Source of the DNA: Catellatospora bangladeshensis
GTDB lineage: Bacteria; Actinomycetota; Actinomycetes; Mycobacteriales; Micromonosporaceae
Assembly: GCF_016862575.1 (NCBI RefSeq)
Contig: NZ_BONF01000009.1
Coordinates: forward strand, 124,001-188,000
Length of the DNA stretch: 64,000 bases
Reading direction: 5' to 3'
Position numbers and translations under genes: made by a program
The notes under the pieces: model-generated
What the model was told of the DNA's origin: nothing
What the model saw: only the letters and a program-made list of their open reading frames with translations
Database searches by the model: none
Shown here: piece by piece, positions 1 to 64,000 of the stretch
Layout of the letters: every line of letters starts with the position of its first letter
How positions within the stretch are numbered: position 1 is the first letter of the stretch

Positions 1-309
1 GACCGGGTCGGCGTAGAACGCCTCGGTGGTCAGTGCCTCGCGCGCCATGGTGTTGAGCATCTGCGGGGGGACCAGCATGGACATCGTGGCCAGGGCTTTC
101 TGGTCGGCCTCGAGGTCGGTGTAGAAGGTCTCGTCGACGGTGTCGCCGAGGACGGCGCGCAGCTGCTTGGCGTTCTTGATGCAGTTGACGCGCTGCCACT
201 GGGCCGAGTCCCACTGTGCGGGGGTGACGTCGCGCCAGCCCGGGAACCGGGTCCAGTCGGGCTCGATGAGCTCGACGCGTCGGTATTCGTAGGGTTGCCC
301 AGCGTTCAT
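1..309 (-). CDS. kamA: Lysine 2,3-aminomutase, N-terminal part (cut by window edge)
   Basis: Lysine 2,3-aminomutase is a radical-SAM, PLP-dependent enzyme that converts L-lysine to L-beta-lysine, the first step of lysine fermentation. Only the first 103 residues are visible. They include the family's N-terminal segment (DWTRFPGW and a WQ-RVNCIKNAKQL stretch); the radical-SAM CxxxCxxC cluster lies outside the window. The ATG is at 307-309, preceded on its own strand by a GGAGAGGG ribosome site. It is transcribed away from kdd-kamDE-kal, so the 157 bases between 309 and 467 should hold a divergent promoter. Identification rests on sequence similarity plus the neighbouring pathway genes. Confidence 0.85.
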   Translation of the reverse strand, partial: MNAGQPYEYRRVELIEPDWTRFPGWRDVTPAQWDSAQWQRVNCIKNAKQLRAVLGDTVDETFYTDLEADQKALATMSMLVPPQMLNTMAREALTTEAFYADPV

Positions 310-466
310 CGGTGGCCCTCTCCTTTGCGGTCGCCGTTGACCATACTGGAAGTTCTCCGGCGTACCAACTAGTCTGCCGTAGGATTTCCCGCGGAGTACA
401 GATCTAACCGCAGATTTGGTTCTGGCTTCCCTGGGGAGACGGCACTTTTTGAGGGAGAACCGGACA

Positions 467-1531
467 ATGACGTCACCGATCGGGCTGCACCGCGTGCTGG
501 AGCCGGCCGGGGTGCTGCCCCAGGCGGCCCAACAACTGGACAATTCGCCTGAAATCGGGGCGGACGAGGTGCGGATCGCGGTGGAGCGGCTCAACCTCGA
601 CGCGGCCAGCTACCGCCAGCTCGCCACCAAGCACGCCGGCGACGGCGCCGCGGTCCGCGCCGAGGTCCTGGAGATCATCGGCAGCCGCGGCAAGATGCAG
701 AACCCGGTGACCGGCTCCGGCGGCATGCTCATCGGCACCGTCGAGGCAGTCGGCCCCGAGTCCCCGCTGGGGCTGCGCGTCGGCGACCGCGTCGCCACCC
801 TGGTCTCCCTCACCCTCACCCCCCTGAAGATCACCGACGGGCTCAAGCACTGGGACGGCGGCGGCGAGCAGGTCCCCTGCGAGGGTCACGCGATCCTGTT
901 CGCGCGTTCCATCGCCGCGGTGCTGCCCGCCGACCTGGATCCGGAGCTGGCCCTGGCGGTGATGGACGTGTGCGGCGCCCCGGCGCTGACCGCCCGTGTC
1001 GTGGCGCGGTACGACGACCCGACGGTCGCGGTGATCGGCGGCGCGGGCAAGAGCGGCTCGCTGTCGCTGGCCGCCGCCCGCAAGGCAGGCGCCGCCCGCA
1101 CCGTGGGCGTCGTGCCGGTCGAGCGCGAGCGCGCCGCTCTGGCGCAGGCGGGCCTGGCCGACGTGGTGGCGCTGGCCGACGCCCGTGACCCGGTCGCGCT
1201 GGCCGATGCCGTACGCGAGGCGCTGGGCGGCCGGGCCGCGGACGTGACCGTGGTGTGCGTGGACGTGCCCGGCTGCGAGCACGGCGCGATCCTGTCGACC
1301 GCCGACGGCGGCACGGTGGTCTTCTTCTCGATGGCGACGAGCTTCGCGGCGGCGGCGCTGGGCGCGGAGGGCCTGGCCGCGGATGTGACGATGCTGGTCG
1401 GCAACGGGTACGTGCCGGGTCATGCCGCCTATGCCCTGGATCTGCTGCGGCAGGTGCCGGCGGTGCGGGCGATGTTCGAGTCCCGGCTGGCGCACGAGGC
1501 CGCGCGGCCTGCTTCCGGCACGGCAGACTGA
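467..1531 (+). CDS. kdd: L-erythro-3,5-diaminohexanoate dehydrogenase
   Basis: This enzyme oxidatively deaminates (3S,5S)-3,5-diaminohexanoate to 5-amino-3-oxohexanoate with NAD(P)+, the step after the two aminomutases. The protein is 354 aa, zinc-less MDR-like, with a Rossmann glycine motif (VIGGAGKSGS) near residue 189. The ATG at 467 is chosen over an upstream GTG at 416 because GGGAGAA lies just before it and homologues start near MTSPIGLHRVLEP. It begins the rightward lysine operon, and the next gene starts 4 bases after its stop. The family assignment is confident because of the kamD/kamE/kal neighbours. Confidence 0.88.
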   Translation: MTSPIGLHRVLEPAGVLPQAAQQLDNSPEIGADEVRIAVERLNLDAASYRQLATKHAGDGAAVRAEVLEIIGSRGKMQNPVTGSGGMLIGTVEAVGPESPLGLRVGDRVATLVSLTLTPLKITDGLKHWDGGGEQVPCEGHAILFARSIAAVLPADLDPELALAVMDVCGAPALTARVVARYDDPTVAVIGGAGKSGSLSLAAARKAGAARTVGVVPVERERAALAQAGLADVVALADARDPVALADAVREALGGRAADVTVVCVDVPGCEHGAILSTADGGTVVFFSMATSFAAAALGAEGLAADVTMLVGNGYVPGHAAYALDLLRQVPAVRAMFESRLAHEAARPASGTAD

Positions 1532-1535
1532 CGTC

Positions 1536-3080
1536 ATGCAGATCTCCGCCATGCCTGCCGAGCGCACGACGCTCTGGCACAACGCCGTCGTCCGCAGCCC
1601 CGCCGATCCGGGCGCGACCGCGCTGCTGACGCGTGGGCAGCACATCGTGTGGCTCGGCCCGGTGGCCGAGGCGCCCAGCGCCGACGTGCGCATCGACCTG
1701 GGCGGTGCGCTGGTGACCCCGGCGTTCGTCGACGCGCACGTGCACGCCACCGACACGGGTCTGGCCCTGGCGGGCCTGGACCTGTCGGGGGTGCGCGGTG
1801 CCGCGGAGCTGCTGAAGGCGGTGGCCGAGTTCGCCGCGGGGCTGGGCCCGGACGCGGTGGTGCTGGGGCACGGGTTCGACGAGAGCACCTGGGGCGCGGC
1901 GCAGACCCCGCCGGAGGCGGGCGAGCTGTCGCGGGCCGCGGGTGGGCGCAGCGTGTACCTGTCGCAGGCGTCGATCCACTCGGCGCTGGTGTCGCCTGAC
2001 CTGCTGGCCCTGGCGCAGGGCACGCCGGGTTACGACGAGTCGGGCTGGGTGCGGCGCGACGCGCACCACGTGGTCCGGGAGGCGGCGTTCGGGCAGATCA
2101 CGATCGTGCAGCGGCGGGACGCGCAGATGCGGATGCTGCGGCACGCCGCGAGCCTGGGTATCGCGGCGGTGCACGAGTGCGGCGGGCCGGGCACGTCCAG
2201 CGAGGAGGACTTCACGGAGCTGCTGCGCCTGTCGGGGCAGGGGCTGCCGGAGATCTTCGGGTTCTGGGGCGAGCTGATGGGCGCTGCGAAGGCGCGGGAG
2301 CTGGGCGCGGTCGGCGCGGGCGGTGACCTGTATGCCGACGGTGCGCTGGGTTCGCGTACGGCGTTTCTGTCGGGGGAGTACCTGGACGGCGAGCGCGGCT
2401 GCGGCCACGGTTACGTGTCGGCCGAGCAGGTGCGTGATCATCTGCTGGACTGTCACCGGCACCGGATGCAGGGCGGGTTCCACGCGATCGGCGACGCGGC
2501 GATCTCGACGGTGGTGGACGGGTTCGCGATGGCGGAGAAGGTCCTCGGGGTGGACGCGATCCGTGACGCGCGGCACCGGGTCGAGCATGCCGAGATCATG
2601 GACAAGCGGCTGATCGCCGGGTTCGTGGAGTACGGCATCGTGGCGAGCATGCAGCCGGCGTTCGACCGGCTGTGGGGCGGCGAGCAGCAGATGTACGCCC
2701 AGCGGCTGGGGGTGGCGCGGAGTCTGGCGTCGAACCCGATGGGGCAGATGCACCACACGGGGGTGGCTCTGGCGTTCGGGTCGGACAGCCCGGTGACGCC
2801 GCTGGACCCGTGGGGCAGTGTCCGGGCGGCGATGTGGCATTTCAACCCGCAGCAGCGGATGAGCGCGAAGTCGGCGTTCGCCGCGCACACGCGGGGCGGG
2901 TGGCGTGCGGTGCACCGCGACGACGAGGGCGTCCTGGTGCCCGGTGCGCCGGCGACGTTCGCGGTGTGGCGCACCCCGGCGGGGGTCTCGGGGACCCTGC
3001 CGAGTCTTGAGCAGCACGATGAGCTGCCGGTATGTGTACGTACGGTTCTGCGTGGAGATTGCATTTATGAGCAGCAGTAA
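1536..3080 (+). CDS. YtcJ-like amidohydrolase in the lysine-fermentation operon
   Basis: A 514-aa metal-dependent amidohydrolase of the amidohydrolase-3 (YtcJ) type. Visible features are the HxH metal site (DAHVHAT, about residue 68), a later metal histidine (HAIGDAAIS, about 315), another (RVEHAE, about 350) and a catalytic aspartate region (GSDSPVTPLDP, about 415). The start ATG at 1536 is 4 bases after kdd; the stop overlaps kamD by 14 bases, so it is translationally embedded in the pathway operon. No such enzyme belongs to the classical clostridial pathway. A role in hydrolysing an N-acyl or lactam form of a diamino acid is only a guess; its substrate is unknown. Confidence 0.8.
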   Translation: MQISAMPAERTTLWHNAVVRSPADPGATALLTRGQHIVWLGPVAEAPSADVRIDLGGALVTPAFVDAHVHATDTGLALAGLDLSGVRGAAELLKAVAEFAAGLGPDAVVLGHGFDESTWGAAQTPPEAGELSRAAGGRSVYLSQASIHSALVSPDLLALAQGTPGYDESGWVRRDAHHVVREAAFGQITIVQRRDAQMRMLRHAASLGIAAVHECGGPGTSSEEDFTELLRLSGQGLPEIFGFWGELMGAAKARELGAVGAGGDLYADGALGSRTAFLSGEYLDGERGCGHGYVSAEQVRDHLLDCHRHRMQGGFHAIGDAAISTVVDGFAMAEKVLGVDAIRDARHRVEHAEIMDKRLIAGFVEYGIVASMQPAFDRLWGGEQQMYAQRLGVARSLASNPMGQMHHTGVALAFGSDSPVTPLDPWGSVRAAMWHFNPQQRMSAKSAFAAHTRGGWRAVHRDDEGVLVPGAPATFAVWRTPAGVSGTLPSLEQHDELPVCVRTVLRGDCIYEQQ

Positions 3081-4659
3081 ACTCGGTCTGGACCCGGCGC
3101 TGGTGCACCGGGCTCGGGCGCTGGCCGCACGGGCCGGGCGTCCGGTGGTGGACCTGGCCCGTTCCCACACCACCGTGTCGGTGGAGCGGGCCGTCCTGCG
3201 CCTGTCCGGGATGATCGGCGCCGACCCCGACGGGATCCCGTGGGTGAACCGCCTCGTCGACGCGGTACGCGAGGACGTGGGCCTGGGGCACGGGGTGGCG
3301 CTGCCGGTGTTCCACAGCCTCGCCCAGCACGGCCTGGAGTATTCGGCCGCCGACCTGACCCTGCTGGCGCAGAAGGCCGCGTCGGGGTCGGTGCGGTTCG
3401 AGCTGCCCACGGGCAGGGCCGCGACCGCGGCGAAGCGGGCGGCGAAGCGGATGGCGGCGGCCGGGATCCGGCAGATCGACCGCAACCGCGCCGAACGCGA
3501 CCGGATGGTCAAGCGCTACGGCGACCCGAAGCAGCGGCCGTGGATCTACCTGATCGTGGCGACGGGTGACATCTTCGAGGACATCCCGCAGGCGCAGGCC
3601 GCGGCGCGGGCGGGCGCGGACGTGATCGCGGTGATCCGGTCGACGGGCCAGTCGCTGCTGGACTACGTGCCCGAGGGCGCGACCCGGGAGGGGTTCGCGG
3701 GCACGTACGCGACGCAGGAGAACTTCCGGCTGATGCGGGCGGCGCTGGACGAGTCCAGCCGCGAGCTGGGCCGGTATGTGCGGCTGACGAACTACGCGTC
3801 GGGCCTGTGCATGCCGGAGATCGCGACGCTGGCCGGGTTGCAACGGCTGGACATGATGCTCAACGACTCGATGTACGGGATCCTGTTCCGCGACATCAAC
3901 CCGATCCGCACGTTCGTCGACCAGCGGTTCTCGCGGCAGATCCACGCCCGGGCGGGGATCATCATCAACACCGGTGAGGACAACTACCTGACCACCGCCG
4001 ACGCGGTCGAGGCCGCGCACACGGTGACGGTGTCGCAGCTGCTCAACGAGTACTTCGCGCACGAGGCCGGGCTCGCGGACTGGCAGCTGGGGCTGGGGCA
4101 CGCGTTCGAGATCAACCCGGACCTGCCGGAGTCGTTCCGGCTCGAGCTGGCGCATGCGCTGCTGGCGCGGGAGCTGTTCCCGGACGCGCCGCTGAAGTGG
4201 ATGCCGCCGACCAAGCACATGACCGGTGACGTGTTCCGGGGCAACCTGCTCGACGGGTTCTTCAACCTGGTCGGGGCGCTGACCGGGCAGGGCATCCTGC
4301 TGGTCGGGATGATGACCGAGGCCGTGGTGACGCCGTGGCTGTCCGACCGGGACATCGCCCTGCAGAACGTGCGGTATGTGCTGGGCGCGGCCGGGAACCT
4401 GCACGAGGACTTCGTGCCCGCGCCGGACGGGTTCATCCAGCGCCGCGCCCACCAGGTCCTCGACGAGGCCATTTCGCTGCTGGAGCGGATCGAGAACGAC
4501 ACGCTGCTCAACGCGATCGCCGACGGCACGTTCGGGATCATGAAGCGGCCCGCGGACCGGGGCAAGGGCCTCGACGGCGTCGCCCGGCACGACGACGGGT
4601 ACTACAACCCGGCCACCGACATCCTCGAGACCCCCGCCAAGCACGAGGAGGACCTGTGA
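3067..4659 (+). CDS. kamD: Lysine 5,6-aminomutase, alpha subunit
   Basis: The large subunit of the adenosylcobalamin- and PLP-dependent aminomutase that moves the terminal amino group of beta-lysine (or D-lysine) to C5. It is 530 aa, close to the usual length of about 520, beginning MSSSKLGLDPALV. The protein is a TIM-barrel subunit; stretches such as YATQENFRLMRAALDES and NTGEDNYLTTADAV are typical of the family. The ATG at 3067 lies inside the end of the amidohydrolase gene, and the stop overlaps the GTG of kamE (GTGA), indicating translational coupling of the two subunits. Confidence 0.93.
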   Translation: MSSSKLGLDPALVHRARALAARAGRPVVDLARSHTTVSVERAVLRLSGMIGADPDGIPWVNRLVDAVREDVGLGHGVALPVFHSLAQHGLEYSAADLTLLAQKAASGSVRFELPTGRAATAAKRAAKRMAAAGIRQIDRNRAERDRMVKRYGDPKQRPWIYLIVATGDIFEDIPQAQAAARAGADVIAVIRSTGQSLLDYVPEGATREGFAGTYATQENFRLMRAALDESSRELGRYVRLTNYASGLCMPEIATLAGLQRLDMMLNDSMYGILFRDINPIRTFVDQRFSRQIHARAGIIINTGEDNYLTTADAVEAAHTVTVSQLLNEYFAHEAGLADWQLGLGHAFEINPDLPESFRLELAHALLARELFPDAPLKWMPPTKHMTGDVFRGNLLDGFFNLVGALTGQGILLVGMMTEAVVTPWLSDRDIALQNVRYVLGAAGNLHEDFVPAPDGFIQRRAHQVLDEAISLLERIENDTLLNAIADGTFGIMKRPADRGKGLDGVARHDDGYYNPATDILETPAKHEEDL

Positions 4660-5417
4660 AGAGCGTCGTGCGCCCGTACGGCGACACCACCGGCGACGGC
4701 ATGACCCAGGTCAGTTTCACGCTGCCGCTGCCGCACGACAAGAAGGCCGAAGGCGCGGCGCTGCAGCTGGCCGCGAAGATGGGCCTGGAACCGGCGATGC
4801 TGGTGCACGCCAAGCAGATGGGCGACGGGTTCACCTTCTTCGTCGTCTACGGCAGCGTCCGGCACCTGGTCGAGCTCGACAAGGTCCAGGTCGTCGAGCG
4901 GGACTTCCCGCTGCTGTCGGCCAAGGAGGTCAACACCCTGGTCAAGCAGAAGATGCGCCGCAAGCTGTCGGTCGTCGGGGCGTGCATCGGCACCGACGCG
5001 CACACCGTCGGCATCGACGCGATCCTCAACGTCAAGGGCATCGCCGGCGAGAAGGGCCTGGAGTACTACCGCGAGCTGAAGGTCGTCAACATGGGCGCGC
5101 AGGTCACCGTGCCGGAGCTGGTCGCGGCGGCGAAGGCGGAGAAGGCCGACGCGGTGCTGGTGTCGCAGGTCGTGACGCAGCGCGACGCGCACCTGCACAA
5201 CACGCGGGAGATGTCGGCGGCGTTCCGGGAGGCGCTGCCCGCCGACAGGCGGCCGCTGCTGATCGTCGGCGGGCCCCGCTTCGACGAGCTGATGACCGGC
5301 GAGCTGGGCGTCGACCGGATCTTCGGCCGGGGCACCACCCCGCGTGAGGTCGCCAGTTACCTGGTCCACGCGCTGATCACCAACAAGGCCGAGCGGAAGA
5401 AGGCGATGGCGGCATGA
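4656..5417 (+). CDS. kamE: Lysine 5,6-aminomutase, beta (cobalamin-binding) subunit
   Basis: The small subunit (253 aa) carries the base-off B12-binding Rossmann domain. The signature DAHTVG (D-x-H-x-x-G) is at about residues 113-118, with the conserved GACIGTD just before it and a glycine loop VGGPRFDEL further on. The GTG start overlaps the kamD stop by 4 bases and the ATG of kal overlaps this stop, so kamD, kamE and kal form one coupled block. It depends on the alpha subunit for activity and on imported or endogenous cobalamin; no B12 riboswitch is visible upstream of the operon. Confidence 0.93.
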   Translation: MKSVVRPYGDTTGDGMTQVSFTLPLPHDKKAEGAALQLAAKMGLEPAMLVHAKQMGDGFTFFVVYGSVRHLVELDKVQVVERDFPLLSAKEVNTLVKQKMRRKLSVVGACIGTDAHTVGIDAILNVKGIAGEKGLEYYRELKVVNMGAQVTVPELVAAAKAEKADAVLVSQVVTQRDAHLHNTREMSAAFREALPADRRPLLIVGGPRFDELMTGELGVDRIFGRGTTPREVASYLVHALITNKAERKKAMAA

Positions 5418-5818
5418 GTGTCGGGTTCACGGTCGTGCACCGCAAGTATGTGCCGTACAGCCACGCGCACTACGCGGGCAACCTCGTCGACGGCGCGTAC
5501 GCCCTGGCGGCGTTCGGGGATGTGGCCACGGAGGTGTGCATCCGGCTCGACGGCGACGAGGGCCTGTTCGCGTCGTACTCCGACGTGCAGTTCAAGGCCC
5601 CCATGCGGGCCGGGGACGTGCTGGAGGTCGTCGCGACCGTGTCCCGGATGGGCACCCGGTCGCGGACCATCGACTTCGAGGCCCGGGTCGTGTGCCGGGG
5701 CCGGCCGGACAGGTCCGAGTCCGCCGCCGACGTCCTCGACCCGCCGGTCGTCGCCGTGACCGCGACCGGCACCGTGGTCGTCCCGCCGCAGAGCCCCGGA
5801 TCGGCTCCGCGAGCTTGA
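5414..5818 (+). CDS. kal: 3-aminobutyryl-CoA ammonia-lyase
   Basis: A hotdog-fold lyase (134 aa) that eliminates ammonia from L-3-aminobutyryl-CoA to give crotonyl-CoA late in lysine fermentation. The N-terminal stretch KYVPYSHAHYAGNLVDGAY matches the family's conserved start, followed by a thioesterase-like hotdog core (FKAPMRAGDVLEV). It is encoded with a 4-base overlap after kamE and itself overlaps the TTG start of the next gene. The 3-keto-5-aminohexanoate cleavage enzyme (kce), which makes its substrate, is not in this window and may lie beyond kamA. Confidence 0.88.
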   Translation: MSVGFTVVHRKYVPYSHAHYAGNLVDGAYALAAFGDVATEVCIRLDGDEGLFASYSDVQFKAPMRAGDVLEVVATVSRMGTRSRTIDFEARVVCRGRPDRSESAADVLDPPVVAVTATGTVVVPPQSPGSAPRA

Positions 5819-7158
5819 GCCGCACGAGCCTGCTCTGCTGTGTCGACGTCGGGTCGACGTTCACCAAGGCGGCCCTCGTCGACACCGGCAGCGGACGGCT
5901 GGTCGCCACCGGCGCGCACCGCACCACCGTCGGGTCCGACGTGCTGCACGGCCTCGACGCGGCCGTCGCCGCGACCGGCCACACCCCCGACGGGGTGCTG
6001 GTGTGCTCGTCGGCCGGCGGCGGCCTGCGCCTGGCCGTCGTCGGCTACGAGCGCCTCGTCACCGCGCAGGCCGGGCACCGGGTCGGCCTGTCGGCCGGGG
6101 CGAAGGTCGTGCACGTCGCCGCCGGGCCCCTGGACCGGGCCGGGCTCGCGCAGCTGCGCGCGGCGCGGCCCGACGTGGTGCTGCTCGTCGGCGGCACCGA
6201 CGGCGGCGACACCGACACGATCAGCCACAACGCGGCCCGGCTCGCCGCCGCCCGCTGGCGGGTCCCCACCGTCCTCGCCGGCAACGCCGACTGCCGCGAG
6301 CAGCTCGAAACGCTGCTCGCCGGAGCGGGTGTGCCCGTGGTCGCGGTGGGTAATGTGCTGCCCGCGATCGGGGTCCTCGACCCCGGCCCGGCCCGCGCGG
6401 CGATCCGGCAGATGTTCCTGCAGCACGTCATCGGCGGCAAGAAACTGTCCCGGGGGCCCCGGTTCGCGTCGCTGGTCCGGGCCGCGACCCCCGACGCGGT
6501 CCTGACCGGTGTCGAGCTGCTGGCCGGGCACACCGGCCACGACCTGCTCGTCGTCGACGTCGGCGGGGCCACCACCGACGTGTACTCGGTGCTGGTCCCC
6601 GACGCCGAGCAGCTCGCCGGGGTCCGCGACGACGTCGCCGGGACGATGTGGGCCGCCCGCACCGTCGAAGGGGACCTCGGTATGCGCTGGTCGGCGCCCG
6701 GGGTCGTCGCCGCGGCCCAGGCGGAGAAACTCCTCGTCCCCGGCGAGGCCGCGGCGCTGGACGCGGCGGCCGAGGCACGGGCGGCGCACCCGGGGTACGT
6801 CGCCGACGACGGGACCGAACGGGCCGCCGACCGGCGCCTGGCCGAACTCGCCGTCACCGTCGCGCTGCGCCGCCACGCCCGCGGTGAGGCCGCCGTCGCG
6901 GGCGGGCCCCGCCGCGGCGGCCGGGACCTGCGCGACGTCGCGCTGGTCATCGGGTCCGGTGGGGTGCTGCGGCACAGCCCGCCCGACGTCGCGCAGGCGG
7001 TGCTAGGCGCGGGCCTGGGCGACACCGCCGGTGGATGGCCGCTGCCACGTCACCCGCGCGTGGTCGTCGACGCGTCCTACATTCTGGCCGCCGCCGGGCT
7101 GCTCGCCGCCGAACATCCCGCCGCCGCGGCCGCGCTGCTGGCCGCTGAGCTGCGCTGA
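5815..7158 (+). CDS. MutL/GlmL-type reactivating ATPase-like protein
   Basis: A 447-aa member of the MutL (GlmL) family of ASKHA-fold proteins encoded beside B12-dependent mutases; family members are thought to protect or reactivate the cobalamin enzyme. The first phosphate loop VDVGSTFTK lies at about residues 9-17, a second ATPase motif VVDVGGATTDVYS near 246, and GSGGVLRHS near 381. The start is a TTG overlapping the kal stop (TTGA), the only start in reach before the first motif. Its position directly after kamD-kamE-kal supports a role as activator of lysine 5,6-aminomutase (inference). It is unrelated to the mismatch-repair MutL. Confidence 0.8.
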   Translation: MSRTSLLCCVDVGSTFTKAALVDTGSGRLVATGAHRTTVGSDVLHGLDAAVAATGHTPDGVLVCSSAGGGLRLAVVGYERLVTAQAGHRVGLSAGAKVVHVAAGPLDRAGLAQLRAARPDVVLLVGGTDGGDTDTISHNAARLAAARWRVPTVLAGNADCREQLETLLAGAGVPVVAVGNVLPAIGVLDPGPARAAIRQMFLQHVIGGKKLSRGPRFASLVRAATPDAVLTGVELLAGHTGHDLLVVDVGGATTDVYSVLVPDAEQLAGVRDDVAGTMWAARTVEGDLGMRWSAPGVVAAAQAEKLLVPGEAAALDAAAEARAAHPGYVADDGTERAADRRLAELAVTVALRRHARGEAAVAGGPRRGGRDLRDVALVIGSGGVLRHSPPDVAQAVLGAGLGDTAGGWPLPRHPRVVVDASYILAAAGLLAAEHPAAAAALLAAELR

Positions 7159-7205
7159 CGCCACCGCATGCGGTGATCGTCACGCTGCGTGGCCGGGCCG
7201 TGAAA

Positions 7206-7235
7206 TTGACCGTGCCCGCACGCCGCCGGTACCGT
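7206..7235 (+). promoter_or_regulatory. Candidate sigma-70 type promoter
   Basis: TTGACC at 7206-7211 and TACCGT at 7230-7235 are 18 bases apart, predicting transcription from about 7242. It faces a 269-base stretch without a convincing gene, followed by lnt. It could drive lnt, the candidate small RNA below, or both. Confidence 0.4.
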
Positions 7236-7241
7236 CGTAGG

Positions 7242-7417
7242 GTCCTCCACCGTGCCGTCGCCGACCGGCGGTCGTGCGCGGCAGGCGGGGTCCGCGATCA
7301 GTAGAAAACGACCGGCGGTGGGCTGCAGACCGACGCCGATCGGCCCGAAGATCGCAGGTCCGTGCCGTGGAGTTGGGAGTGCGGGGCGCGGCCGTCTGGC
7401 CGCGCCCCGATTCTTGT
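7242..7417 (+). ncRNA. Candidate small RNA or long 5' leader of lnt
   Basis: The interval between the putative promoter and a perfect GC-rich hairpin with a short T-containing tail is about 170 bases. It contains no open frame with a ribosome site and has several nested inverted segments. I could not match it to a known riboswitch or housekeeping RNA. It may be an independent small RNA or an attenuated leader of lnt; the evidence is only promoter plus terminator geometry. Confidence 0.25.
7383..7408 (+). terminator. Intrinsic terminator-like hairpin
   Basis: Perfect 11-bp stem GGGGCGCGGCC / GGCCGCGCCCC with a GTCT loop, followed by GATTCTTGT. It sits 225 bases after the kam operon and about 100 bases before the lnt start. 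Confidence 0.6.
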
Positions 7418-7510
7418 AACCTTGCACCGCCCCCGGCCAAGATCTCTCGGCGTGGGCCGCGCCGCGCGCCCGCGCGGCGCACCATAGTGCTTGTGAGATG
7501 GGGTGGACCG

Positions 7511-9289
7511 GTGACCGTGCAGGCACAGACGCCGCAGACCGCCGCGCCCGGCGACACCGCCGACCCGGCCCCGGCCGCCGGCGGCACCACCGGACCCGGC
7601 CAGGGCACACCGCCCGCCACGGCCGCGCCCGGAGACACGGCCGCGCCCGGAGACACGGCCGCGCCAGGTGACACGCTCGTGGCCGGTGAGACCGCCGCGC
7701 CCGGTACCGCGGCACCGCTGCGGCTGCCCGCCGCGACGGCGCTGGCCGCGGCCGCCGGGCTCGCGCTGCTGGCCGCGTTCCCGCCGTACGGGCTCTGGTG
7801 GGCCGCCCCGATCGGGGTGGCGCTGCTGGCCGTGGCCGTACGCGGGCGGCGGCTGCGCGCCGGGGCCGGGCTCGGCCTGCTCGCCGGGACCGTGTTCTTC
7901 GGGCCGCTGCTCGCGTGGACGAACCTGCACGTCGGCATCACACCGTGGGTGCTGCTCACCCTGTTCCAGGCCGGCTACCTCGCGCTGCTCGGCCTCGCCC
8001 TGGCCTGGGTCAGCCCCCTGGCCGCCCGGCGGCCGTGGGTGTGGCCGGCCGCGATCGCGCTGCTGTGGGTCGCGCAGGAGGCGCTGCGCGACCGGGCCCC
8101 GTTCGGCGGGTTCCCGTGGGGGCGGCTCGCGTTCAGCCAGGCCGACGCCCCCGGCCTAACCCTGGCCCTGCTCGGCGGCGCGCCGCTGGTCACCCTCGCC
8201 GTCGCCGCCACCGGCGGGCTGCTCGCCTGGGCCGCCGGTGACCTGATCACCGACCGGCGCGCCTGGCGCCGCCCCGCCGCCGCCCTCGCCGGCGCGGCCG
8301 TGGTCACCCTCGCCGGGCTCGCCGTGCCCACCGCCACCCCCACCGGGCAGGCCGTCACCGTCGCGATCGTGCAGGGCAACGTGCCCCGCCTCGGCCTGGA
8401 CTTCAACGCCCAGCGCCAGGCCGTCCTCAACAACCACGTGTCCGCGACCGTCGCCCTGGCCCGTGACGTCGACGCCGGGCGCCGGCCCCGCCCCGACCTG
8501 GTCGTGTGGCCCGAGAACGCCTCCGACATCGACCCGCTGCGCAACAGCGGCGCCGCCGAGGCCATCGACACCGCCGCCCGTGCCATCGGCGCGCCCATCC
8601 TCGTCGGCGCGGTCCTGTCCGGGCCCGAAGCGGGCCAGTCCCGCAACGCCGGCATCGTCTGGCCCCCCGGCCGCAGCCCCGGGGCCGCGCCGCAGCAGAT
8701 GTACCTCAAGCAGCACCCCGTCCCGTTCGCCGAGTACCTGCCGCTGCGGCCGATCGTCGAGCCCATCGCGCAGGCCATCACGAACCAGGCGAAACTGCTG
8801 CGCACCGACTTCGTCGCCGGCACCGCCCCCGGCGTGCTCACCCTCGGCCCCGCCCGGGTCGGTGACGTCATCTGCTTCGAGGTCGCCTACGACGACGTCG
8901 TGCGCGACACCGTACGCTCCGGCGCGCAGCTGCTGGCCGTACAGACCAACAACGCGACCTTCGACGAGTCTGAAGCGTTACAGCAGATGGCGATGGTCCG
9001 GTTGCGGGCCGTCGAGCACGGCCGCGACAGCCTCATGGCGTCGACCGTCGGTGTGTCCGGGTTTGTAACTGCTGACGGGACTGTGCATGATGCATCTGGT
9101 TTCAACACCGGTGCGGTGCTGGTGCGCGAGCTGCACCTGGGCGACACGGCTACCCTTGCCACGAGCCTGGGACCGTGGCCGGAGGCCGTGCTGACCTTCG
9201 CGGCGGCCGGGTTGCTGGTCGCGGCAGGCGTGGCGCGCAGGCGCCGCGCCATCCAGGTGCGAGACACTGAACAGGCAGGAGCGGCATAA
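7511..9289 (+). CDS. lnt: Apolipoprotein N-acyltransferase
   Basis: Transfers the third acyl chain to the N-terminal cysteine of lipoproteins in the membrane. The 592-aa protein has a repetitive Ala/Pro/Thr-rich N-terminus (about residues 1-65), a block of membrane helices (about 75-270) and a periplasm-facing nitrilase domain. The catalytic triad is visible: Glu in VVWPENASDID (about 335), Lys in MYLKQHPVPF (about 400) and Cys in GDVICFEVAYDD (about 455). A last helix is at the C-terminus. GTG 7511 is preferred (GGGGTGG ahead); an in-frame GTG at 7487 is an alternative. It is followed without a gap by ppm1; in mycobacteria these two activities are fused in one protein. Confidence 0.9.
   Translation: MTVQAQTPQTAAPGDTADPAPAAGGTTGPGQGTPPATAAPGDTAAPGDTAAPGDTLVAGETAAPGTAAPLRLPAATALAAAAGLALLAAFPPYGLWWAAPIGVALLAVAVRGRRLRAGAGLGLLAGTVFFGPLLAWTNLHVGITPWVLLTLFQAGYLALLGLALAWVSPLAARRPWVWPAAIALLWVAQEALRDRAPFGGFPWGRLAFSQADAPGLTLALLGGAPLVTLAVAATGGLLAWAAGDLITDRRAWRRPAAALAGAAVVTLAGLAVPTATPTGQAVTVAIVQGNVPRLGLDFNAQRQAVLNNHVSATVALARDVDAGRRPRPDLVVWPENASDIDPLRNSGAAEAIDTAARAIGAPILVGAVLSGPEAGQSRNAGIVWPPGRSPGAAPQQMYLKQHPVPFAEYLPLRPIVEPIAQAITNQAKLLRTDFVAGTAPGVLTLGPARVGDVICFEVAYDDVVRDTVRSGAQLLAVQTNNATFDESEALQQMAMVRLRAVEHGRDSLMASTVGVSGFVTADGTVHDASGFNTGAVLVRELHLGDTATLATSLGPWPEAVLTFAAAGLLVAAGVARRRRAIQVRDTEQAGAA
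7621..7674 (+). repeat. Three tandem 18-bp units inside lnt
   Basis: Units at 7621-7638, 7639-7656 and 7657-7674; the first two are identical (GGCCGCGCCCGGAGACAC) and the third differs by 2 bases. They encode a repeated six-residue Ala-Ala-Pro-Gly-Asp-Thr stretch in the poorly conserved N-terminus of Lnt. The unit length is a multiple of three, so copy-number change would keep the frame. Confidence 0.85.
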
Positions 9290-9301
9290 GTGGAGGCCCC
9301 C

Positions 9302-10090
9302 GTGAGCGGCAACGAGGCGGACAGCGGGTACCCGGGCGTAGGCCGGGTACTGGTGATCATCCCGACGTACAACGAGTCGGAGAACGTCCGCCTGATCGTG
9401 CCCCGGGTGCGCAAGAGCACCCCGCAGGTCGACATTCTCATCGCCGACGACAACAGCCCCGACGGCACCGGCGCCATCGCCGACGAGATGGCCGCCGCCG
9501 ACCCGCGCATCAAGGTCCTGCACCGCGAGGGCAAGCAGGGCCTGGGCGCGGCGTACATCGCGGGCTTCAACTGGGCCCACGAGCACGGCTACGACGCCGT
9601 CGTCGAGATGGACGCCGACGGCTCCCACGCCCCCGAGGAGCTGCCCCGGCTGCTGGACGCGCTGCGCGGCGCCGACGCGGTCATCGGGTCGCGCTGGGTG
9701 CGCGGCGGCAAGGTCATCAACTGGCCGGTGCGGCGCCTGATCCTGTCCCGCGGCGCGAACTTCTACACCCGCGTCGTCATGGGCATGGGCGTCAAGGACG
9801 CCACCGGCGGCTACCGCGCCTACCGGCTCCCCGTCCTGCGCAAGATCGACGTCGACACGGTCACCTCGCGCGGCTACAGCTTCCAGGTCGAGCTGACCCA
9901 TCGCACGCACCGCCACGGCTTCCGCATCGTGGAGGTCCCGATCACGTTCGCCGAGCGCGAGCACGGCGTGTCGAAGATGAGCGGCTCCATCATCAAGGAG
10001 GCGCTGTGGAAGGTCACCGTGTGGGGTGCGCAGTCCCGGCGTGACTCGATCCGGCGTATGTTCAAGCCGAACGAGGACCGCTGGCCGTGA
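9302..10090 (+). CDS. ppm1: Polyprenol monophosphomannose synthase (DPM1-like GT2)
   Basis: A cytoplasmic family-2 glycosyltransferase (262 aa) that transfers mannose from GDP-mannose to polyprenyl phosphate, supplying protein O-mannosylation and lipoglycan synthesis. Key features are the N-terminal [19 protein letters not shown] (about 48-55) and the metal-binding DADGSH (about 103). There are no C-terminal membrane helices, as in the short DPM1 class. The GTG at 9302 is preferred over the GTG at 9290 because GTGGAGG sits 5 bases ahead. It follows lnt by 12 bases, the same pairing as the fused mycobacterial Ppm1. Confidence 0.9.
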
Positions 10091-10125
10091 GCTGAACTCC
10101 GGCCGGCCCGGCTGGAGGTGACGGT

Positions 10126-10650
10126 GTGCGCAGGCTGCGCTGGGTTCCGGCGGTCGTGCTGCTGCTCGGGCTCGTCGAGTTCGGCGTGTTCGTCGGGGTG
10201 GCGCGGCTGATCGGGCTGCCCCTGACGCTGCTGATCGCGGTGCTGCTGATGCTGCTCGGCGCGGTGCTGCTGCGCCGGGAGGGCCTGTCGGCGTGGCGGC
10301 GGCTGCGCGAGGCGAGGCTCGCCGGGCAGGCCCGCGGCGACCAGGCCCTCGACGGGGTCGTCGGGCTGGCCGCGGCGCTGCTGCTGCTCATCCCGGGCCT
10401 GCTCACCGCCGCGGTGGGGCTGCTGCTGCTGATCCCGCCCGTGCGGCGGCTGGCCCGCGGGCGCATCCGTGCCGCGACCGAGAAACGCATCCCCGCGTCG
10501 ACCGCCAACAGCGTGTTCGGGCCCAAGCGGGTAAGGGTGGACACCCCGCCCGGTCACCGCACCCCACCCGGCCAGGGCGTGCCGCCGCCCGGCGCGCAGC
10601 AGCCGCCGCAGGGCCCGCCCGAGGTCATCGAAGGCGAGATCGTCGACTGA
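10126..10650 (+). CDS. fxsA: FxsA-family membrane protein
   Basis: A 174-aa inner-membrane protein of the FxsA family (named for suppression of F exclusion of phage T7 in E. coli). It has two hydrophobic helices at the N-terminus (about 8-50), a central pair (about 85-108) around LIPGLLTAAVGLLLLIPPVR, the family's most conserved element, and a polar Pro/Gln-rich tail. The GTG start has GGAGGTGAC upstream. It lies 35 bases after ppm1 and is closed by a strong terminator, so it is probably the last gene of the lnt-ppm1 unit. Confidence 0.85.
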   Translation: MRRLRWVPAVVLLLGLVEFGVFVGVARLIGLPLTLLIAVLLMLLGAVLLRREGLSAWRRLREARLAGQARGDQALDGVVGLAAALLLLIPGLLTAAVGLLLLIPPVRRLARGRIRAATEKRIPASTANSVFGPKRVRVDTPPGHRTPPGQGVPPPGAQQPPQGPPEVIEGEIVD

Positions 10651-10651
10651 C

Positions 10652-10694
10652 ACACGAAGGCGCCCCACCCGGCACGGGTGGGGCGCCTTCGTGT
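10652..10694. terminator. Bidirectional terminator between fxsA and rbpA
   Basis: Perfect 19-bp inverted repeat (10652-10670 and 10676-10694) with a 5-base loop between convergent genes. No long T-tract follows on either side. Confidence 0.8.
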
Positions 10695-10698
10695 TGCG

Positions 10699-11037
10699 TC
10701 AGCGGCCGCGGCGGGCCCGCACGTCGGCCAGGCGCTCGTTGAGGATCTCGTCGAGCTCCTCGATCGAGCGCCGCTCCAGCAGCATGTCCCAGTGCGTACG
10801 CGGCGGCTTGACCTTCTTCTGCTCGGGCTCCGTGCCGTCGACCAGCCGCGCCACGCTGCCGTCGAACTTGCACTCCCAGGTGGCGGGCGCCTCGGCGTCG
10901 ACGGCGAACGGCACCTCGAACCGGTGGCCGTGGGCGCACAGGAACTCGCGCATCTGCCGCGGCGCGAGTTCGGTGTTGCGCTCCGATTCGTAGCTGACGG
11001 CCCCCAGACGGCTTCCCCGCAGCATCCGATCGCCCAT
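10699..11037 (-). CDS. rbpA: RNA polymerase-binding protein RbpA
   Basis: An actinobacterial transcription factor (112 aa) that binds the principal sigma factor and RNA polymerase, stabilising the open complex and affecting rifampicin tolerance. The start MGDRMLRGSRLGAVSYE (flexible tail and core entry), the REFLCAHGH and ATWECKFDG cysteine-bearing strands, and the C-terminal sigma-interaction helix (THWDMLLERRSIEELDEIL) are all present. The ATG at 11037 has GAGGGAGC ahead on its strand. A sigma-R-like promoter lies upstream, in keeping with its known control by oxidative stress in Streptomyces. Confidence 0.95.
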   Translation of the reverse strand: MGDRMLRGSRLGAVSYESERNTELAPRQMREFLCAHGHRFEVPFAVDAEAPATWECKFDGSVARLVDGTEPEQKKVKPPRTHWDMLLERRSIEELDEILNERLADVRARRGR

Positions 11038-11073
11038 ATCAGCTCCCTCACGTCGTATGGCCTCGGTGATTGA

Positions 11074-11100
11074 AACGACCCGGCGGGCCCGACGATTCCC
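11074..11100 (-). promoter_or_regulatory. Sigma-R-like promoter of rbpA
   Basis: Read on the minus strand: GGGAAT (11095-11100), an 18-base spacer, then GTT (11074-11076), starting 37 bases before the rbpA ATG. This equals the GGAAT-N18-GTT pattern of the thiol-oxidative-stress sigma factor SigR/SigH; rbpA is an established SigR target in Streptomyces coelicolor. Confidence 0.7.
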
Positions 11101-11220
11101 CGGCGTGACCCACGCCGCCCTCCGGGCGGATTCGTGAGAGCCGCTCACCCACCACCCCATAGGGCGATATCGTCCGATTGGACCTTCTTTGCGGGGAACA
11201 TCACATCCGGGGGTACGCCG

Positions 11221-12708
11221 ATGGCCACCACGACGGCACCGCAGGGCCCGCCCGTCAAGACCTGGATGGGGCACCCCGGCGGTCTGGTCGTGCTGTTCCT
11301 CACCGAGATGTGGGAGCGGTTCAGCTTCTACGGCATGCGGGCCATCCTCACCCTGTTCCTGGCCGCCGAGCTGACCGACGGCGGCTTCGGCATGACCGAC
11401 GTCGCCGCCGCGGCCCTCTACTCCATCTACAACTCGATGGTGTACTTCATGGCGCTGCCCGGCGGCTGGATCGCCGACCGGCTCATCGGCACCCGCCGCA
11501 GCGTGCTGTGGGGCGGCATCGTCATCGCGCTGGGCCACTATGCGCTGGCCTTCTCCAGCCACGCCATGTTCTACCTCGGCCTGGTCCTCATCGTGCTCGG
11601 CACCGGACTGCTCAAGCCGAACATCTCCGCGATGGTCGGCGAGCTGTACGACAAGCACCCCGAGATGCACGAGTCGCGCCGCGACGCCGGGTTCACCCTG
11701 TTCTACCTCGGCATCAACCTGGGCGCGTTCATCGCGCCGCTGCTGACCGGCTACTTCGCGGCGAAGAACGACTGGCATGTGGCGTTCGGCATCGCCGCGG
11801 TCGGCATGACCGTCGCCGTCATCCAGTACGTGCTCGGCGGGCGGCGGCTGGAGGGCGTCGGGCTCAAGGCGCACAAGCCGCTGCAGGCCCACGAGCGCAA
11901 CAGGATCCTGCGCACCGGCGGGATCGTGCTGGCGATCGTGCTGGTGCTGCTGATCGCCGACATCGCCGCCGGAACCTACCGTGCCGAGCACGTCATCACC
12001 GCGCTGACCGTGATGGCGCTGGTCGTGCCCGCGCTGTACTTCGTCACGATGTTCCGCGACCATACGCTGACCCATCAGGAACGGTCCCGGATCAGCGCCT
12101 ACGTGTGGATCTTCGTCGGCGCGATGCTGTTCTGGATGATCTACGACCAGGCCGGCAGCCTGGTCAACCTGTTCACCGAGAACGACGTCGACCGGACCGT
12201 CGGCAGCTTCGAGATCCCCACCGCCTGGTTCCAGTCCATCAACCCGGTGCTGATCCTGCTGCTCGCGCCGGTGTTCGCGTGGCTGTGGACGAGGCTGGAC
12301 CGCCGCCAGCCCACCACCCCGGTCAAGTTCTCCATGGCCCTGGTCGGCATCGGCATCTCGTTCCTGGTCATGGGCGTGGCCGGGGCGCTGGCCGGGCGCG
12401 GGCTGATCTCCCCGCTGTGGATCGTGCTGGTGTACTTCATCCAGACCTGCGCCGAGCTGCTGCTGTCGCCGGTCGGCCTGTCCGTCACCACCAAACTCGC
12501 CCCGCTGCGCTACGCCAGCCAGGTCATGGGCCTGTGGTTCCTGGCCACCGCCGCCGGCAACGCGCTGAACACCTGGGTCACCCCGCTGAGCGCGAAGGTG
12601 CCCGCCGGGGTCTACTACGGCGGCCTCGGCCTGCTGGCCATCGGAGTCGGCATCTGCTTCTGGATCGGCGCCCGCAGGATCGGGCAGCTGATGGCCGGCG
12701 TGCACTGA
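11221..12708 (+). CDS. Proton-dependent oligopeptide transporter (POT/PTR family)
   Basis: A 495-aa integral membrane symporter importing di- and tripeptides with protons. The POT signature ExxERFxxYG is present as EMWERFSFYG (about 30-39), followed by helix-rich sequence with a GGWIADRLIGTRRS loop between helices 2 and 3 and the NLGAFIAPLLTGYFA segment of the PTR2 signature. About 14 membrane segments are expected for the bacterial members. The ATG at 11221 follows GGGGGTACGCCG. It diverges from rbpA; the downstream TPR-like gene starts 10 bases after its stop and is probably co-transcribed. Confidence 0.9.
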   Translation: MATTTAPQGPPVKTWMGHPGGLVVLFLTEMWERFSFYGMRAILTLFLAAELTDGGFGMTDVAAAALYSIYNSMVYFMALPGGWIADRLIGTRRSVLWGGIVIALGHYALAFSSHAMFYLGLVLIVLGTGLLKPNISAMVGELYDKHPEMHESRRDAGFTLFYLGINLGAFIAPLLTGYFAAKNDWHVAFGIAAVGMTVAVIQYVLGGRRLEGVGLKAHKPLQAHERNRILRTGGIVLAIVLVLLIADIAAGTYRAEHVITALTVMALVVPALYFVTMFRDHTLTHQERSRISAYVWIFVGAMLFWMIYDQAGSLVNLFTENDVDRTVGSFEIPTAWFQSINPVLILLLAPVFAWLWTRLDRRQPTTPVKFSMALVGIGISFLVMGVAGALAGRGLISPLWIVLVYFIQTCAELLLSPVGLSVTTKLAPLRYASQVMGLWFLATAAGNALNTWVTPLSAKVPAGVYYGGLGLLAIGVGICFWIGARRIGQLMAGVH

Positions 12709-12718
12709 GAGGACACCC

Positions 12719-13684
12719 ATGGCACCGACCACCACCGTCGCCGAGCAGCTCACCGTCGAGCAGCTGCGCGACGACGTCGAGCAGCTGGCCCGCCGCTGCC
12801 TGTGCGACCCGGTCACCGAGCTGTTCGGGCCGCTGCTGGAGGCCCAGGAGCGGGTCTTCGCGAAGCTGGAGACCGACCCGCGGCCCGAGCACTCCGAGCA
12901 GCTGCACCTGCTGGCCGCGCTGGTGTCGGCGGCGCTGGCCCGCGCCAACCACGACCTGGGCCGCGGGCATCAGGCGATGACCCTGGCCCGGATGGCGTTC
13001 GAGTGCGCCGACAACATCGGCCACCACCCGCTGCGGGCCTGGATCCGCGGCCTGCAGAGCCAGCTGGCGTACTGGGCCGACCGGCCGCAGGAGGCCGCCG
13101 CGTTCGCCGACTGCGGCGTCGCGCTCGCCGGGGAGCACACCGGGTCGGTGGCGTCGTGGCTGGCGTGCGCGCAGGCCCGGGCGCTGGCGCGGCTGGGCGC
13201 GGCCGAACCGGCCCGGCTGGCCCTGGTCCGCGCCGAAGACCTGCGCGAGCGCCACGAACGTGACGAGCTGGACGCGATCGGAGGGCTGTTCGTGTTCCCG
13301 CCGCCGCGCCAGCACTACTACGCCGCCGATGTGTACGGCTGCCTGGACGGCATGGGGGAGCGGTCCGTGCACGAGGCGACCCGCGCCCTGGCCCTGTACG
13401 CCGCGAGCCCGCCGGAGCTGCGCTCGTTCGCCGACGAGGCCGGGGCGCGGTGCGTGCTGGCGCTGGCGCAGGTGCGAGCCGGGCAGCCCGGCGCGGCGCG
13501 GGACACGCTGCGGCCGGTGCTGGCCCTGGACCTGCCGCGCCGGGTCACCGAGGTGATGGGCGGGGTGAACCGGGTCGCGGCCGCGCTGCGCGACCCGCGC
13601 GTGGCCGCCGACCCGGACGCCCGTGACCTCCGTGAGCAGGTCGAGTGGTTCGGTCAGCGGCCCGCGTCGGCGCTGGCGTCGTGA
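12719..13684 (+). CDS. Helical-repeat (TPR-like) protein
   Basis: A 321-aa cytoplasmic protein made of Ala/Leu-rich helical hairpins, resembling the C-terminal TPR module of actinomycete XRE-family regulators but without their DNA-binding domain. Segments such as ALARANHDLGRGHQAMTLARMAFECADNIGHH and ARCVLALAQVRAGQPGAARDTLRPVLAL look like TPR repeats. It follows the peptide transporter by 10 bases with a GAGAGGA site. A scaffold or peptide-sensing role is possible but unproven; the exact function is unknown. Confidence 0.65.
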   Translation: MAPTTTVAEQLTVEQLRDDVEQLARRCLCDPVTELFGPLLEAQERVFAKLETDPRPEHSEQLHLLAALVSAALARANHDLGRGHQAMTLARMAFECADNIGHHPLRAWIRGLQSQLAYWADRPQEAAAFADCGVALAGEHTGSVASWLACAQARALARLGAAEPARLALVRAEDLRERHERDELDAIGGLFVFPPPRQHYYAADVYGCLDGMGERSVHEATRALALYAASPPELRSFADEAGARCVLALAQVRAGQPGAARDTLRPVLALDLPRRVTEVMGGVNRVAAALRDPRVAADPDARDLREQVEWFGQRPASALAS

Positions 13685-13685
13685 C

Positions 13686-14114
13686 TCAGCGCGGCTCGAG
13701 GATCGCGTCGATGAGGCGCAGCAGCTCGGCGGTGTCCTGCGGGCCGCCGAGCAGCATCACGCGCAGCCGGGCCCGCTGCTCGTCGTAGGCGGCCTGCACC
13801 CGGATCGGCTCGCCGTCGCGGGGGCCGCTGATCGCGGCGGTGACCAGGGTGGTGACCCGGTCGGCGTCGTGGCGCGACACCGCGTCGACGGCGACCACCG
13901 TGGACACCTCGACGTGCTGGGTGCGGCGGGCGTCCTCGCGCGGGACGGCCGGGACCGGCCCTCCGGTGAGTGCGGCCAGGTCCTCGGCGGCGATGCGGTA
14001 CTGCTTGCCGATGCGCACGGCCTTGAGCCGCCCGTCGCGTACGTAGTTGCGCACGGTCTTGACGTGCAGGCCGAGGCGTTCGGCGACCTGCTCGACGGAG
14101 TACAGCTCGGACAT
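13686..14114 (-). CDS. Excisionase-like HTH protein
   Basis: A 142-aa protein with an N-terminal MerR-like/excisionase winged helix (about 1-50: YSVEQVAERLGLHVKTVRNYVRDGRLKAVRIG) typical of 'helix-turn-helix domain, excise family' proteins. The remaining 90 residues form an alpha/beta region of unknown function. It begins 1 base after the stop of the upstream DUF4180 gene, so the two are an operon. It probably regulates its own pair or a nearby target; no integrase is nearby, so a true excisionase role is unlikely. Confidence 0.75.
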   Translation of the reverse strand: MSELYSVEQVAERLGLHVKTVRNYVRDGRLKAVRIGKQYRIAAEDLAALTGGPVPAVPREDARRTQHVEVSTVVAVDAVSRHDADRVTTLVTAAISGPRDGEPIRVQAAYDEQRARLRVMLLGGPQDTAELLRLIDAILEPR

Positions 14115-14115
14115 G

Positions 14116-14481
14116 TCAGCCGTCCTTGAGGCGTGCGGCCAGCTCGGCCAGGTCCGCGGTGAACCAGATCTGGCGACCGCGGTTGGACTCCAGCACCAGC
14201 GCGCGCAGCGCGGAGCTGGCGTCCAACCAGGCGGTGATGTCGCCGACGACGGCGAGCCGGATGCGGTAGTTGACGAACTTCTGCATGATCTCCCCGGCCA
14301 GGCCGGTGCTCAGGGTGAAGAAGTCGCCGGTGAGCCGCGCGGCGGGCAGCGCGACGACCTCGGCGCCCTGGAACGCCGCACCGATCAGGTCGAGGCTGTC
14401 CTGCACGGTGGTGACGGGCGGTCCGCCGGGGTCGGCGACGAGCACGGTGACCCCGTGGTGCTCCTCGATACGGTCGGGCAC
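14116..14481 (-). CDS. DUF4180 protein
   Basis: A 121-aa protein of the DUF4180 family, a small alpha/beta domain (STAS-like in layout: VTVLVADPGG...LRLAVVGDITAWLDASSALRALVLESNRGRQIWF). The function of the family is not established. It precedes and is coupled to the HTH gene. The ATG at 14481 has AAGGAAACG ahead. Confidence 0.7.
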   Translation of the reverse strand: MPDRIEEHHGVTVLVADPGGPPVTTVQDSLDLIGAAFQGAEVVALPAARLTGDFFTLSTGLAGEIMQKFVNYRIRLAVVGDITAWLDASSALRALVLESNRGRQIWFTADLAELAARLKDG

Positions 14482-14616
14482 GGCGTTTCCTTCCCCTCAT
14501 GGCGCGAGGAGGCCACCGTATCACTCCGTTTCAGGGAAGATTGGGGAAGGATCGGGTCGTCCTGATCACGGTGCCCCACCGCGACACCGCCCGGCCGGCT
14601 CCGGGACCCGCACGGC

Positions 14617-15711
14617 TCAGCCCAGGGTCAGCCAGGTGACGCCGAGCTCGTCCAGGCGCTCGCGCTCCGTTCCGGTCAGCGCGACCCGGCCGGTGGCCCG
14701 GCGCAGCAGCCCCGCCGCGTCCACGCCGAGCGCGGCGCGGGCCGCGGGCGCGCCCAGCCCGAACAGCAGGCCCTCGACCACGGCGGCGGCCTCGGCGGTC
14801 AGCCACGGCGCGACGCCGAGCGCGTCGGCCAGGTCCAGGCCGTGCACGGCCAGCTCCACCACCCGGGTGACCTGGAAGTCGGTCAGCCGCATCGGGTCGC
14901 CGTGCCGGGTCGCGACCAGCCGCTCCGGGCTCGCCGCGACCCGGCCGGCGACCTGCTCGGCCTGCTGCTCGAACCAGCCGATCAGCTCCGGGCCGGAGCG
15001 TGCCGCGGCGAACTGCGCCGCCAGGTCGACCCGGGCCTGGTCGGCCTGCGGGGCGAAGCGGTGGTCGGGCGCGTAGTAGCGGGCGGTGTCGACCGGCGGG
15101 CCGGGCGGCGGCGCGGCATCCAGCATGTCCAGGGTGCGTGACACCGCGATCGCGGCGTGCGCGAACTCGTCCCGCACCGTCCACGGCGGGCAGCACGTCG
15201 GCCGGTCCAGGTCGGCCTCGGGCACGGCACGCAGCCCCGCGACCAGCGCGGCGGCCTCGGCCGCCAGGGCCGCGTTCACCGCGGGGGCGGCGGGGATCAC
15301 CGAGGCGACCCGGAACCGCTCGGCCACCGCCACGGTGTCGTCGTCCACGGTGAAGTCCGGGTCGCCGAGCCAGTCGCGCATCTCGGCGGAGTGCCAGAAC
15401 CGCTCGTGCGCGGCACGCCACCCGGCGACGGTCGTGTAGTCCTCGCCCTCGTCGAGGGCGTGGGCGAGGTCGACCTCGCCCACTGGCACCAGCCGCACCT
15501 CGGTCAGCTCCAGGATCGCCAGGGGCTGTCCGGCCGAGCCGATCATCGTGCTGCGCTCACCGGCCGGCGGCAGCGGCTCGCCGTCGTGCTCGTAGCCGAT
15601 GAGCAGGCCCGTGGTGGAGGTCTTGTGCCCGGCCAGGACGGCGCCGGTGAGCTTGTCGCGCAGCGGCCCGGGAAACGCGAACTCGTAGTCCGACAGCCCG
15701 TCGTAGATCAT
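14617..15711 (-). CDS. ASCH domain fused to MDMPI/DinB-type domain
   Basis: A 364-aa two-domain protein. Residues 1-145 form an ASCH domain (small PUA-like beta barrel, proposed to bind RNA or modified nucleosides), with the conserved GxKTST turn in AGHKTSTTGLL. Residues about 150-364 form a maleylpyruvate-isomerase/DinB-like four-helix bundle (CPPWTVRDEFAHAAIA..., AVHGLDLADALG), the fold used by mycothiol-dependent enzymes. Both modules look complete. The reaction is unknown; the fusion itself is unusual. The ATG is at 15711, divergent from padR. Confidence 0.75.
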   Translation of the reverse strand: MIYDGLSDYEFAFPGPLRDKLTGAVLAGHKTSTTGLLIGYEHDGEPLPPAGERSTMIGSAGQPLAILELTEVRLVPVGEVDLAHALDEGEDYTTVAGWRAAHERFWHSAEMRDWLGDPDFTVDDDTVAVAERFRVASVIPAAPAVNAALAAEAAALVAGLRAVPEADLDRPTCCPPWTVRDEFAHAAIAVSRTLDMLDAAPPPGPPVDTARYYAPDHRFAPQADQARVDLAAQFAAARSGPELIGWFEQQAEQVAGRVAASPERLVATRHGDPMRLTDFQVTRVVELAVHGLDLADALGVAPWLTAEAAAVVEGLLFGLGAPAARAALGVDAAGLLRRATGRVALTGTERERLDELGVTWLTLG

Positions 15712-15747
15712 GACGCCACCCTAGACGCCGGTGGCCGCCCCCGCCCG

Positions 15748-15792
15748 TTGACACATTTACTACGCGCTGCGATGCTACGTACAACGTAGTAA
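15748..15792 (+). promoter_or_regulatory. padR promoter with inverted-repeat operator
   Basis: TTGACA (15748-15753) and GATGCT (15771-15776) are 17 bases apart. The perfect inverted repeat TTACTACG (15757-15764) / CGTAGTAA (15785-15792) brackets the -10 and start region, with a further TACGTA palindrome inside (15776-15781). The layout suggests autorepression by the PadR protein encoded 10 bases downstream. Confidence 0.65.
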
Positions 15793-15802
15793 GGGAGGTT
15801 CG

Positions 15803-16117
15803 ATGGCCGGACTCGCCGACCTCGGCAGGTTCTCCGAACCCGCACTGCACATCCTGATCAGCCTCGCCGCCGGGCCCAGGCACGGCTACGCGATGCAGGA
15901 CGACATCGGCGAGCTGACCGGCGCCCGCCCCGGGCCCGGCACCCTCTACGGCGCGATCCGGCGCCTGGAGGAGCACGCCTACATCGAGGCCCTGCCCGAG
16001 CAGGACCGCCGTAAGCCGTACCGGCTCACCGACGCCGGCCGCGCCGCGCTCGGCGCCGAGCTGCAGCGGATGCGCTCGCTGGCCGCGACCGGCCTGCGCC
16101 GCCTGGCGGTGGCCTGA
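15803..16117 (+). CDS. PadR-family transcriptional repressor
   Basis: A 104-aa winged-helix regulator (LHILISLAAGPRHGYAMQDDI...PGTLYGAIRRLEEHAYIE), the short subfamily-1 form of PadR with a reduced C-terminal dimerisation helix. The ATG at 15803 has AAGGGAGG ahead. Its stop overlaps the ATG of the membrane protein gene (TGATG), the common actinobacterial arrangement of a PadR sensor with a membrane partner. It probably binds the inverted repeat in its own promoter; the inducing ligand is unknown. Confidence 0.88.
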   Translation: MAGLADLGRFSEPALHILISLAAGPRHGYAMQDDIGELTGARPGPGTLYGAIRRLEEHAYIEALPEQDRRKPYRLTDAGRAALGAELQRMRSLAATGLRRLAVA

Positions 16118-16989
16118 TGCGCGCCCGGCTGGCCCGCGCCGTGCTGGCGCTGTACCCGCGCCGGGTCCGTGAGCGCTACGGCGACGAGATCGCCGGCCTG
16201 CTCGCGAACTCGCCCCGCCCGTGGCGGGACCTGGCCGACGTGGCACGCGCCGCGCTCGGCGAGCGCCTGTCCGGCGGCCGGGCCGCCCTGGCGCAGGCGC
16301 GGGCCCGGACCGTGCTGTGGCACCTGGTCCGGCTGATGCTCATGCCCGCGGCGCTCACCGTGGTCCTGGTCGCGCTGATGGCGGCGACCGGGCCGGTGCT
16401 GTTCCTGGCCGACCGGTGGGTCGACGCCGAGCGCGGCGCGTCCGTGGCGTACGCGCTGATGGTCCTGCCCGCCGCCCTGCTGGCCTGGCCCGCGGGCCTG
16501 CTGCTCGGCCGCTCCACCAGGCTGGCCGCGCCGTGGCTGGCGGTGCCGGTCACGCTGGCGCTCGGGCTGCTCGCGATCGCGGCCGTGCCCGGCGTCGGCA
16601 TGGTGCTGGGGGAGAGCCTGCCCGGCGCGGCCGCCGCGATCGCCGTCTGGTGCGCGGGCGCAGCCGCCCTCGCCCGCTGGTCAGCGACGCTGAGCCGGGT
16701 CCGGGCCGCCGCAGCGCGGGTGTTCGGGACGGTGCTGCTGCTCGAGGCGGCCACGATCGCGTACGTGCTCACCGCGCTCGCACCCGTCCGGGCCCCGCGC
16801 CACCTCGCCGCCTGGTGGTTCCCGTCGGCGATCTCCGGCGTCGACCCCGGCCTGGTCGACGGGGCCTACCTGCAGCTGTCCGACGCGATCAAGTTCCTGC
16901 CCGCGATGCTGGCCGTGTGCACCGTGTTCGCGCTGACCGTGACCGCCGTCACCCGGACCCGGCCGCAGCAGGCGCCGTTATCGGCTTGA
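16117..16989 (+). CDS. Membrane protein partner of PadR
   Basis: A 290-aa protein with a short cytoplasmic start (RRVRERYGDEIAGLL, the recurrent N-terminal motif of PadR-linked actinobacterial membrane proteins) and about six hydrophobic segments between residues 70 and 280. It is translationally coupled to padR. It has no enzymatic motif; members of this class may be permease-like or stress-responsive. The function is unknown. Confidence 0.7.
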   Translation: MRARLARAVLALYPRRVRERYGDEIAGLLANSPRPWRDLADVARAALGERLSGGRAALAQARARTVLWHLVRLMLMPAALTVVLVALMAATGPVLFLADRWVDAERGASVAYALMVLPAALLAWPAGLLLGRSTRLAAPWLAVPVTLALGLLAIAAVPGVGMVLGESLPGAAAAIAVWCAGAAALARWSATLSRVRAAAARVFGTVLLLEAATIAYVLTALAPVRAPRHLAAWWFPSAISGVDPGLVDGAYLQLSDAIKFLPAMLAVCTVFALTVTAVTRTRPQQAPLSA

Positions 16990-17016
16990 CTCTCACGTAA
17001 CGGCAGACTCGAACCT
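16986..17016 (+). promoter_or_regulatory. MerR-type promoter of the TipAL gene
   Basis: TTGACT (16986-16991) is followed after a 19-base spacer by GAACCT (17011-17016). The long spacer is typical of MerR-activated promoters, and the spacer starts with CTCACGTAACG, reminiscent of the half-site of the Streptomyces tipA operator. Confidence 0.5.
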
Positions 17017-17038
17017 GGTTCTCGGAAGGGAGAGAACC

Positions 17039-17797
17039 GTGGCATACACCGTGGGCAAGGTCGCCGACCTGGCCGGAGTGACCGTGCGGACACTGCACCA
17101 CTACGACGAGATCGGCCTGCTGTCGCCCAGCGAGCGCTCGCACAGCGGCTACCGCCGCTACGACGACGCCGACCTGGAGCGGCTGCAGCAGATCCTGTTC
17201 TACCGGGAGCTGGGGTTCTCACTGGAAGAGATCGCGGCCATCCTCGACGACCCGCAGGCCGAGCCGGCGACGCACATGCGCCGCCAGCACGAGCTGCTCA
17301 CCGGGCGCATCAAGCGCCTGCAGGAGATGGTCACCGCGATCGAGTTCGCGATGGAGGCGACAAAAGTGGGCATCAACCTCACCCCCGAGGAGCGTTTCGA
17401 GGTGTTCGGGGACTTCGACCCCGACGACCACGCGGAGGAGGCGGAGCAGCGCTGGGGCGGCACGGACGCCTACAAGGAGTCGAGCAGACGCACCGCCCGC
17501 TACACCAAGGACGACTGGCTGCGCCACAAGCAGGAGAACGAGGACTGGGGCCGCCGCTTCACCGCCCTGATGGACTCGGGCGCCGCCCCCGACAGCCCCG
17601 AGGCCATGGACCTGGCCGAGGAGCACCGCCGGCTCATCAGCCGCTGGTTCTACGAGTGCCACTACGAGATCCACACCGGCCTCGCCGACATGTACCTCGC
17701 CGACCCCCGCTTCACCGCCACCTATGAAGCGATCCACCCCGGCATGACCCAGTACCTCAACACCGCCATCCACGCCAACGCCATCTCCCGCGCGTAA
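17039..17797 (+). CDS. TipAL-like MerR activator
   Basis: A 252-aa regulator: an N-terminal MerR DNA-binding domain (about 1-72, YTVGKVADLAGVTVRTLHHYDEIGLL), a long dimerisation helix (about 75-110) and a C-terminal TipAS domain (about 140-252) that in Streptomyces binds thiopeptides covalently. The GTG start follows GGGAGAGAACC. An internal ATG near 17351, just after the coiled coil, could in principle give a TipAS-only form as in S. lividans, but no strong ribosome site is apparent. It probably activates its own promoter. Confidence 0.88.
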   Translation: MAYTVGKVADLAGVTVRTLHHYDEIGLLSPSERSHSGYRRYDDADLERLQQILFYRELGFSLEEIAAILDDPQAEPATHMRRQHELLTGRIKRLQEMVTAIEFAMEATKVGINLTPEERFEVFGDFDPDDHAEEAEQRWGGTDAYKESSRRTARYTKDDWLRHKQENEDWGRRFTALMDSGAAPDSPEAMDLAEEHRRLISRWFYECHYEIHTGLADMYLADPRFTATYEAIHPGMTQYLNTAIHANAISRA

Positions 17798-17813
17798 CCC
17801 CCACCCCACAACG

Positions 17814-17888
17814 CGGCGATCTTGCGTGGACTGCGGGGATGACACGCCCCTATCGGGCATATCCCTAACAGTTCGCGCAAGATCGCCG
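17814..17888. repeat. Long hairpin between convergent genes (TipAL / DUF1918)
   Basis: A perfect 13-bp inverted repeat (CGGCGATCTTGCG at 17814-17826, CGCAAGATCGCCG at 17876-17888) separated by 49 bases that hold smaller inverted segments. There is no T-tract. It probably ends transcription from both sides. Confidence 0.65.
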
Positions 17889-17915
17889 TGGTCTCGGGGC
17901 CGCGTGGCGGCCGGG

Positions 17916-18104
17916 TCAGTGGTCCGTCTTGAGATGGGTGTCGGGGCCGGGGTAGAGGATTCCCTCGTGCTGGTCGTCCTCCCAGCGCACGGTGTACGGC
18001 GGGCTGCCGTCCTCGTGCGGGACCGCCGTGATCACGCCGATGCGGCGGTGGTCACCCACCCGCGTGCCCTCGACGACGATGGTGTCTCCGACTTTCGCCT
18101 TCAT
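17916..18104 (-). CDS. DUF1918 protein
   Basis: A 62-aa SH3-like small protein of the DUF1918 family (MKAKVGDTIVVEGTRVG, RRIGVITAVPHEDGSPPYTVRWEDD), widespread in actinomycetes, often several copies per genome. Its function is unknown; the fold suggests binding to nucleic acid or protein. It has a good GGAGGTG ribosome site. It stands alone between a hairpin and a GNAT gene. Confidence 0.88.
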   Translation of the reverse strand: MKAKVGDTIVVEGTRVGDHRRIGVITAVPHEDGSPPYTVRWEDDQHEGILYPGPDTHLKTDH

Positions 18105-18171
18105 TGCTGAACACCTCCTCGTCCATTGTCCGGACGAATCCCCGCGAGGTGCACGTTTCGCCGAACCGGGC

Positions 18172-18633
18172 TCAGGTCAGCGGCCGCGCCCAGCACAGCG
18201 GCGCGGTCTGCGTGAAACCGGCCCGGCGCAGCACGTTCGCGCTCGGCGGGTTGTCGTGGGCCAGCTCGGCCACCACACACCTCGCCCCGAGGTGCGCGGC
18301 GAACTCGACCAGCGCCAGCGCCGCCTCCGTCGCGTAGCCGTGGCCGCGGGCGCCGGGCACCAGCCCGTAGCCGATCTCGACCGTGCCCGCCCGATCCGGC
18401 GGGCCGTGGAAACCGGCGCCGCCGACCACCTGCCCGGTGGCGCGCAGCTCGACCGTGTACGGCACCCACGGCCCCGCCGGAGCGCCGGCCTGCAGGAACA
18501 TCCGGGCCGCGAGCTGCTCGCCGTCGCCGGGAAAGCCGTCGGCCCAGCGCGGGTCCCGCGGCGCGCCGTCGGCGATGCGCGCCGCCAGGATCGGCCGGTA
18601 CGGCCGCAACACCAGGCGCTCGGTCTCGATCAC
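18172..18633 (-). CDS. GNAT acetyltransferase (RimJ/RimL type)
   Basis: A 153-aa N-acetyltransferase. The opening ETERLVLRPY is the RimJ-type start, and the acetyl-CoA loop is seen as VPGARGHGYATEAALAL (R/Q-x-x-G-x-G/A). The end ANVLRRAGFTQTAPLCWARPL is the usual last strand. The substrate is unknown. The ATG is at 18633, sharing a short divergent interval with the DinB gene at 18702. Confidence 0.82.
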   Translation of the reverse strand: MIETERLVLRPYRPILAARIADGAPRDPRWADGFPGDGEQLAARMFLQAGAPAGPWVPYTVELRATGQVVGGAGFHGPPDRAGTVEIGYGLVPGARGHGYATEAALALVEFAAHLGARCVVAELAHDNPPSANVLRRAGFTQTAPLCWARPLT

Positions 18634-18701
18634 AGAACGGGCAGCGTACCCGCTGCCGCCCGGCCGTGCACCCGGCGGCCGCGACCGGCATCATGGTCGC
18701 C

Positions 18702-19226
18702 ATGACGTGGACCGCGCCGCAGGCGCAGCGCAGCAGCGAACCGTACGTCGCCGACGAACGCGCCATGCTCGAAGGCTGGCTCGACTGGCACCGCGGCACG
18801 CTGCTGCACAAGTGCGCCGGGCTCACCGGCGAGCAGCTCGCGCAGGCGCCGGTGCCGCCGTCGGGCCTGAGCCTGCTCGGGCTGGTCCGGCACATGGCCG
18901 ACGTGGAGCGCACCTGGTTCCGCAGCCGGGTCCTCGGCGAGCAGGTCGCCCCGCTGTACAGCCACCCCGACGGCCGTTCCGGCGCCGCGTTCGACCTGGC
19001 CGACCCCGCGCGGGCCGAGGAGGACTTCGCGATCCTGGCCGCCGAGGTGGACGCGTGCCGGGCCGCCGTCGCCGGGGTGCCGCTGGAGCACACGTTCCGC
19101 CACGACCGCACCGGCGAGACGATGTCCCTGCGCTGGGTGTACGTGCACATGATCGAGGAGTACGCCCGCCACAACGGCCACGCCGACCTGATCCGCGAGC
19201 GCATCGACGGCGCCACCGGCGAGTGA
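18702..19226 (+). CDS. DinB-family protein (DUF664)
   Basis: A 174-aa four-helix-bundle protein of the DinB/DUF664 group (LEGWLDWHRGTLLHKCAGLTGEQL, LLGLVRHMADVERTWF, WVYVHMIEEYARHNGHADLIRERIDG). Three histidines positioned as metal ligands are present: H in LVRHMADVE, and H-x-x-x in the MIEEYARHNGHAD segment. Such proteins in mycothiol producers often act as thiol transferases or detoxification enzymes. The substrate is unknown. An upstream ATG at 18693 is possible. Confidence 0.8.
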   Translation: MTWTAPQAQRSSEPYVADERAMLEGWLDWHRGTLLHKCAGLTGEQLAQAPVPPSGLSLLGLVRHMADVERTWFRSRVLGEQVAPLYSHPDGRSGAAFDLADPARAEEDFAILAAEVDACRAAVAGVPLEHTFRHDRTGETMSLRWVYVHMIEEYARHNGHADLIRERIDGATGE

Positions 19227-19291
19227 TCCGCCCCAGCCGATAGGCTCGGACCCGCACCTGCCTTCTTTCGCGTACGGGGGTTCCACCGCTC

Positions 19292-20221
19292 GTGTCCGAG
19301 CAGACTCCGCAGCCGGCCGGCTGGCGCGAGCGGCTGCACGCCGACTGCTCCCGCTGCTTCGCGCTGTGCTGCGCCGCGCCCGCGTTCGCGCGCTCGTCCG
19401 ACTTCGCCATCGACAAGCCCGCCGGTCAGCCCTGCCCGAACCTGCAGGCCGACTTCCGCTGCGGGATCCACACGCGGCTGCGCGAACGGGGCTTCGCCGG
19501 GTGCACCGTGTTCGACTGCTTCGGCGCCGGTCAGCAGGTCGCGCAGGTGACCTTCGGCGGGCGGGACTGGCGGGCCGAGCCGGCGTCGGCGCGGGACATG
19601 TTCGCCTCGTTCACGGTCATGCGGCACCTGCACGAGCTGCTGTACTACCTCGCCGAGGCCCGGTCGCTGCGCCCGGACGCGTCCCTGGACGTCGAGCTGG
19701 CGCGGGCTCAGGCGCAGACCGAGGAGCTGACCCGGGGCACGCCGGCGGAGCTGGCCGCGATCGACGTAGGGACGCTGCGGGGTGAGGCCGCCGGGCTGCT
19801 GCGCCGCACCAGCGCCCTGGTGCGTGCCCGCGGCGGCCGGCCCGGCCCGGATCGTTCCGGCGCCGACCTGACGGGCGCGGACCTGCGTGAGGCCGGGCTG
19901 CGCCGGGCGAGCCTGCGCGGGGCGTACCTGATCGGCGCCGACCTGCGCGGAGCGGATCTGAGCGGGGCGGACCTGCTGGGTGCGGACCTGCGCGGCGCCG
20001 ACGTGCGGGGCGCGGACCTGACCGGCTGCCTGTTCCTGCTCCAGTCGCAGCTCGACGCCGCCCGCGGCGACCTCGGCACCCGCGTGCCGCCGGTGCTGAC
20101 CCGCCCCGCCCACTGGCCCGCCACCCACGCCACCACCGGCGCCGCCGCCGGCCCGGCCCGCCCCGCCGGACCCCCGCGCCCCGCGCGCCGGCCCCGCCCA
20201 CCCCGCGCCACCCGCCGCTGA
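19292..20221 (+). CDS. Cysteine-rich pentapeptide-repeat protein
   Basis: A 309-aa protein in three parts. Residues 1-80 hold eight cysteines ([34 protein letters not shown]), suggesting a metal-binding module. A helical linker follows. Residues about 185-245 form a right-handed beta helix of A(D/N)LxG repeats ([20 protein letters not shown]...). The Pro/Arg/Ala-rich tail is probably disordered. The Cys-rich plus pentapeptide layout recurs in actinomycetes without known function. The GTG start at 19292 is preferred; homologues begin similarly. Confidence 0.8.
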
Positions 20222-20267
20222 CCTCCACCGCACCCCGCCCGCCGCGCCCGCGACGTCCAAGATCGTT

Positions 20268-20328
20268 CGACTTGCCTGGCAGGTGGGCGTATCTTGGCCG
20301 CCCATACCCCCATGTGCCTGGCAAGTCG
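20268..20328. repeat. Nested hairpin between convergent genes
   Basis: Outer arms of 14 bases (CGACTTGCCTGGCA at 20268-20281 and TGCCTGGCAAGTCG at 20315-20328, one mismatch) enclose an inner stem TGGGCG / CGCCCA (20284-20289, 20299-20304). It lies between the ends of the pentapeptide gene and the GNAT gene and has no T-tract. Confidence 0.65.
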
Positions 20329-20352
20329 GATGACCTTGGCGCGGCGCGCCGG

Positions 20353-20847
20353 TCAGTCCGTGCCGGTGATGGTGCTGCGGCGTTCTAGGAGGAGGACGTC
20401 GCGCCAGTGGCCGTCGCGGCGGCCGATGCGCTCGCGGGTGCCCACGATGCGGAAGCCGCACCGGCGGTGCAGCGCCACACTGGCCAGGTTCTCGGGGAAC
20501 ACCGCCGACTGCAGCGTCCACACCCCGGCCGCCTCCGTCGACTCGATCAGCGCCCGCATCAGCGCCAGGCCCACACCGCGGCCGCGGGCGGCGGGGGAGA
20601 CGTACACGCCGTGCTCGACGACCCCGGCGTACGCGGGCCGGGTCGACACCGCCGTCACCGCGACCCAGCCCAGCACGCCAGCGGCGCCGTCGGCGACCAG
20701 CCGGTGCGCGGGCAGGCGCGACGCGTCGAACGCCGCCCACGTGGGCGCGGCCGTCTCGAACGTGGCGTCGCCGGTGTCGATCCCGGCCTGGTAGATGGCC
20801 AGCACGGCGTCCGCGTCGGCCTCGGTCATCGGTCTGATCTCCACCAC
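20353..20847 (-). CDS. GNAT acetyltransferase, phosphinothricin-acetyltransferase-like
   Basis: A 164-aa N-acetyltransferase resembling PAT/Bar (IRPMTEADADAVLAIYQAGIDTGDATFE near the start; EHGVYVSPAARGRGVGLALMRALIE for acetyl-CoA binding; ALHRRCGFRIVGTRERIGRRDGHWRDVLLLERR at the end). Relatives acetylate phosphinothricin or methionine sulfoximine-type amino acids. The GTG at 20847 is chosen over a longer start. A role in resistance is possible but not shown. Confidence 0.8.
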   Translation of the reverse strand: MVEIRPMTEADADAVLAIYQAGIDTGDATFETAAPTWAAFDASRLPAHRLVADGAAGVLGWVAVTAVSTRPAYAGVVEHGVYVSPAARGRGVGLALMRALIESTEAAGVWTLQSAVFPENLASVALHRRCGFRIVGTRERIGRRDGHWRDVLLLERRSTITGTD

Positions 20848-20908
20848 GGGGTGATCGTAGGGACGCCGCCGCTGTCGGCGCGGACACACCAGCCCTTACT
20901 CTTGACAT

Positions 20909-21259
20909 GTGGACCGCCGCGACCGCCGCAGCGCCGCGCCCTCCAGCGCGCGGCCCGGCCGCCGTGCGCTCGTCGCGCCGGACCTGACCGCGCTGCACGG
21001 GCCGACCGCCGGCACCGCCGTGCTGCCGCACCGGCTGTTCTGGCAGGCCGACCGGCGCGTCGACCTCGACAACCCGCACCTGCTGCGCTGGGTGTACGAG
21101 ACGGTCCTGCGCGAGGCCGGCACCCTGGACGAGCTGCGCAGCTGGCTCGACGGCCCGACACTGGTGCGGCTGTGGCCAGAGCTGTTCCTGCCGCGCGCGC
21201 TGCGCTCGGCGTGGGAGGAACGCCACCCGGCGCTGCGTACGGCCGTGCCCGTCGGATGA
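20909..21259 (+). CDS. Antitoxin-like partner of AbiEii-type nucleotidyltransferase
   Basis: A 116-aa protein (LVAPDLTALHGPTAGTAVLPHRLFW, YETVLREAGTLDELRSWLDGPTLVRLWPELFLP) found in actinomycetes immediately ahead of AbiEii-like genes. It carries no recognisable DNA-binding domain, unlike the AbiEi antitoxin. The GTG start at 20909 and the ATGA overlap with the next gene show a coupled pair. Assignment as antitoxin is by analogy of gene order only. Confidence 0.6.
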   Translation: MDRRDRRSAAPSSARPGRRALVAPDLTALHGPTAGTAVLPHRLFWQADRRVDLDNPHLLRWVYETVLREAGTLDELRSWLDGPTLVRLWPELFLPRALRSAWEERHPALRTAVPVG

Positions 21260-21903
21260 CCGTCGAGGAGCTGCAGGCCGAGGTCGCCCGGATCGCGCTC
21301 GGTGTGGCGCAGGCGCACGGGTTCGCCCTCGGCGGCGGGCACGCGCTCAACCTGTACGGCATCGTGCACCGCGCCACCGAGGACGTCGACCTGTTCACCG
21401 ATGTGGACGGCGGGGTGCGCGCCGCCGGTGACCTGGTGGTGCGGGCGCTGCGCGCGGCCGGGCTCGACGTCACCGGATACGGCGACGACCTCGGCGAGGT
21501 GTTCGGCGGGTTCGACGACGAGCTGGTCGAGTTCCAGATCGCGCGCGGCGAGTCGGTGATGCGGCTGACCCTGGCCAGGTTCGACCGCAACCGGGGCACG
21601 GTCGTCATGGACGTGGGCCCGGTGCTGCACGTCGAGGACGTGCTCGGCGGCAAGGTCGCGGCGCTGGCCAACCGGGCCGAGCCGCGCGACTACGTCGACG
21701 TCGCCGGGGCGCTGCGCCGCTACAGCCGCGAGCAGCTGCTCGAACTGGGCCGCCGCGCCGACCCGCTGCTGGCCGACGAGGACTTCGCCGCCGCAATGAC
21801 CCGCCTGGACCGCCTCGACGACATCGTCTGGCGACAGCTGTACGGCCTCACCCCGCAGGCCTGCGCCGCCGTCCGTCAGGCCTTCACCGACTGGCCCCGC
21901 TGA
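21256..21903 (+). CDS. AbiEii-like nucleotidyltransferase
   Basis: A 215-aa polymerase-beta-fold nucleotidyltransferase of the AbiEii/AbiGii toxin type. The active-site pattern is clear: GGGHALNLYGIVHRATEDVDLF (G-G plus R-x-T-x-D-x-D) at about residues 30-50, a later acidic strand (DVGPVLHVEDVLGGKVAALANRAEPRDYVDV) near 120-155 with the conserved KxxAL and RxKD-like segment. Such proteins modify tRNA or other targets in phage-abortive infection. The start ATG overlaps the upstream stop. Confidence 0.78.
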   Translation: MTVEELQAEVARIALGVAQAHGFALGGGHALNLYGIVHRATEDVDLFTDVDGGVRAAGDLVVRALRAAGLDVTGYGDDLGEVFGGFDDELVEFQIARGESVMRLTLARFDRNRGTVVMDVGPVLHVEDVLGGKVAALANRAEPRDYVDVAGALRRYSREQLLELGRRADPLLADEDFAAAMTRLDRLDDIVWRQLYGLTPQACAAVRQAFTDWPR

Positions 21904-21955
21904 AAGCAAGGGCACCTTCTTAACGCTTTCCGTAGAGGAAGGTGCCCTTGTTAAC
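21904..21955 (+). repeat. Dispersed hairpin repeat, copy A
   Basis: Perfect 13-bp arms (CAAGGGCACCTTC at 21907-21919, GAAGGTGCCCTTG at 21938-21950) with an 18-base loop containing TTAACGCTTTCCGTAG. It lies between convergent genes. The whole 52-base element recurs, inverted, at 27329-27380 with only a few differences. Confidence 0.85.
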
Positions 21956-22043
21956 GCCAGCTGGGCGCCGAGCCCGTCCGGCGGATGCGAACCGGCGAAG
22001 GTGCCCTTCGCGACCGGGGCCCGCAGCGCGGGCGGCCACGGTG

Positions 22044-22376
22044 CTACTCCAGCGCGTCGGTGGTGCGCATGCGCTCCAGCAGCTGCTCCAGTGCGGCGAT
22101 CTCCCGGCGCAGCGCGGCGCCGCCCTGGCGGGTGAGTTTCAGCCAGGTGCACGGCTTGCGGCCCTCATACCCCTTGCGGATCTCGACCAGGCCCGCCTCC
22201 TCCAGGACCCGCAGGTGGCGGCTGAGGTTGCCGTCGCTGAGCTGAAGCTGGTCGCGCAGCGTGGTGAACGCGCACTCGGCGGTCTCGGCCAGCACCGTCA
22301 GGATGCCCAGCCGGATGCGCTGGTGCACCGTCTCGTCCAGGGCGAGCGCCGGATGCGCCGGCGGTCCGTCGGTCAT
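22044..22376 (-). CDS. ArsR-like winged-helix regulator
   Basis: A 110-aa winged-helix protein (RIRLGILTVLAETAECAFTTLRDQLQLSDGNLSRHLRVLEEAGLVEIRKGYEGRKP) of the 'winged helix DNA-binding' MarR/ArsR-like group with a final leucine-rich helix. It lacks the metal-binding cysteines of true ArsR sensors. It overlaps the stop of the upstream membrane gene by 4 bases; the two form an operon, and the inverted repeat at 23182-23198 ahead of that gene is the likely operator. Confidence 0.82.
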   Translation of the reverse strand: MTDGPPAHPALALDETVHQRIRLGILTVLAETAECAFTTLRDQLQLSDGNLSRHLRVLEEAGLVEIRKGYEGRKPCTWLKLTRQGGAALRREIAALEQLLERMRTTDALE

Positions 22377-23146
22377 CGCAGGCCGCCGCCGGTGCGTACA
22401 GCCCGGACGGCGGCGAACACCAGCAGCGGCAGCGCCATGAGGATCAGCGTAGGGCCCGGCCGGTTGAGGCCGAACAGGGTCCACGTCCCGCCGAGTGCGG
22501 GACCCTCGAATCCGCCCAGCACCCACGTGGCCCAGCCGGGCAGGTAGCCCATGCCCTGCGAGCACTGCCAGAACGTGACCAGCCCGACCCAGAGCCCGGA
22601 CAGGATCAGGGCGCGGCTGCGCTCGGCCCAGCCCAGCACGATCACGGCCAGCGCGATCGGCAGCAGCGGCGTGTACAGGCCCCAGCGCACCTGGTCCAGC
22701 AGCGGCGGGTCGACGTACATCTTGACCACGTCCGCGTCGGCGGGCCGGTCGACCGGCAGTGCGGCCAGCACCGCGAGCGCGAGCAGCGCGCCCAGCGCGG
22801 TGATCGCGAACCAGCGCCACGGCACGCGTACGCCGACGCGCCGGGCGCGGAGCCGGTACCAGGCTCCGATCAGGGCGATGGTCAGCGGCGTGCCGATGAA
22901 CCAGAACAGGTAGGACGCGAGCGTGCTGCGCTGCATGTCGGGCAGCCCGGCCCAGGGCGCGTCCGTGATGATCAGGTCGGCCTGCGCGAATGGCACCCGG
23001 TAGAGGGCGATGCTGGCCAGCAGCAGCGCGGCGAGGGCGGCCACCGGGAACCAGGCGCCGGCCCGGGCGCGGCGGCGGGCCTGCTCGCGCAGGCGGCGTA
23101 CCTCGTCGAGCATCGCGCCGGGGTCGGCGGTCACGGGTGTCGTCAT
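22373..23146 (-). CDS. Polytopic membrane protein paired with the ArsR-like regulator
   Basis: A 257-aa protein with a short cytoplasmic N-terminus (MLDEVRRLREQARRRARAG) and about six membrane segments (AALAALLLASIALYRV, LFWFIGTPLTIALIGAWY, WFAITALGALLALAVLAAL, LLPIALAVIVLGWAE, LWVGLVTFWQCSQGMG, ILMALPLLVFAAVRAV). No known transport or catalytic motif. Transcribed first in a two-gene unit with the regulator. The function is unknown. Confidence 0.7.
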   Translation of the reverse strand: MTTPVTADPGAMLDEVRRLREQARRRARAGAWFPVAALAALLLASIALYRVPFAQADLIITDAPWAGLPDMQRSTLASYLFWFIGTPLTIALIGAWYRLRARRVGVRVPWRWFAITALGALLALAVLAALPVDRPADADVVKMYVDPPLLDQVRWGLYTPLLPIALAVIVLGWAERSRALILSGLWVGLVTFWQCSQGMGYLPGWATWVLGGFEGPALGGTWTLFGLNRPGPTLILMALPLLVFAAVRAVRTGGGLR

Positions 23147-23181
23147 CGGAAGATCTCCCCTCGTGTATGTGCGCGGCACCA

Positions 23182-23198
23182 ACTTTGTAGCGCAAAGT
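23182..23198 (-). promoter_or_regulatory. Operator and promoter for the membrane/ArsR-like pair
   Basis: Inverted repeat ACTTTG / CAAAGT (23182-23187, 23193-23198) with 5 bases between. On the minus strand TACAAA overlaps it, with TTGCTG 18 bases upstream, giving a -35/-10 pair covered by the operator. This suits autorepression by the winged-helix protein. Confidence 0.55.
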
Positions 23199-23276
23199 AC
23201 ACGCGTACAGCAAGTGCCGGGGCGTGCCGCGTTAAACCGGGCGACCCCGGACCGGGCAGCCGGTAGCCTGCCCGGC

Positions 23277-24089
23277 GTGACCGAAGACTTGCTGAGCCGC
23301 CTGGAACGCTTCTACGACGCGGTGCCGCGCGACCGGGCCGCCGTCGAGCGGCACGGCACGTTCGAGCTGTTCCTCAACCAGGGCACGCCGTACCCGTTCT
23401 ACGCCCGCCCCGTGCTCGGCGGGCCCCCGCCGACCGCCGCCGACCTGGCCGCGGTACGCGCCCGCCAGCGCGAACTCGGCCAGCCCGAGTCGTTCGAGTG
23501 GGTCGACCAGACCACCCCCGGCCTGCTGCCGATCGCCGAGGCCGCGGGCCTGTCCGTGCTGCGCGCGCCGCTGCTGGTGCTCGACCCGGCACGGCTGGCC
23601 GATCCCGGCGACACGGCCCGCATCGTGGCCGCCGCAGCGCCCGACGCGGCCGCGCTGCTCGCCGCCGTCGCGGCCGTGGCGCAGGTCGGCTTCGGGGCGC
23701 CGGGCACCACCACGGGCGACGGCGGACCGGCCGAACGCGACGCCGCCCTGAAGCTCCCGGATGAGAGCGCGCTGGCCAGGCAGCTGGACGACATCCGCAG
23801 CGGCGTACGCGCGTACGCCTACGCCGAGCTGCCCGGTCAAGGCATCGTGGCCAGCGGCATCTCCCAGCGCGCGGGCGACGTCGCCGAGATCGCCGGCGTG
23901 GCCACACTGCCCGCCGCGCGCCGCCGCGGCCTGGCCGGCGCGGTCACCGCGCTGCTCGCCCGCCAGGCGCTGGAGCACGGCGTGCGCACGGTGTTCCTGT
24001 CCGCCGCCTCCGACGACGTGGCCCGGGTGTACGAGCGGCAGGGCTTCGACCGCGTCGCCACGGCCTGCATCGCGGAGCCGGCCGCCTGA
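23277..24089 (+). CDS. GNAT-domain acetyltransferase with long N-terminal region
   Basis: A 270-aa protein whose C-terminal 90 residues form a GNAT fold (GDVAEIAGVATLPAARRRGLAGAVTALLARQALEHGVRTVFLSAASDDVARVYERQGF). Residues 1-170 form a DUF5829-like or degenerate GNAT region containing the PFYARPVLG stretch, so a two-GNAT-domain protein is likely. The substrate is unknown. The GTG at 23277 is preferred because homologues start close to the conserved LERFYDAVPR. Confidence 0.75.
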   Translation: MTEDLLSRLERFYDAVPRDRAAVERHGTFELFLNQGTPYPFYARPVLGGPPPTAADLAAVRARQRELGQPESFEWVDQTTPGLLPIAEAAGLSVLRAPLLVLDPARLADPGDTARIVAAAAPDAAALLAAVAAVAQVGFGAPGTTTGDGGPAERDAALKLPDESALARQLDDIRSGVRAYAYAELPGQGIVASGISQRAGDVAEIAGVATLPAARRRGLAGAVTALLARQALEHGVRTVFLSAASDDVARVYERQGFDRVATACIAEPAA

Positions 24090-24099
24090 CCGCCGCGTG

Positions 24100-24179
24100 A
24101 GGAAGGGCGCCTTCCTCTACGCATAGCGCGCTGAGCTGCTGCTCGTCACGCTTCGCGTGCCGAGGAAGGTGCCCTTCCT
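24100..24179. repeat. Long hairpin between convergent genes, copy C
   Basis: Arms of 18 bases (24100-24117 and 24162-24179; one G:U pair) flank a 44-base centre. The arm core AAGGGCGCC resembles the AAGGGCACC arm of the dispersed repeats at 21904 and 27329, but the centre is different. Its right arm ends exactly at the lysR stop codon. Confidence 0.75.
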
Positions 24180-25109
24180 TCAGATGGGTTCGACGCCGGC
24201 GGGCAGGCGGGACCAGGCCGACTCCTCGTGTACGTACGCGAGCAGCACCTCGCGCAGGGCGCGGGCGGCGTGGGTCGGGGTGACGTCGCGGCGGTGTGCG
24301 AGGGCGATGGTGCGCTGCACGCCGGGTGGGGCGAGCGGGGTGGCCCGCAGCCGGGGGCGGCCCGACAGCACCAGCGACGGGACCAGCGCGACGCCCAGCC
24401 CGGCCTCGACGAAGCCGAGCACGGCGTCCATCTCGCCGCCCTCGATGGCGAAGGTGGGCGCGAACCCGGCCCGGCGGCACGCCTCCAGGGTGGTGTCGCG
24501 CAGGTCGTAGCCGGGCCGGAACATGACCAAGGGCTGCCCGTCCAGCTCGGACAGGCTCAGCTCGGCGGCCTCGGTCGGGGCGGGCAGCGTCGCGGCCGAC
24601 GCGACGACCAGGCTCTCGCGCAGGATCGGCTCGGCCCGCAACGCCGGGTCGGTGCCCTGCTCGGGCAGCACGATCAGGGCCAGGTCGAGGCCGCCGCGGG
24701 CGAGCTTGCCGACCAGGTCCTGCGAGCCGCCCTCCTCCAGCAGCAGCCGCACCCCCGGGTAGCCCTCCTGGTAGCGGCGCAGCACCGGGGCGACCAGGCT
24801 GGTGCACAGGCTCGGGGTGGCGCCCAGGCGCAGGCGGCCACGGCGTACGCCGATCAGCTCCTGGACCTCCAGGCGTGCGGTCTCGACGTCGGCGAGGATG
24901 CGCCGGGCGCGGGGCAGCAGCGCCTCCCCGGCGGGGGTGAGCATGATGTTGCCCCGCGAGCGGGTGAACAGCGGCGCGCCCAGCTCGGTCTCCAGCACGC
25001 TGATCTGCTTGCTCAGCGACGGCTGGGTCACTCCGGCCTGCTCGGCGGCCTGGGTGAAGTGCCGGGTCTCGGCGACGGCCACGAAATACCGGAGCTGCTG
25101 CAACTGCAC
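24180..25109 (-). CDS. LysR-family transcriptional regulator
   Basis: A 309-aa LTTR: N-terminal winged helix (LQQLRYFVAVAETRHFTQAAEQAGVTQPSLSKQISVLETELG, about 1-58), a linker helix, and a periplasmic-binding-like effector domain (about 90-300). It is of the CynR/CbbR-like branch by general look. A 7-bp inverted repeat with a 3-base centre sits just upstream, probably its own operator. No target gene is divergently adjacent, so its regulon is elsewhere or autoregulatory. Confidence 0.92.
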   Translation of the reverse strand: MQLQQLRYFVAVAETRHFTQAAEQAGVTQPSLSKQISVLETELGAPLFTRSRGNIMLTPAGEALLPRARRILADVETARLEVQELIGVRRGRLRLGATPSLCTSLVAPVLRRYQEGYPGVRLLLEEGGSQDLVGKLARGGLDLALIVLPEQGTDPALRAEPILRESLVVASAATLPAPTEAAELSLSELDGQPLVMFRPGYDLRDTTLEACRRAGFAPTFAIEGGEMDAVLGFVEAGLGVALVPSLVLSGRPRLRATPLAPPGVQRTIALAHRRDVTPTHAARALREVLLAYVHEESAWSRLPAGVEPI

Positions 25110-25126
25110 GGCGATAGCCTATCGCC
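25110..25126. promoter_or_regulatory. LysR-type palindromic operator
   Basis: GGCGATA-GCC-TATCGCC, a perfect 7-bp inverted repeat immediately before the lysR start codon. It contains the interrupted palindrome with T and A ends expected of LTTR boxes. Confidence 0.5.
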
Positions 25127-25211
25127 ATCGACTCACCGGCGATGATGTCCCGAGCGGGGGACGGAGGCGGCGAGGTTGCCGGTTCGCCAGTGGGTGCGGT
25201 CCGAGCGCAAC

Positions 25212-25272
25212 GATCGCGGTCTCGTGTCGAAAGCTGAGGTCAGGCCGTAGCTTTCGACGCGAGACCGCGATC
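25212..25272. repeat. 24-bp-arm hairpin downstream of the VOC gene
   Basis: Arms at 25212-25235 and 25249-25272 pair over 24 bases with a single G:U and a 13-base loop. It follows the end of the leftward VOC/DinB operon by about 40 bases and is probably its terminator; there is no T-tract. Confidence 0.75.
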
Positions 25273-25313
25273 ACCGGGCCGCGGGCCAGCGGCCGCGCCC
25301 GATCGCCGCGCCG

Positions 25314-25745
25314 CTACGAGACGCAGAACTCGTTGCCTTCGGGGTCGGTCATGGTGGTCCAGGTGTGCGGTCCCTGGCGGCCGTCGTGCTGGAACTTCGC
25401 GCCGCGGGCGGTCAGCGCGGCCACGACCTCGGCGACGTCCCCGCCGCCGGTGCGCACGTCCAGGTGCATCCGGTTCTTGACCGTCTTGCCCTCGGGGACG
25501 AGCTGGAACAGCACCCGGGGGGCGCGCTCCAGCCCGCCGGGGTGCCGGATCGCCTGGCCCTCCCGCCAGACCAGGACGCCGTGGTGGACGGTGGTGTCGG
25601 CCTCGCTCGCGTGGCCCTGGGCGATCATGCGGCGGATGAAGTCCTCGTCGGAGGGTTCGACCTGCCAGCCGAGCGTCTCGGCCCACCAGTCGGCGAGGGT
25701 GTGCGGGTCGGCGGCGTCCACCACCACCTGGAATTCGTATGCCAT
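25314..25745 (-). CDS. VOC (glyoxalase/bleomycin-resistance) family protein
   Basis: A 143-aa protein with two beta-alpha-beta-beta-beta modules. It belongs to the common actinomycete VOC group (FQVVVDAADPHTLADWWAETLGW, NRMHLDVRTG, TMTDPEGNEFCV). It typically binds a metal or small ligand; the substrate is unknown. The ATG at 25745 has GAGGA five bases ahead and overlaps the region of the DinB stop, so it is translated from the same message as the DinB gene. Confidence 0.85.
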   Translation of the reverse strand: MAYEFQVVVDAADPHTLADWWAETLGWQVEPSDEDFIRRMIAQGHASEADTTVHHGVLVWREGQAIRHPGGLERAPRVLFQLVPEGKTVKNRMHLDVRTGGGDVAEVVAALTARGAKFQHDGRQGPHTWTTMTDPEGNEFCVS

Positions 25746-25747
25746 GG

Positions 25748-26305
25748 TCATCCTCGATTTCGGTAGAGGTCGCGGAGCAGGGAGATCTCGGCCGCGTGGT
25801 GGATCGCCTCGCGGTTGATGTGCAGGACCAGCGCGGCCATGGGGTAGTCGGCGAACGGGCCCTCAGCCGGGCCGCACGGTCGGGCCAGGCCGTCCTCGCC
25901 CAGCTCGCGCATGCCCGCCGACCAGCCGGCGTACGCCTCGTCGAGCTGCTCGAGCGCCCGCTTGGCGGACCCGGCGTAGTCGAACCGGTCAGGGTGGCAC
26001 GGCGGGCCGCCGAAGTGGTTCGCGGTGCGCTGCCCGAACACGCCGACGATGAGGTGCGCCAGCCGCCACGCGATCGTGGTGACCGGCGGCGGGTCGGGCT
26101 CGGGCCAGGCGAACTCGATGCCGTACTCGCCGCCGCCGTGCACCGGGGTGGCGCCGGCGTCGGCGCGGCGGCGCACGCTCCAGCATCCGGCGACCGGCTC
26201 CCACAGGTACTCGGCGTCGGTCAGGCCGTCCAGCCGGGGGCGGGCCTGCTGCTGCCAGTGCCAGTCGAGCTGCTCGGCGAGCTGAGCGTTCCAGTCGATG
26301 CTCAT
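25748..26305 (-). CDS. DinB-family protein
   Basis: A 185-aa DinB-like four-helix bundle (MSIDWNAQLAEQLDWHWQQQARPRL; TTIAWRLAHLIVGVFGQRTANHFGG; MAALVLHINREAIHHAAEISLLRDLY). Candidate metal histidines lie in WRLAHLIVG and the REAIHHAAE segment. It forms an operon with the VOC gene and diverges from the WYL regulator at 26369, a common arrangement for small detoxification enzymes with their regulator. The substrate is unknown. Confidence 0.8.
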   Translation of the reverse strand: MSIDWNAQLAEQLDWHWQQQARPRLDGLTDAEYLWEPVAGCWSVRRRADAGATPVHGGGEYGIEFAWPEPDPPPVTTIAWRLAHLIVGVFGQRTANHFGGPPCHPDRFDYAGSAKRALEQLDEAYAGWSAGMRELGEDGLARPCGPAEGPFADYPMAALVLHINREAIHHAAEISLLRDLYRNRG

Positions 26306-26368
26306 GGGCTCGACGCTAACGCGTATCGAGGACAGTTCCGGTCCGCAATCGCTGCGAGAATCGGTTTC

Positions 26369-27331
26369 ATGCTCGACACGTCGGCCAGGCTGCTGCGCCT
26401 GCTGTCACTGTTGCCCACCCGCGCCGCGTGGACCGGCCCGGAGCTGGCCGAGCGGCTCGACGTCACGGGGCGCACGCTGCGCCGCGACATCGCCCGGCTG
26501 CGTGAGCTGGGGTATCCGGTGCAGGCCACGCCGGGGGTCGCGGGCGGTTACCGGATGGGCGCCGGGTCGGTGCTGCCGCCGCTGCTGCTGGAGGACGACG
26601 AGGCGGTGGCGGTGGTGCTGAGTCTGCGTACCGCGGCGGGCAGTGCGGGCCCGGCGGAGACCGCGGCGGCGGCGCTGGCCAAGCTGGAGCGGATCCTGCC
26701 GGCGCGGCTGCGCCGCCGGGCGGCCGCGCTGCGGCAGGCCACCGTGCCGCTGCCCGGCGGCGCCCCGGCGGTGGGCGCCGAGGTGCTGACGGTGCTCGCC
26801 GAGGCCTGCCAGGAACGGCAGGTGCTGGCGTTCGGCTACCGCGGCCGGGACGGGGCGGTGACCGGGCGGCACGTGGAGCCGCACCGGCTCGTGCACGCGG
26901 GGCGCCGCTGGTATCTGGTGGCCCGCGACCGGGACCGCGACGCGTGGCGTACCTTCCGGGCCGACCGGATCGAGGACGTACGCCGGGCCGGGATGGGGTT
27001 CGTGCCCGTCGATCCGCCGGACGCGGCGGCGTTCGTCGCGGAGGCGGTCACCACCGCGCCCTATCCGGTGCGGGCGCGGGTGCTGGTGCACGCCCCGGCC
27101 GAGGTGGTCGCCGCGCAGGTGCCGCCGTCGGCCGGGGTGGTGGAGGCCGTCAGCGCCGGCACCTGCCTGCTGCTGACCGGCGCGCACACGCCCGGCCACA
27201 TCGCCCTGCACCTGGCACTGCTCGGCCATCCGTTCACCGTGCTGGAGCCCGCGGACCTGATCGGCGAGCTGGCCGTGCTCGCCGATCACCTGGCCGCCGC
27301 CCACCGGGCGTCCGTCGCAGCGGAAGGTTAA
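26369..27331 (+). CDS. YafY-type WYL-domain transcriptional regulator
   Basis: A 320-aa regulator: N-terminal HTH_11/DeoR-like winged helix (SARLLRLLSLLPTRAAWTGPELAERLDVTGRTLRRDIARLRELGYPV, about 1-60), a WYL domain (about 140-215, VLAFGYRGRDG...HRLVHAGRRWYLVARDRDRDAWRTFRADRI, with the WYL residues intact) and a C-terminal WCX extension. The start ATG at 26369 lies 63 bases from the divergent DinB gene, its probable target. Its stop is inside the left end of the hairpin repeat at 27329. Confidence 0.9.
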   Translation: MLDTSARLLRLLSLLPTRAAWTGPELAERLDVTGRTLRRDIARLRELGYPVQATPGVAGGYRMGAGSVLPPLLLEDDEAVAVVLSLRTAAGSAGPAETAAAALAKLERILPARLRRRAAALRQATVPLPGGAPAVGAEVLTVLAEACQERQVLAFGYRGRDGAVTGRHVEPHRLVHAGRRWYLVARDRDRDAWRTFRADRIEDVRRAGMGFVPVDPPDAAAFVAEAVTTAPYPVRARVLVHAPAEVVAAQVPPSAGVVEAVSAGTCLLLTGAHTPGHIALHLALLGHPFTVLEPADLIGELAVLADHLAAAHRASVAAEG

Positions 27332-27380
27332 GAAGGGCACCTTTTACTACGGAAAGCGTTAAGAAGGTGCCCTTGCTTTC
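27329..27380 (-). repeat. Dispersed hairpin repeat, copy B (inverted)
   Basis: Arms AAGGGCACCTT (27333-27343) and AAGGTGCCCTT (27364-27374). The reverse complement of this element matches copy A (21904-21955) over 52 bases with only about five differences, including the identical loop CTTAACGCTTTCCGTAG. It overlaps the stop codon of the WYL gene. Confidence 0.85.
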
Positions 27381-27406
27381 GGGCAGTGAGTTTGACCACG
27401 CCGTGA

Positions 27407-27418
27407 GTGATGCATCAC
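27407..27418. promoter_or_regulatory. Palindrome upstream of sdhCAB
   Basis: GTGATGCATCAC, a perfect 12-bp palindrome about 155 bases before sdhC. It could bind a dimeric regulator; it is close to but not the same as a Crp/GlxR site (central spacing 4, not 6). Confidence 0.4.
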
Positions 27419-27573
27419 AGGTCAGGGGGTGGTGTGGGGCACGCCGCCGCTGGTCGGTGCGGGTTTACAGCGTGTGTTCAGGTCTTCAGGGTCCTTCAAC
27501 ATAGTCGGCAGCTATGGTGAGCGGCGCAGCGATGCATTGGACGCCTGATCCACTTCGTCCTAGCCTCCGTGAC

Positions 27574-28275
27574 GTGGCAGTAGCGACTCAGACCCTCTCC
27601 CGACCTGGACTTTTCCGTTCCACGGTCGGCCAAAAGGTCATCATGGCGATCTCCGGTGCAGCTCTCGTGCTGTTCCTGCTCGCTCATATGATCGGCAATC
27701 TCAAGATCTTCTTCGGCGCCGACGCGTTCGACCACTACGCGCACTGGCTGCGCGACATCGGCGCCCCGATGCTGCCGCACTCCGGCTTCCTCTGGATCCA
27801 GCGCGTGGGCCTGCTGGTCGCGCTCGTGCTGCACATCTGGTCGGCCGCCGTCCTGACGATCCGCGCCCGCAAGGCCCGCCCGGTCAAGTACGCCCACCGC
27901 AAGCCGGTCCAGGGCAGCTACGCCGCGCGCACCATGCGCTGGGGCGGCGTGATCGTCTTCCTGTTCGTGGTCTACCACATCCTGGACCTGACCACCCGGC
28001 ACCTGAACCCGGTCGCCGACACCAGCAAGGCGCACGCCGCCGTCGCCGCCGACTTCGGCCCCGACCGCTGGTACGTCACCGCCTTCTACACCCTCGCCGT
28101 GGTCACCCTCGGGTTCCACCTGCGCCACGGCATCTGGAGCGCGCTGCAGACCCTCGGGGTCAGCAACGCGCGCCGCGAGCGCGTCCTCAAGGCCGTCGCG
28201 TTCGCCGTCGCCTTCGTGATCTGCGCGGGCTTCCTCGCCGTTCCGTTCGCCGTACTCACAGGGTTGGTGAAGTGA
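27574..28275 (+). CDS. sdhC: Succinate dehydrogenase cytochrome b subunit
   Basis: The 233-aa membrane anchor of the cytochrome b558-type succinate dehydrogenase with five helices, carrying haem-ligand histidines ([44 protein letters not shown]). It passes electrons from succinate to menaquinone. The family normally begins at about this point; GTG 27574 is chosen, but in-frame starts exist back to 27514. It is the first gene of sdhCAB, and its stop overlaps the start region of sdhA. Confidence 0.9.
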
Positions 28276-28277
28276 CC

Positions 28278-30208
<1,931 letters not shown>

Positions 30209-30212
<4 letters not shown>

Positions 30213-30970
30213 CCGAGAAGCTGATGAGCCTGAAGCTGCGCATCTGGCGGCAGGCCGACGCGCGGGACAAGGGCAGCATGGTCACGTACCAGCTGCAGAA
30301 CGTCTCCCCGGACATGTCGTTCCTGGAGATGCTCGACGTGCTCAACGAGCGCCTGACGCTGGACGGGGAGGACCCGGTCGCGTTCGACCACGACTGCCGT
30401 GAGGGCATCTGCGGCATGTGCAGCCTGGTCATCAACGGTGTGCCGCACGGCCCGGAGAAGGCGACCACCACCTGCCAGCTGCACATGCGGCACTTCTCCG
30501 ACGGCGAGACGATCGACATCGAGCCGTGGCGGGCCGCCGCGTTCCCGGTCGTGAAGGACCTGGTCGTGGACCGCCGCGCCTTCGACAAGATCATCCAGGC
30601 GGGCGGGTTCATCTCCGCGCCGACCGGCTCGGCCCCCGACGCGCACGCCGCGCCGGTGCCCAAGGCCGACGCCGACGCCGCGTTCGAGGCCGCGACCTGC
30701 ATCGGCTGCGGCGCGTGCGTCGCGGCGTGCCCGAACGGGTCCGGCATGCTGTTCACCGCCGCGAAGATCACGCACCTGGGCCTGCTGCCGCAGGGCCAGC
30801 CCGAGCGCGACACCCGCGTGATCGACATGCTGCACGCCCACGACGAGGCGGGCTTCGGCGGCTGCACCAACACCGGCGAGTGCACCTCGGTGTGCCCGAA
30901 GGGCATCCCGCTGGAGACCATCTCCCGGCTCAACAAGGACTACCGCAAGGCCCTGCACGCGGCGTCCTGA
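30209..30970 (+). CDS. sdhB: Succinate dehydrogenase iron-sulfur subunit
   Basis: The 253-aa electron-transfer subunit. A ferredoxin-like domain has [10 protein letters not shown] plus a later cysteine ([11 protein letters not shown]) for [2Fe-2S], and a C-terminal domain has [14 protein letters not shown] and CTSVCPKGI for the [4Fe-4S] and [3Fe-4S] clusters. It starts with GTG overlapping sdhA. It is followed by a perfect terminator, so the operon is sdhCAB. Confidence 0.95.
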
Positions 30971-30983
30971 CCCTGCACGAGGC

Positions 30984-31023
30984 ACGGCCCGCTGTTTCGG
31001 CTCAGACCGAAACAGCGGGCCGT
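30984..31023 (+). terminator. sdhCAB terminator
   Basis: Perfect 17-bp stem (30984-31000, 31007-31023) with loop CTCAGA, followed by TTTC. Confidence 0.85.
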
Positions 31024-31114
31024 TTCGCAGCTGTACGCCGTCCGGGGCGGTGCGCGGCGCGGGGTTTGACTACCGTGTGCCGGGTTCGTTGCCCCTCGAC
31101 CCGGAAGGGCGGGT

Positions 31115-31261
31115 ATGAGCCGACCACGGATGTCCCCGATCGCCGCGATCCTGACCGCGCTGCTCACCGCCCTGCTCGCCGTGGGGCTGTGCCTGCTGGC
31201 CCGCGAGCTGATCGGCGGCCTGTCCGACCTGGGCGGCGAGGTCCCGCACAGCCTGCGCTGA
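31115..31261 (+). CDS. Small single-pass membrane protein
   Basis: A 48-aa product (MSRPRMSPIAAILTALLTAL, then LLAVGLCLLARELIGGLSDL) with one strongly hydrophobic helix and polar ends. The ATG is preceded by GGAAGGGCGGGT, a good ribosome site. Its stop abuts the UbiA-type gene on the opposite strand. The function is unknown. Confidence 0.6.
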   Translation: MSRPRMSPIAAILTALLTALLAVGLCLLARELIGGLSDLGGEVPHSLR

Positions 31262-31262
31262 G

Positions 31263-32291
31263 TCAGCGCGCCGCCAGCCACACCGCCCAGCCGAGCAGGC
31301 CCCCCAGCAGCAGCCCGCCGGCGCGGCGGGTGTGCAGGAACGCGATCGGCGCCCACCACAGCGGCCACACCGGGTTCTGCGGCGGCGGTTCGGCCGGCAC
31401 CGGCTGCCCGAACGCGCGCACGACCTTGACCAGCATCGGCAGCGCGAACACGACCAGCAGCGCGGGCCACGGCAGCGCCCGCACCGCCACGAGCACGGCC
31501 ACCCCCGCGTAGAACGCGATCATCATGGCCTGGGTGAGGCGCTTGGCGGCGTGCTCGCCGAGCAGCACCGGCAGCGTCCGGGTGCCCGCCGGGCCGTCGT
31601 AGGGCAGCTTGTCGATGTGCTTGGCCATCAGCACGGTGGTGGGCAGCAGCGCGTACACCGTCGCCGCGGCGAGCACCTGCCACGGCAGCGTGCCGGTGCC
31701 CGCGTAGTACACCCCGCCGACCATCAGCGGGCCCCAGGTGAGCAGCACGTCCAGCTCGCCCAGGCCGATCCGCTTCAGCCGCAGCGGCGGCGCGGTGTAC
31801 GCCCACGACAGGAAGAGCCCGCCGAGCGCGAACGCGACGATCCACCAGTCCTGCCGCGCCACCAGCACCGCCATGATCACCAGGTCCACGACCTGGCACA
31901 GCAGGATCCCGGCCACGAGCTGGCGTTTGGTGACCAGCCCGGCCAGGATCGGGTGCGGGGCGTACAGGGCCCGCGGATAGTCCTCGGTGTCGTTGCCGGT
32001 CTGCGTGTCGGCCAGGTCGTTCATCAGGTTGTTGGCCAGGTGCGCCACCACGATGCCGGCCACGGCCAGGGCGACGTTGAGCCAGTCGACGGCTGTCTCG
32101 GCGATCGCGGCCAGCAGCACCGCCAGCAGGCCCGAGGTCAGCGTCATCGGCAGCACCCCGGCCCGGGTCACCACCAGCCAGCGCGTCACCTGGTCCACCA
32201 CGCCCTGCTCGGGCGGGTTGGTGGTGATGAACGCGTACCGCCATGCGGCCAGCCGTGCCTGGATCGTCAGCGAGGATGATTCGGCGCTCAC
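31263..32291 (-). CDS. UbiA-family prenyltransferase
   Basis: A 342-aa membrane prenyltransferase. The first aspartate-rich motif is NDLADTQTGND (about 88-98), the second is the DKLPYDG segment (about 225). It has about nine hydrophobic helices. This type is related to MenA/UbiA and geranylgeranyl-transferase-like proteins; a menaquinone role would fit a nearby sdh operon but the sequence does not decide it. The ATG is at 32291, and its last codon meets the small membrane gene. Confidence 0.82.
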   Translation of the reverse strand: MSAESSSLTIQARLAAWRYAFITTNPPEQGVVDQVTRWLVVTRAGVLPMTLTSGLLAVLLAAIAETAVDWLNVALAVAGIVVAHLANNLMNDLADTQTGNDTEDYPRALYAPHPILAGLVTKRQLVAGILLCQVVDLVIMAVLVARQDWWIVAFALGGLFLSWAYTAPPLRLKRIGLGELDVLLTWGPLMVGGVYYAGTGTLPWQVLAAATVYALLPTTVLMAKHIDKLPYDGPAGTRTLPVLLGEHAAKRLTQAMMIAFYAGVAVLVAVRALPWPALLVVFALPMLVKVVRAFGQPVPAEPPPQNPVWPLWWAPIAFLHTRRAGGLLLGGLLGWAVWLAAR

Positions 32292-32319
32292 GGCCCGGAC
32301 TGTACGCCGCCGCCGGTGC

Positions 32320-33273
32320 TCACAGCACGTTCGGCGCCAGCAGCTCGGCCAGCCAGCCGGGCACGGCCTGCCCCCACTTGGCCAGCTCCTGCTCGTCGCC
32401 GTCGGCCAGGGAGCGCTGCCAGGACAGGGCCCGGCTCACCTTCGCGGCCTGGATCGCCGGTTCGACTTCGGCGGCCAGCTCGGCGCGGGTGCCGTGGCCG
32501 GCCCACGGTTCCAGGTAGGCGTCGCGCAGCCGGGCCAGGACCGGGTCGCCGGGCTTGAGCCCGTACCGTTCGGCGGCCACCCGCAGCGCGACGAGCAGCA
32601 CCGCGAACGGGTGCGCGACCGACGCGTCGCCCCAGTCGAAGAACCGGTACCCGTCGCCGACCAGGACGTTGTCGTCGTGCAGGTCGTCGTGCTGCACCGA
32701 CAACGGCACCGCGCTCGCCGCCAGCTGCTCGCACAGCGCCGCGTAGCGTGGCTCGTGGGCGCGCAGCCGGGCCAGGTCCTCACCCAGCGCGGCGGCCACG
32801 CCCGGGTCGTCGAGCAGCGCGGCGAAGTGGCCCGGCAGCACGGCCGCGCTCATGTCGGGCACGCCGAGGGCGATCATGTCGCCCGCGTGGGGGGCGAGGT
32901 CGCGCTGCAGCTCGGCGTGGCGCGACAGCAGCTGCTCCCAGTGGCCGGGGTCGTCGGGCGCGGCCGCGCGCAGGGTCTGCCCGCCGTCGGGCAGCAGCGA
33001 CCAGCCGCGTTGCGCGTCGATCGCGATCGGCTCCAGCACCCGCCCCGGCGCCCACCGGGCCAGGGCGTCCAGCAGCCGCGCCTCGTACGTCGAGCAGTGC
33101 CCGTTGGCCTTGAACCAGACCGTGGCGGCGCCGACGGGGACCTTCGCCAGCACCGACCAGGGCCGCACCCGGGTCTGCTCGACCGTCCCGGTCGGGCGCA
33201 GCCCCGCCGTGGTCAGCGTGTCGTCGATCCAGGCCAGCGCCTGTGACCAGTCGGGTACCACGGTGGAGTCCAT
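32320..33273 (-). CDS. Aminoglycoside-phosphotransferase-fold protein
   Basis: A 317-aa kinase-fold protein. Brenner's motif HDDLHDDN and the DFG-equivalent FFDWGDAS(V) are intact, so phosphotransfer to a small molecule is plausible. The N-terminal lobe (VLAKVPVGAATVWFKAN) has the ATP-binding lysine. The substrate is not predictable. It stands upstream of the UbiA-type gene on the same strand. Confidence 0.8.
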   Translation of the reverse strand: MDSTVVPDWSQALAWIDDTLTTAGLRPTGTVEQTRVRPWSVLAKVPVGAATVWFKANGHCSTYEARLLDALARWAPGRVLEPIAIDAQRGWSLLPDGGQTLRAAAPDDPGHWEQLLSRHAELQRDLAPHAGDMIALGVPDMSAAVLPGHFAALLDDPGVAAALGEDLARLRAHEPRYAALCEQLAASAVPLSVQHDDLHDDNVLVGDGYRFFDWGDASVAHPFAVLLVALRVAAERYGLKPGDPVLARLRDAYLEPWAGHGTRAELAAEVEPAIQAAKVSRALSWQRSLADGDEQELAKWGQAVPGWLAELLAPNVL

Positions 33274-33322
33274 GGCGGGCAGGCTACCGGCGCGGCTGCC
33301 ACGGCCGCCTGCGGGTTCCGGC

Positions 33323-33781
33323 TCAGATCGCGACTATCAGCAGCGCCGACACCAGCAGCGCCAGCAGGTGCAGGGCCTGGTCGGCGGCGTACATGCCGCA
33401 TACGGGGGTGGTCAGCTCGGCGAAGCGGGGCGAGCCGGTGGCCCGCAGGATCGCCCGCACCGGCCAGCGCCGGTCCAGGATCGCGTGGGTGCCCGCCGAG
33501 AACGCGAGCCCGGCGGCGATGCCCCACGGCGACAGCGGCAGTTCCAGCAGCGCGGTCGTGGCGATCAGCAGCACCGTCACGGTCAGGTGGTAGCCGGCCA
33601 GGTGCCCGGCCATCGCCGCCCAGCCGCCCCGGCCGGGCGCGGACTTGCCCTCCGCCTGCCGGTCGGTCTGCGCGACGTGGTCGCCGAGCTGGTGCCCGAC
33701 GTACAGGACGAGCAGCACCACGGCGAACGTCGCCGCGCGCGCGACGACCAGCGGATCGGGTACGGAGGACATGCCGTCCAT
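33323..33781 (-). CDS. DUF3307-like membrane protein
   Basis: A 152-aa protein with three or four hydrophobic segments (VVARAATFAVVLLVLYVGHQLGDHVAQTD; MAGHLAGYHLTVTVLLIATTALL; ALHLLALLVSALLIVA). The GHQLGDHVAQTD and GTHAILDRRWPV stretches resemble the DUF3307 pattern of conserved H/D residues in membrane helices. The start may be 33781 or 33772. The function is unknown. Confidence 0.65.
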   Translation of the reverse strand: MDGMSSVPDPLVVARAATFAVVLLVLYVGHQLGDHVAQTDRQAEGKSAPGRGGWAAMAGHLAGYHLTVTVLLIATTALLELPLSPWGIAAGLAFSAGTHAILDRRWPVRAILRATGSPRFAELTTPVCGMYAADQALHLLALLVSALLIVAI

Positions 33782-33935
33782 CGTTGCTCGCCGAAGCCTG
33801 CGGTGCTGCGATCCAGCCGACAGTTTCGATGTGTCGTCCACTACGGGGTGAGCGTGGAATGTGACCTGGTTCTCGCCCTGCGCGCTCGGTAGTGTGTCGG
33901 GCCGGTCCGGATCACGACACACGGGGAGTCCGTCG

Positions 33936-34652
33936 ATGCAGTACGCCGCGCTCGTCCGCCCCGCCCTCGACCGGGTCTACAGCGCCATGCGGATGGCCGC
34001 CCGGGAGCAGTGCCGCCGCGTCAGCGAGCAGACGGGCCTGCGGCCCGGCCTGAACACCAGCTTCTACTTCGGGCTGCTGGCCCGGCCGATGCCCGCGGCG
34101 GCGTTCGCGGCGGTCACCGCCTACAGCGGCGGCGACATGAGCGACGAGCTGGCGCAGGGCGTGATGGCCGTCGACGGGCACGGCACCTGGTCGCTGACGC
34201 CGCGGGGCCGGGACTTCACCCTGGCGCTGCAGCAGGCGGTCGCCGACGGCGCGCAGGAGCACTGGGGGCGCGCCCACATCGCGACGATGCCGGGCCTGGC
34301 CGCGCTGCCGCGCCTGGCGGAGCTGCTCGCGGTGCTGCTGGAGGCGGGACAGGCCACCGGCGGTCCCGCGTTCGCGGCGGCGGCGCCGGTGTACGAGCCG
34401 GCCGGTGCGTCGTACGCGCTGCGGGTCAGCACCCGGATGGGGGCGCTGCGCCACCACCGCGGCGACGCGCACCGGGCCGCGTGGGCCGCGGCCGGGCTCA
34501 CCCTGGACGAGCTGCGCGCCCTGGACGCCGCCGACCCGCTGCGCGCGGCGGTCGAGGACGACACGAACCGCCGCGACGCCCCCGTCTACGAGGCGCTCAC
34601 CGAGGCGCAGCGCTGGGAGTTCCTGGCGCTGCTCGCGGCGCTGCCGGGCTGA
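33936..34652 (+). CDS. SCO6745-type winged-helix protein
   Basis: A 238-aa protein of the actinobacterial SCO6745 family, a winged-helix/MarR-like fold split around a helical insertion (GLNTSFYFGLLARPMPAAAFAAVTAYSGG; HGTWSLTPRGRDFTLALQQ; RMGALRHHRGDAHRAAWAAAGLTLDEL). It is all helical by appearance and the function is unknown, although some relatives sit next to redox and lipid enzymes. The ATG at 33936 follows GGGGAGTCCGTCG. Confidence 0.75.
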   Translation: MQYAALVRPALDRVYSAMRMAAREQCRRVSEQTGLRPGLNTSFYFGLLARPMPAAAFAAVTAYSGGDMSDELAQGVMAVDGHGTWSLTPRGRDFTLALQQAVADGAQEHWGRAHIATMPGLAALPRLAELLAVLLEAGQATGGPAFAAAAPVYEPAGASYALRVSTRMGALRHHRGDAHRAAWAAAGLTLDELRALDAADPLRAAVEDDTNRRDAPVYEALTEAQRWEFLALLAALPG

Positions 34653-34657
34653 GCGGC

Positions 34658-35212
34658 TCAGACGCCGAGGGACTCCAGGACGGTGGCGCCGGGCAGCCCG
34701 GCCAGGACCTTGCCCGGGACGAGGATCTTGCCGCGCCGGTTGCCGGAGCCGATGACCACGTACGGGGTGTCCGCGACGGCGGCGTCGACCAGGACCGGCC
34801 AGTCCTCGGGCAGGCCGATCGGGGTGATGCCGCCGTACTGCATCCCGGTCAGCGCCACGGCCTCGTCCATCGGCGCGAACGACGCCTTACGCGCCCCGAG
34901 GTGCTTGCGCACCAGGCCGTTGACGTCGGCGCGGGTGCTGGCCAGCACCAGGCACGCGGCGTAGGTCACGTCCTGGCCGCGTTTGGCGGCGACGATGACG
35001 CAGTTGGCCGACAGCTCGGGCGCGACGGCGTACGCCTGCCCGAAGTTGCCGGTGTCGGCCAGGTCGGGATCGGTGTCGACGACCAGCACCGAGGTGACGG
35101 GCTCGGCGCCGGTCCAGGCGGCCAGGGCCTGGGCCACCGGCGCGGCGAGCAGGTCGGCGCGGTCCACGGCGGGCCAGGCCGCCTCGAAGTTCCCGATCGG
35201 TGCGGCAGACAT
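34658..35212 (-). CDS. YbaK/EbsC-family aminoacyl-tRNA deacylase-like protein
   Basis: A 184-aa protein with the YbaK/ProX fold (LGARKASFAPMDEAVALTGMQYGGITPIGLPEDWPVLVDAAV; GSGNRRGKILVPGKVLAGL), in which the conserved lysine (AAKRG, about 88) and the GxxxG turn of the deacylase pocket are visible. Relatives hydrolyse Cys- or Ala-tRNA(Pro). The specificity of this one is unknown. It diverges from the HIT gene. Confidence 0.82.
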   Translation of the reverse strand: MSAAPIGNFEAAWPAVDRADLLAAPVAQALAAWTGAEPVTSVLVVDTDPDLADTGNFGQAYAVAPELSANCVIVAAKRGQDVTYAACLVLASTRADVNGLVRKHLGARKASFAPMDEAVALTGMQYGGITPIGLPEDWPVLVDAAVADTPYVVIGSGNRRGKILVPGKVLAGLPGATVLESLGV

Positions 35213-35254
35213 GGGCCCGATGCTACCCACGGCCGCGATAGGCTCGGCGATCAG

Positions 35255-35674
35255 ATGGACGGCTGCCTGTTCTGCGAGATCGCCGCCGGCGACAAGCCGG
35301 CGTTCGTGGTGCACGCCGACGAGCACATCGTCGCGTTCCTGGACACCCGCCCGGTGTTCCCCGGGCACACCCTGGTGGTGCCCCGCACGCACGTGCCGAC
35401 CCTGCACGACCTGCCCGCCGACGCGGTCGGCGGCTACTTCCAGCGGGTGCAGGCCATCGCCGGGGCGGTCGAGTCGGCGCTGCAGGCACAGGGCACGTTC
35501 GTGGCGCTGAACAACCGGATCAGCCAGAGCGTGCCGCACCTGCACACGCATGTGGTGCCCCGGCGCAAGGGCGACGGGCTGCGTGGTTTCTTCTGGCCCC
35601 GCACCAAGTACGCCGACGACGCGCAGGCCCGCGAGCACGCCGACGCGATCGCGGCCGCGCTGGCCGAAGCCTGA
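35255..35674 (+). CDS. HIT-family hydrolase
   Basis: A 139-aa protein with the histidine triad HLHTHVVP (about 95-102) and the N-terminal CLFCEIAAG that begins many HIT (Hint-like) proteins. It hydrolyses nucleotide phosphoramidates or nucleotidyl esters. It is encoded alone, divergent from the YbaK-like gene. The ATG at 35255 is the only start that keeps the CxFC motif. Confidence 0.9.
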   Translation: MDGCLFCEIAAGDKPAFVVHADEHIVAFLDTRPVFPGHTLVVPRTHVPTLHDLPADAVGGYFQRVQAIAGAVESALQAQGTFVALNNRISQSVPHLHTHVVPRRKGDGLRGFFWPRTKYADDAQAREHADAIAAALAEA

Positions 35675-35678
35675 GCGC

Positions 35679-35933
35679 TCAGCGGGCCGTCTGGAACACG
35701 GCGGTGGTGGTGGCCAGGAAGTACACGATGAGCAGCACCGCGGCGAGCATCGCGCCACGGGTGGCCAGCAGCCATGCGGCACGCGCCGACTTCACCGCCG
35801 CCTTGGCCTTGGGCACGCCCGCGACGGCGCCCTTGTATCCGGCGCGTGCCTGCTGCATCTTCAGCCACCGGCGGCCGACGAACAGCCCCAGCAGCACCCC
35901 GATGATGCCGATCATCAACGCGTCCCCGGACAT
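35679..35933 (-). CDS. Small membrane protein
   Basis: An 84-aa protein with two hydrophobic helices (MIGIIGVLLGLFVGRRWL, about 7-24; GAMLAAVLLIVYFLATTTAVF, about 60-80) separated by a basic helical segment (QQARAGYKGAVAGVPKAKAAVKSARAAW). No homology recognised; membrane-topology role only. Confidence 0.6.
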   Translation of the reverse strand: MSGDALMIGIIGVLLGLFVGRRWLKMQQARAGYKGAVAGVPKAKAAVKSARAAWLLATRGAMLAAVLLIVYFLATTTAVFQTAR

Positions 35934-36004
35934 GTCCCGAACCTAGCCGCTGCACCACCGGCGGGCGATAGCTCATTCATCCACATTGGGCGTGCGGCCT
36001 GCGC

Positions 36005-36961
36005 TCAGTGCGGGAACATCCGGGGGATGCGGGTGTCGGTCTGGGCGCGGAACTCCTCGATGGCACGGCTGACCTGCCGCATGAGGTGCGTGTCCTCTAT
36101 CCGGGGCAGCAGCAGGTTGCGGGCGGCCAGCCCGGCCAGGTCCACGGTGAAGTACACCGCCATCAGCGGGTTGACGAACAGCCTGCTGCCGGCGGTGCGG
36201 GCGGTGAACCGGACGTCGCCGTGCAGGCCCTGCAGCGCGGCGGCGATCTGCCCGTTGACGATGCTGGGCCAGCCCGGGGTCAGCGCCCGCGCGTGCACGA
36301 CCGCCTCGACGTAGTCACGGGCCTGCGGCGAGCCGCCCGGGATGGACAGCGCCCCCAGGTACGCCCCGGCGTGTTCCAGCTCGGCGAGGTTCTCCAGCAC
36401 CTGCACGTGGTTGACGCCGTGGTGGGCGTCGATGCCGAACCCGAGGCAGGTGACCAGCCGCACGGGCACGTCCAGGCCGTTGACGGCGGCGAGGCTGGTC
36501 ATGTCCTCCTCGGGGGTGCCAAGGCCGGTCTCGTCGCCGCGCATGAGGATGTCGGTGCCGCCGTCGACGAGCACGACCGCGTCGGCGCGCAGCCGGCCGA
36601 GCAGCTCCCGGTAGGCCTGCCGCAGCGGCTGCACGCCGGTCTTCGGGAACGCGTACACCGTCGCGGGCAGCCCGCGCAGGGCCAGCCACTGCGCGAGGGT
36701 CCGCTCCGGGAAGTACCCGTCCAGGCCCTTCGTGTCCGGGCCGATCGCGGCCACGTCCTCGGCCACCCACACGGCGGGGTCCAGCGCGGTCAGGTCGGCG
36801 AACGACAGGTTCGCCAGGTGCACCTCGACCCCGTCGGCGTGCAGCTGCAGCGCCAGCGGCAGGCCCGCGTACACGTCGAACCCGCCGCCCGCCCCGGCGA
36901 TCAGGACCCGCTCGCAGCCGGCCAGGGCCTCGAACAGGCCCGGTGTGCGCAGCGAAGGCAT
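36005..36961 (-). CDS. DUF1152 protein
   Basis: A 318-aa protein of the DUF1152 family, opening with a nucleotide-loop-like AGAGGGFDVYAGLPLALQL (about 22-40) and a DGGTDILMRGDETGLGTPEEDMTSL stretch (about 141-165) that is the family hallmark. Family members are in bacteria and archaea with no firm function. Its ATG overlaps the upstream Nudix stop (TGATG), so the two are coupled and may share a nucleotide-linked substrate. Confidence 0.85.
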   Translation of the reverse strand: MPSLRTPGLFEALAGCERVLIAGAGGGFDVYAGLPLALQLHADGVEVHLANLSFADLTALDPAVWVAEDVAAIGPDTKGLDGYFPERTLAQWLALRGLPATVYAFPKTGVQPLRQAYRELLGRLRADAVVLVDGGTDILMRGDETGLGTPEEDMTSLAAVNGLDVPVRLVTCLGFGIDAHHGVNHVQVLENLAELEHAGAYLGALSIPGGSPQARDYVEAVVHARALTPGWPSIVNGQIAAALQGLHGDVRFTARTAGSRLFVNPLMAVYFTVDLAGLAARNLLLPRIEDTHLMRQVSRAIEEFRAQTDTRIPRMFPH

Positions 36962-37404
36962 CAGACGGGGTCGGAGGGGAAGAACCGGCCGGACAGCGTC
37001 AGGTACTCGTTCGAGTCGAGGAACCGGCCCAGCACGAACCCGGACGCGGGCGTGAACGCCCGCCCGGACAGCACGTCCTCGCCGGGCACGAACTCGGCCA
37101 GCACCCCCTGCTGCGGCACGATGTCGGGGCCCCACGCGGGGGTGCCGACGGCGAAGCAGTACACGTCGACGCGGGTGCCGGGCAGGAAGCCGTGCCAGAA
37201 CAGGTCCGGCTCGCCGTCGACGGGCAGGCCCGTCTGCTCGGCGATGTGCCGCTTGGCCGCGTTGACGGGCGTCTCGCCCGGCCGGATCGCACCACCGGGC
37301 AGGCTCCACCGGTTGGCCCGCACCGCCGACTGCTCGTCGCGCATGCGCAGCAGCACGGCACCGGTCCGGCCCACCAGGGCGGTCAGCGCGATACGGGTGC
37401 TCAT
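36961..37404 (-). CDS. Nudix hydrolase with a degenerate Nudix box
   Basis: A 147-aa Nudix-fold protein. The box reads GGAIRPGETPVNAAKRHIAEQTGL at about 37-60; versus the consensus GX5EX7REUXEEXGU the glutamate after R is H and the last E of EE is Q, while G, the first E and one E of EE remain. The catalytic metal site may be weakened or altered in specificity. It is upstream of and coupled to DUF1152. Confidence 0.8.
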   Translation of the reverse strand: MSTRIALTALVGRTGAVLLRMRDEQSAVRANRWSLPGGAIRPGETPVNAAKRHIAEQTGLPVDGEPDLFWHGFLPGTRVDVYCFAVGTPAWGPDIVPQQGVLAEFVPGEDVLSGRAFTPASGFVLGRFLDSNEYLTLSGRFFPSDPV

Positions 37405-37480
37405 GTGGCGAAGCGTACTTCGCCGCGTCACCCCCGCGCTGTCCCCGCCCGCCGTCGTACGGTCGGCTTAGGCTGTCCGC

Positions 37481-37903
37481 ATGGCCGAGCCCAAGACCAC
37501 CAGGAACGACGCGAGCGTCGAGGAGTTCCTCGCCGCCGTCGCCGACCCGCGCCGCCGTGCCGACGCCCAGGCCCTGTGCGAGCTGATGGAGCAGGTCACC
37601 GGGCAGCCGCCGGTGATGTGGGGCGCCGCCATCGTCGGTTTCGGGCAGTACCGCTACGAGTACGCCTCCGGCCGCACCGGCGACTGGCCCGCGGTGGCGT
37701 TCTCGCCGCGTAAGCAGAACCTGGTCGTCTACCTCGCCGAGGGCTTCGCCGACGACGCCGCCCTGCTCGCCCGGCTGGGCCCGGTCACCACCGGCAAGGC
37801 GTGCCTGTACGTCAAGCGCCTGGACGGCGTCGACACCGCCGCGCTGCGGGAGCTGGTCTCGTCCGGGTTCGCCCTGGTCCACGGCAGGACGATCACGAGC
37901 TGA
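37481..37903 (+). CDS. DUF1801 (YdhG/YjbR-like) protein
   Basis: A 140-aa DUF1801 protein (SVEEFLAAVADPRRRADAQALCELMEQVTGQPPVMWGAAIVGFGQYRYEY; KQNLVVYLAEGFAD; CLYVKRLDGVDTAALRELV). The function is unknown; related domains are DNA-binding-like alpha/beta folds. It is monocistronic by position, divergent from the Nudix/DUF1152 pair. Confidence 0.85.
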   Translation: MAEPKTTRNDASVEEFLAAVADPRRRADAQALCELMEQVTGQPPVMWGAAIVGFGQYRYEYASGRTGDWPAVAFSPRKQNLVVYLAEGFADDAALLARLGPVTTGKACLYVKRLDGVDTAALRELVSSGFALVHGRTITS

Positions 37904-37952
37904 GCGCCGTGCCGCCGCCGGGCGGGGCGGCCCGGTCGCCTATGGTGTGGCG

Positions 37953-38738
37953 GTGCTGATCCTGCTGCCGCCGTCGGAGGGCAAGGCCGCGTCCGGCTCC
38001 GGCAAACCGCTCGACCTGGACGCCCTGTCGCTGCCCGCGCTGCGCACCGCCCGCGAGCAGGCCCTGGCCGCGCTGGTCGGCCTGTGCTCCGGCGACGCGG
38101 TGCAGGCCGCCGAGGTGCTCGGCCTCAGCCCCGGCCTGGCGGGGGAGACGGCACGCAACGCCGCGCTGCGCACCGCGCCCGCGCTGCCCGCCGCCAAGCT
38201 CTACACCGGCGTCCTCTACGACAACCTCGGCCTGGCCGACCTGCCCCCGGCGGCCCGCACCCGCGCCCGCCGCACCCTGCTGATCTTCTCCGGGCTGTGG
38301 GGTGCGCTGCGCATCGACGACCGCGTCCCGCCGTACCGCTGCGCCATGGGCGTACGCCTGCCCGGGGTGGGCCTGCTGTCGGCGCACTGGCGCGAGCCCA
38401 TGGCCCAGGCGCTGCCCGAGGCCGCCGGACGCGGCCTGGTCCTGGACCTGCGCTCGTCGATGTACACCCCCGCGTGGACCCCGCGCGGGGACGTCGCCGC
38501 CCGCACCGCGACCGTGCGGGTGCTGCACGAACGCAACGGCGCCCGCACCGTGGTCAGCCACTTCAACAAGGCCACCAAGGGCCGGCTGGTACGGGACCTG
38601 CTCGCCGACGGCGGCACCCCGCGCGACCCGGCGGAGCTGGCCAGCGCGCTGCGGGACCTGAAGTACACCGTGGAGACGCAGGCCCCGGCCCGCGCGGGCC
38701 GCCCGTGGCAGCTAGACGTCGTCGTCACCGAGCTGTAG
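37953..38738 (+). CDS. YaaA-family peroxide-stress protein
   Basis: A 261-aa YaaA homologue (LILLPPSEGKAASG at the start; LYTGVLYDNLGL; GLWGALRIDDRVPPYRCAMG; VVSHFNKATKGRLVRDLL), the E. coli member of which lowers intracellular iron under hydrogen peroxide stress. The fold binds DNA. The GTG at 37953 is preferred; an in-frame GTG at 37947 gives two more residues. No OxyR-type operator is evident. Confidence 0.88.
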   Translation: MLILLPPSEGKAASGSGKPLDLDALSLPALRTAREQALAALVGLCSGDAVQAAEVLGLSPGLAGETARNAALRTAPALPAAKLYTGVLYDNLGLADLPPAARTRARRTLLIFSGLWGALRIDDRVPPYRCAMGVRLPGVGLLSAHWREPMAQALPEAAGRGLVLDLRSSMYTPAWTPRGDVAARTATVRVLHERNGARTVVSHFNKATKGRLVRDLLADGGTPRDPAELASALRDLKYTVETQAPARAGRPWQLDVVVTEL

Positions 38739-38820
38739 CGAAAATCCTTTGTGGCGGCCGGGGCCGCCCCGTTACGGTATGCCGGTCAGCGAGCACGACG
38801 AACATCCCGAGGAGGCAGGC

Positions 38821-38868
38821 ATGTGGCGCGACACCGATCCGCCTGCCCGGGGTGACCGGCGCCGCTGA
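38821..38868 (+). CDS. Possible 15-residue leader peptide
   Basis: The short frame MWRDTDPPARGDRRR has an excellent ribosome site (GAGGAGG five bases ahead) and begins 43 bases after a putative TACGGT -10. A 29-residue in-frame version starts at 38779. It is followed by a hairpin at 38887-38922 and the tRNA genes. The single early Trp and the location before tRNA-Trp invite an attenuation idea, but there is no run of Trp codons. Weak evidence. Confidence 0.3.
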   Translation: MWRDTDPPARGDRRR

Positions 38869-38886
38869 GCGCCACGTGAACGGCCG

Positions 38887-38922
38887 ACGCCGTCCGCCCC
38901 GCACACCGGGGACGGGCGGCGT
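38887..38922 (+). terminator. GC-rich hairpin before the tRNA genes
   Basis: ACGCCGTCCGCCCCG pairs with CGGGGACGGGCGGCGT with one bulge and one G:U; TTCTGCTTT follows. It could end the short transcript ahead. Confidence 0.6.
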
Positions 38923-38940
38923 TCTGCTTTGCACGAGCAC

Positions 38941-39013
38941 GCGGGTGTAGCTCAACGGTCAGAGCACCGGCCTCCAAATCCGGCGGTTGCGGGTTCGAAT
39001 CCTGCCGCCCGTG
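38941..39013 (+). tRNA. tRNA-Trp (CCA)
   Basis: Cloverleaf by eye: acceptor GCGGGTG / CGCCCGT (G1:U72 and U6:G67 wobbles), D arm GCTC-GAGC, anticodon loop CTCCAAA with anticodon CCA and U33 present, T arm GCGGG-TTCGAAT-CCTGC, and discriminator G73. The bottom anticodon-stem pair (C31, U39) is a mismatch. No 3' CCA is encoded. It is not next to secE-nusG, the usual home of actinobacterial trpT, and may be an additional, divergent copy. Confidence 0.85.
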
Positions 39014-39035
39014 CTCCCACAACTTCATACGCACT

Positions 39036-39108
39036 GCCGGTGTGGCTCAGTGGTGAGAGCACCCGCCTGTCGAGCGGGGGGCCGCGGGTTCGATTCCCGT
39101 CACCGGCG
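39036..39108 (+). tRNA. tRNA-Asp (GTC)
   Basis: Acceptor GCCGGTG / CACCGGC pairs perfectly, D arm GCTC-GAGC, anticodon stem CCCGC / GCGGG with loop CTGTCGA (anticodon GTC), T arm GCGGG-TTCGATT-CCCGT, and discriminator G. No CCA tail is encoded. It lies 22 bases after tRNA-Trp and the two are probably one transcript. Confidence 0.97.
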
Positions 39109-39170
39109 CGAGATCGCACGGTTTACCGCCGCGAAAAGGGGTATCTGCCTGCTCGAAGGAGGTACCCCCG

Positions 39171-39752
39171 ATGGACACCGGACAGATCATCATCCTGGCG
39201 GTCGTGCTCGTGGCCGTGGCCGTGGGCGCGTTCGTCGCCTGGCAGGCCATGCGCCGCCGGGAGCTGCGCAACCGGTTCGGCCCCGAGTACGACCGCGCCG
39301 TGGCCGAGTTCGACTCGCGCGGCGAGGCCGAGCGGGAGCTGCGTGATCGCGAGCGCCGCCACGGCGAGCTGGAACTGACCGAACTCTCCCCGGAGGATCA
39401 CGCCCGGTTCGTGGTCCGCTGGCACGCGCTGCAGGCGCATTTCATCGACGCCCCGGCCGACGCCGTCGGTGAGGCCGACGAGCTGGTCACCGACCTGATC
39501 GCGGCCCGGGGTTACCCGACCGGCGACGCCGACGAGCAGCTGGCGCAGCTGTCGGTGGACCACGCCGCGACCCTGGAGTCGTACCGCCAGGCGCAGGCGA
39601 TCGCCGACAAGAACCGCAACGGGCAGGCGAGCACCGAGGAGCTGCGCGTGGCGGTGGTCCGCTACCGCGAGCTGGTCGCGCAGCTGCTGGGCGAGGAGCC
39701 CGTGCCCGCCGACCCCACCCCCGCACGTCAGGACCAGGAGATCAACGCATGA
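39171..39752 (+). CDS. Membrane-anchored protein with C-terminal helical domain (paralogue 1)
   Basis: A 193-aa protein: one N-terminal transmembrane helix (IIILAVVLVAVAVGAFVAWQAM, about 6-28), then a charged helical region. From about 82 to 180 it carries a domain (VRWHALQAHFIDAPADAVGEADELVTDLIAARGY ... ELRVAVVRYRELVAQLL) that is repeated in the next gene. The ATG has GAAGGAGGTACC ahead; its stop overlaps the next start (ATGA). The function is unknown. Confidence 0.75.
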   Translation: MDTGQIIILAVVLVAVAVGAFVAWQAMRRRELRNRFGPEYDRAVAEFDSRGEAERELRDRERRHGELELTELSPEDHARFVVRWHALQAHFIDAPADAVGEADELVTDLIAARGYPTGDADEQLAQLSVDHAATLESYRQAQAIADKNRNGQASTEELRVAVVRYRELVAQLLGEEPVPADPTPARQDQEINA

Positions 39753-40645
39753 GCCACGACACCAGGACCCACTTCGGACAGGACCTCGCCGACGAGACCG
39801 ACCGCGACGGGCGGCTCAACGGCGTGCCGCACGAGCGCATGACCGACGACCGGGACGCGTTCGACGGCGAGCGGCCCGCCGACGACCGCGACGTGGTCGA
39901 CGGCGAGCTCGTCGACCCGGCCGACGAGCCGGAGCACCGCCACGACCAGGACGGCGTCGTGGCCGCCGACCACGCCGACGGCGAGCGTGACGACGTCGAG
40001 CCGGTGGACCTCGACGGTTTCGGCGGCACCACCCGCGGCGGCCACGACGTGGCCGTCCCGGACACCGACGCCACCGACGACCCGGTGCACCCCGAGGCCC
40101 GTATCGGCGACGAGACGCCCAGCGCCGACGCGCCCGCCCACGGCGACGACGAGACCGGCGGCGAGCAGACCCGCACCCTCGACGACCTCGCCGACGTCGA
40201 GGTGACCGACGACGCGCTCGCCGAGCAGGCCGCCGCCGACGACGACCTGACCGACGCCGAGCGTGACGCCGTCGAGGCGGAGGCGGTCGACGCCGAGGCC
40301 GTCACGCCGGACGCCGACCCGGTGGTGGCCGGTGCGGACGCGGTGGACTCGCCGTCGGATGTGGACGCCACGGTGGCGGCCGCGTCGCTGTGGAGTGCCG
40401 GTGCCGCCGACGGCCTGCGGGAGCGGTGGCAGGCCGCGCAGCTGCGCTTCGTGGACGACCCGGCGGCAGTCGCGGCCGAGATGCGCGACCTGATCGGCGA
40501 GACGGTGGACCAGTTGCAGGCCAGCCTCGCGCAGCGGCGCCAGGAGCTGGACGAGGCGTTCGGCTCGGCCGGCACCGACACCGAGCAGCTGCGCCAGGCG
40601 GTGCAGCGCTACCGCGACTTCCACCAGCAGCTGCTGGAACGCTGA
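39749..40645 (+). CDS. Acidic low-complexity protein with C-terminal helical domain (paralogue 2)
   Basis: A 298-aa protein. Residues 1-210 are extremely Asp/Glu/Ala/Val-rich and probably disordered, followed by a C-terminal domain (about 218-298; LRERWQAAQLRFVDDPAAVAAEMRDLIGETVDQL ... QLRQAVQRYRDFHQQLLER) related to the end of the preceding protein. No membrane helix. It is coupled by a 4-base overlap. The function is unknown; an interacting pair sharing a common recognition domain is plausible. Confidence 0.75.
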   Translation: MSHDTRTHFGQDLADETDRDGRLNGVPHERMTDDRDAFDGERPADDRDVVDGELVDPADEPEHRHDQDGVVAADHADGERDDVEPVDLDGFGGTTRGGHDVAVPDTDATDDPVHPEARIGDETPSADAPAHGDDETGGEQTRTLDDLADVEVTDDALAEQAAADDDLTDAERDAVEAEAVDAEAVTPDADPVVAGADAVDSPSDVDATVAAASLWSAGAADGLRERWQAAQLRFVDDPAAVAAEMRDLIGETVDQLQASLAQRRQELDEAFGSAGTDTEQLRQAVQRYRDFHQQLLER

Positions 40646-40662
40646 GGTCATCCCGTCCGGTG

Positions 40663-40694
40663 GGGGCGCGGCGCACTCGGGTGCGCCGCGCCCC
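40663..40694 (+). terminator. Terminator of the acidic-protein operon
   Basis: Perfect 14-bp stem GGGGCGCGGCGCAC (40663-40676) / GTGCGCCGCGCCCC (40681-40694) with a TCGG tetraloop. Confidence 0.75.
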
Positions 40695-40889
40695 GCCGCC
40701 GTACGGACCGCCCAACACGGCGAACAGACCCCATTCGGCCCGTATCTCGGATAAGGTGCACAGCTCGCGGAACGCAGCTACCCACCGTGATGACAGTGTT
40801 ACGGTCGGCAGGTCGGCGCTCGCGCCCGCAGCGCAGCACGCGCGTGCCGCCCGCAGCCGAAACCACACCGAGCACGGAGGTAACCGACC

Positions 40890-41717
40890 GTGAGCACCGG
40901 CAAAGTCACCACCAAGGACGGCACCGAGATCTTCTACAAGGACTGGGGGACCGGGCAGCCCGTCGTCTTCAGCCACGGCTGGCCCCTCACGGCCGACGCC
41001 TGGGACGACCAGATGTGGTACGTCGTCTCCAACGGCTTCCGCGCCATCGCCCACGACCGGCGCGGCCACGGCCGCTCCAGCCAGCCGTGGGACGGCAACG
41101 ACATGAACACCTACGCCGACGACCTCGCCGCCGTCATCGAGAAACTCGACCTGCGCGACATCGTGCTCGTCGGCCACTCCACCGGCGGCGGCGAGATCAC
41201 CCGCTACATGGGCCGCCACGGCACCGACCGCGTCGCCAAGGCCGTGCTCGTCGGCGCCATCCCGCCGCTCATGCTGCAGACCGACGCCAACCCCGAAGGC
41301 CTGCCCCGCTCCGTCTTCGACGACATCCGCGCCGGCGTCGAACGCGACCGCTCCCAGTACTACCAGGACCTCAGCGCCCCGTTCTACGGCGCCAACCGGC
41401 CCGGCAGCAAGGTCAGCCAGGGCATCCGCGACCACTTCTGGCTGATGAGCATGACCGTCGGCTTCAAGGGCGCGTACGACTGCATCAAGGTCTTCTCCGA
41501 GACCGACCTGACCGAGGACTGCAAGAAGATCGACGTGCCCACGCTGATCATCCACGGTGACGACGACCAGATCGTGCCGATCGTCGCCGCCGCCAACAAG
41601 TCCTCCAAGCTCATCAAGGACAGCACCCTGCACGTCTACCCGGGGGCGCCGCACGGCCTGACCGCCACCCACCAGGACGAGTTCAACGCCGACCTGCTCG
41701 CCTTCCTCAAGGGCTGA
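40890..41717 (+). CDS. Alpha/beta hydrolase, cofactor-free haloperoxidase type
   Basis: A 275-aa alpha/beta hydrolase of the non-haem chloroperoxidase group. The nucleophile elbow is GHSTGGG (Ser97), the acid Asp is in HGDDDQIVP (Asp226) and the base is GAPHG (His255). The lid region [20 protein letters not shown] matches this family. It is cytoplasmic, without a signal peptide. The GTG start at 40890 follows GGAGGTAACC. Substrates are probably esters or peracids. Confidence 0.9.
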
Positions 41718-41733
41718 CACCAGGCCCCCCATT

Positions 41734-41775
41734 CGACCGGCCGCGCCTCCCGTTTCCGCGGGGCGCGGCCGGTCG
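41734..41775 (+). terminator. Terminator after the haloperoxidase-like gene
   Basis: Perfect 14-bp stem CGACCGGCCGCGCC (41734-41747) / GGCGCGGCCGGTCG (41762-41775), loop of 14 bases. Confidence 0.75.
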
Positions 41776-41776
41776 C

Positions 41777-41818
41777 TGTCAACTCAAGTTGACAACCCGG
41801 TACGCGTCAACCTACATT
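41777..41818 (+). promoter_or_regulatory. Leaderless promoter with palindromic operator for the HTH/Clp-N operon
   Basis: An 18-bp palindrome TGTCAACTCAAGTTGACA (41777-41794) contains the -35 TTGACA (41789-41794). The -10 TACATT is at 41813-41818. The ATG at 41825 lies 7 bases after the -10, so transcription should start at or within a base of the start codon. A second GTCAA / TTGAC pair (41806-41810, 41817-41821) covers the -10. This looks like autoregulation by the encoded HTH protein. Confidence 0.75.
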
Positions 41819-41824
41819 GACACC

Positions 41825-42061
41825 ATGAGCGACGCGACCAAACTCGCCGCCGCGGCCGGCAGCACCGACCCCGGCACCGGCCTACGCGCCGTGCTCGCCC
41901 TGCGCAGACTCCTCGAAACCCTCGAAGTGCTGCAGGTCGGCAACGCCCGCCGAGCCGGCTGGTCCTGGCAGGACATCGCCGACGCCCTCGAGGTCAGCCG
42001 CCAGGCCGTACACAAGAAACACGCCGCACGCTGGCCCGAACCGGACCGACGGGAGAAATGA
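41825..42061 (+). CDS. HTH regulator of the Clp-N pair
   Basis: A 78-aa helix-turn-helix protein (RAVLALRRLLETLEVLQVGNARRAGWSWQDIADALEVSRQAVHKKHA) of the type encoded immediately before Clp-N-domain genes in actinomycetes. It is expected to be translated from a leaderless mRNA and its stop overlaps the next ATG. It probably binds the 18-bp palindrome at the promoter. The ATG at 41825 is chosen because of the promoter spacing. Confidence 0.85.
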   Translation: MSDATKLAAAAGSTDPGTGLRAVLALRRLLETLEVLQVGNARRAGWSWQDIADALEVSRQAVHKKHAARWPEPDRREK

Positions 42062-42666
42062 TGTTCGAACGATTCACCGACGCCGCCCGCGCCACCGTCA
42101 ACGGCGCCCAGACCGAAGCCCGCCAACTCCGCCAGCACCACATCGGCACCGAACACCTCCTGCTCGCGCTCCTGCGCCCCGGCCCCGACACCGGCCTCGC
42201 CCACAACCTGCTCACCGCCACCGGCCTGCGCCACGACCAGGTCGCCGCCGACGTCACCCGCCTCGCCGACGCCACCGAACCCCTCGGCGCCGCCGACGCC
42301 GCCGCACTCGAAGCCATCGGCATCGACCTCGAAGCCGTCAAAGCCAAACTCGAAGAGAACTTCGGCCCGGGCGCCCTCACCCCGCCCAGCCCACCCGCCC
42401 GCCGCGGACTGTTCGGACGCCGCCGCGCCACCCCCACCAGCCCCGGCCACATCCCGTTCACCCCCCGCGCCAAAGTCGTGCTCGAACTCTCCCTGCGCGA
42501 AGCCCTCCGCCTCAAACACCGCCACATCGGCACCGAACACATCCTGCTCGGCCTCATCCGCGAAGGCCGCGGCCTCGCCGCCCGCATCCTCACCGACCAC
42601 GGCATCGACCTGCCCGACCTGCGCACCCGCACCGAACAGGCCGCAGCCGGCACCAAAACCGCCTGA
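42061..42666 (+). CDS. Clp N-terminal (double Clp-N) domain protein
   Basis: A 201-aa protein with two Clp-N repeats (MFERFTDAARATVNGAQTEARQL; HHIGTEHLLLALLRP at about 26-40 and RHIGTEHILLGLIREG at about 155-170) but no AAA+ ATPase, resembling ClpC's substrate/adaptor-binding module standing alone. It might compete for adaptor or arginine-phosphate-like degron binding. Coupled to the HTH gene. ATG 42061 or the preceding ATG at 42058 may start translation. Confidence 0.85.
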   Translation: MFERFTDAARATVNGAQTEARQLRQHHIGTEHLLLALLRPGPDTGLAHNLLTATGLRHDQVAADVTRLADATEPLGAADAAALEAIGIDLEAVKAKLEENFGPGALTPPSPPARRGLFGRRRATPTSPGHIPFTPRAKVVLELSLREALRLKHRHIGTEHILLGLIREGRGLAARILTDHGIDLPDLRTRTEQAAAGTKTA

Positions 42667-42704
42667 CCCACGGCGGGCCGCGGATCCCGGCCCGCCGCAC
42701 CGGC

Positions 42705-42735
42705 TTGACCTGGAGCGCACTCCAGCACCTACGCT
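42705..42735 (+). promoter_or_regulatory. MerR-type promoter of the aldo/keto reductase gene
   Basis: TTGACC (42705-42710), 19-base spacer, TACGCT (42730-42735). The spacer contains CTGGAG-CGCA-CTCCAG (42710-42725), an inverted repeat that fits a MerR-family activator. No merR gene is adjacent, so the activator acts from elsewhere. The ATG lies 51 bases downstream of the -10. Confidence 0.8.
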
Positions 42736-42785
42736 CAACCCCAAGATCGAATCCCGCCTTGCGGGAGACCAGGGGAGAGCACCAC

Positions 42786-43832
42786 ATGCGCTACCGCACA
42801 CTCGGCCGCACCGGCATCGACGTCAGCACCTACTGCCTCGGCACCATGATGCTCGGCAGCGTCGGCAACCCCGACCACGACGACTGCACCCGCATCATCC
42901 ACCACGCCCTCCACCACGGCATCAACTTCATCGACACCGCCGACATGTACTCCGCCGGCGAATCCGAGACCATCGTCGGCAAAGCCCTCCAGCACCACCG
43001 CGACGACGTCATCCTCGCCACCAAAGTCCACTTCCCCATGGGCTCCGGCCGCAACCGCGGCGGCAACAACCGCCGCTGGATCCTCACCGCCGTCGACGAC
43101 AGCCTCCGCCGCCTCCAGACCGACTGGATCGACCTCTACCAGATCCACCGCCCCGACCACACCACCGACATCGCCGAAACCCTCGCCACCCTCGACGACC
43201 TCGTCCGCGCCGGCAAAATCCGCGCCTACGGCTGCTCCACCTTCCCCGCCGAAGAACTCGTCGAAGCCCACCACGCCGCCCACCAGCGCGGCATCAGCCC
43301 CTTCCGCACCGAACAGCCGCCGTACTCCCTGCTCGCCCGCGGCATCGAAGCCGACATCCTGCCCGTCGCCCAGCGATACGGCATGGGCGTACTCACCTGG
43401 AGCCCCCTCGCCTCCGGCTTCCTCTCCGGACGCATCCAGCGCGACACCGTCGACCTCACCACCGGCCGCGCCGCCCTCACCCCACACCGCTTCGACCCCG
43501 CGGCCGCAGGCAACCACGCCAAATACGCCGCACTCGAACAACTCACCGCGCTCGCCGCCGACCTCGACACCACACTGCCCGCGCTCGCCGTCGCGTTCAC
43601 CCAGGCCCACCCCGCCGTCACCGCGACCATCCTCGGACCGCGCACCACGGAGCAGCTCGACGCCGCCCTCAAGGGAGCAGAACTCGCGCTCGACGACGCC
43701 ACCCTCGACCGCATCGACGGGATAGTCACGCCTGGCACCGACCTCTACCGGCCCGACGGCGCCTGGCAGCCTCCCGCGCTGGCCGACCGGCGCCTGCGCC
43801 GCCGCCCCCTCGACGAGCGCGCCGCCGCCTGA
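42786..43832 (+). CDS. Aldo/keto reductase
   Basis: A 348-aa NADPH-dependent AKR of the YhdN/voltage-channel-beta-like group (LGRTGIDVSTYCLGTMMLGSVG; INFIDTADMYSAGESE with catalytic Asp and Tyr; ILATKVHF with Lys; DLYQIHRPD with His; GCSTFPAEEL; ATILGPRTTEQLD). All four tetrad residues are present. Its MerR-type promoter suggests induction by an electrophile or drug. The GGGGAGAGCACC site supports the start. Confidence 0.92.
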   Translation: MRYRTLGRTGIDVSTYCLGTMMLGSVGNPDHDDCTRIIHHALHHGINFIDTADMYSAGESETIVGKALQHHRDDVILATKVHFPMGSGRNRGGNNRRWILTAVDDSLRRLQTDWIDLYQIHRPDHTTDIAETLATLDDLVRAGKIRAYGCSTFPAEELVEAHHAAHQRGISPFRTEQPPYSLLARGIEADILPVAQRYGMGVLTWSPLASGFLSGRIQRDTVDLTTGRAALTPHRFDPAAAGNHAKYAALEQLTALAADLDTTLPALAVAFTQAHPAVTATILGPRTTEQLDAALKGAELALDDATLDRIDGIVTPGTDLYRPDGAWQPPALADRRLRRRPLDERAAA

Positions 43833-43893
43833 CACAGGTGCGCTGACCAATATACCGCTGGCCAGGTCGCACACCCCGGCCTACCGTCCGGCC

Positions 43894-44322
43894 ATGACCA
43901 TCACCTACAGCTGGCGTACACCCTTCGACAACACCGAACTCGACGCGCTGCACGCCGTGGGCTTCGGGTACGAACCGTCCGGCCACGACTGGTGGGCACA
44001 GGTCAGCCGACACAGCCTCGGCTGGGTGTGCGCGCGTGACGGTGCGCGGCTCGCCGGATTCGTCAATGTCGCCTGGGACGGCGGCGGCCACGCGTTCCTG
44101 CTGGACACCGTGGTCGCCGCCGACCAGCGCCACCGCGGCGTCGGCACCGGGCTGGTGGCCGAGGCGGCACGGCAGGCGGCGGCGGCCGGATGCGAATGGC
44201 TCCACGTCGACTTCGAGCCACACCTGCGCGGCTTCTACTTCGACACCTGCGGCTTCCGTCCCACCGACGCCGGACTCATCCCGCTTCCTGGCCGCCCGGC
44301 ACCAGGTCAGCCTGCGGTCTGA
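43894..44322 (+). CDS. GNAT acetyltransferase
   Basis: A 142-aa single-domain N-acetyltransferase (FLLDTVVAADQRHRGVGTGLVAEAARQA; LHVDFEPHLRGFYFDTCGFRPTDAG), with the acetyl-CoA loop Q-R-H-R-G-V-G. The end overlaps the convergent HhH gene by 16 bases. The substrate is unknown. Confidence 0.85.
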   Translation: MTITYSWRTPFDNTELDALHAVGFGYEPSGHDWWAQVSRHSLGWVCARDGARLAGFVNVAWDGGGHAFLLDTVVAADQRHRGVGTGLVAEAARQAAAAGCEWLHVDFEPHLRGFYFDTCGFRPTDAGLIPLPGRPAPGQPAV

Positions 44323-44927
44323 GCCGGACCGGCAGCGGCCGGACCCGTCGACCAGGCCGGCTCGGAAGCCTCCGGCACCAGGCGCTTGCGGTACTGACGC
44401 ACCCTGCCTAGCGAGACGTCGTCTGAGATGTCGGCCACCGACAGGAACACGTCCTCCGTGCCGTACCGGCCGGCCGCCGCCTGCCAGCCCTGCGGCCGCA
44501 CGCCCAGGCGCTTGCCGAGCAGCGCGAGGAAGATCTGCGCCTTCTGCCGGTCGAACCCCGGCAGCTCACGCAGCCGCGCAAGCACCACCCACGCCAACGG
44601 ATCCGCCCACACCCGGGCCCCATCTCCGCCGTAACCCCGCGTCAGATGCTCGCACAGCCGCCGTACCCGCTGCGCCTTCACCGCCGGAAACGGATGCAGC
44701 ACCGGCACCTTCGCGAACGCCGCCGTGAGCAGACCCATGTCCACCTCGCACAGGTGCGTCACGGTGAGGCGCTCGACCCCCAGCCGTTCGGCCAACCGCA
44801 CCGGTGCCATGAACGCACGCTCCACCGGGTGCTGGTCGTCGTGGAGCAGCATCCCGATCAGCAGCGCCAGCGGATCGTCAGCCAATCGACGATCGACTTC
44901 CTCGTCCTGAGCCAGGTGCAACGCCAC
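44307..44927 (-). CDS. HhH-GPD-like protein (TIGR03252 family)
   Basis: A 206-aa helix-hairpin-helix protein resembling base-excision glycosylases (DPLALLIGMLLHDDQHPVERAFMAPVRLAERLG; LARLRELPGFDRQKAQIFLALLGKRLGVRP, with HhH at LPGF-x-QKA). The catalytic Lys/Asp of true GPD enzymes is not convincingly placed, so it may be a DNA-binding or inactive member. The GTG at 44927 is chosen to leave space for the divergent neighbour; a GTG at 44948 is possible. Confidence 0.75.
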   Translation of the reverse strand: MALHLAQDEEVDRRLADDPLALLIGMLLHDDQHPVERAFMAPVRLAERLGVERLTVTHLCEVDMGLLTAAFAKVPVLHPFPAVKAQRVRRLCEHLTRGYGGDGARVWADPLAWVVLARLRELPGFDRQKAQIFLALLGKRLGVRPQGWQAAAGRYGTEDVFLSVADISDDVSLGRVRQYRKRLVPEASEPAWSTGPAAAGPAQTAG

Positions 44928-44961
44928 AATGAAGAGAATATGCGCCACGGGAGGAGGCCAC

Positions 44962-45987
44962 GTGCAAGCCGACGCGCAGCCCTTGCCCTTCAACGCCGGC
45001 AACCCCGCCACGGTCGGGGTCTGGCGGGTGCGCCACGGCACGACCACGGCGATCGAAAAGATCATCCAGCCGCCGCCGACCGCTTTCACCGGTTCACCGC
45101 AATGGCAGACCAGCACCGATCCCCTTCACTGGAACTACTGGAAACGCGAGCTGCTGGCATACCGCACGGGTCTGTGCCGTGAGGTCTTCGCCGATGCCGG
45201 CCTCTGCGCGCCCGCGGTCCTCGACGCCCGGAAACTGCCCGAAGGCCGCTGGCGGCTCGTGCTGGCCGACTGTCCCGGCCGCACCGCCGCCGCGTGGACG
45301 GTCGCCGACTCCGGCGACTTCGCGAACCGCCTGGGCCGGGCCCAGGCACGCTTCGTGCACCAGGTGCCGAGGATCAGCTGGCTGTCACACAACTGGCTCG
45401 GCCAGTACCTGGCTGACCGGGACGTCGATCCCGACCCGGACTGGACCGGAGCATTCGCCCAGACCTGGCCCCCGCACCTGCGCGCCGGACTGCAACGGCT
45501 CTGGGAACGCCGCCGCGAGCTGCTCGCCGTCGCCGCCGCGCTCCCACGCACACTGTGCCACCTGGACGTATGGCCAATGAACCTCTTCACCACAGGCGAC
45601 CAGTACTCAATCATCGACTGGGCGTTCATCGGCGAAGGCGCCGTCGGCGAAGACGTCTCCAACCTGATCGTCGACTCGATGACCGACGGGCTCTACCCGC
45701 CGTCCATCCTGCCCGAACTGGTATCGGCCAGCACCGAGGGATACCTGGCGGGCCTACGTGCCAGCGGATGCCGGCTCGACGTGGCGACGGTACGCCGGGG
45801 GATAGCCGCGACCGGAGCAGCCAAATACACCTGGCTCGCCCCCGCGATGCTCCGCGCGGCCCAGCGCGCCGAACCCGTCGGGGCGGTGCACTACGGACTG
45901 GCCCGCCCCGCGACCGAGGCGTTCGACCACCGGCGGGAACTCTTCGAACTGCTCGTCAGCTGGGCACGCCTGGCCGAGGACGGATAG
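44962..45987 (+). CDS. Phosphotransferase-fold protein
   Basis: A 341-aa APH/CHK-like kinase-fold protein. Brenner-type motif CHLDVWPMNLF and the metal-binding SIIDWAFIGEGAVGEDVSNLI are visible in the C-terminal lobe; the N-terminal lobe has TAIEKIIQPP as the ATP-lysine strand. The start GTG at 44962 has an exceptional GGGAGGAGG ahead. It diverges from the HhH gene. The substrate is unknown. Confidence 0.8.
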   Translation: MQADAQPLPFNAGNPATVGVWRVRHGTTTAIEKIIQPPPTAFTGSPQWQTSTDPLHWNYWKRELLAYRTGLCREVFADAGLCAPAVLDARKLPEGRWRLVLADCPGRTAAAWTVADSGDFANRLGRAQARFVHQVPRISWLSHNWLGQYLADRDVDPDPDWTGAFAQTWPPHLRAGLQRLWERRRELLAVAAALPRTLCHLDVWPMNLFTTGDQYSIIDWAFIGEGAVGEDVSNLIVDSMTDGLYPPSILPELVSASTEGYLAGLRASGCRLDVATVRRGIAATGAAKYTWLAPAMLRAAQRAEPVGAVHYGLARPATEAFDHRRELFELLVSWARLAEDG

Positions 45988-45996
45988 CCCCGACCC

Positions 45997-47859
45997 TCAC
46001 GACGGCCGGAAATACTCCCGGAAGGTCTGGTGAGCCAACCGGTACACCGTCGTTCCGTCCTCCGCATCGATCATCACGTACGGCGCTGCCGCCGCCAGAA
46101 CGTCGTCGACATCGGCCTCACGCACCTCCCCGGCCGACGACAGCGCTGCGGCCACCGTCGTCAACAGCTTGTCCGCCCGCGGCAACCCACGCCCCCGCGC
46201 GCACGCCAACGCCTCCAAGGTCGGCTCCGCCAGCGGAAACCGGTGGTTCAGCCGCTCGATCGCCTCCGCGAACAGCGCCCGGTGGTCCCTGTCCAGCAAC
46301 CTGGCAAGCCTCAGCCGTCGATGCGGCAGCAGCAACTGAGGACGCGCCAATATCTCATGTATCGCCAGCCGCGCGAACAGGAAATGCCGGCCCCGCAACG
46401 CCTCCACCACCCAGTCGACCGCACCCGAATCGGCTACCCCCGCCATGACCAGCCGCCGCCGCACGTACGCACCCACCGCCGCTGGGTCATGACCCAGCGT
46501 CTGCACCTGCGTGTCGGGCCCCCGCAACAACGCGAGCAGATCCTCGCCGGCCGGCCCCGCCACATCCGGATCGGTGCCCGTCGCCGGGCGCATCCCCAGC
46601 ACCACCCGGCAGCCGGGCACCCCCACCAGCCGCCGCCACACGCCGCTCGCCAACGCCTGCGGCTCCTGCGCCTCATCCAGCGCATCAGCAAGGACCCGAA
46701 ACGGCATTCCACGTGCGTGCAACGCGGCAACCAGCCCATCGACGCCGTCGACCGACCCCACACCGGAAGCCCACGCCAGACGCTCGACCACGTCGCTGAC
46801 ACGCAACCCCGTCAGGCTCATCACCGCGTGGAAAGCCCGCGCCGGAGCCGCGTACACAGGCACGTAGTCCGTAGCGCGGGCCAGCAGATCCCGCATACCC
46901 GGATCGGACTCGACCAGCACGTTACCGAGCAGGGCCGACTTACCCACGCCCGGCGGACCGGTCACCACATACAGGCCACGGCCCGAACCCCGCAGCCAGT
47001 CCACGATCCGGCGGCTCTCCTCAGCACGCCCCACAAAATGCCACGCCAGCTCACCCAGCTCCCCACCCTGCGCCTTCGGCAGGAAATGCGTCCGCTCATC
47101 GGCCGACAGACCCAACAGGAACCGCCGGAACTCCTCATACAGGTCCAGCGGCGCGTTGACCGGGCCCGGCAACACCCGGCGCCGCACCAGCCGAGCGGCC
47201 CTCCGCGCGGACAGCAGATGAGCGCAGCCCTCCTCCAGCCGATCCTCCAGCCGGCCAACCAGATCCTTCAGGGACACCGACTCGTCATTGTCCGTGTACG
47301 ACCGCAGCGTCGCCTCCAGCGCGTCGGAAAACCTCCCCAGATACCCGGTGCCCTCACCACCGGACCCGATCAGCGCCAGCCGTTGCGGGCTCGTGTGACG
47401 GCCGAGCAGGTGAGACGCCAGACGCCGCACGAACGTGTCGGCACCACACGCCTCCACCACCACCATCGCCCAGGCGTCCGCATGCGCCGCACGCCGCTGC
47501 CACTCGTTCACCACATGATCAGCGACCGCGTGCGGACTGAGGCCCGTACCGCGCATCGGCTTACCGGTCTCGTAGACACCCAGCCACGCATCGTCGCCGT
47601 CGCTCTCGCCGTGGCCAAGCCACACCACCACCGAACAACGCGCCGGATCCGGCTCCGACCACCGACGCAGCTCCTCGTTGACCGCAGACATGCTCGGCCC
47701 GGCCGGCGGCGGCCAAGGCGACCCCGACAACCCACCCAACTCCCGAAACAGCTCGGCCACCCGCCGCAGCTGCACCTCCATGTCGGAGATCGGGTCGTGA
47801 TGGGCGTACGCGCCGACCCCGACCAGCAGCACCTCGAAGCTGTCGCCCCCGCCCGTCAT
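45997..47859 (-). CDS. Caspase-NACHT (STAND NTPase) protein
   Basis: A 620-aa protein. Residues 1-160 form a caspase-like (C14) peptidase domain with catalytic His83 in WLGHGE and Cys138 in VEACGA. After a helical linker, VGRAEES (about 277) opens an AAA/NACHT-like domain with Walker A GPPGVGKSA (301-309; Lys307, Ser308) and Walker B-like ADALDEA (Asp395, Glu396), followed by helical and winged-helix parts ending VYRLAHQTFREYFRPS. It stops exactly where fused caspase-NACHT-WD40 proteins pass into the WD40 linker. The ATG overlaps the lipase stop (ATGA). It is the last gene of the three-gene operon. Confidence 0.88.
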   Translation of the reverse strand: MTGGGDSFEVLLVGVGAYAHHDPISDMEVQLRRVAELFRELGGLSGSPWPPPAGPSMSAVNEELRRWSEPDPARCSVVVWLGHGESDGDDAWLGVYETGKPMRGTGLSPHAVADHVVNEWQRRAAHADAWAMVVVEACGADTFVRRLASHLLGRHTSPQRLALIGSGGEGTGYLGRFSDALEATLRSYTDNDESVSLKDLVGRLEDRLEEGCAHLLSARRAARLVRRRVLPGPVNAPLDLYEEFRRFLLGLSADERTHFLPKAQGGELGELAWHFVGRAEESRRIVDWLRGSGRGLYVVTGPPGVGKSALLGNVLVESDPGMRDLLARATDYVPVYAAPARAFHAVMSLTGLRVSDVVERLAWASGVGSVDGVDGLVAALHARGMPFRVLADALDEAQEPQALASGVWRRLVGVPGCRVVLGMRPATGTDPDVAGPAGEDLLALLRGPDTQVQTLGHDPAAVGAYVRRRLVMAGVADSGAVDWVVEALRGRHFLFARLAIHEILARPQLLLPHRRLRLARLLDRDHRALFAEAIERLNHRFPLAEPTLEALACARGRGLPRADKLLTTVAAALSSAGEVREADVDDVLAAAAPYVMIDAEDGTTVYRLAHQTFREYFRPS

Positions 47860-49145
47860 GACGTCGCAAGTACCAACTGGCGCACCGCCGACGCGCCACC
47901 ACTCTTGACCTCGACCCGGTACAGACCGCGAGCCGGCAGACGCACATACGCGACCGTGGCTCCACCCGCCGCGACGAATACGGGCCGCGCCACCGACGCC
48001 CCGGTCCCGGCGTCGACCACACGGCACGTCACTCGCGCAGGATCCGAGCGGTTCACCGCCACGACGTCGAACTGCTCGCCGACCTGGACCACATCAGGCA
48101 CCTCCACACCCACACCTTCGGCACCCAGCGGCGGCCCGAGCGGCGACTCCGTCAGGACCGCCCGCACATGTGCGATCACCTCGGCCGTCCGTGCCAGCGC
48201 CCCGTGCCCCTGCGACACGTACGTGGGCTCCACGCCCGGCGGCGCAGCCGCATCACGGTAGACGGTGCCGTCACCGGCCCGGTTCTCGGCGCCAGCGAGG
48301 AAGTCGTGCACCGTGACCACGCCCTCCACGATCTCCAGCGACTGAGCCGTCGGCTGATCCACCCCGACGACCGCACGCAGCCCCGGCCGCCCGAGCAGCC
48401 GATCGGCCTCAGCCGAGAACGGCAGCGCCGCCTTGGCCAGATCCAGGTCGCCGCCGAAATCCGCCACGTCAACCGGCTCCAGTCGGCGCAGCCCCCCTGC
48501 GGCGCGCACACACCGGTACCGGGGGAGCAGGTCGTAAAGACCCGGCAGCGCCACAGCCAGCTCACGCACCCTCCGGTGCGGCAACGGAACGGGCGTGCCC
48601 AGCCCAGAGTTGATCATCTTGGTGGCCGCGACCGCGCCGAAGAACGGCGTCCCGATAGTTATGACACTTCGGGTGATCTCCGAACCGCCGAGCAACTCCG
48701 TGAACCACCTCGCGACCAGCCCTCCCATGGAATGGGCGACCAGCACCAGACGCGCTTGCGGATCACCCAGCCGATGCCGCCGCCACCGCTCCAGATGCCG
48801 CACCGCCGCCTGCGCCAGCCCTTGGGCGTTCACTGACACCGCCAGCCGCCAGTCGTACGGGAACTCGGCCACCGCCGCCGGGTCGGCGCACACCTGCCGC
48901 AGCGCAGCCAGCAGCTCGGTATAGGGCTCCACTCCACGCAGGAACGGCGCGAACGCCGGCGCGCGAAGCAGCCGCGTGGCCCGCACCGGCGCCCTGCCCG
49001 GCATCAGTGGCAGCAGGCCGTCCCCACCCAACCAGGCGTCGGCGTACCATCGCACGTCCGCCATACCCCAGACCACCGAGTCCGTCCGCTCGTCGACGAG
49101 CTCGCTGCCCATGATCCCGGGGATGACCATCACCGCATCCCGCAT
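47856..49145 (-). CDS. LCAT/PGAP1-like serine lipase-acyltransferase
   Basis: A 429-aa alpha/beta hydrolase of the lecithin:cholesterol acyltransferase type. The oxyanion loop VIPGIMGSEL is at 8-17, nucleophile Ser139 in AHSMGGLVARW, Asp292 in GDGTVYRD and His314 in SQGHGAL. No signal peptide is seen, so it is cytoplasmic unless released. Residues 341-429 form an extra Ig-like/beta-sandwich domain, an addition to the usual family core. It lies between the WD40 and caspase-NACHT genes (12 bases after the first, 4-base overlap with the second). It could be a membrane-attacking effector. Confidence 0.85.
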   Translation of the reverse strand: MRDAVMVIPGIMGSELVDERTDSVVWGMADVRWYADAWLGGDGLLPLMPGRAPVRATRLLRAPAFAPFLRGVEPYTELLAALRQVCADPAAVAEFPYDWRLAVSVNAQGLAQAAVRHLERWRRHRLGDPQARLVLVAHSMGGLVARWFTELLGGSEITRSVITIGTPFFGAVAATKMINSGLGTPVPLPHRRVRELAVALPGLYDLLPRYRCVRAAGGLRRLEPVDVADFGGDLDLAKAALPFSAEADRLLGRPGLRAVVGVDQPTAQSLEIVEGVVTVHDFLAGAENRAGDGTVYRDAAAPPGVEPTYVSQGHGALARTAEVIAHVRAVLTESPLGPPLGAEGVGVEVPDVVQVGEQFDVVAVNRSDPARVTCRVVDAGTGASVARPVFVAAGGATVAYVRLPARGLYRVEVKSGGASAVRQLVLATS

Positions 49146-49157
49146 CCCGGCCCTCCT

Positions 49158-51377
49158 TCACGAGCGAGTCCCCGTCACGCCAAGCATAAGAACACCCGCG
49201 TCAGTGCCGATGGCAACCCGATCACGCTGCGCGACAAGGATGTGCGGCTGCACCCCCAACGGCAGGACATGCAGCGGCGAGCCCGATTCCACATCCCACA
49301 GACGCACCGTCTGATCACCGCCGATGCTCACCAGCGCCTCACCCGAACCGGTCGAGACCAGCCCGAGCGAGCGCACCGTGCCACGATGGCCGGTCATGGC
49401 AGGCAGCAGCTGGCGGCCGCTCTCCGCATCCCACACGATGATCGACCCGTCATTGCCACCAGTGACCAGGCGCACCCCACCCGCGACCGGAACTGCGACG
49501 ATCGTGCGCACCCAGTCGGTGTGACCACGCAAAGGGGGCCCCGCCGGTTCGAACGTCGCAGCGCTCCACCGCAGCACCGACTGATCGTTGCCAGCGGTGA
49601 ACAGCAGCCGCTGCCCACCCACCGAGGCGCAGGCCATCGTCCGCACCGCGTTCAGGTGACCGCGCAGTGGTGGCCGCACCTCGCCACCGGTGCCGTCCCA
49701 GACCCTGATCACGCCGTCGTTGCCGCCGCTGGCGAACAACGAACCGCCGAGATCGGCGATCGCCCGCACCCAGCCATCATGGGCCTGCCACCCTGGCCCC
49801 ACGGGCTCCGACATGTCCGGCGACCAGAGCCGTATCCGGCCGTCATCACCGCCACTGGCCACCAGTCCGGCCACCCGCTGCAGCACCGTGACCGCACCGG
49901 AATGCGCCCGCCACGGCAACCGGACGACCTCACCACCGTCAAACGACCACCCGACCACCAGACCGTCCGCGCTGCCCGTGAACAGTACCGTCGCCGACCC
50001 GCTCGCCGCCGATGTCGCCGCCCGCACCGACCCGCGATGGTGCGCCGCGGAGGCCGGGGGAGGCGGCAGCACGGTGCTCCACAACCGCACGGTGCCGTCC
50101 TCACCGCCCGTGGCCAGCAACGACCTGCCGTCCAACATCGTCAGGCCACCGACGGCGGTGACCGGGCCGAGATGCCCGCCCCCGGCGACCTGCCGGGACG
50201 TCCCGTCGCTCGGCTCCAGGGCCCAGACCGTGCCCGCGTCAGTGCCGGCCATCAGCACGCCGCCGATGCCGGACGGCACCGCCGCCAGGCACGAAATCCA
50301 GTCGACCGCTCGTGACCACGAAGACGACACCGCACCGGTGGCCGTGTCGCAGACCATGACCGCACCGTCCACGTTCGCGACCGCGATCGCATCCCCGTCA
50401 CCGGTCCGCACCGCCGTGAGGTGCAAGACCGGACCACCCTGGCCGCGAGTGTGCAGCTCACCGCCCGGAAGCCGCCTGATCCGCAGCTCGCCGTTCTCGG
50501 CCGTGGCGACCGCGGCGCCACCGCCTGCCAGAATCAGCGCCACCGCGAGCTCGACACCTGGCGCGGCGAACTCCGACCGCGGCTCCAGGTCGGCGGACCA
50601 GACGGTGACCCCGCCGGCCGACGCCGACAGAACATGCTCGTCCAGGTCTGCTCCTGCCGCGCCGACGCTCAGCGAGAGCACCGCCGAGGCCAGCTGCCGC
50701 TCGGCGGTCAACCGGCCGGTCCTGACGTCCCACAGCCGAACGGCTCCGTCTTCGCCGCCGGTGACGAAGCCGCCGGCCGTGGCGGCGATCGCGGTGACCG
50801 CACCGGCGTGCGCCGCCAACGGGTCCAGCACGGGCTGGCCGGCCTCGGGGTCCCAAAGCCGCACGACACCGTCCTCGGCCCCGGTCGCGAGCAGCTTGCG
50901 GTTCGGTCCGGCCACGACGGCCGTCAGCACGGTAACCTTGGCGGTGTGCGCGCCCAGTGTCACGTGCAGCGGTTCGTAGCGGTGGTGACACCAGTCGAAA
51001 CGCCATCGCCCGACCCCGGCGAAGTGTTCCCGGGGTTCGGCGCCGCCGAGCCTGCTGGCCTCGATCGCCCGGATGGCGGCCCGGTCCTCGGGCGCGGCGG
51101 CGACCAGGAGGTGGTGGGCCGCGAGCACCGAGGCGACGCTCATGGGAAGATCCGATCGTCCGAAAGCGACTCGGAGTGCCTCGCCGGCTACTCGCTGGGG
51201 GTCCAGCCAGTCGATCACTACACCCTCGTCCGCGAGCAGCTGCCAGGCATTTGCCTCGGCCACGTGCTCAGGAAGGTAGCGGGACAGATAGGGGCTGGGC
51301 GGCTCAGGCAAGCCCTCGCGGACCAGGGCCAGTAGCCGCGCCACCACCGCGGTGAGGCGCCGTTCGGCTTCCGTCAT
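49158..51377 (-). CDS. WD40-repeat sensor protein with STAND-linker N-terminus
   Basis: A 739-aa protein. Residues 1-135 are helical (PYLSRYLPEHVAEANAW..., ADEGVVIDWLDPQRVAGEALR), the segment normally found between NACHT and WD40 in fused STAND proteins. About 14 WD40 repeats follow (for example GAEDGVVRLWD, GGEDGAVRLWD, GGDDGRIRLWS, GGNDGVIRVWD, GGDQTVRLWD), enough for two seven-bladed propellers. The later repeats are more regular than the middle ones. It is the first gene of the operon; the ATG has a GGGGGTGGG site ahead. Confidence 0.88.
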   Translation of the reverse strand: MTEAERRLTAVVARLLALVREGLPEPPSPYLSRYLPEHVAEANAWQLLADEGVVIDWLDPQRVAGEALRVAFGRSDLPMSVASVLAAHHLLVAAAPEDRAAIRAIEASRLGGAEPREHFAGVGRWRFDWCHHRYEPLHVTLGAHTAKVTVLTAVVAGPNRKLLATGAEDGVVRLWDPEAGQPVLDPLAAHAGAVTAIAATAGGFVTGGEDGAVRLWDVRTGRLTAERQLASAVLSLSVGAAGADLDEHVLSASAGGVTVWSADLEPRSEFAAPGVELAVALILAGGGAAVATAENGELRIRRLPGGELHTRGQGGPVLHLTAVRTGDGDAIAVANVDGAVMVCDTATGAVSSSWSRAVDWISCLAAVPSGIGGVLMAGTDAGTVWALEPSDGTSRQVAGGGHLGPVTAVGGLTMLDGRSLLATGGEDGTVRLWSTVLPPPPASAAHHRGSVRAATSAASGSATVLFTGSADGLVVGWSFDGGEVVRLPWRAHSGAVTVLQRVAGLVASGGDDGRIRLWSPDMSEPVGPGWQAHDGWVRAIADLGGSLFASGGNDGVIRVWDGTGGEVRPPLRGHLNAVRTMACASVGGQRLLFTAGNDQSVLRWSAATFEPAGPPLRGHTDWVRTIVAVPVAGGVRLVTGGNDGSIIVWDAESGRQLLPAMTGHRGTVRSLGLVSTGSGEALVSIGGDQTVRLWDVESGSPLHVLPLGVQPHILVAQRDRVAIGTDAGVLMLGVTGTRS

Positions 51378-51411
51378 CCCACCCCCCGGACCGCCCGCGG
51401 TATGCGCAGGA

Positions 51412-51424
51412 CCATCTTAGATGG
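51412..51424 (-). promoter_or_regulatory. Candidate promoter/operator of the caspase-lipase-WD40 operon
   Basis: CCATCT-T-AGATGG (51412-51424) is a 13-base palindrome about 35 bases before the WD40 ATG. On the minus strand it contains TAAGAT (51414-51419), a 4/6 match to -10; a TTCACT lies 19 bases upstream. A dimeric repressor would cover the promoter. Confidence 0.45.
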
Positions 51425-51576
51425 AGTTCGCGGTGAGCAGTGAAGTGCGCGGCGGCGGCCAACGAACCGCCGACGAGCGCTACGGAGCCGGATGAGCGCA
51501 TTAGTGCCGTGTCGGGACGGTTGGTCTGACATGGGCTAAGCCCCGATGTTGCCGCTCCGTGGCCCTCAGGGCGTTT

Positions 51577-51714
51577 ATGCAGGTCAGGGCCACTGTAATA
51601 GATCTTGAACTTGTCGGCGTTGCGGCGGTCACGGAATCAGCCCGGCTGTTGCACCTGCTGACGGGGACGTGTGCGCACGGGCCCGTACACAACTGCGTGA
51701 AATCTGACGGCTAG
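51577..51714 (+). CDS. Possible small ORF in the gap
   Basis: A 45-codon frame beginning MQVRATVIDLELVGVAAV and ending in TAG. The first half reads like a plausible beta-alpha element but no ribosome site is clear and codon use is mixed. It may be a remnant of a decayed gene or chance. Confidence 0.2.
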   Translation: MQVRATVIDLELVGVAAVTESARLLHLLTGTCAHGPVHNCVKSDG

Positions 51715-51951
51715 TCGGCCTGATGCGAGTTCTGGAGCGCGCGAAGGCAATGACGCACTGAGGTCACATAGATTCCGTTCCGGCATCATAACAGTCATTA
51801 TGTTGTACGGCATTTATGAGCCGAACTCTGATCCTGAGCCCGTTTTCTGATTATTGAATTACCGGTAATGCCAATCCAGTAATTGACCCAGGGTTCGGCT
51901 GAGCGTGGCGCGGCCTTCGGAAGCCTCGCGGGAGACGCCGGGCGTCGTTGT

Positions 51952-52578
51952 TCAGAGTCCGAACAGCGTTGCGACGCGGTCGACGAGTTCGTCCTCGGAC
52001 ATCGCGCCGTCGACTTCCACGGCGGGCAGGTTCAGGCGGGCCACTTCCCCGCGCAGCCGGTCGGTGAACAGGCGCTCGCGCTCGAACAGGTTGCGCAGCG
52101 CCCGCTCCGGGTCGCTGGTCCGGCCGGCGATCTTCCATGTGGAGCCCCGGGTGTCGAAGGCGGTCCGCCGGAAGTCCGGGGTGGGCAGCAGCCACACCGC
52201 GTGGGTACGGTCCGCGAGCAGCGGCTCGACCAGGTGCGGCAGCAGCCGGAAGCCCTCGGCGACGACGGGCGGCGAGGTGGGCGTCGTCGCCAGGTCGTGG
52301 ACGATGTGGTCGAAGCCCTCGCCGCGGTACCAGTGGAACGTGTCCAGCATTACCTGCGGGGATCGCAGCAGCCAGCGCTCGTCCAGGTCCATGGCGGCGA
52401 AGGCTGCCAGCAGTGGGCTGTCGTCGGAGGTGCTGCGCGCGGCGTGCTCGGTCATGACGTCGTCGGTGGCGTAGAGCCGCAGGCCGTGGCGTTCGGCGAG
52501 CCGCCGGGCGACGGTCGACTTGGCCGCGCCGCTCGCGCCGCCGATCCAGTAGACGTGCGGCAGCCGGGGTGTGGGCAT
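51952..52578 (-). CDS. P-loop kinase-like NTPase
   Basis: A 208-aa P-loop protein of the AAA_33/adenylate-kinase-like type. Walker A GGASGAAKST (about 13-22), a DDV strand end (LYATDDVMTEH) and a lid-like arginine region (RRTAFDTRG) are seen. It probably phosphorylates a small molecule or RNA end. The substrate is unknown. It is next to, but divergent from, the methyltransferase gene. Confidence 0.8.
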   Translation of the reverse strand: MPTPRLPHVYWIGGASGAAKSTVARRLAERHGLRLYATDDVMTEHAARSTSDDSPLLAAFAAMDLDERWLLRSPQVMLDTFHWYRGEGFDHIVHDLATTPTSPPVVAEGFRLLPHLVEPLLADRTHAVWLLPTPDFRRTAFDTRGSTWKIAGRTSDPERALRNLFERERLFTDRLRGEVARLNLPAVEVDGAMSEDELVDRVATLFGL

Positions 52579-52642
52579 CCTTCACCGTAAGCGCTGCCGA
52601 TATTCGCGGGCGCGACATCGCGGCCGGGGGTACGGTCCGCCG

Positions 52643-53389
52643 ATGAGTGATTCCACGTACGACGGGGACGGCTTCTTCGGCGAGCCGGTGGCGGCGGGGT
52701 ACGACGACGCGGTGTCGGACTGGTTCCGGCCGGAGGTGGTCGGCGCGGCCGTGGACGTGCTGGCGGGGCTGGCCGGTGGCGGCCGGGCGCTGGAGTTCGC
52801 GATCGGCACGGGCCGGGTCGCGCTGCCGCTGGCGCAGCGCGGTGTGCCGGTGCACGGTATCGACCTGTCGCGGGCGATGGTGTCGCGGCTGCGGGCCAAG
52901 CCGGGCGGTGACGCGATCGAGGTGACCATGGGCGACATCGCCACGACGCGGGTGGCGGGTACGTTCTCGGTCGTCTATCTCGTCTTCAATACGATCATGA
53001 ACTTGACCACGCAGGACGCGCAGGTGGAGTGTTTCCGCAACGCCGCGGCGCACCTCTCCCCCGGCGGCACGTTCGTCGTCGAGGTGATGGTGCCTGAGCT
53101 GCGGAAACTCCCGGCCGGGCAGAGTGCGGTGCCGTTCCGGGTGACCCCGACGCGGTGGGCGTTCGACCACTATGACGTGGCCACGCAGGCGATGAGCTCG
53201 AACTACGTGGAGGTGGTGGACGGGCGTGGGTCGTACCGGTCCATTCCCTTCCGGTACGCGTGGCCGGCGGAGTTCGACCTGATGGCACGGCTGGCGGGGC
53301 TGCGGCTTCGGGAGCGCTGGGCGGACTGGGACGGCACGCCGTTCGGCAGTGAGAGCGAGAAGCACGTGTCGGTGTGGGAGAGGCCCTGA
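52643..53389 (+). CDS. Class I SAM-dependent methyltransferase
   Basis: A 248-aa methyltransferase: motif I ALEFAIGTGRVALPLA (about 50-65), motif II GIDLSRAMVSRLRAK, GDIATTRVAGTFSVVYLVFNTIMNL (motif III/IV). It is of the UbiE/TylM1-like subgroup. The substrate is unknown. The ATG at 52643 is preferred over an upstream ATG because of homologue starts. Confidence 0.87.
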   Translation: MSDSTYDGDGFFGEPVAAGYDDAVSDWFRPEVVGAAVDVLAGLAGGGRALEFAIGTGRVALPLAQRGVPVHGIDLSRAMVSRLRAKPGGDAIEVTMGDIATTRVAGTFSVVYLVFNTIMNLTTQDAQVECFRNAAAHLSPGGTFVVEVMVPELRKLPAGQSAVPFRVTPTRWAFDHYDVATQAMSSNYVEVVDGRGSYRSIPFRYAWPAEFDLMARLAGLRLRERWADWDGTPFGSESEKHVSVWERP

Positions 53390-53515
53390 TCTGGCATTTC
53401 CTGGCCGACACGCGGCCGAGGCCGTTGGTGCTCACGTTCTGTGTCGATAGTGTCACCGTCGGAAGTTGACCGGGTACTGCGGGTGTTCCGTGGTCATCAC
53501 CGACGGGGGTTCTAC

Positions 53516-54028
53516 ATGTCCGTATCCAGGATCGTCCGATGGGCTGCCGCTGCGGCCATCGTCACGGCCGGCGCGCTGGCCGGTCCGGCGAGCGCCGCTC
53601 CGCCTGCTGAGCCGCCGGCGGTGCCGGGGACGCAGGCGAGCCGGTTCGAGGTGCCGCTGACGGGTTCGGCGACGTTCGAGGAGCTGGGTGAGCTGGCGTT
53701 CACGGGCACGGTGCGGGTGGCCGTGTCGAATCCGGCTGACGCGGCGGCCAAGCGGATCATCCACACGCGGCTGGGCGAGGTGGTCGGCACGGGCACGGGG
53801 GTGACCTGTGAGGCGCGCAGTGCGGAGCACTTCCGGCTGGCGGTGGCGGAGACGCTGACGTTCACGGGGACGTTCGACCTGGTGCCGCCGGATGGTACGG
53901 CGGCGGGTGACGCGGCTGAGGCGTGCTGGGGGCAGCACCTGGACGTGGAGTTCACGGTGGCGCTGGGCGCCGACGGCAAGGTCACGGGCCAGCCGACGGC
54001 GGTCGTGGCGGAGGTTCCGGCGCCGTAG
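53516..54028 (+). CDS. Secreted protein of unknown function
   Basis: A 170-aa product with a classical Sec signal peptide (VRWAAAAAIVTAGALAGPASA, cleavage after A-S-A, about residue 28) and a mature beta-rich domain with two cysteines (VTCEARSAEHF and EACWGQHL) that may form a disulfide. No family recognised. The start ATG at 53516 was chosen because it gives the signal peptide directly. Confidence 0.75.
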   Translation: MSVSRIVRWAAAAAIVTAGALAGPASAAPPAEPPAVPGTQASRFEVPLTGSATFEELGELAFTGTVRVAVSNPADAAAKRIIHTRLGEVVGTGTGVTCEARSAEHFRLAVAETLTFTGTFDLVPPDGTAAGDAAEACWGQHLDVEFTVALGADGKVTGQPTAVVAEVPAP

Positions 54029-54044
54029 TGGTGCGGGTTCGGGG

Positions 54045-54074
54045 CGGGTCGTGCTGCGGCACGGCCCGCTTTTT
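54045..54074 (+). terminator. Intrinsic terminator with T-tract
   Basis: CGGGTCGTGC (54045-54054), loop TGCG, GCACGGCCCG (54059-54068), then CTTTTTC. It follows the secreted-protein gene. It is one of the few classic U-tract terminators in the window. Confidence 0.85.
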
Positions 54075-54123
54075 CGTTGTGGGGCTTTACCCGGCCCCTG
54101 GGGCAGGACGCAGACTGGCGCGC

Positions 54124-54939
54124 GTGGCGGTTGGGGATGTTCGGCGCGGTGAGCTGACGACCGGTGAGTTCGGCCGGCGGTCGGGTCTGTCGGTGAAGGC
54201 GCTGCGGTTGTATGACGTGTCGGGGCTGCTGTGCCCGGCGCGGGTGGATTCGGTGACGGGTTACCGGTGGTATGCGGTGGAGCAGCTGGCGCGGGCGCGG
54301 CGGATCAGCTTGCTGCGCCAGCTGGAGATGCCGCTGGCGGTGATCGGCGAGCTGCTGGCGCTGTCCGACGAGGAGGCCGTGTTGCGGCTGGAGCGGTGGT
54401 GGGCGGCGCAGGAGGCGGCGGTGGTGGCGCGGCGGGGCACGCTGTCGCAGTTGCGGGGCGAGCTGTTGCGGGCGGCGGTGCCGGAGGTGGCGTTTGCGGT
54501 GGCGGTGCGGCGGGTGCCGGAGGTGAAGGTGGCGGCGCTGCGGTTCGAGGTGGATCAGCAGGGGCTGGTGGCGGCGATGCGGTTGGGTGAGGACGTGTTG
54601 CGGCGGCATCTGGCGGCTTCGGGTGTGGGGCCGGGTGGGTCGTTGCGGGTGCTGTATCTGGGGCCGGTGACGCCGGACTGTGCGGCGCCGATCGAGGTGT
54701 GTGTGCCGTTCTCGGGTGGGCTGGAGCCGGCGCGTACGGAGGTGTTCTGCACGGTGCTGCGGGATGACTGCTTCTATCCGCGGATCATGTCGGCGTATGC
54801 GGCGGTGGACGGGTTCGTGCGGGATGCGGGTCTGGTGGCGGCGGGTCCGGTGCGGGAGGTGTATCTGGCGGACTGGGATGCGGTGGCCGGGGATGGGCCG
54901 TACGCGGAGGTGGCGATGCCGGTGGAGGGGTGGTCGTGA
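54124..54939 (+). CDS. MerR-family regulator with ligand-binding domain
   Basis: A 271-aa MerR protein (LTTGEFGRRSGLSVKALRLYDVSGLLCPARVDSVTGYRWYAVEQLARARRISLLRQLEMPLAVIGELLALS, about 10-80), followed by a coiled-coil helix and a C-terminal GyrI/BmrR-like SRPBCC-type domain. The GTG start at 54124 is tentative. The stop overlaps the transglutaminase ATG, so the two are coupled; the regulator may sense the partner's product. Confidence 0.82.
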   Translation: MAVGDVRRGELTTGEFGRRSGLSVKALRLYDVSGLLCPARVDSVTGYRWYAVEQLARARRISLLRQLEMPLAVIGELLALSDEEAVLRLERWWAAQEAAVVARRGTLSQLRGELLRAAVPEVAFAVAVRRVPEVKVAALRFEVDQQGLVAAMRLGEDVLRRHLAASGVGPGGSLRVLYLGPVTPDCAAPIEVCVPFSGGLEPARTEVFCTVLRDDCFYPRIMSAYAAVDGFVRDAGLVAAGPVREVYLADWDAVAGDGPYAEVAMPVEGWS

Positions 54940-55805
54940 TGGTGCGGGACTGGTCGGGCCACTCCCCCTACAGCGATCCGGGTGGGTTCGCGCCGTTGCT
55001 GGACGGGTTGCCGGGTGAGGTGCGGGAGCTGGCGGCGGTGGTGCGCAACGTGCTGGTGCACTACCGGGCGGCGGGGATCGTGTTCGAGGGCGGGCGGCTG
55101 GCGGAGATCGACAACCGGTGGGTGGACCGGATCCTTGCCGCTGATCAGGGGCGTTTCCCGGTGCCGCTGGAGGTGCCGCGGCCGGTGGGGTCGCGGGTGG
55201 TGGGCTGTTGCCGGGACTTCACGTTGCTGACGGTGGCGGCGTTGCGGCAGCGTGGGGTGCCGGCGCGGTCGCGGGTGGGGTTCGCGTCGTATCTGGTGCC
55301 GGGGTTTCACTGCGATCACGTGGTGGCGGAGTTCTGGGACGGCGAGCGGTGGGTATGGGTGGACGCCCAGCTGGATCCGGCACGCGGCTGGGGGTTCGAT
55401 CCGGCGGATGTGCCGGGTGCGGTGTTCGCGTCGGCGGCGTCGGTGTGGTCGGCGTACCGACGCGGTGAGGTCGACGTGGACCGGTATGGGGTGGATCCGT
55501 CGCTGCCGCAGTTGTCCGGGGGCTGGTTGGTGTTCGACTACGTGCTGCTGGAGCTGGCGCATCGGCAGGGCGACGAGCTGCTGTTGTGGGACGGCTGGGG
55601 TGGCATGGTCGAGGATCTGGCGGGGGCGGACCTGGGGCTGGCCGATGGGGTGTCGGCGTTGCTGCTGGCCGCGGACGGCGGTGACGAGTCTGCGGAGCGG
55701 GAGCTTGCGGCCTGGTACGCGCGGGATGCGCGGCTGCGCCCGTCGGGCCGGGTGCGGTGTCGTTCGCCGCGTGGCGTGACGGATTGGGTGGAGCTGCGGG
55801 GCTGA
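54939..55805 (+). CDS. Transglutaminase-like protein
   Basis: A 288-aa protein with a transglutaminase/protease-like core. Cys in VVGCCRDFTLLTVAALRQRGVPARSRVGF (about 89), His in FHCDHVVAEFWDGERWVWVDAQLD (about 126) and Asp 15 residues later form the C-H-D triad. The C-terminal region is not recognised. It is coupled to the MerR gene. It may cleave or cross-link proteins, or form an amide link in a metabolite. Confidence 0.8.
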   Translation: MVRDWSGHSPYSDPGGFAPLLDGLPGEVRELAAVVRNVLVHYRAAGIVFEGGRLAEIDNRWVDRILAADQGRFPVPLEVPRPVGSRVVGCCRDFTLLTVAALRQRGVPARSRVGFASYLVPGFHCDHVVAEFWDGERWVWVDAQLDPARGWGFDPADVPGAVFASAASVWSAYRRGEVDVDRYGVDPSLPQLSGGWLVFDYVLLELAHRQGDELLLWDGWGGMVEDLAGADLGLADGVSALLLAADGGDESAERELAAWYARDARLRPSGRVRCRSPRGVTDWVELRG

Positions 55806-55816
55806 CGGTCGTAGCG

Positions 55817-56719
55817 TCAGCCCTCGGCCGGTTCGGGTGCGTAGCCACAGGTCTGCGGGCCGCAGGTGGTTTTGTGGTCGCGGCCCCAGAGGTAGGTGTC
55901 GCGTTCGGTGGCTCGGGCGAGGTGAACGAGGCGGGCCTGCCTGCGTCGGGGCAGGTTCTGGGGCAGTGCCGTGAACGTCTCGGGCATGACGGCGATCATG
56001 CTGCTGACCTGTTCGCCGTCGTACATCCGCAGCAGTACGGTGCACTGCCACCAGCGTATGGTGCCTTCGCTGCCCTCGGGCCGGCCGGGCCAGTAGTAGT
56101 CGGCCGGGTCGGGGACGATGTGGTGGACTGCGTCGGGGTGGAGGTGGTGGTGGAGCCAAGGCCCGCCTTTGCCGAGGCCGAGGCGTAGGCGCCCGGCTTC
56201 TTCGTAGAGCGCGCATACCGTGGCGGTGTCGACGGCTTTGAGTGCGCGTGCTGCTTCCGGTAGTGGTTGTTCGCCGGGTGGGGCCTGCACCGGCCAGCGT
56301 CCGAGCAGTGCGCTGGCCTCCTGCCGAAGTGTCAGGGCCGGCGGGGTGCTCGGACGCTGCGGGATGGGTGGTGGCGGCGTCCACCGGGGATGGTGCGCTG
56401 TGATGTGGCCCAGCATCCATGCCCTGGCCTGCGGGCCTGCTGTGTTCCAGGTCCAGCTCATCGGCCGCTGGGTCAGGGCCTGCTCGCGGGTGCTGGCCGT
56501 TGCCCCGCGGCGGGACGGCGACCATCTCCTCGGCCGGGTTATGCCGGGCAGGTTGTGGCAGAGGTCGGCGAGGAACCGGATACGTTCCAGGGTCTTGTCC
56601 GGTGACTGGTCCTCCGGTAGATGTCTGGCTCCGTAGGCCAGATAGCGGATCTCGATGAACGCCTGCGCCGACAGGAGCGCGGCCACCTCCCGGTCTTGTT
56701 CGGCCTCGCGGTGCCTCAT
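55817..56719 (-). CDS. Hypothetical protein
   Basis: A 300-aa soluble protein without recognised domain. A helical start (DREVAALLSAQAFIEIRYLAYGARH) is followed by a conserved-looking PGQ...WMLGHITAHH region and a tail with two cysteines (TTCGPQTCGYAP). No signal or membrane segment. Codon use is typical. Convergent with the transglutaminase gene, only 11 bases apart. Confidence 0.55.
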   Translation of the reverse strand: MRHREAEQDREVAALLSAQAFIEIRYLAYGARHLPEDQSPDKTLERIRFLADLCHNLPGITRPRRWSPSRRGATASTREQALTQRPMSWTWNTAGPQARAWMLGHITAHHPRWTPPPPIPQRPSTPPALTLRQEASALLGRWPVQAPPGEQPLPEAARALKAVDTATVCALYEEAGRLRLGLGKGGPWLHHHLHPDAVHHIVPDPADYYWPGRPEGSEGTIRWWQCTVLLRMYDGEQVSSMIAVMPETFTALPQNLPRRRQARLVHLARATERDTYLWGRDHKTTCGPQTCGYAPEPAEG

Positions 56720-56798
56720 CGCGGATCCTCTTCCCTGCCCGGTGCGTCGGTGCCGCCGCTGAAGCCGCGGCCCCGACGCACCGTACCGGTGCGGGGGT

Positions 56799-57530
56799 TC
56801 AGCTGAGGTCGCAGGCGTCGAGGGAGCGTTCGTATCCGTTGAAGAACGCGCGGGTGCGCTGCTGGACGGTGCCGTGGGAGTCGGGGGCGAACCAGGGCTG
56901 GCCTTCGGGGTCGCCGACGGCGAGCAGGCCGGTGCGGAACTCGTCGAGGTCGCCGTCGGCGAGGGTGAGGTCGCCGCTGCGGACGGAGTCGCCGAGGTAG
57001 GCGCCGGCCATGCAGTCGGCCTGGAGTTCGTGGTCGATGGCGTAGCGGTGTTCGATGCCGAGGCGGGCCTGGATGGCGTGGGCGTATTCGTGGCCGAGCA
57101 GGTAGAACACGAACGCGTCGCCGATGCGGCGGAAAGCGGTGACGGCCCAGTCGGCGTCGTAGGCGATGAAGTCCCCTGCGGGGCAGTAGACGGCGTTGTT
57201 GGCGGGGATGGGTTCGGGGCCGCAGGCGAGGTCGCCGGTGTTGCGGTAGGGGCTGACGGTGCGCACGGGGGTGAACGCGACGCCGGAGTCGGTGAAGACG
57301 GCTTTCCAGTAGCGTTCGGCCTGGCCGACGGCGCCGCGGGCGTCGCGCTGGAACTCTTCGACGGTCTTGGTGCCGTCGACTTCGGCGCTGGCGGTGGCTT
57401 GCGGGGCGTTGGGCTGGGGTGCGGGGTCGTCGGGCAGGGTGGGGTCGTCGGGCAGGGCGCCGCAGCCGAGGGTCAGCACGGTGGCGGCGGCGAGTGCGAC
57501 GGTCCAGCGGGTGCGGTGGCGGGCGGGCAT
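56799..57530 (-). CDS. Putative neutral zinc metallopeptidase, lipoprotein
   Basis: A 243-aa protein with a signal peptide ending in an imperfect lipobox (VLTLGC23). After a Pro/Asp-rich linker the metallopeptidase domain shows HEYAH (His147, Glu148, His151) and the downstream ELQADCMAGAYLG that supplies the third zinc ligand in YpfJ-type neutral metallopeptidases. Probably a membrane-anchored extracellular protease. Confidence 0.85.
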   Translation of the reverse strand: MPARHRTRWTVALAAATVLTLGCGALPDDPTLPDDPAPQPNAPQATASAEVDGTKTVEEFQRDARGAVGQAERYWKAVFTDSGVAFTPVRTVSPYRNTGDLACGPEPIPANNAVYCPAGDFIAYDADWAVTAFRRIGDAFVFYLLGHEYAHAIQARLGIEHRYAIDHELQADCMAGAYLGDSVRSGDLTLADGDLDEFRTGLLAVGDPEGQPWFAPDSHGTVQQRTRAFFNGYERSLDACDLS

Positions 57531-57694
57531 CGCTCGTCCTTTCGGGGGCTGTCTTCTGTTGTAGCCGATGCCCACATCGGTGCAAGATCTGTCGCGGCTG
57601 GCAGGCCCGCTTCGCGACGTGTGGCCGGGAGTGTCACTCCCACCTGGTTCGATAGGGCTCGACAGTACTCAAGGCATCCGGGCGAGGAGTGTTC

Positions 57695-58066
57695 GTGGGC
57701 ACGTGGGGCAGCGGGAACTTCGAGAGCGACACGGCGCTGGATCACCTGTCGATCGTCGTCGACCGGCTCGTCGCCGAGGTCGCCGAGGCGATGGCCGACG
57801 ATCCGGTCACCATCGAGCCTGACGAGTACTGGGGTGTCGCCGTGCCGTGCAACCTGGAGCTGCTGCACGTCCTCGTCCAGGCCGGCTACGCCTCCGGCAG
57901 CCTGCCGGAGGCCGGGGTCGTCGAAGCGTGGAAGGAGACCTTCATGGCCGTCTGGGAGCGGACCATCGACGATCTGGAGCCGTCGCCGGCTTTCAAACAG
58001 GAGCGGCGGGCGGTGCTGAACCGTACGTTCGACCGGCTGGCCGACGCCGCCGCCCGGCGGCCGTAG
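57695..58066 (+). CDS. DUF4259 protein
   Basis: A 123-aa DUF4259 protein starting with the family hallmark MGTWGSGNFESDTA and ending in helices (EAWKETFMAVWERTIDDLEPS). GTG 57695 follows GAGGAG five bases ahead; an upstream GTG at 57689 is less well placed. The function is unknown; it resembles immunity-type small proteins. Confidence 0.88.
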   Translation: MGTWGSGNFESDTALDHLSIVVDRLVAEVAEAMADDPVTIEPDEYWGVAVPCNLELLHVLVQAGYASGSLPEAGVVEAWKETFMAVWERTIDDLEPSPAFKQERRAVLNRTFDRLADAAARRP

Positions 58067-58075
58067 GCTCGGGGC

Positions 58076-58630
58076 GTGCAGGGGTTCGCGCGCCGGGAGT
58101 TCCAGCTGATGCTGCTGCGGCGGATGTTCGACTTCCAGCCCGACCTGGTCGAGGCGGCGTGCGTCGAGCTGGGTGTGTCGCATCGGGAGTACATGGCGGC
58201 GCACAACCGGTGGCAGACGATGCTGCGCTCGCGGACGGCACCGAAGGGCCTGGCGCTGTACGGGGCGGTGCTGGGTCCGGCCGATGAGCGGTATGAGGTG
58301 CCGTTCGGGGATGCGCGGATGACGGCGCACCGGTGGCGCCTGCCTGGCCTGTGGCCGGATCTGCGGTTCGAGGCGCTGGTGGGCGCCGGGGATGTCGTGT
58401 TGCACGGGTGGCTGGTGCGGGCGGCGGGTTCGCCGGTGCCGGAGCTGGGGCCGGTGGGGTCGCTGGCGCCGTGGTCGTGTGTGGTCGACGACGTGCTGGC
58501 GAGGTTCCCGGGTGCGGTGCAGCGCGATCCGGAGGTGCCGGCGCGGTGGGGTGTGGACGTGCCCGAGCCGGCCGGTGGGGTGTGGCGGCTGATGTTCGTG
58601 TACGGCCTGCTGCAGCAGGTGTCGCGCTAG
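58076..58630 (+). CDS. Hypothetical protein
   Basis: A 184-aa protein with a helical N-terminus (FARREFQLMLLRRMFDFQPDLVEAACVELGVSHREYMAAHNRWQTMLRSR) and a beta-rich remainder (YEVPFGDARMTAHRWRLPGLWPDLRFEALVGAGDVVLHGWLVRA). No family recognised. It is 9 bases after DUF4259, probably co-transcribed with it, and overlaps the MOSC gene at its 3' end. Confidence 0.55.
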   Translation: MQGFARREFQLMLLRRMFDFQPDLVEAACVELGVSHREYMAAHNRWQTMLRSRTAPKGLALYGAVLGPADERYEVPFGDARMTAHRWRLPGLWPDLRFEALVGAGDVVLHGWLVRAAGSPVPELGPVGSLAPWSCVVDDVLARFPGAVQRDPEVPARWGVDVPEPAGGVWRLMFVYGLLQQVSR

Positions 58631-59460
58631 GCCGGTCGGACGGTGTCGCCGGGCCGGATGCGGCCGGGCTGGACGACCTGGGCGTATACGCCGGCGCAGG
58701 GCTGGGGGCCGAGGCCGGGCAGCGGCACGATGCGGTGGTGGTCGGCGAGCACGCGCAGTGCGCCGGTGTCGCGGGGCAGGTCGCCGTGGGCGAGGGTGGG
58801 TATCACGCAGCGGGGTGTGGCGGCGATGACCCGCAGGACGAGGTCGGCGCCGATGCGCAGGTCGCGGCCGGGCCATTCGTCTTCGGGGAAGCCACCGGTG
58901 CGGGCGTCGATGACGATGTTGGGCCGGTAGCGGCGGGCGGCCGCGGGCTGGTGCGGGTGCAGTGCGGTGATGGTGTCCAGGGTGCCGGTGGTGATCAGGT
59001 GCAGGGGCGCGAAGTCGAAGAACGTGCCCGGTGGGGCGCCGGTGCCCAGCTCGCTGACGGTGAGCGGGGTGTCGTCGGTGAGGCCGTGGCGCAGGACGGC
59101 GTCGGGGTCTGCGCGGTCGAGGCGGGCCTGCGCGGGCGGGGTGGCGGTGAGGGTGACGTCACGGCCGAGCAGCTCGGACAGGGCCTTGCTCACGGCGGGG
59201 TCGGTGCTGTGGGTGTCCAGGCCGGGGCCGGTGATGCGGACGCCGGTGTCGTCGGTGGTGGCGGTGAGGGTGAGCAGCCGCTGCCACCGGCGGGGGTGTT
59301 TGGCGCTGGCGATGCGGCCGGTGGCGGTGTCGTGCAGGGCGAGGGCGCGGTCGCCGGTGATGCCCCGTGCGGTCACGTCGGCTGCGGTGAGCTGCTCGCC
59401 GAGCATCGACTTGACCGGGTAGCGGTGCAGCGCGGCGACCGCGGCCCTCGCCTCGGTCAC
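58627..59460 (-). CDS. MOSC-domain protein
   Basis: A 277-aa protein with an N-terminal MOSC beta-barrel (about 8-125, HRYPVKSMLGEQL) and a C-terminal MOSC catalytic domain with the conserved cysteine in ATPRCVIPT, as in YcbX/YiiM-type molybdenum-cofactor-binding enzymes that reduce N-hydroxylated compounds. It starts four bases inside the folD stop and is co-transcribed with folD. Confidence 0.87.
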   Translation of the reverse strand: MTEARAAVAALHRYPVKSMLGEQLTAADVTARGITGDRALALHDTATGRIASAKHPRRWQRLLTLTATTDDTGVRITGPGLDTHSTDPAVSKALSELLGRDVTLTATPPAQARLDRADPDAVLRHGLTDDTPLTVSELGTGAPPGTFFDFAPLHLITTGTLDTITALHPHQPAAARRYRPNIVIDARTGGFPEDEWPGRDLRIGADLVLRVIAATPRCVIPTLAHGDLPRDTGALRVLADHHRIVPLPGLGPQPCAGVYAQVVQPGRIRPGDTVRPA

Positions 59461-60329
59461 GGGTTGGCCCGCTCGGCGGCGGTGACGGCGTTGCGGAACA
59501 GCATCGCGACGGTGGTGGGACCGACGCCGCCGACGCGGGGGGTGATGGCCCCGGCGACGTCGGCGCAGGACTCGTCGACGTCGGGCAGGATGCGGCGGCC
59601 TTCGTAGCGGACGCCGCCGCCGACGACGGTCGCGCCGGGCTTGACGTGTTCGGGCTGGATGATGCCGGGTACGCCGGCGGCGGCGATGAGGATGTCGGCG
59701 CGCCGGGTGTAGCGGGGCCAGTCCTTGACGCCGGTGTGCACGACGGTGACGGCGGCGTCGGCGGTGGGGCGTTTCTGGGCGAGCAGCATCGCCAGGGGGC
59801 GGCCGAGGGTGGCGCCGCGGCCGAGGATGACGACTTCGCGCCCGGCGACGGGGATGTCGTAGTGGGCGAGCAGCGCTTCGATCCCGGCGGGGGTGCAGGG
59901 CAGCGGGCCGGGCATGCCGAGGGCGAGGCGGCCCATGTTGACGGGGTGCATGCCGTCGACGTCCTTGTCGGGGTCCATGACGGCGAGGGCGGCGTTGTAG
60001 TCGAGGTGCCCGGGGATCGGGTACTGCACGAGCATGCCGTGTACGGCCGGGTCGTCGCTCCAGGCTTTGATGACGGCTTCGACGTCGGCCTGGCCGGCGC
60101 CGGCGGGCAGGTGCTCGTGGGGTGAGACGAAGCCGAGGTCGGCGGCCTGCTGCTGCTTGATGCGGATGTAGCCGGCGCTGGCGTCGTCGTCACCGACGAG
60201 GAGGGTGGCCAGGGCGGGGGTGATGCCGCGGGCGCGCAGGGCGGTGGCGCGGGTGGCGACGTCGGCCAGGACGGCTTCGGCGACGGGCTTGCCGGGCAGC
60301 AGCCGGGCGGTGGTGGTGGGCGCGGACAT
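59457..60329 (-). CDS. folD: Methylenetetrahydrofolate dehydrogenase / cyclohydrolase
   Basis: The bifunctional one-carbon enzyme (290 aa). The catalytic lysine is in AGYIRIKQQQAADLGF (about 55), the substrate signature is GMLVQYPIPGH, and the NADP-binding VILGRGATLGRPLAMLL and GPTTVAMLFRNAV are present. It is of standard length, beginning MSAPTTTARLLPGKPVAEAV. The GAGGAGCCG site precedes the ATG. Confidence 0.95.
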   Translation of the reverse strand: MSAPTTTARLLPGKPVAEAVLADVATRATALRARGITPALATLLVGDDDASAGYIRIKQQQAADLGFVSPHEHLPAGAGQADVEAVIKAWSDDPAVHGMLVQYPIPGHLDYNAALAVMDPDKDVDGMHPVNMGRLALGMPGPLPCTPAGIEALLAHYDIPVAGREVVILGRGATLGRPLAMLLAQKRPTADAAVTVVHTGVKDWPRYTRRADILIAAAGVPGIIQPEHVKPGATVVGGGVRYEGRRILPDVDESCADVAGAITPRVGGVGPTTVAMLFRNAVTAAERANP

Positions 60330-60536
60330 GCGGCTCCTCATCGCGGTCGCCCAGGCGGTCGGCTTCCGCGGCCTGCTCCCCGATGGTCGTTCCCATCCTC
60401 GTGCCGCCAGTCGCAATGTTCGTGTCCAGCATGCCTCATCGGGGCGGCGGGTGGTCGCCTTGGGGTGGTTCGTGCCGTGGGGTGTGGTGACGGATTTCTG
60501 TTTGCGCCGGGGCGTACGGGTCGCCATCATCGCGGG

Positions 60537-61121
60537 ATGATCGGGGAACAAGCCGTGGACTTTTCCGTCAAACCGACGCTGACCGGTGAAAAGGTGGTGT
60601 TGCGCCCGTTCGCTGACGGCGACCTGGACGCGATCCGGGTTGCTTTGCGTGACCCGGAGGTGATCCGGCTGACCGGCAGCACGCCCGGCGACGAGGCGGA
60701 TCAGGAGAAGGTCCTGCGGCGCTGGTACGGCACCCGCAACGCGCAGCCCGACCGGCTGGACCTGGCGGTGGTGGACCGGGCCGCGGACGTGTGCGTGGGC
60801 GAGGTCGTGTTCAACGAGTGGAGCGCCGCGAACGGCAGCTGCAACTTCCGGGTGCTGCTCGGCCCGGCGGGCCGGGACCGGGGGCTGGGCACCGAGGCGA
60901 TCCGGATGTTCGTCGGGTACGGGTTCGAGCAGCTCGGCCTGCACCGTATCGAGCTGGAGGTGTTCGCGTTCAACCCGCGGGCGCGCCGGGTGTACGAGAA
61001 GGTCGGTTTCGTCGCCGAGGGTGTGCTGCGGGACGTGAAACGCGACGGCGACGGGTGGGTGGACGCGACGGTGATGTCGATCCTGTCGCACGAGTGGGAT
61101 CGGCACCGCGGCCGTCCGTGA
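60537..61121 (+). CDS. GNAT acetyltransferase (RimJ/RimL type)
   Basis: A 194-aa ribosomal-protein-alanine-acetyltransferase-like enzyme (KVVLRPFADGDLDAIRVAL; FRVLLGPAGRDRGLGTEAIRMFVGYGFEQLGLHRIELEVFAFNPRARRVYEKVGFVAEGVLRD). The acetyl-CoA loop R-D-R-G-L-G is clear. The substrate is unknown. Its TGA lies within a terminator hairpin. Confidence 0.9.
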   Translation: MIGEQAVDFSVKPTLTGEKVVLRPFADGDLDAIRVALRDPEVIRLTGSTPGDEADQEKVLRRWYGTRNAQPDRLDLAVVDRAADVCVGEVVFNEWSAANGSCNFRVLLGPAGRDRGLGTEAIRMFVGYGFEQLGLHRIELEVFAFNPRARRVYEKVGFVAEGVLRDVKRDGDGWVDATVMSILSHEWDRHRGRP

Positions 61122-61149
61122 GCCCGCCGGGGCACGGGCTCACGGACGG
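61112..61149. terminator. Hairpin overlapping the end of the GNAT gene
   Basis: Perfect 14-bp stem CCGTCCGTGAGCCC (61112-61125) / GGGCTCACGGACGG (61136-61149) with a 10-base loop. The GNAT stop codon sits in the left arm; the element also ends the leftward sigma-factor operon. Confidence 0.75.
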
Positions 61150-61158
61150 TGCTCCTGC

Positions 61159-62385
61159 TCAGTCGCAGCGCCACCAGACCGCGCCGGGCACAGTGCCCCC
61201 GCCCGCGGCGGGGAACCGCTGGGTGCCGCCGATGACGGCGCCGTCGCGGCTGATCGTGGCGAAGTCGGCGTCGGGCGCGTCGGGCGGCTGCACGGCCCCG
61301 TCGGCTATCGGCAGGTTGCGGCCCCTGACGTAAACGGCGGCTACGTAGAGGTCGCTGCCCGGCGCGTGCTCGGAGTTCCTTGCCAACCCCACCGGCAGCA
61401 GGCTGCCGGTGCCCGCGCCGAGGGTGTCGCCGAACACGTCCGGCATGATGCCGTTGAGCCACCACCATTTCTGGCCGGTGACCCGGTTCCACCGCACCAG
61501 CGTCACGGTGTCGAAGCCGCGGTCGTCGCGTACGGCGCCGGTCACCCACTCCCCGTAGACGGCGCCCATCCGGACGTCCTGGACCGATCCGACGATGTCG
61601 TCGGGGAGTTTCAGCTGCTCGCCGGTGCCGTCGGGGTGCCACAGGTAGGGGTGCGTGCCGTTTTCGTCCCTGATCGTGCCGACGACGGCACCGTCCTCGG
61701 CGATGTCGGTGACGGTACCGCCGGTGGCGGTGTCGGGTAGCGCGAGCACGGCCGGTTCGGCGGCGGTGTCTCGCCATACGATCGGCTGCTTGTCGGCCTG
61801 CCCGGACACGCCTGCCACGCCGGCGACCGCGCCGGTGGCGCTGACCGCGAGCGCCTCGACGCCGCTGCCCGGCAGCCGCACGGGAATGCCGTCGCGCACG
61901 ATCCAGGAGACGGTCTCGGCGTTGACGACGCTGACGGCCACGGCGACGCCTGCCTGGTTGACATCGGTGATGCGGGCCTGCTCGCCGTCGACGCCGACCG
62001 GCCGGGGCAGTTCACCGTCGCGCATGGCGTCCCAGATCAGGGCGGTGGTGGTACCGTCGGTGCGCTGCACGCGGCCGGCGAGGTAGCGGCCGGTGGGGTC
62101 GCCCGCGGTGACGGTGCTGCCGGCGTCGTAGCCACCCGGCACCGGCAGCCGGTCGGCCCGGCAGCCGTCCCAGACGCTGGGGAACGGGCTCAGCGGGTCT
62201 TCGAACCAGCCGGGCAGCTGAAGTCCCGCGGTCACGGCGACGGCGGTGGCGAGCACTCCCGCGCCCGAGCGGGCGAGGCGGCGGTTGCGGACGTGGCGGT
62301 GCCTGCGCTCGTGTACGGCGGTGACGACGTCGTAGCGGGGGGCCTCGTCGGCCAGCCCGTCGAGCAGTTCCCTCAGATCGGTCAT
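61159..62385 (-). CDS. Membrane-anchored protein partner of the SigE-family sigma factor
   Basis: A 408-aa protein: an N-terminal cytoplasmic region (TDLRELLDGLADEAPRYDVVTAVHERRHRH) with a single membrane helix (GAGVLATAVAVTAGL, about 42-56), then an extracytoplasmic beta-propeller-like domain of repeated blades (about 65-408). It overlaps the sigma gene by 4 bases and is the expected location of an anti-sigma-like regulator, though the N-terminus lacks a classical ZAS motif. It probably senses the envelope. Confidence 0.8.
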   Translation of the reverse strand: MTDLRELLDGLADEAPRYDVVTAVHERRHRHVRNRRLARSGAGVLATAVAVTAGLQLPGWFEDPLSPFPSVWDGCRADRLPVPGGYDAGSTVTAGDPTGRYLAGRVQRTDGTTTALIWDAMRDGELPRPVGVDGEQARITDVNQAGVAVAVSVVNAETVSWIVRDGIPVRLPGSGVEALAVSATGAVAGVAGVSGQADKQPIVWRDTAAEPAVLALPDTATGGTVTDIAEDGAVVGTIRDENGTHPYLWHPDGTGEQLKLPDDIVGSVQDVRMGAVYGEWVTGAVRDDRGFDTVTLVRWNRVTGQKWWWLNGIMPDVFGDTLGAGTGSLLPVGLARNSEHAPGSDLYVAAVYVRGRNLPIADGAVQPPDAPDADFATISRDGAVIGGTQRFPAAGGGTVPGAVWWRCD

Positions 62386-62903
62386 GCCCGCACCTCCCGG
62401 GTCTCCTTGACGAGCACGTGCAGTTCGGGGGCGACCTCGCGCAGCCGGGCCAGGGCGCGGCTGGTCTGGCTCTTGACGGTGCCGACGGACACGCCGAGGG
62501 CCTCGGCGGCCTCGGGTTCGGACAGGTCCTCGAAGAAGCGCAGCACGATGACGGCACGCTGCTTGCGGGTGAGTTTCTCCAGGGCCTGGCGCAGCAGGAT
62601 CCGGCGGACGGCGTCGGCAGCCAGGTCGGTGCCCGCCACGCGTTCGGGCACCCGGTCGGTGACGTGTTCGCTGCGCAGGTGGTGGCTGCGCCGCCAGCGC
62701 GACACGTGCTCGTGGTAGAGGATCCGGCGCAGGTACGCGTCAGGGGCGTCGATGCTGATCCTGCGCCAGGCCAGGGCCAGTTTGAACAGGGCGTTCTGCA
62801 GCAGGTCCTCGGCGGCGTGGTGGTCGCCGGTGAGCAGGTACGCCACCCGTGACCACTGACCCAGCCGAGCCTGCACGTACTCGTCGAACCCGGCGTCTGC
62901 CAA
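62382..62903 (-). CDS. SigE-family RNA polymerase sigma factor (ECF)
   Basis: A 173-aa ECF sigma factor of the actinobacterial SigE family: region 2 (DHHAAEDLLQNALFKLALAWRRI ... DAYLRRILYHEHVSRWRR) and region 4 (LEKLTRKQRAVIVLRFFEDLSEPEAAEALGVSVGTVKSQTSRALARLRE). The TTG start at 62903 has a GGGAGGAG site five bases ahead. Its gene precedes the membrane-anchored partner in one operon. Confidence 0.92.
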   Translation of the reverse strand: MADAGFDEYVQARLGQWSRVAYLLTGDHHAAEDLLQNALFKLALAWRRISIDAPDAYLRRILYHEHVSRWRRSHHLRSEHVTDRVPERVAGTDLAADAVRRILLRQALEKLTRKQRAVIVLRFFEDLSEPEAAEALGVSVGTVKSQTSRALARLREVAPELHVLVKETREVRA

Positions 62904-63001
62904 GGCCGCTCCTCCCGTGCGCCGACGTGCGTTCGACCCTCGTAGACGTCAGCCGCGGCGGCAATGGTTGGCGTGCCGCCGCACGGGTTCGGGCCGGATG
63001 T

Positions 63002-63532
63002 TCAGAAGCGCAGGACGGCGCGGGCGTCGGCGAGCACGGGCGGGGACGCCAGCTGCGCCCAGGAGGCGAACAGGTCGCGGAAGTAGTCGCCATACCGGGC
63101 GGCGACGTCGGGGGCCTGCTCGCACAGGTCGAGCTCGTTGACGATGCTGACGTCGGCCAGGGGGCGCAGCTGGTCGGGGGTGAGGGTCTCGGCGGTGCCG
63201 GTGAACCGGTCGTGGACCTGCCGGGTGCTGGCGAGCTGCCGCCAGGTGGCCTTGCGCAGGGTGGCGCCGTAGCGGTAGACGATCAGCTCGGCGTGCTCGC
63301 CCGCGGCGGCGCGCAGCAGGTCGCGCTCGTCGAGGGTGAGCAGCGCGGTGGCGAAGCCGTCGGTGCCGTATGCGGCGTGGGCGAGCCCGGCCAGGGCGGT
63401 GGCTTCGGGCAGGCCGTGCGCGGCGAGCCGGTCGTGGACGCGTACCAGGTGGGCGTGGAGGGTGCCGCCGGGGTGGGCGATGGTCGCGGCGCCGCGCTCG
63501 CGCAGCAGCGCTTGGACATCCTGCGCGCTCAT
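63002..63532 (-). CDS. DUF6817-like protein
   Basis: A 176-aa helical protein (HPGGTLHAHLVRVHDRLAAHGLPEATALAGLAHAAYGTDGF; ADVSIVNELDLCEQAPD). The spaced histidines and aspartates recall a degenerate HD-phosphohydrolase or a DUF6817 domain. The function is unknown. It stands alone on the minus strand. Confidence 0.65.
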   Translation of the reverse strand: MSAQDVQALLRERGAATIAHPGGTLHAHLVRVHDRLAAHGLPEATALAGLAHAAYGTDGFATALLTLDERDLLRAAAGEHAELIVYRYGATLRKATWRQLASTRQVHDRFTGTAETLTPDQLRPLADVSIVNELDLCEQAPDVAARYGDYFRDLFASWAQLASPPVLADARAVLRF

Positions 63533-63626
63533 GGCCTGACCCTAGGCGCGGGCGGCGGTGGTCCTCAACGGTGTGTGGCGGGGTTCATCGCCGGTGCGGC
63601 GCAGCGGGCCGCACCGGCGTGGGTGG

Positions 63627-64000
63627 TCAGGGGCGGGCGGCGCGCCAGGTCCAGGCGGTGCGGCGGGGACGGCCGGGCAGTTCGCCGCGGCCGGTGCACC
63701 ACAGCAGGACCGCGGCCGAGTCGCCGGTGGGGGCGTCGGGGAACAGCCGGTGCAGCACGAGTGCGGCGAGGCCGGCGGGGATGGTCCAGTCGGCGCCGAG
63801 GCCCTGGGTGATGTCGTGGGTGTGCAGGAGGGTCTCGGCCATGCCCATGGCGGCGAAGCCGCTGGGGTCGCACGGGCCCCAGTGCCAGGCGCGCAGCCCG
63901 GGGTCGGCCGCGGCGAGCGCGACCGACAGCAGCCCGCCGGATGCGGTCATGATCTGCAAGATCTGGGCAACGGTGGCGTCGGGCCGGACCGTCAGGTCGC
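63627..64000 (-). CDS. DinB/MDMPI-type protein (cut by window edge)
   Basis: The C-terminal 123 residues of a protein open at the right window edge. The visible part (WHWGPCDPSGFAAMGMAETLLHTHDITQGLG and LVLHRLFPDAPTGDSAAVLLWCTGRGELPGR) matches the TIGR03086/MDMPI group of mycothiol-linked four-helix proteins, with the ETLLHTHD histidines as candidate metal ligands. The start lies outside the window. Confidence 0.7.
   Translation of the reverse strand, partial: DLTVRPDATVAQILQIMTASGGLLSVALAAADPGLRAWHWGPCDPSGFAAMGMAETLLHTHDITQGLGADWTIPAGLAALVLHRLFPDAPTGDSAAVLLWCTGRGELPGRPRRTAWTWRAARP

Follow-up and report, generated by a model that had tools for sequence, protein, structure and literature searches.

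In the VMAP (vWA-MoxR) ternary systems, a caspase on the VMAP component is always accompanied by a neighbouring alpha/beta-hydrolase gene; these systems are widespread in actinobacteria and the trees of their components agree (available text of Kaur et al. 2020, PMC7159879). Metacaspase-NACHT-WD40 proteins are widely distributed according to the available portion of Asplund-Samuelsson et al. 2012 (PMC3501461), in which a lipase partner goes unmentioned. Protease/pro-nuclease pairs occur in Hachiman, Avs1, Lamassu and canu, where a hydrolase gene lies next to, and typically upstream of, the gene for a defence enzyme with a fused protease, which in canu is a caspase (accessible sections of Tuck et al. 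2025, PMC12799240). A phospholipase is also mentioned as an alternative effector of the CARD-NLR/gasdermin-type systems, at least in the accessible part of PMC13236601. Beyond these precedents, our literature search, with supplements and most subscription papers outside its scope, returned no described caspase-lipase STAND operon, nor is one described in the available portions of PMC8195603 and PMC10907252.

Here we compare these systems with an operon in the window (the whole stretch of 64,000 nucleotides analysed), which encodes a WD40 protein, a lipase and a caspase-STAND protein in that order and is probably a triggered self-killing device. The operon shares with VMAP systems, as set out in the text available to us, the pairing of a caspase with an alpha/beta-hydrolase gene; however, its caspase is carried by a STAND-WD40-type protein. 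Identity with a VMAP system was rejected, as VMAP-C (PF20028) has no match in the window's genome. Six VMAP loci (L108-L113) in three other genomes gave no match to our lipase profile. The fused relatives of the window proteins have the domain order reported for metacaspase-NACHT-WD40 proteins, whereas the window encodes two proteins in a permuted order. As in a protease/pro-effector pair, the lipase gene occurs together with the caspase-STAND gene and has been inherited with it, although the lipase takes the place of the MBL-fold nuclease described for those pairs; the Pfam families for the three window genes include no match to the MBL fold of the nuclease partner in canu. The operon resembles the CARD-NLR systems, as far as the available text describes them, in combining an NLR-like ATPase, a protease and what is predicted to be a membrane-killing effector, but those use a trypsin-type protease and a CARD where the window has a caspase.

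The three encoded proteins

The coordinates (Table 1) confirm what a sequence-only reading had noticed, namely three leftward genes separated by a 12-base gap and a 4-base overlap, and the residues it named (His83, Cys138, Lys307 and Ser139) are all correct. No promoter or terminator was found at the operon by scanning with sigma-70-type patterns, which may not suit this organism. The ten flanking frames are ordinary genes without a defence family recognisable by Pfam. Neither the lipase nor the caspase-STAND protein matched a PADLOC defence family, and the WD40 protein matched one PADLOC model, HEAT-ARM_XIII (a repeat region; best stretch 541-700).

Table 1. Features of the WD40, lipase and caspase-STAND operon in window coordinates
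Feature	Position	Strand	Remarks
WD40 gene, P0001, 739 aa	49158..51377	-	N-terminal linker region, then ~14 WD40 blades
P0001 linker region, residues 1-140	50958..51377	-	Homologous to the stretch after the STAND module in fused relatives
Gap, 12 bases, WD40 stop to lipase start	49146..49157	-	
Lipase gene, P0002, 429 aa	47856..49145	-	LCAT / group XV phospholipase A2 type
Lipase catalytic Ser139 codon (AHSMGG)	48729..48731	-	Invariant in 32/32 core lipases
Lipase Asp292 codon (GDGTV)	48270..48272	-	Invariant in 32/32 core lipases
Lipase His314 codon	48204..48206	-	Invariant in 32/32 core lipases
Lipase C-terminal domain, residues ~345-429	47859..48113	-	Weak family-profile match to filamin Ig-like repeats (E 0.002)
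ATGA overlap, 4 bases, lipase stop / caspase start	47856..47859	.	
Caspase-STAND (NACHT-like) gene, P0003, 620 aa	45997..47859	-	Terminates directly after the STAND module
Caspase His83 codon (WLGHGE)	47611..47613	-	
Caspase Cys138 codon (VEACGA)	47446..47448	-	
Walker A Lys307 codon (GPPGVGKS)	46939..46941	-	

The WD40 protein scores 129.8 bits against Pfam WD40 (PF00400; cut-off 27). Nine of its roughly 14 blades were recognised by a simple motif and the remainder predicted from their spacing, and the protein probably forms two propellers. The lipase belongs with the LCAT lipases, matching Pfam LCAT at 42.1 bits (cut-off 21), and its Ser-Asp-His triad is kept throughout the core set; its relatives in the PDB are PLA2G15 and LCAT. 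Judged by eye, the lipase has no signal peptide.

Assignment of the caspase domain is based on an invariant GHG...(D/E)(A/T)C pattern, whose His and Cys columns do not vary in 21/21 members of set A3, and on more distant relatives (L057, L069 and L072) that pass the Peptidase_C14 cut-off. The window's own domain has no Pfam Peptidase_C14 match, its paralogue L004 reaches only E 0.0084, and the caspase profile retrieved no caspase from the PDB sequences. Membership of the caspase superfamily is predicted from the context of the dyad, (h)xGHG ... (D/E)(A/S/T)C. The same protein carries a Walker A motif, whose G, K and S are invariant in 21/21 sequences, and an acidic Walker B motif (VLADALDEA); D386, L388 and D389 (numbered on the trimmed row) are equally invariant. 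Its Pfam matches are AAA_16 (30.4, cut-off 32.6) and ATPase_2 (22.4, cut-off 33.2), both sub-cut-off, and Pfam NACHT (PF05729) gave no match above its cut-off. Since AAA_16 and ATPase_2 are the only matches, 'NACHT' is used here as a label within the STAND group and does not stand for a Pfam match of this protein. Of the relatives, L007 and L068 score above the nSTAND1 cut-off, and NACHT in L068 stays below its own. We regard the STAND assignment of the window protein as secure.

Splitting of the fused chain and changes of gene order

Fused caspase-STAND-linker-WD40 proteins are common, and most relatives carry the fusion. Examples are L010, L011, L042 and L043, so that the fused caspase-NACHT-WD40 homologues named in the sequence-only reading do exist. 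Comparison with these relatives identifies the WD40 and caspase-STAND proteins of the window as the two sides of the fusion, cut at the STAND/linker boundary; as had been proposed, the WD40 protein opens with the usual linker. The same break is seen again in several loci, and the boundary is common to fused and split forms. Because adjacency of the lipase recurs in dozens of loci and the STAND/linker break in several, the layout goes beyond chance.

A paralogous locus in the window's own genome (L004) has the order lipase, caspase-STAND, WD40. A search for the window's three-gene order in other actinomycete genomes, which had been suggested as a check, yielded one further genome from another family, in which the WD40-first operon lies on two contigs (L096/L095) and the junctions in L096 are ATGA and GTGA overlaps. 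One STAND set comprised 62 domains of >=140 bits. The AU tests were computed on STAND domains from 32/35 core loci (L056-L058 were omitted as distant) and on 32 lipases of >=300 bits plus L085. A clade of the window with L095/L096, as expected if the WD40-first order were one inherited event, was rejected on both STAND (AU p 0.0005) and lipase (p 0.002), and therefore gene order has changed at least twice. Grouping of the six core split loci as a single clade was also rejected on STAND (AU p 0.0026). Splitting has been repeated and the order has changed twice, yet all three genes stay together.

Frames are broken in some relatives (the L044 lipase, L054, L055 and L059), which could suggest that the split, permuted copy in the window is a decaying remnant of a fused gene. 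We consider this highly improbable. The three window frames are complete, their junctions are tight and every catalytic residue tested is intact; moreover, both the STAND/linker break and the WD40-first order have re-arisen at other loci, and the paralogue L004 is also split, with 4-base overlaps.

Caspase-STAND and hydrolase genes as a pair

The lipase had been read as an extra gene inserted between the two halves, which forward and reverse adjacency counts rule out. An alpha/beta-hydrolase adjoins the caspase-STAND gene in 33/35 core loci, a count that includes the loci from which the profiles were built. Later loci form an independent set, and here a hydrolase was present in 16/16 (15 distinct, L114 repeating L010; none of the 15 is in any profile), 15 being of the LCAT type and one of a small hydrolase family. 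The two core misses are L046 and L095; L095 lies on a contig that starts within the gene, and L096, probably its missing half, has a lipase. The small hydrolase family was counted at 17 loci of the core and wider survey, 7 of which built its profile and 10 of which did not. Adjacency distances for core and wider loci were measured between stop-to-stop open frames, not chosen starts. In the reverse direction, a search of 36 genomes recovered 24 lipases above 300 bits, 23 of which adjoin a caspase-STAND gene, with none in the 15 of these genomes that gave no core match in a search scoring 3-6 candidates per genome. Lipase and STAND distances are correlated (30 pairs), with r 0.79 over 30 loci and 0.70 over 28, and 0/5000 permutations reached values as high.

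Caspase-STAND and lipase genes are hence co-inherited as a near-constant pair, whether split or fused, which by itself does not prove contact between the proteins; pairing with a hydrolase is nearly constant in several families of actinomycetes. Because the lipase is a near-constant partner, the 'rearranged' order is best described as a WD40 gene moved ahead of an intact lipase/caspase-STAND pair.

A proposed mechanism and its alternatives

We see about an even chance that the three proteins form an Apaf-1/NLR-like STAND unit in which the caspase turns on the lipase and the cell's own membrane is attacked. The WD40 protein would hold or sense the trigger, and its N-terminal linker would bind the caspase-STAND protein at its C-terminal end and so restore the fused chain in trans. 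Binding of a presumed trigger would cause the ATP switch to oligomerise, and the clustered caspase would become active. The caspase may then switch on, or act together with, the co-encoded cytosolic LCAT-type lipase; by analogy with the protease/pro-effector pairs, it would most likely do so by cutting it. The lipase would finally degrade the phospholipids of the cell's own membrane, leading to altruistic death or growth arrest, with defence as the putative purpose. A more specific version, which we judge less likely than not, is a two-chain bacterial apoptosome: a dissociable WD40 sensor would load a caspase-STAND wheel, the caspase would mature the phospholipase and the cell would lyse.

A basic PxRR-x-R loop that is conserved at residues 189-194 of the lipase was considered as the caspase cut site and remains only a candidate. 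R or K occupies position 194 in 28/32 core lipases and in 0/15 distant lipases, and position 191 is variable. The L100 lipase also has R or K at 194; its adjoining STAND gene has no caspase-profile match but does carry GHG and NSC motifs.

The STAND switch could instead activate the two enzymes independently, with the lipase drawn to the assembled wheel and the caspase cleaving other proteins of the cell; we judge this somewhat unlikely. In L102, a 1875-aa frame joins a different STAND ATPase to a core-type lipase at its C-terminal end and gives no caspase match; the lipase therefore need not depend on a caspase. Parallel action is also consistent with L105, where CHAT-SIR2, nSTAND1 and lipase genes adjoin in a row, with the varying position of the lipase gene relative to the caspase-STAND gene (upstream, downstream or divergent), and with caspase motifs that occur away from any hydrolase: L046 has an intact dyad with no hydrolase close by, and both motifs are likewise present in five proteins of the wider group (L072, L076, L078, L086 and L091) that lack one. 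However, 24/32 loci of the wider STAND group have a hydrolase neighbour, and by a simple post-hoc motif count each of these 24 shows either both caspase motifs (18 loci) or one of them (6 loci), whereas L061, L080 and L099, which have neither motif, are all among the eight loci without a hydrolase. The protease/partner pairs that have been tested, according to the available text of PMC12799240, work through cleavage, which again argues against separate activation.

It is distinctly unlikely, in our view, that the same machinery serves not in defence but in the programmed lysis or development of filamentous actinomycetes, for example in hyphal death or sporulation. All finds come from actinomycetes, as such a role would predict, although this is a weak test, since the A3 searches covered the window's own phylum only and the single cross-phyla scan used two short exact patterns. 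The ordinary flanking genes would also fit development, and the accessible part of PMC13236601 describes a CARD-NLR-like unit serving gene-transfer-agent lysis. Presence, however, is sporadic: at 1e-60, 11/199 genomes of one genus were positive, and in the window's genus no match covering the caspase part was found in any of the ten genomes besides the window's own, although these absences are weak, as genome searches scored only 3-6 candidates per genome. Because of this sporadic presence, as gauged from few candidates per genome, a role in conflict suits the operon better than one in development.

The operon unites metacaspase-NACHT-WD40 proteins, caspase and alpha/beta-hydrolase pairs and protease-activated effectors in a compact, clonable unit with a near-constant hydrolase, and thus makes two questions testable, namely whether bacterial caspases activate lipases by cleavage and whether the WD40 sensor of an Apaf-1-like protein can function as an independent subunit that is open to swapping. 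Partner specificity can be tested with the natural pair of copies in the one genome, of which one is canonical and the other permuted. If true, the apoptosome/pro-lipase reading would add membrane lipases to the effectors known from protease/pro-nuclease pairs, and the recurrent splitting and reordering would mean that a STAND sensor can be an exchangeable subunit and not a fixed C-terminal tail.

The operon and its second copy in the genome

The operon consists of the three genes listed in the table, with a 12-base gap between the WD40 and lipase genes and an ATGA overlap between the lipase and caspase-STAND genes. Frames, junctions and catalytic residues confirm the three-gene arrangement described in the sequence-only reading. 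A longer frame for the caspase-STAND gene, from a GTG at 48027, would have a 172-base overlap with the lipase gene; the start was instead set at the ATG at 47859 because it gives a tight junction and agrees with the start of the paralogue in the same genome.

Genes of the window operon
Gene	Length	Coordinates	Strand	Basis
WD40	739 aa	51377-49158	minus	open frame; Pfam WD40 above cut-off
Lipase	429 aa	49145-47856	minus	open frame; Pfam LCAT above cut-off
Caspase-STAND	620 aa	47859-45997	minus	motifs and relatives; Pfam ATPase matches sub-threshold only

Since the Pfam ATPase matches of the third protein all fall below threshold, its assignment as STAND rests on motifs and relatives. Caspase His83/Cys138, Walker Lys307 and lipase Ser139/Asp292/His314 are present in the window proteins. 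Across the 21 proteins aligned, the His, Cys and Lys positions never vary, and the Ser-Asp-His triad is kept in all 32 core lipases. Relatives of the lipase with known structures include group XV phospholipase A2 and LCAT; its C-terminal part bears a weak likeness to filamin Ig repeats. The enzyme is likely cytosolic because the protein begins directly at the hydrolase core, with no signal peptide visible by eye in the sequence.

Pfam found no recognisable defence family in ten flanking frames, and no defence catalogue entry matched the three proteins except for one repeat-region match. A stand-alone Clp_N-domain gene (window:42058-42666) and a transglutaminase-like gene (window:54930-55805) lie nearby.

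The genome (G000; 8.83 Mb, 115 contigs) carries one other full-length copy, on contig C17, with 47% identity to the window copy; a third match is weak and partial. On C17 the lipase gene comes first, followed by caspase-STAND and then WD40, and each junction is a 4-base overlap; the window copy is therefore distinguished by its WD40 gene lying ahead of the lipase/caspase pair.

Fused, split and permuted forms

A scan of named genomes returned six loci (Streptomyces, three Kribbella, Actinocrispum and Actinacidiphila), and in 6/6 the lipase lies immediately upstream of the caspase-STAND gene. Loci L010 (Actinocrispum) and L011 encode fused caspase-STAND-linker-WD40 proteins, and L006 is split. 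All three Kribbella loci have long frames, of 1330, 1334 and 1513 aa; L007, the one scanned for domains, gave weak propeller matches. Searches at family, order, class and phylum level, and then in further families and genera, supplied more loci, among which fusion was the commonest state. In support of the idea of a split STAND system, fused relatives exist and the window form is split and permuted; its term 'NACHT' is only a label.

The caspase-STAND and WD40 parts are encoded by two genes, the WD40 protein opening with the linker, in the window, its C17 copy (L004), L006, L044, L053, L086, L098 (no caspase-profile match) and L118; L095 shows the split from the STAND side. At L044 a 628-aa gene with no Pfam match (L044:7905-9791) directly follows the split caspase-STAND gene with a 4-base overlap, the WD40/linker gene lying beyond it on the opposite strand. 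Two related units stand back to back at L116:485-4599 and at L047:196-4775, where a further STAND gene, distant in sequence, and a WD40 gene of its own diverge from the main operon.

The WD40-first order recurs in one further genome, from another family of the same taxonomic order. At L096 the WD40 gene comes first, then the lipase with an ATGA overlap and the caspase-STAND gene with a GTGA overlap; the partner contig, L095, carries a STAND piece that closes with a stop codon, and an unrelated gene comes after it. We infer that L095 and L096 are one locus across two contigs. A search of 24 genomes of that family gave no additional case, and only two genomes are therefore known to have this order. 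The STAND tree places L095 as sister to L053, which is split and has the canonical order (support 99/90), and sets the window protein apart with weak support; the lipase tree also pairs L096 with L053. Holding the window protein with L095 (STAND tree, p 0.0005) or with L096 (lipase tree, p 0.002) was rejected, and so was placing the six split core loci in a single clade (p 0.0026). At minimum, the STAND tree needs three changes for split/fused state and two for permuted order.

The hydrolase partner

Core loci (STAND-profile score at least 230 bits) had an alpha/beta-hydrolase frame within 600 bases in 33 of 35 cases. The two misses are L046, with its caspase dyad intact and hydrolase absent, and L095, whose contig begins inside the gene and whose likely other piece in the same genome, L096, carries the lipase. 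All 16 later loci had a hydrolase (15 LCAT-type, one from a smaller family); because L114 duplicates the L010 record, the distinct loci number 15, none used to train any profile. Among 32 loci of the wider STAND group (scores of 95-230 bits), 24 had a hydrolase, from one of two families. A simple motif search there found both GHG and (D/E/N)(A/S/T)C caspase motifs in 23 proteins, one in six and neither in three; the last (L061, L080, L099) are all among the eight without a hydrolase, the others being L072, L076, L078, L086 and L091, which lack it yet have both motifs.

Members of the second family are about 300 aa long with an HSLGS motif, and the three that were scanned matched Pfam abhydrolase families weakly. 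This family replaces the lipase beside more distant caspase-STAND genes, mostly in overlapping frames. It was seen at 17 loci (L060, L066, L067, L069, L071, L073, L074 and ten more), seven of which built its profile.

Pairwise distances of lipase and STAND proteins correlate (r 0.79 over 30 loci, 0.70 over 28; 0/5000 permutations as high), and in 19 of 30 loci the lipase and the STAND protein have the same nearest neighbour. Within G000 and within genome G320, the two paralogues are separated by similar distances in both proteins, which fits each copy keeping its own partner. The correlation shows shared history and is not evidence of contact.

Lipases in other settings and a possible mechanism

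In reverse, lipases were sought in 36 genomes, 21 picked for a core caspase-STAND gene and 15 without a core match. Twenty-three of 24 lipases above 300 bits adjoin a caspase-STAND gene, and none lies in the 15 genomes. The remaining one, at L102, makes up the C-terminal portion of a 1875-aa frame (L102:1073-6700) that has a STAND match (AAA_16) and none to caspase, a core-type lipase on another switch. The 15 genomes gave four weaker matches: one of 48 bits in genome G083, one of 239 bits at L103 near STAND and TPR genes, and those at L105 and L106, which adjoin CHAT/nSTAND1 and C14 genes. The L105 relative is distant and adjoins genes for CHAT-SIR2 and nSTAND1 proteins (L105:2435-7673); that at L106, also distant, adjoins a 1076-aa Peptidase_C14 gene with DUF7379 (L106:3067-7791). 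At L068 (both caspase motifs) and L103 (DTC motif only), separate STAND genes have a TPR-rich instead of a WD40 partner, and each set is bounded on one side by a lipase gene, a swap of sensor on a separate chain.

According to Kaur et al. 2020 (PMC7159879), an alpha/beta-hydrolase gene always adjoins VMAP components that carry a caspase domain. Proteases fused to defence enzymes activate a co-encoded pro-nuclease, one system using a caspase, with further proteolytically activated enzymes suggested (Tuck et al. 2025, PMC12799240). By analogy with these pairs, the lipase may be the killing enzyme and the caspase its likely switch, in a putative STAND-driven assembly whose WD40 part is a separate chain in the window form. 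The main rival, favoured by L102 and L105, is that caspase and lipase act as parallel effectors with no cleavage of the lipase. A role in defence is likely, the sporadic distribution of the unit being the main sign.

A literature search found no description of such a joined caspase-lipase STAND unit. The interpretation in the sequence-only reading is partly supported and is recast here: the unit joins a known kind of sensor protein with a known kind of effector pair, and the window operon is a rare split, permuted form of it.
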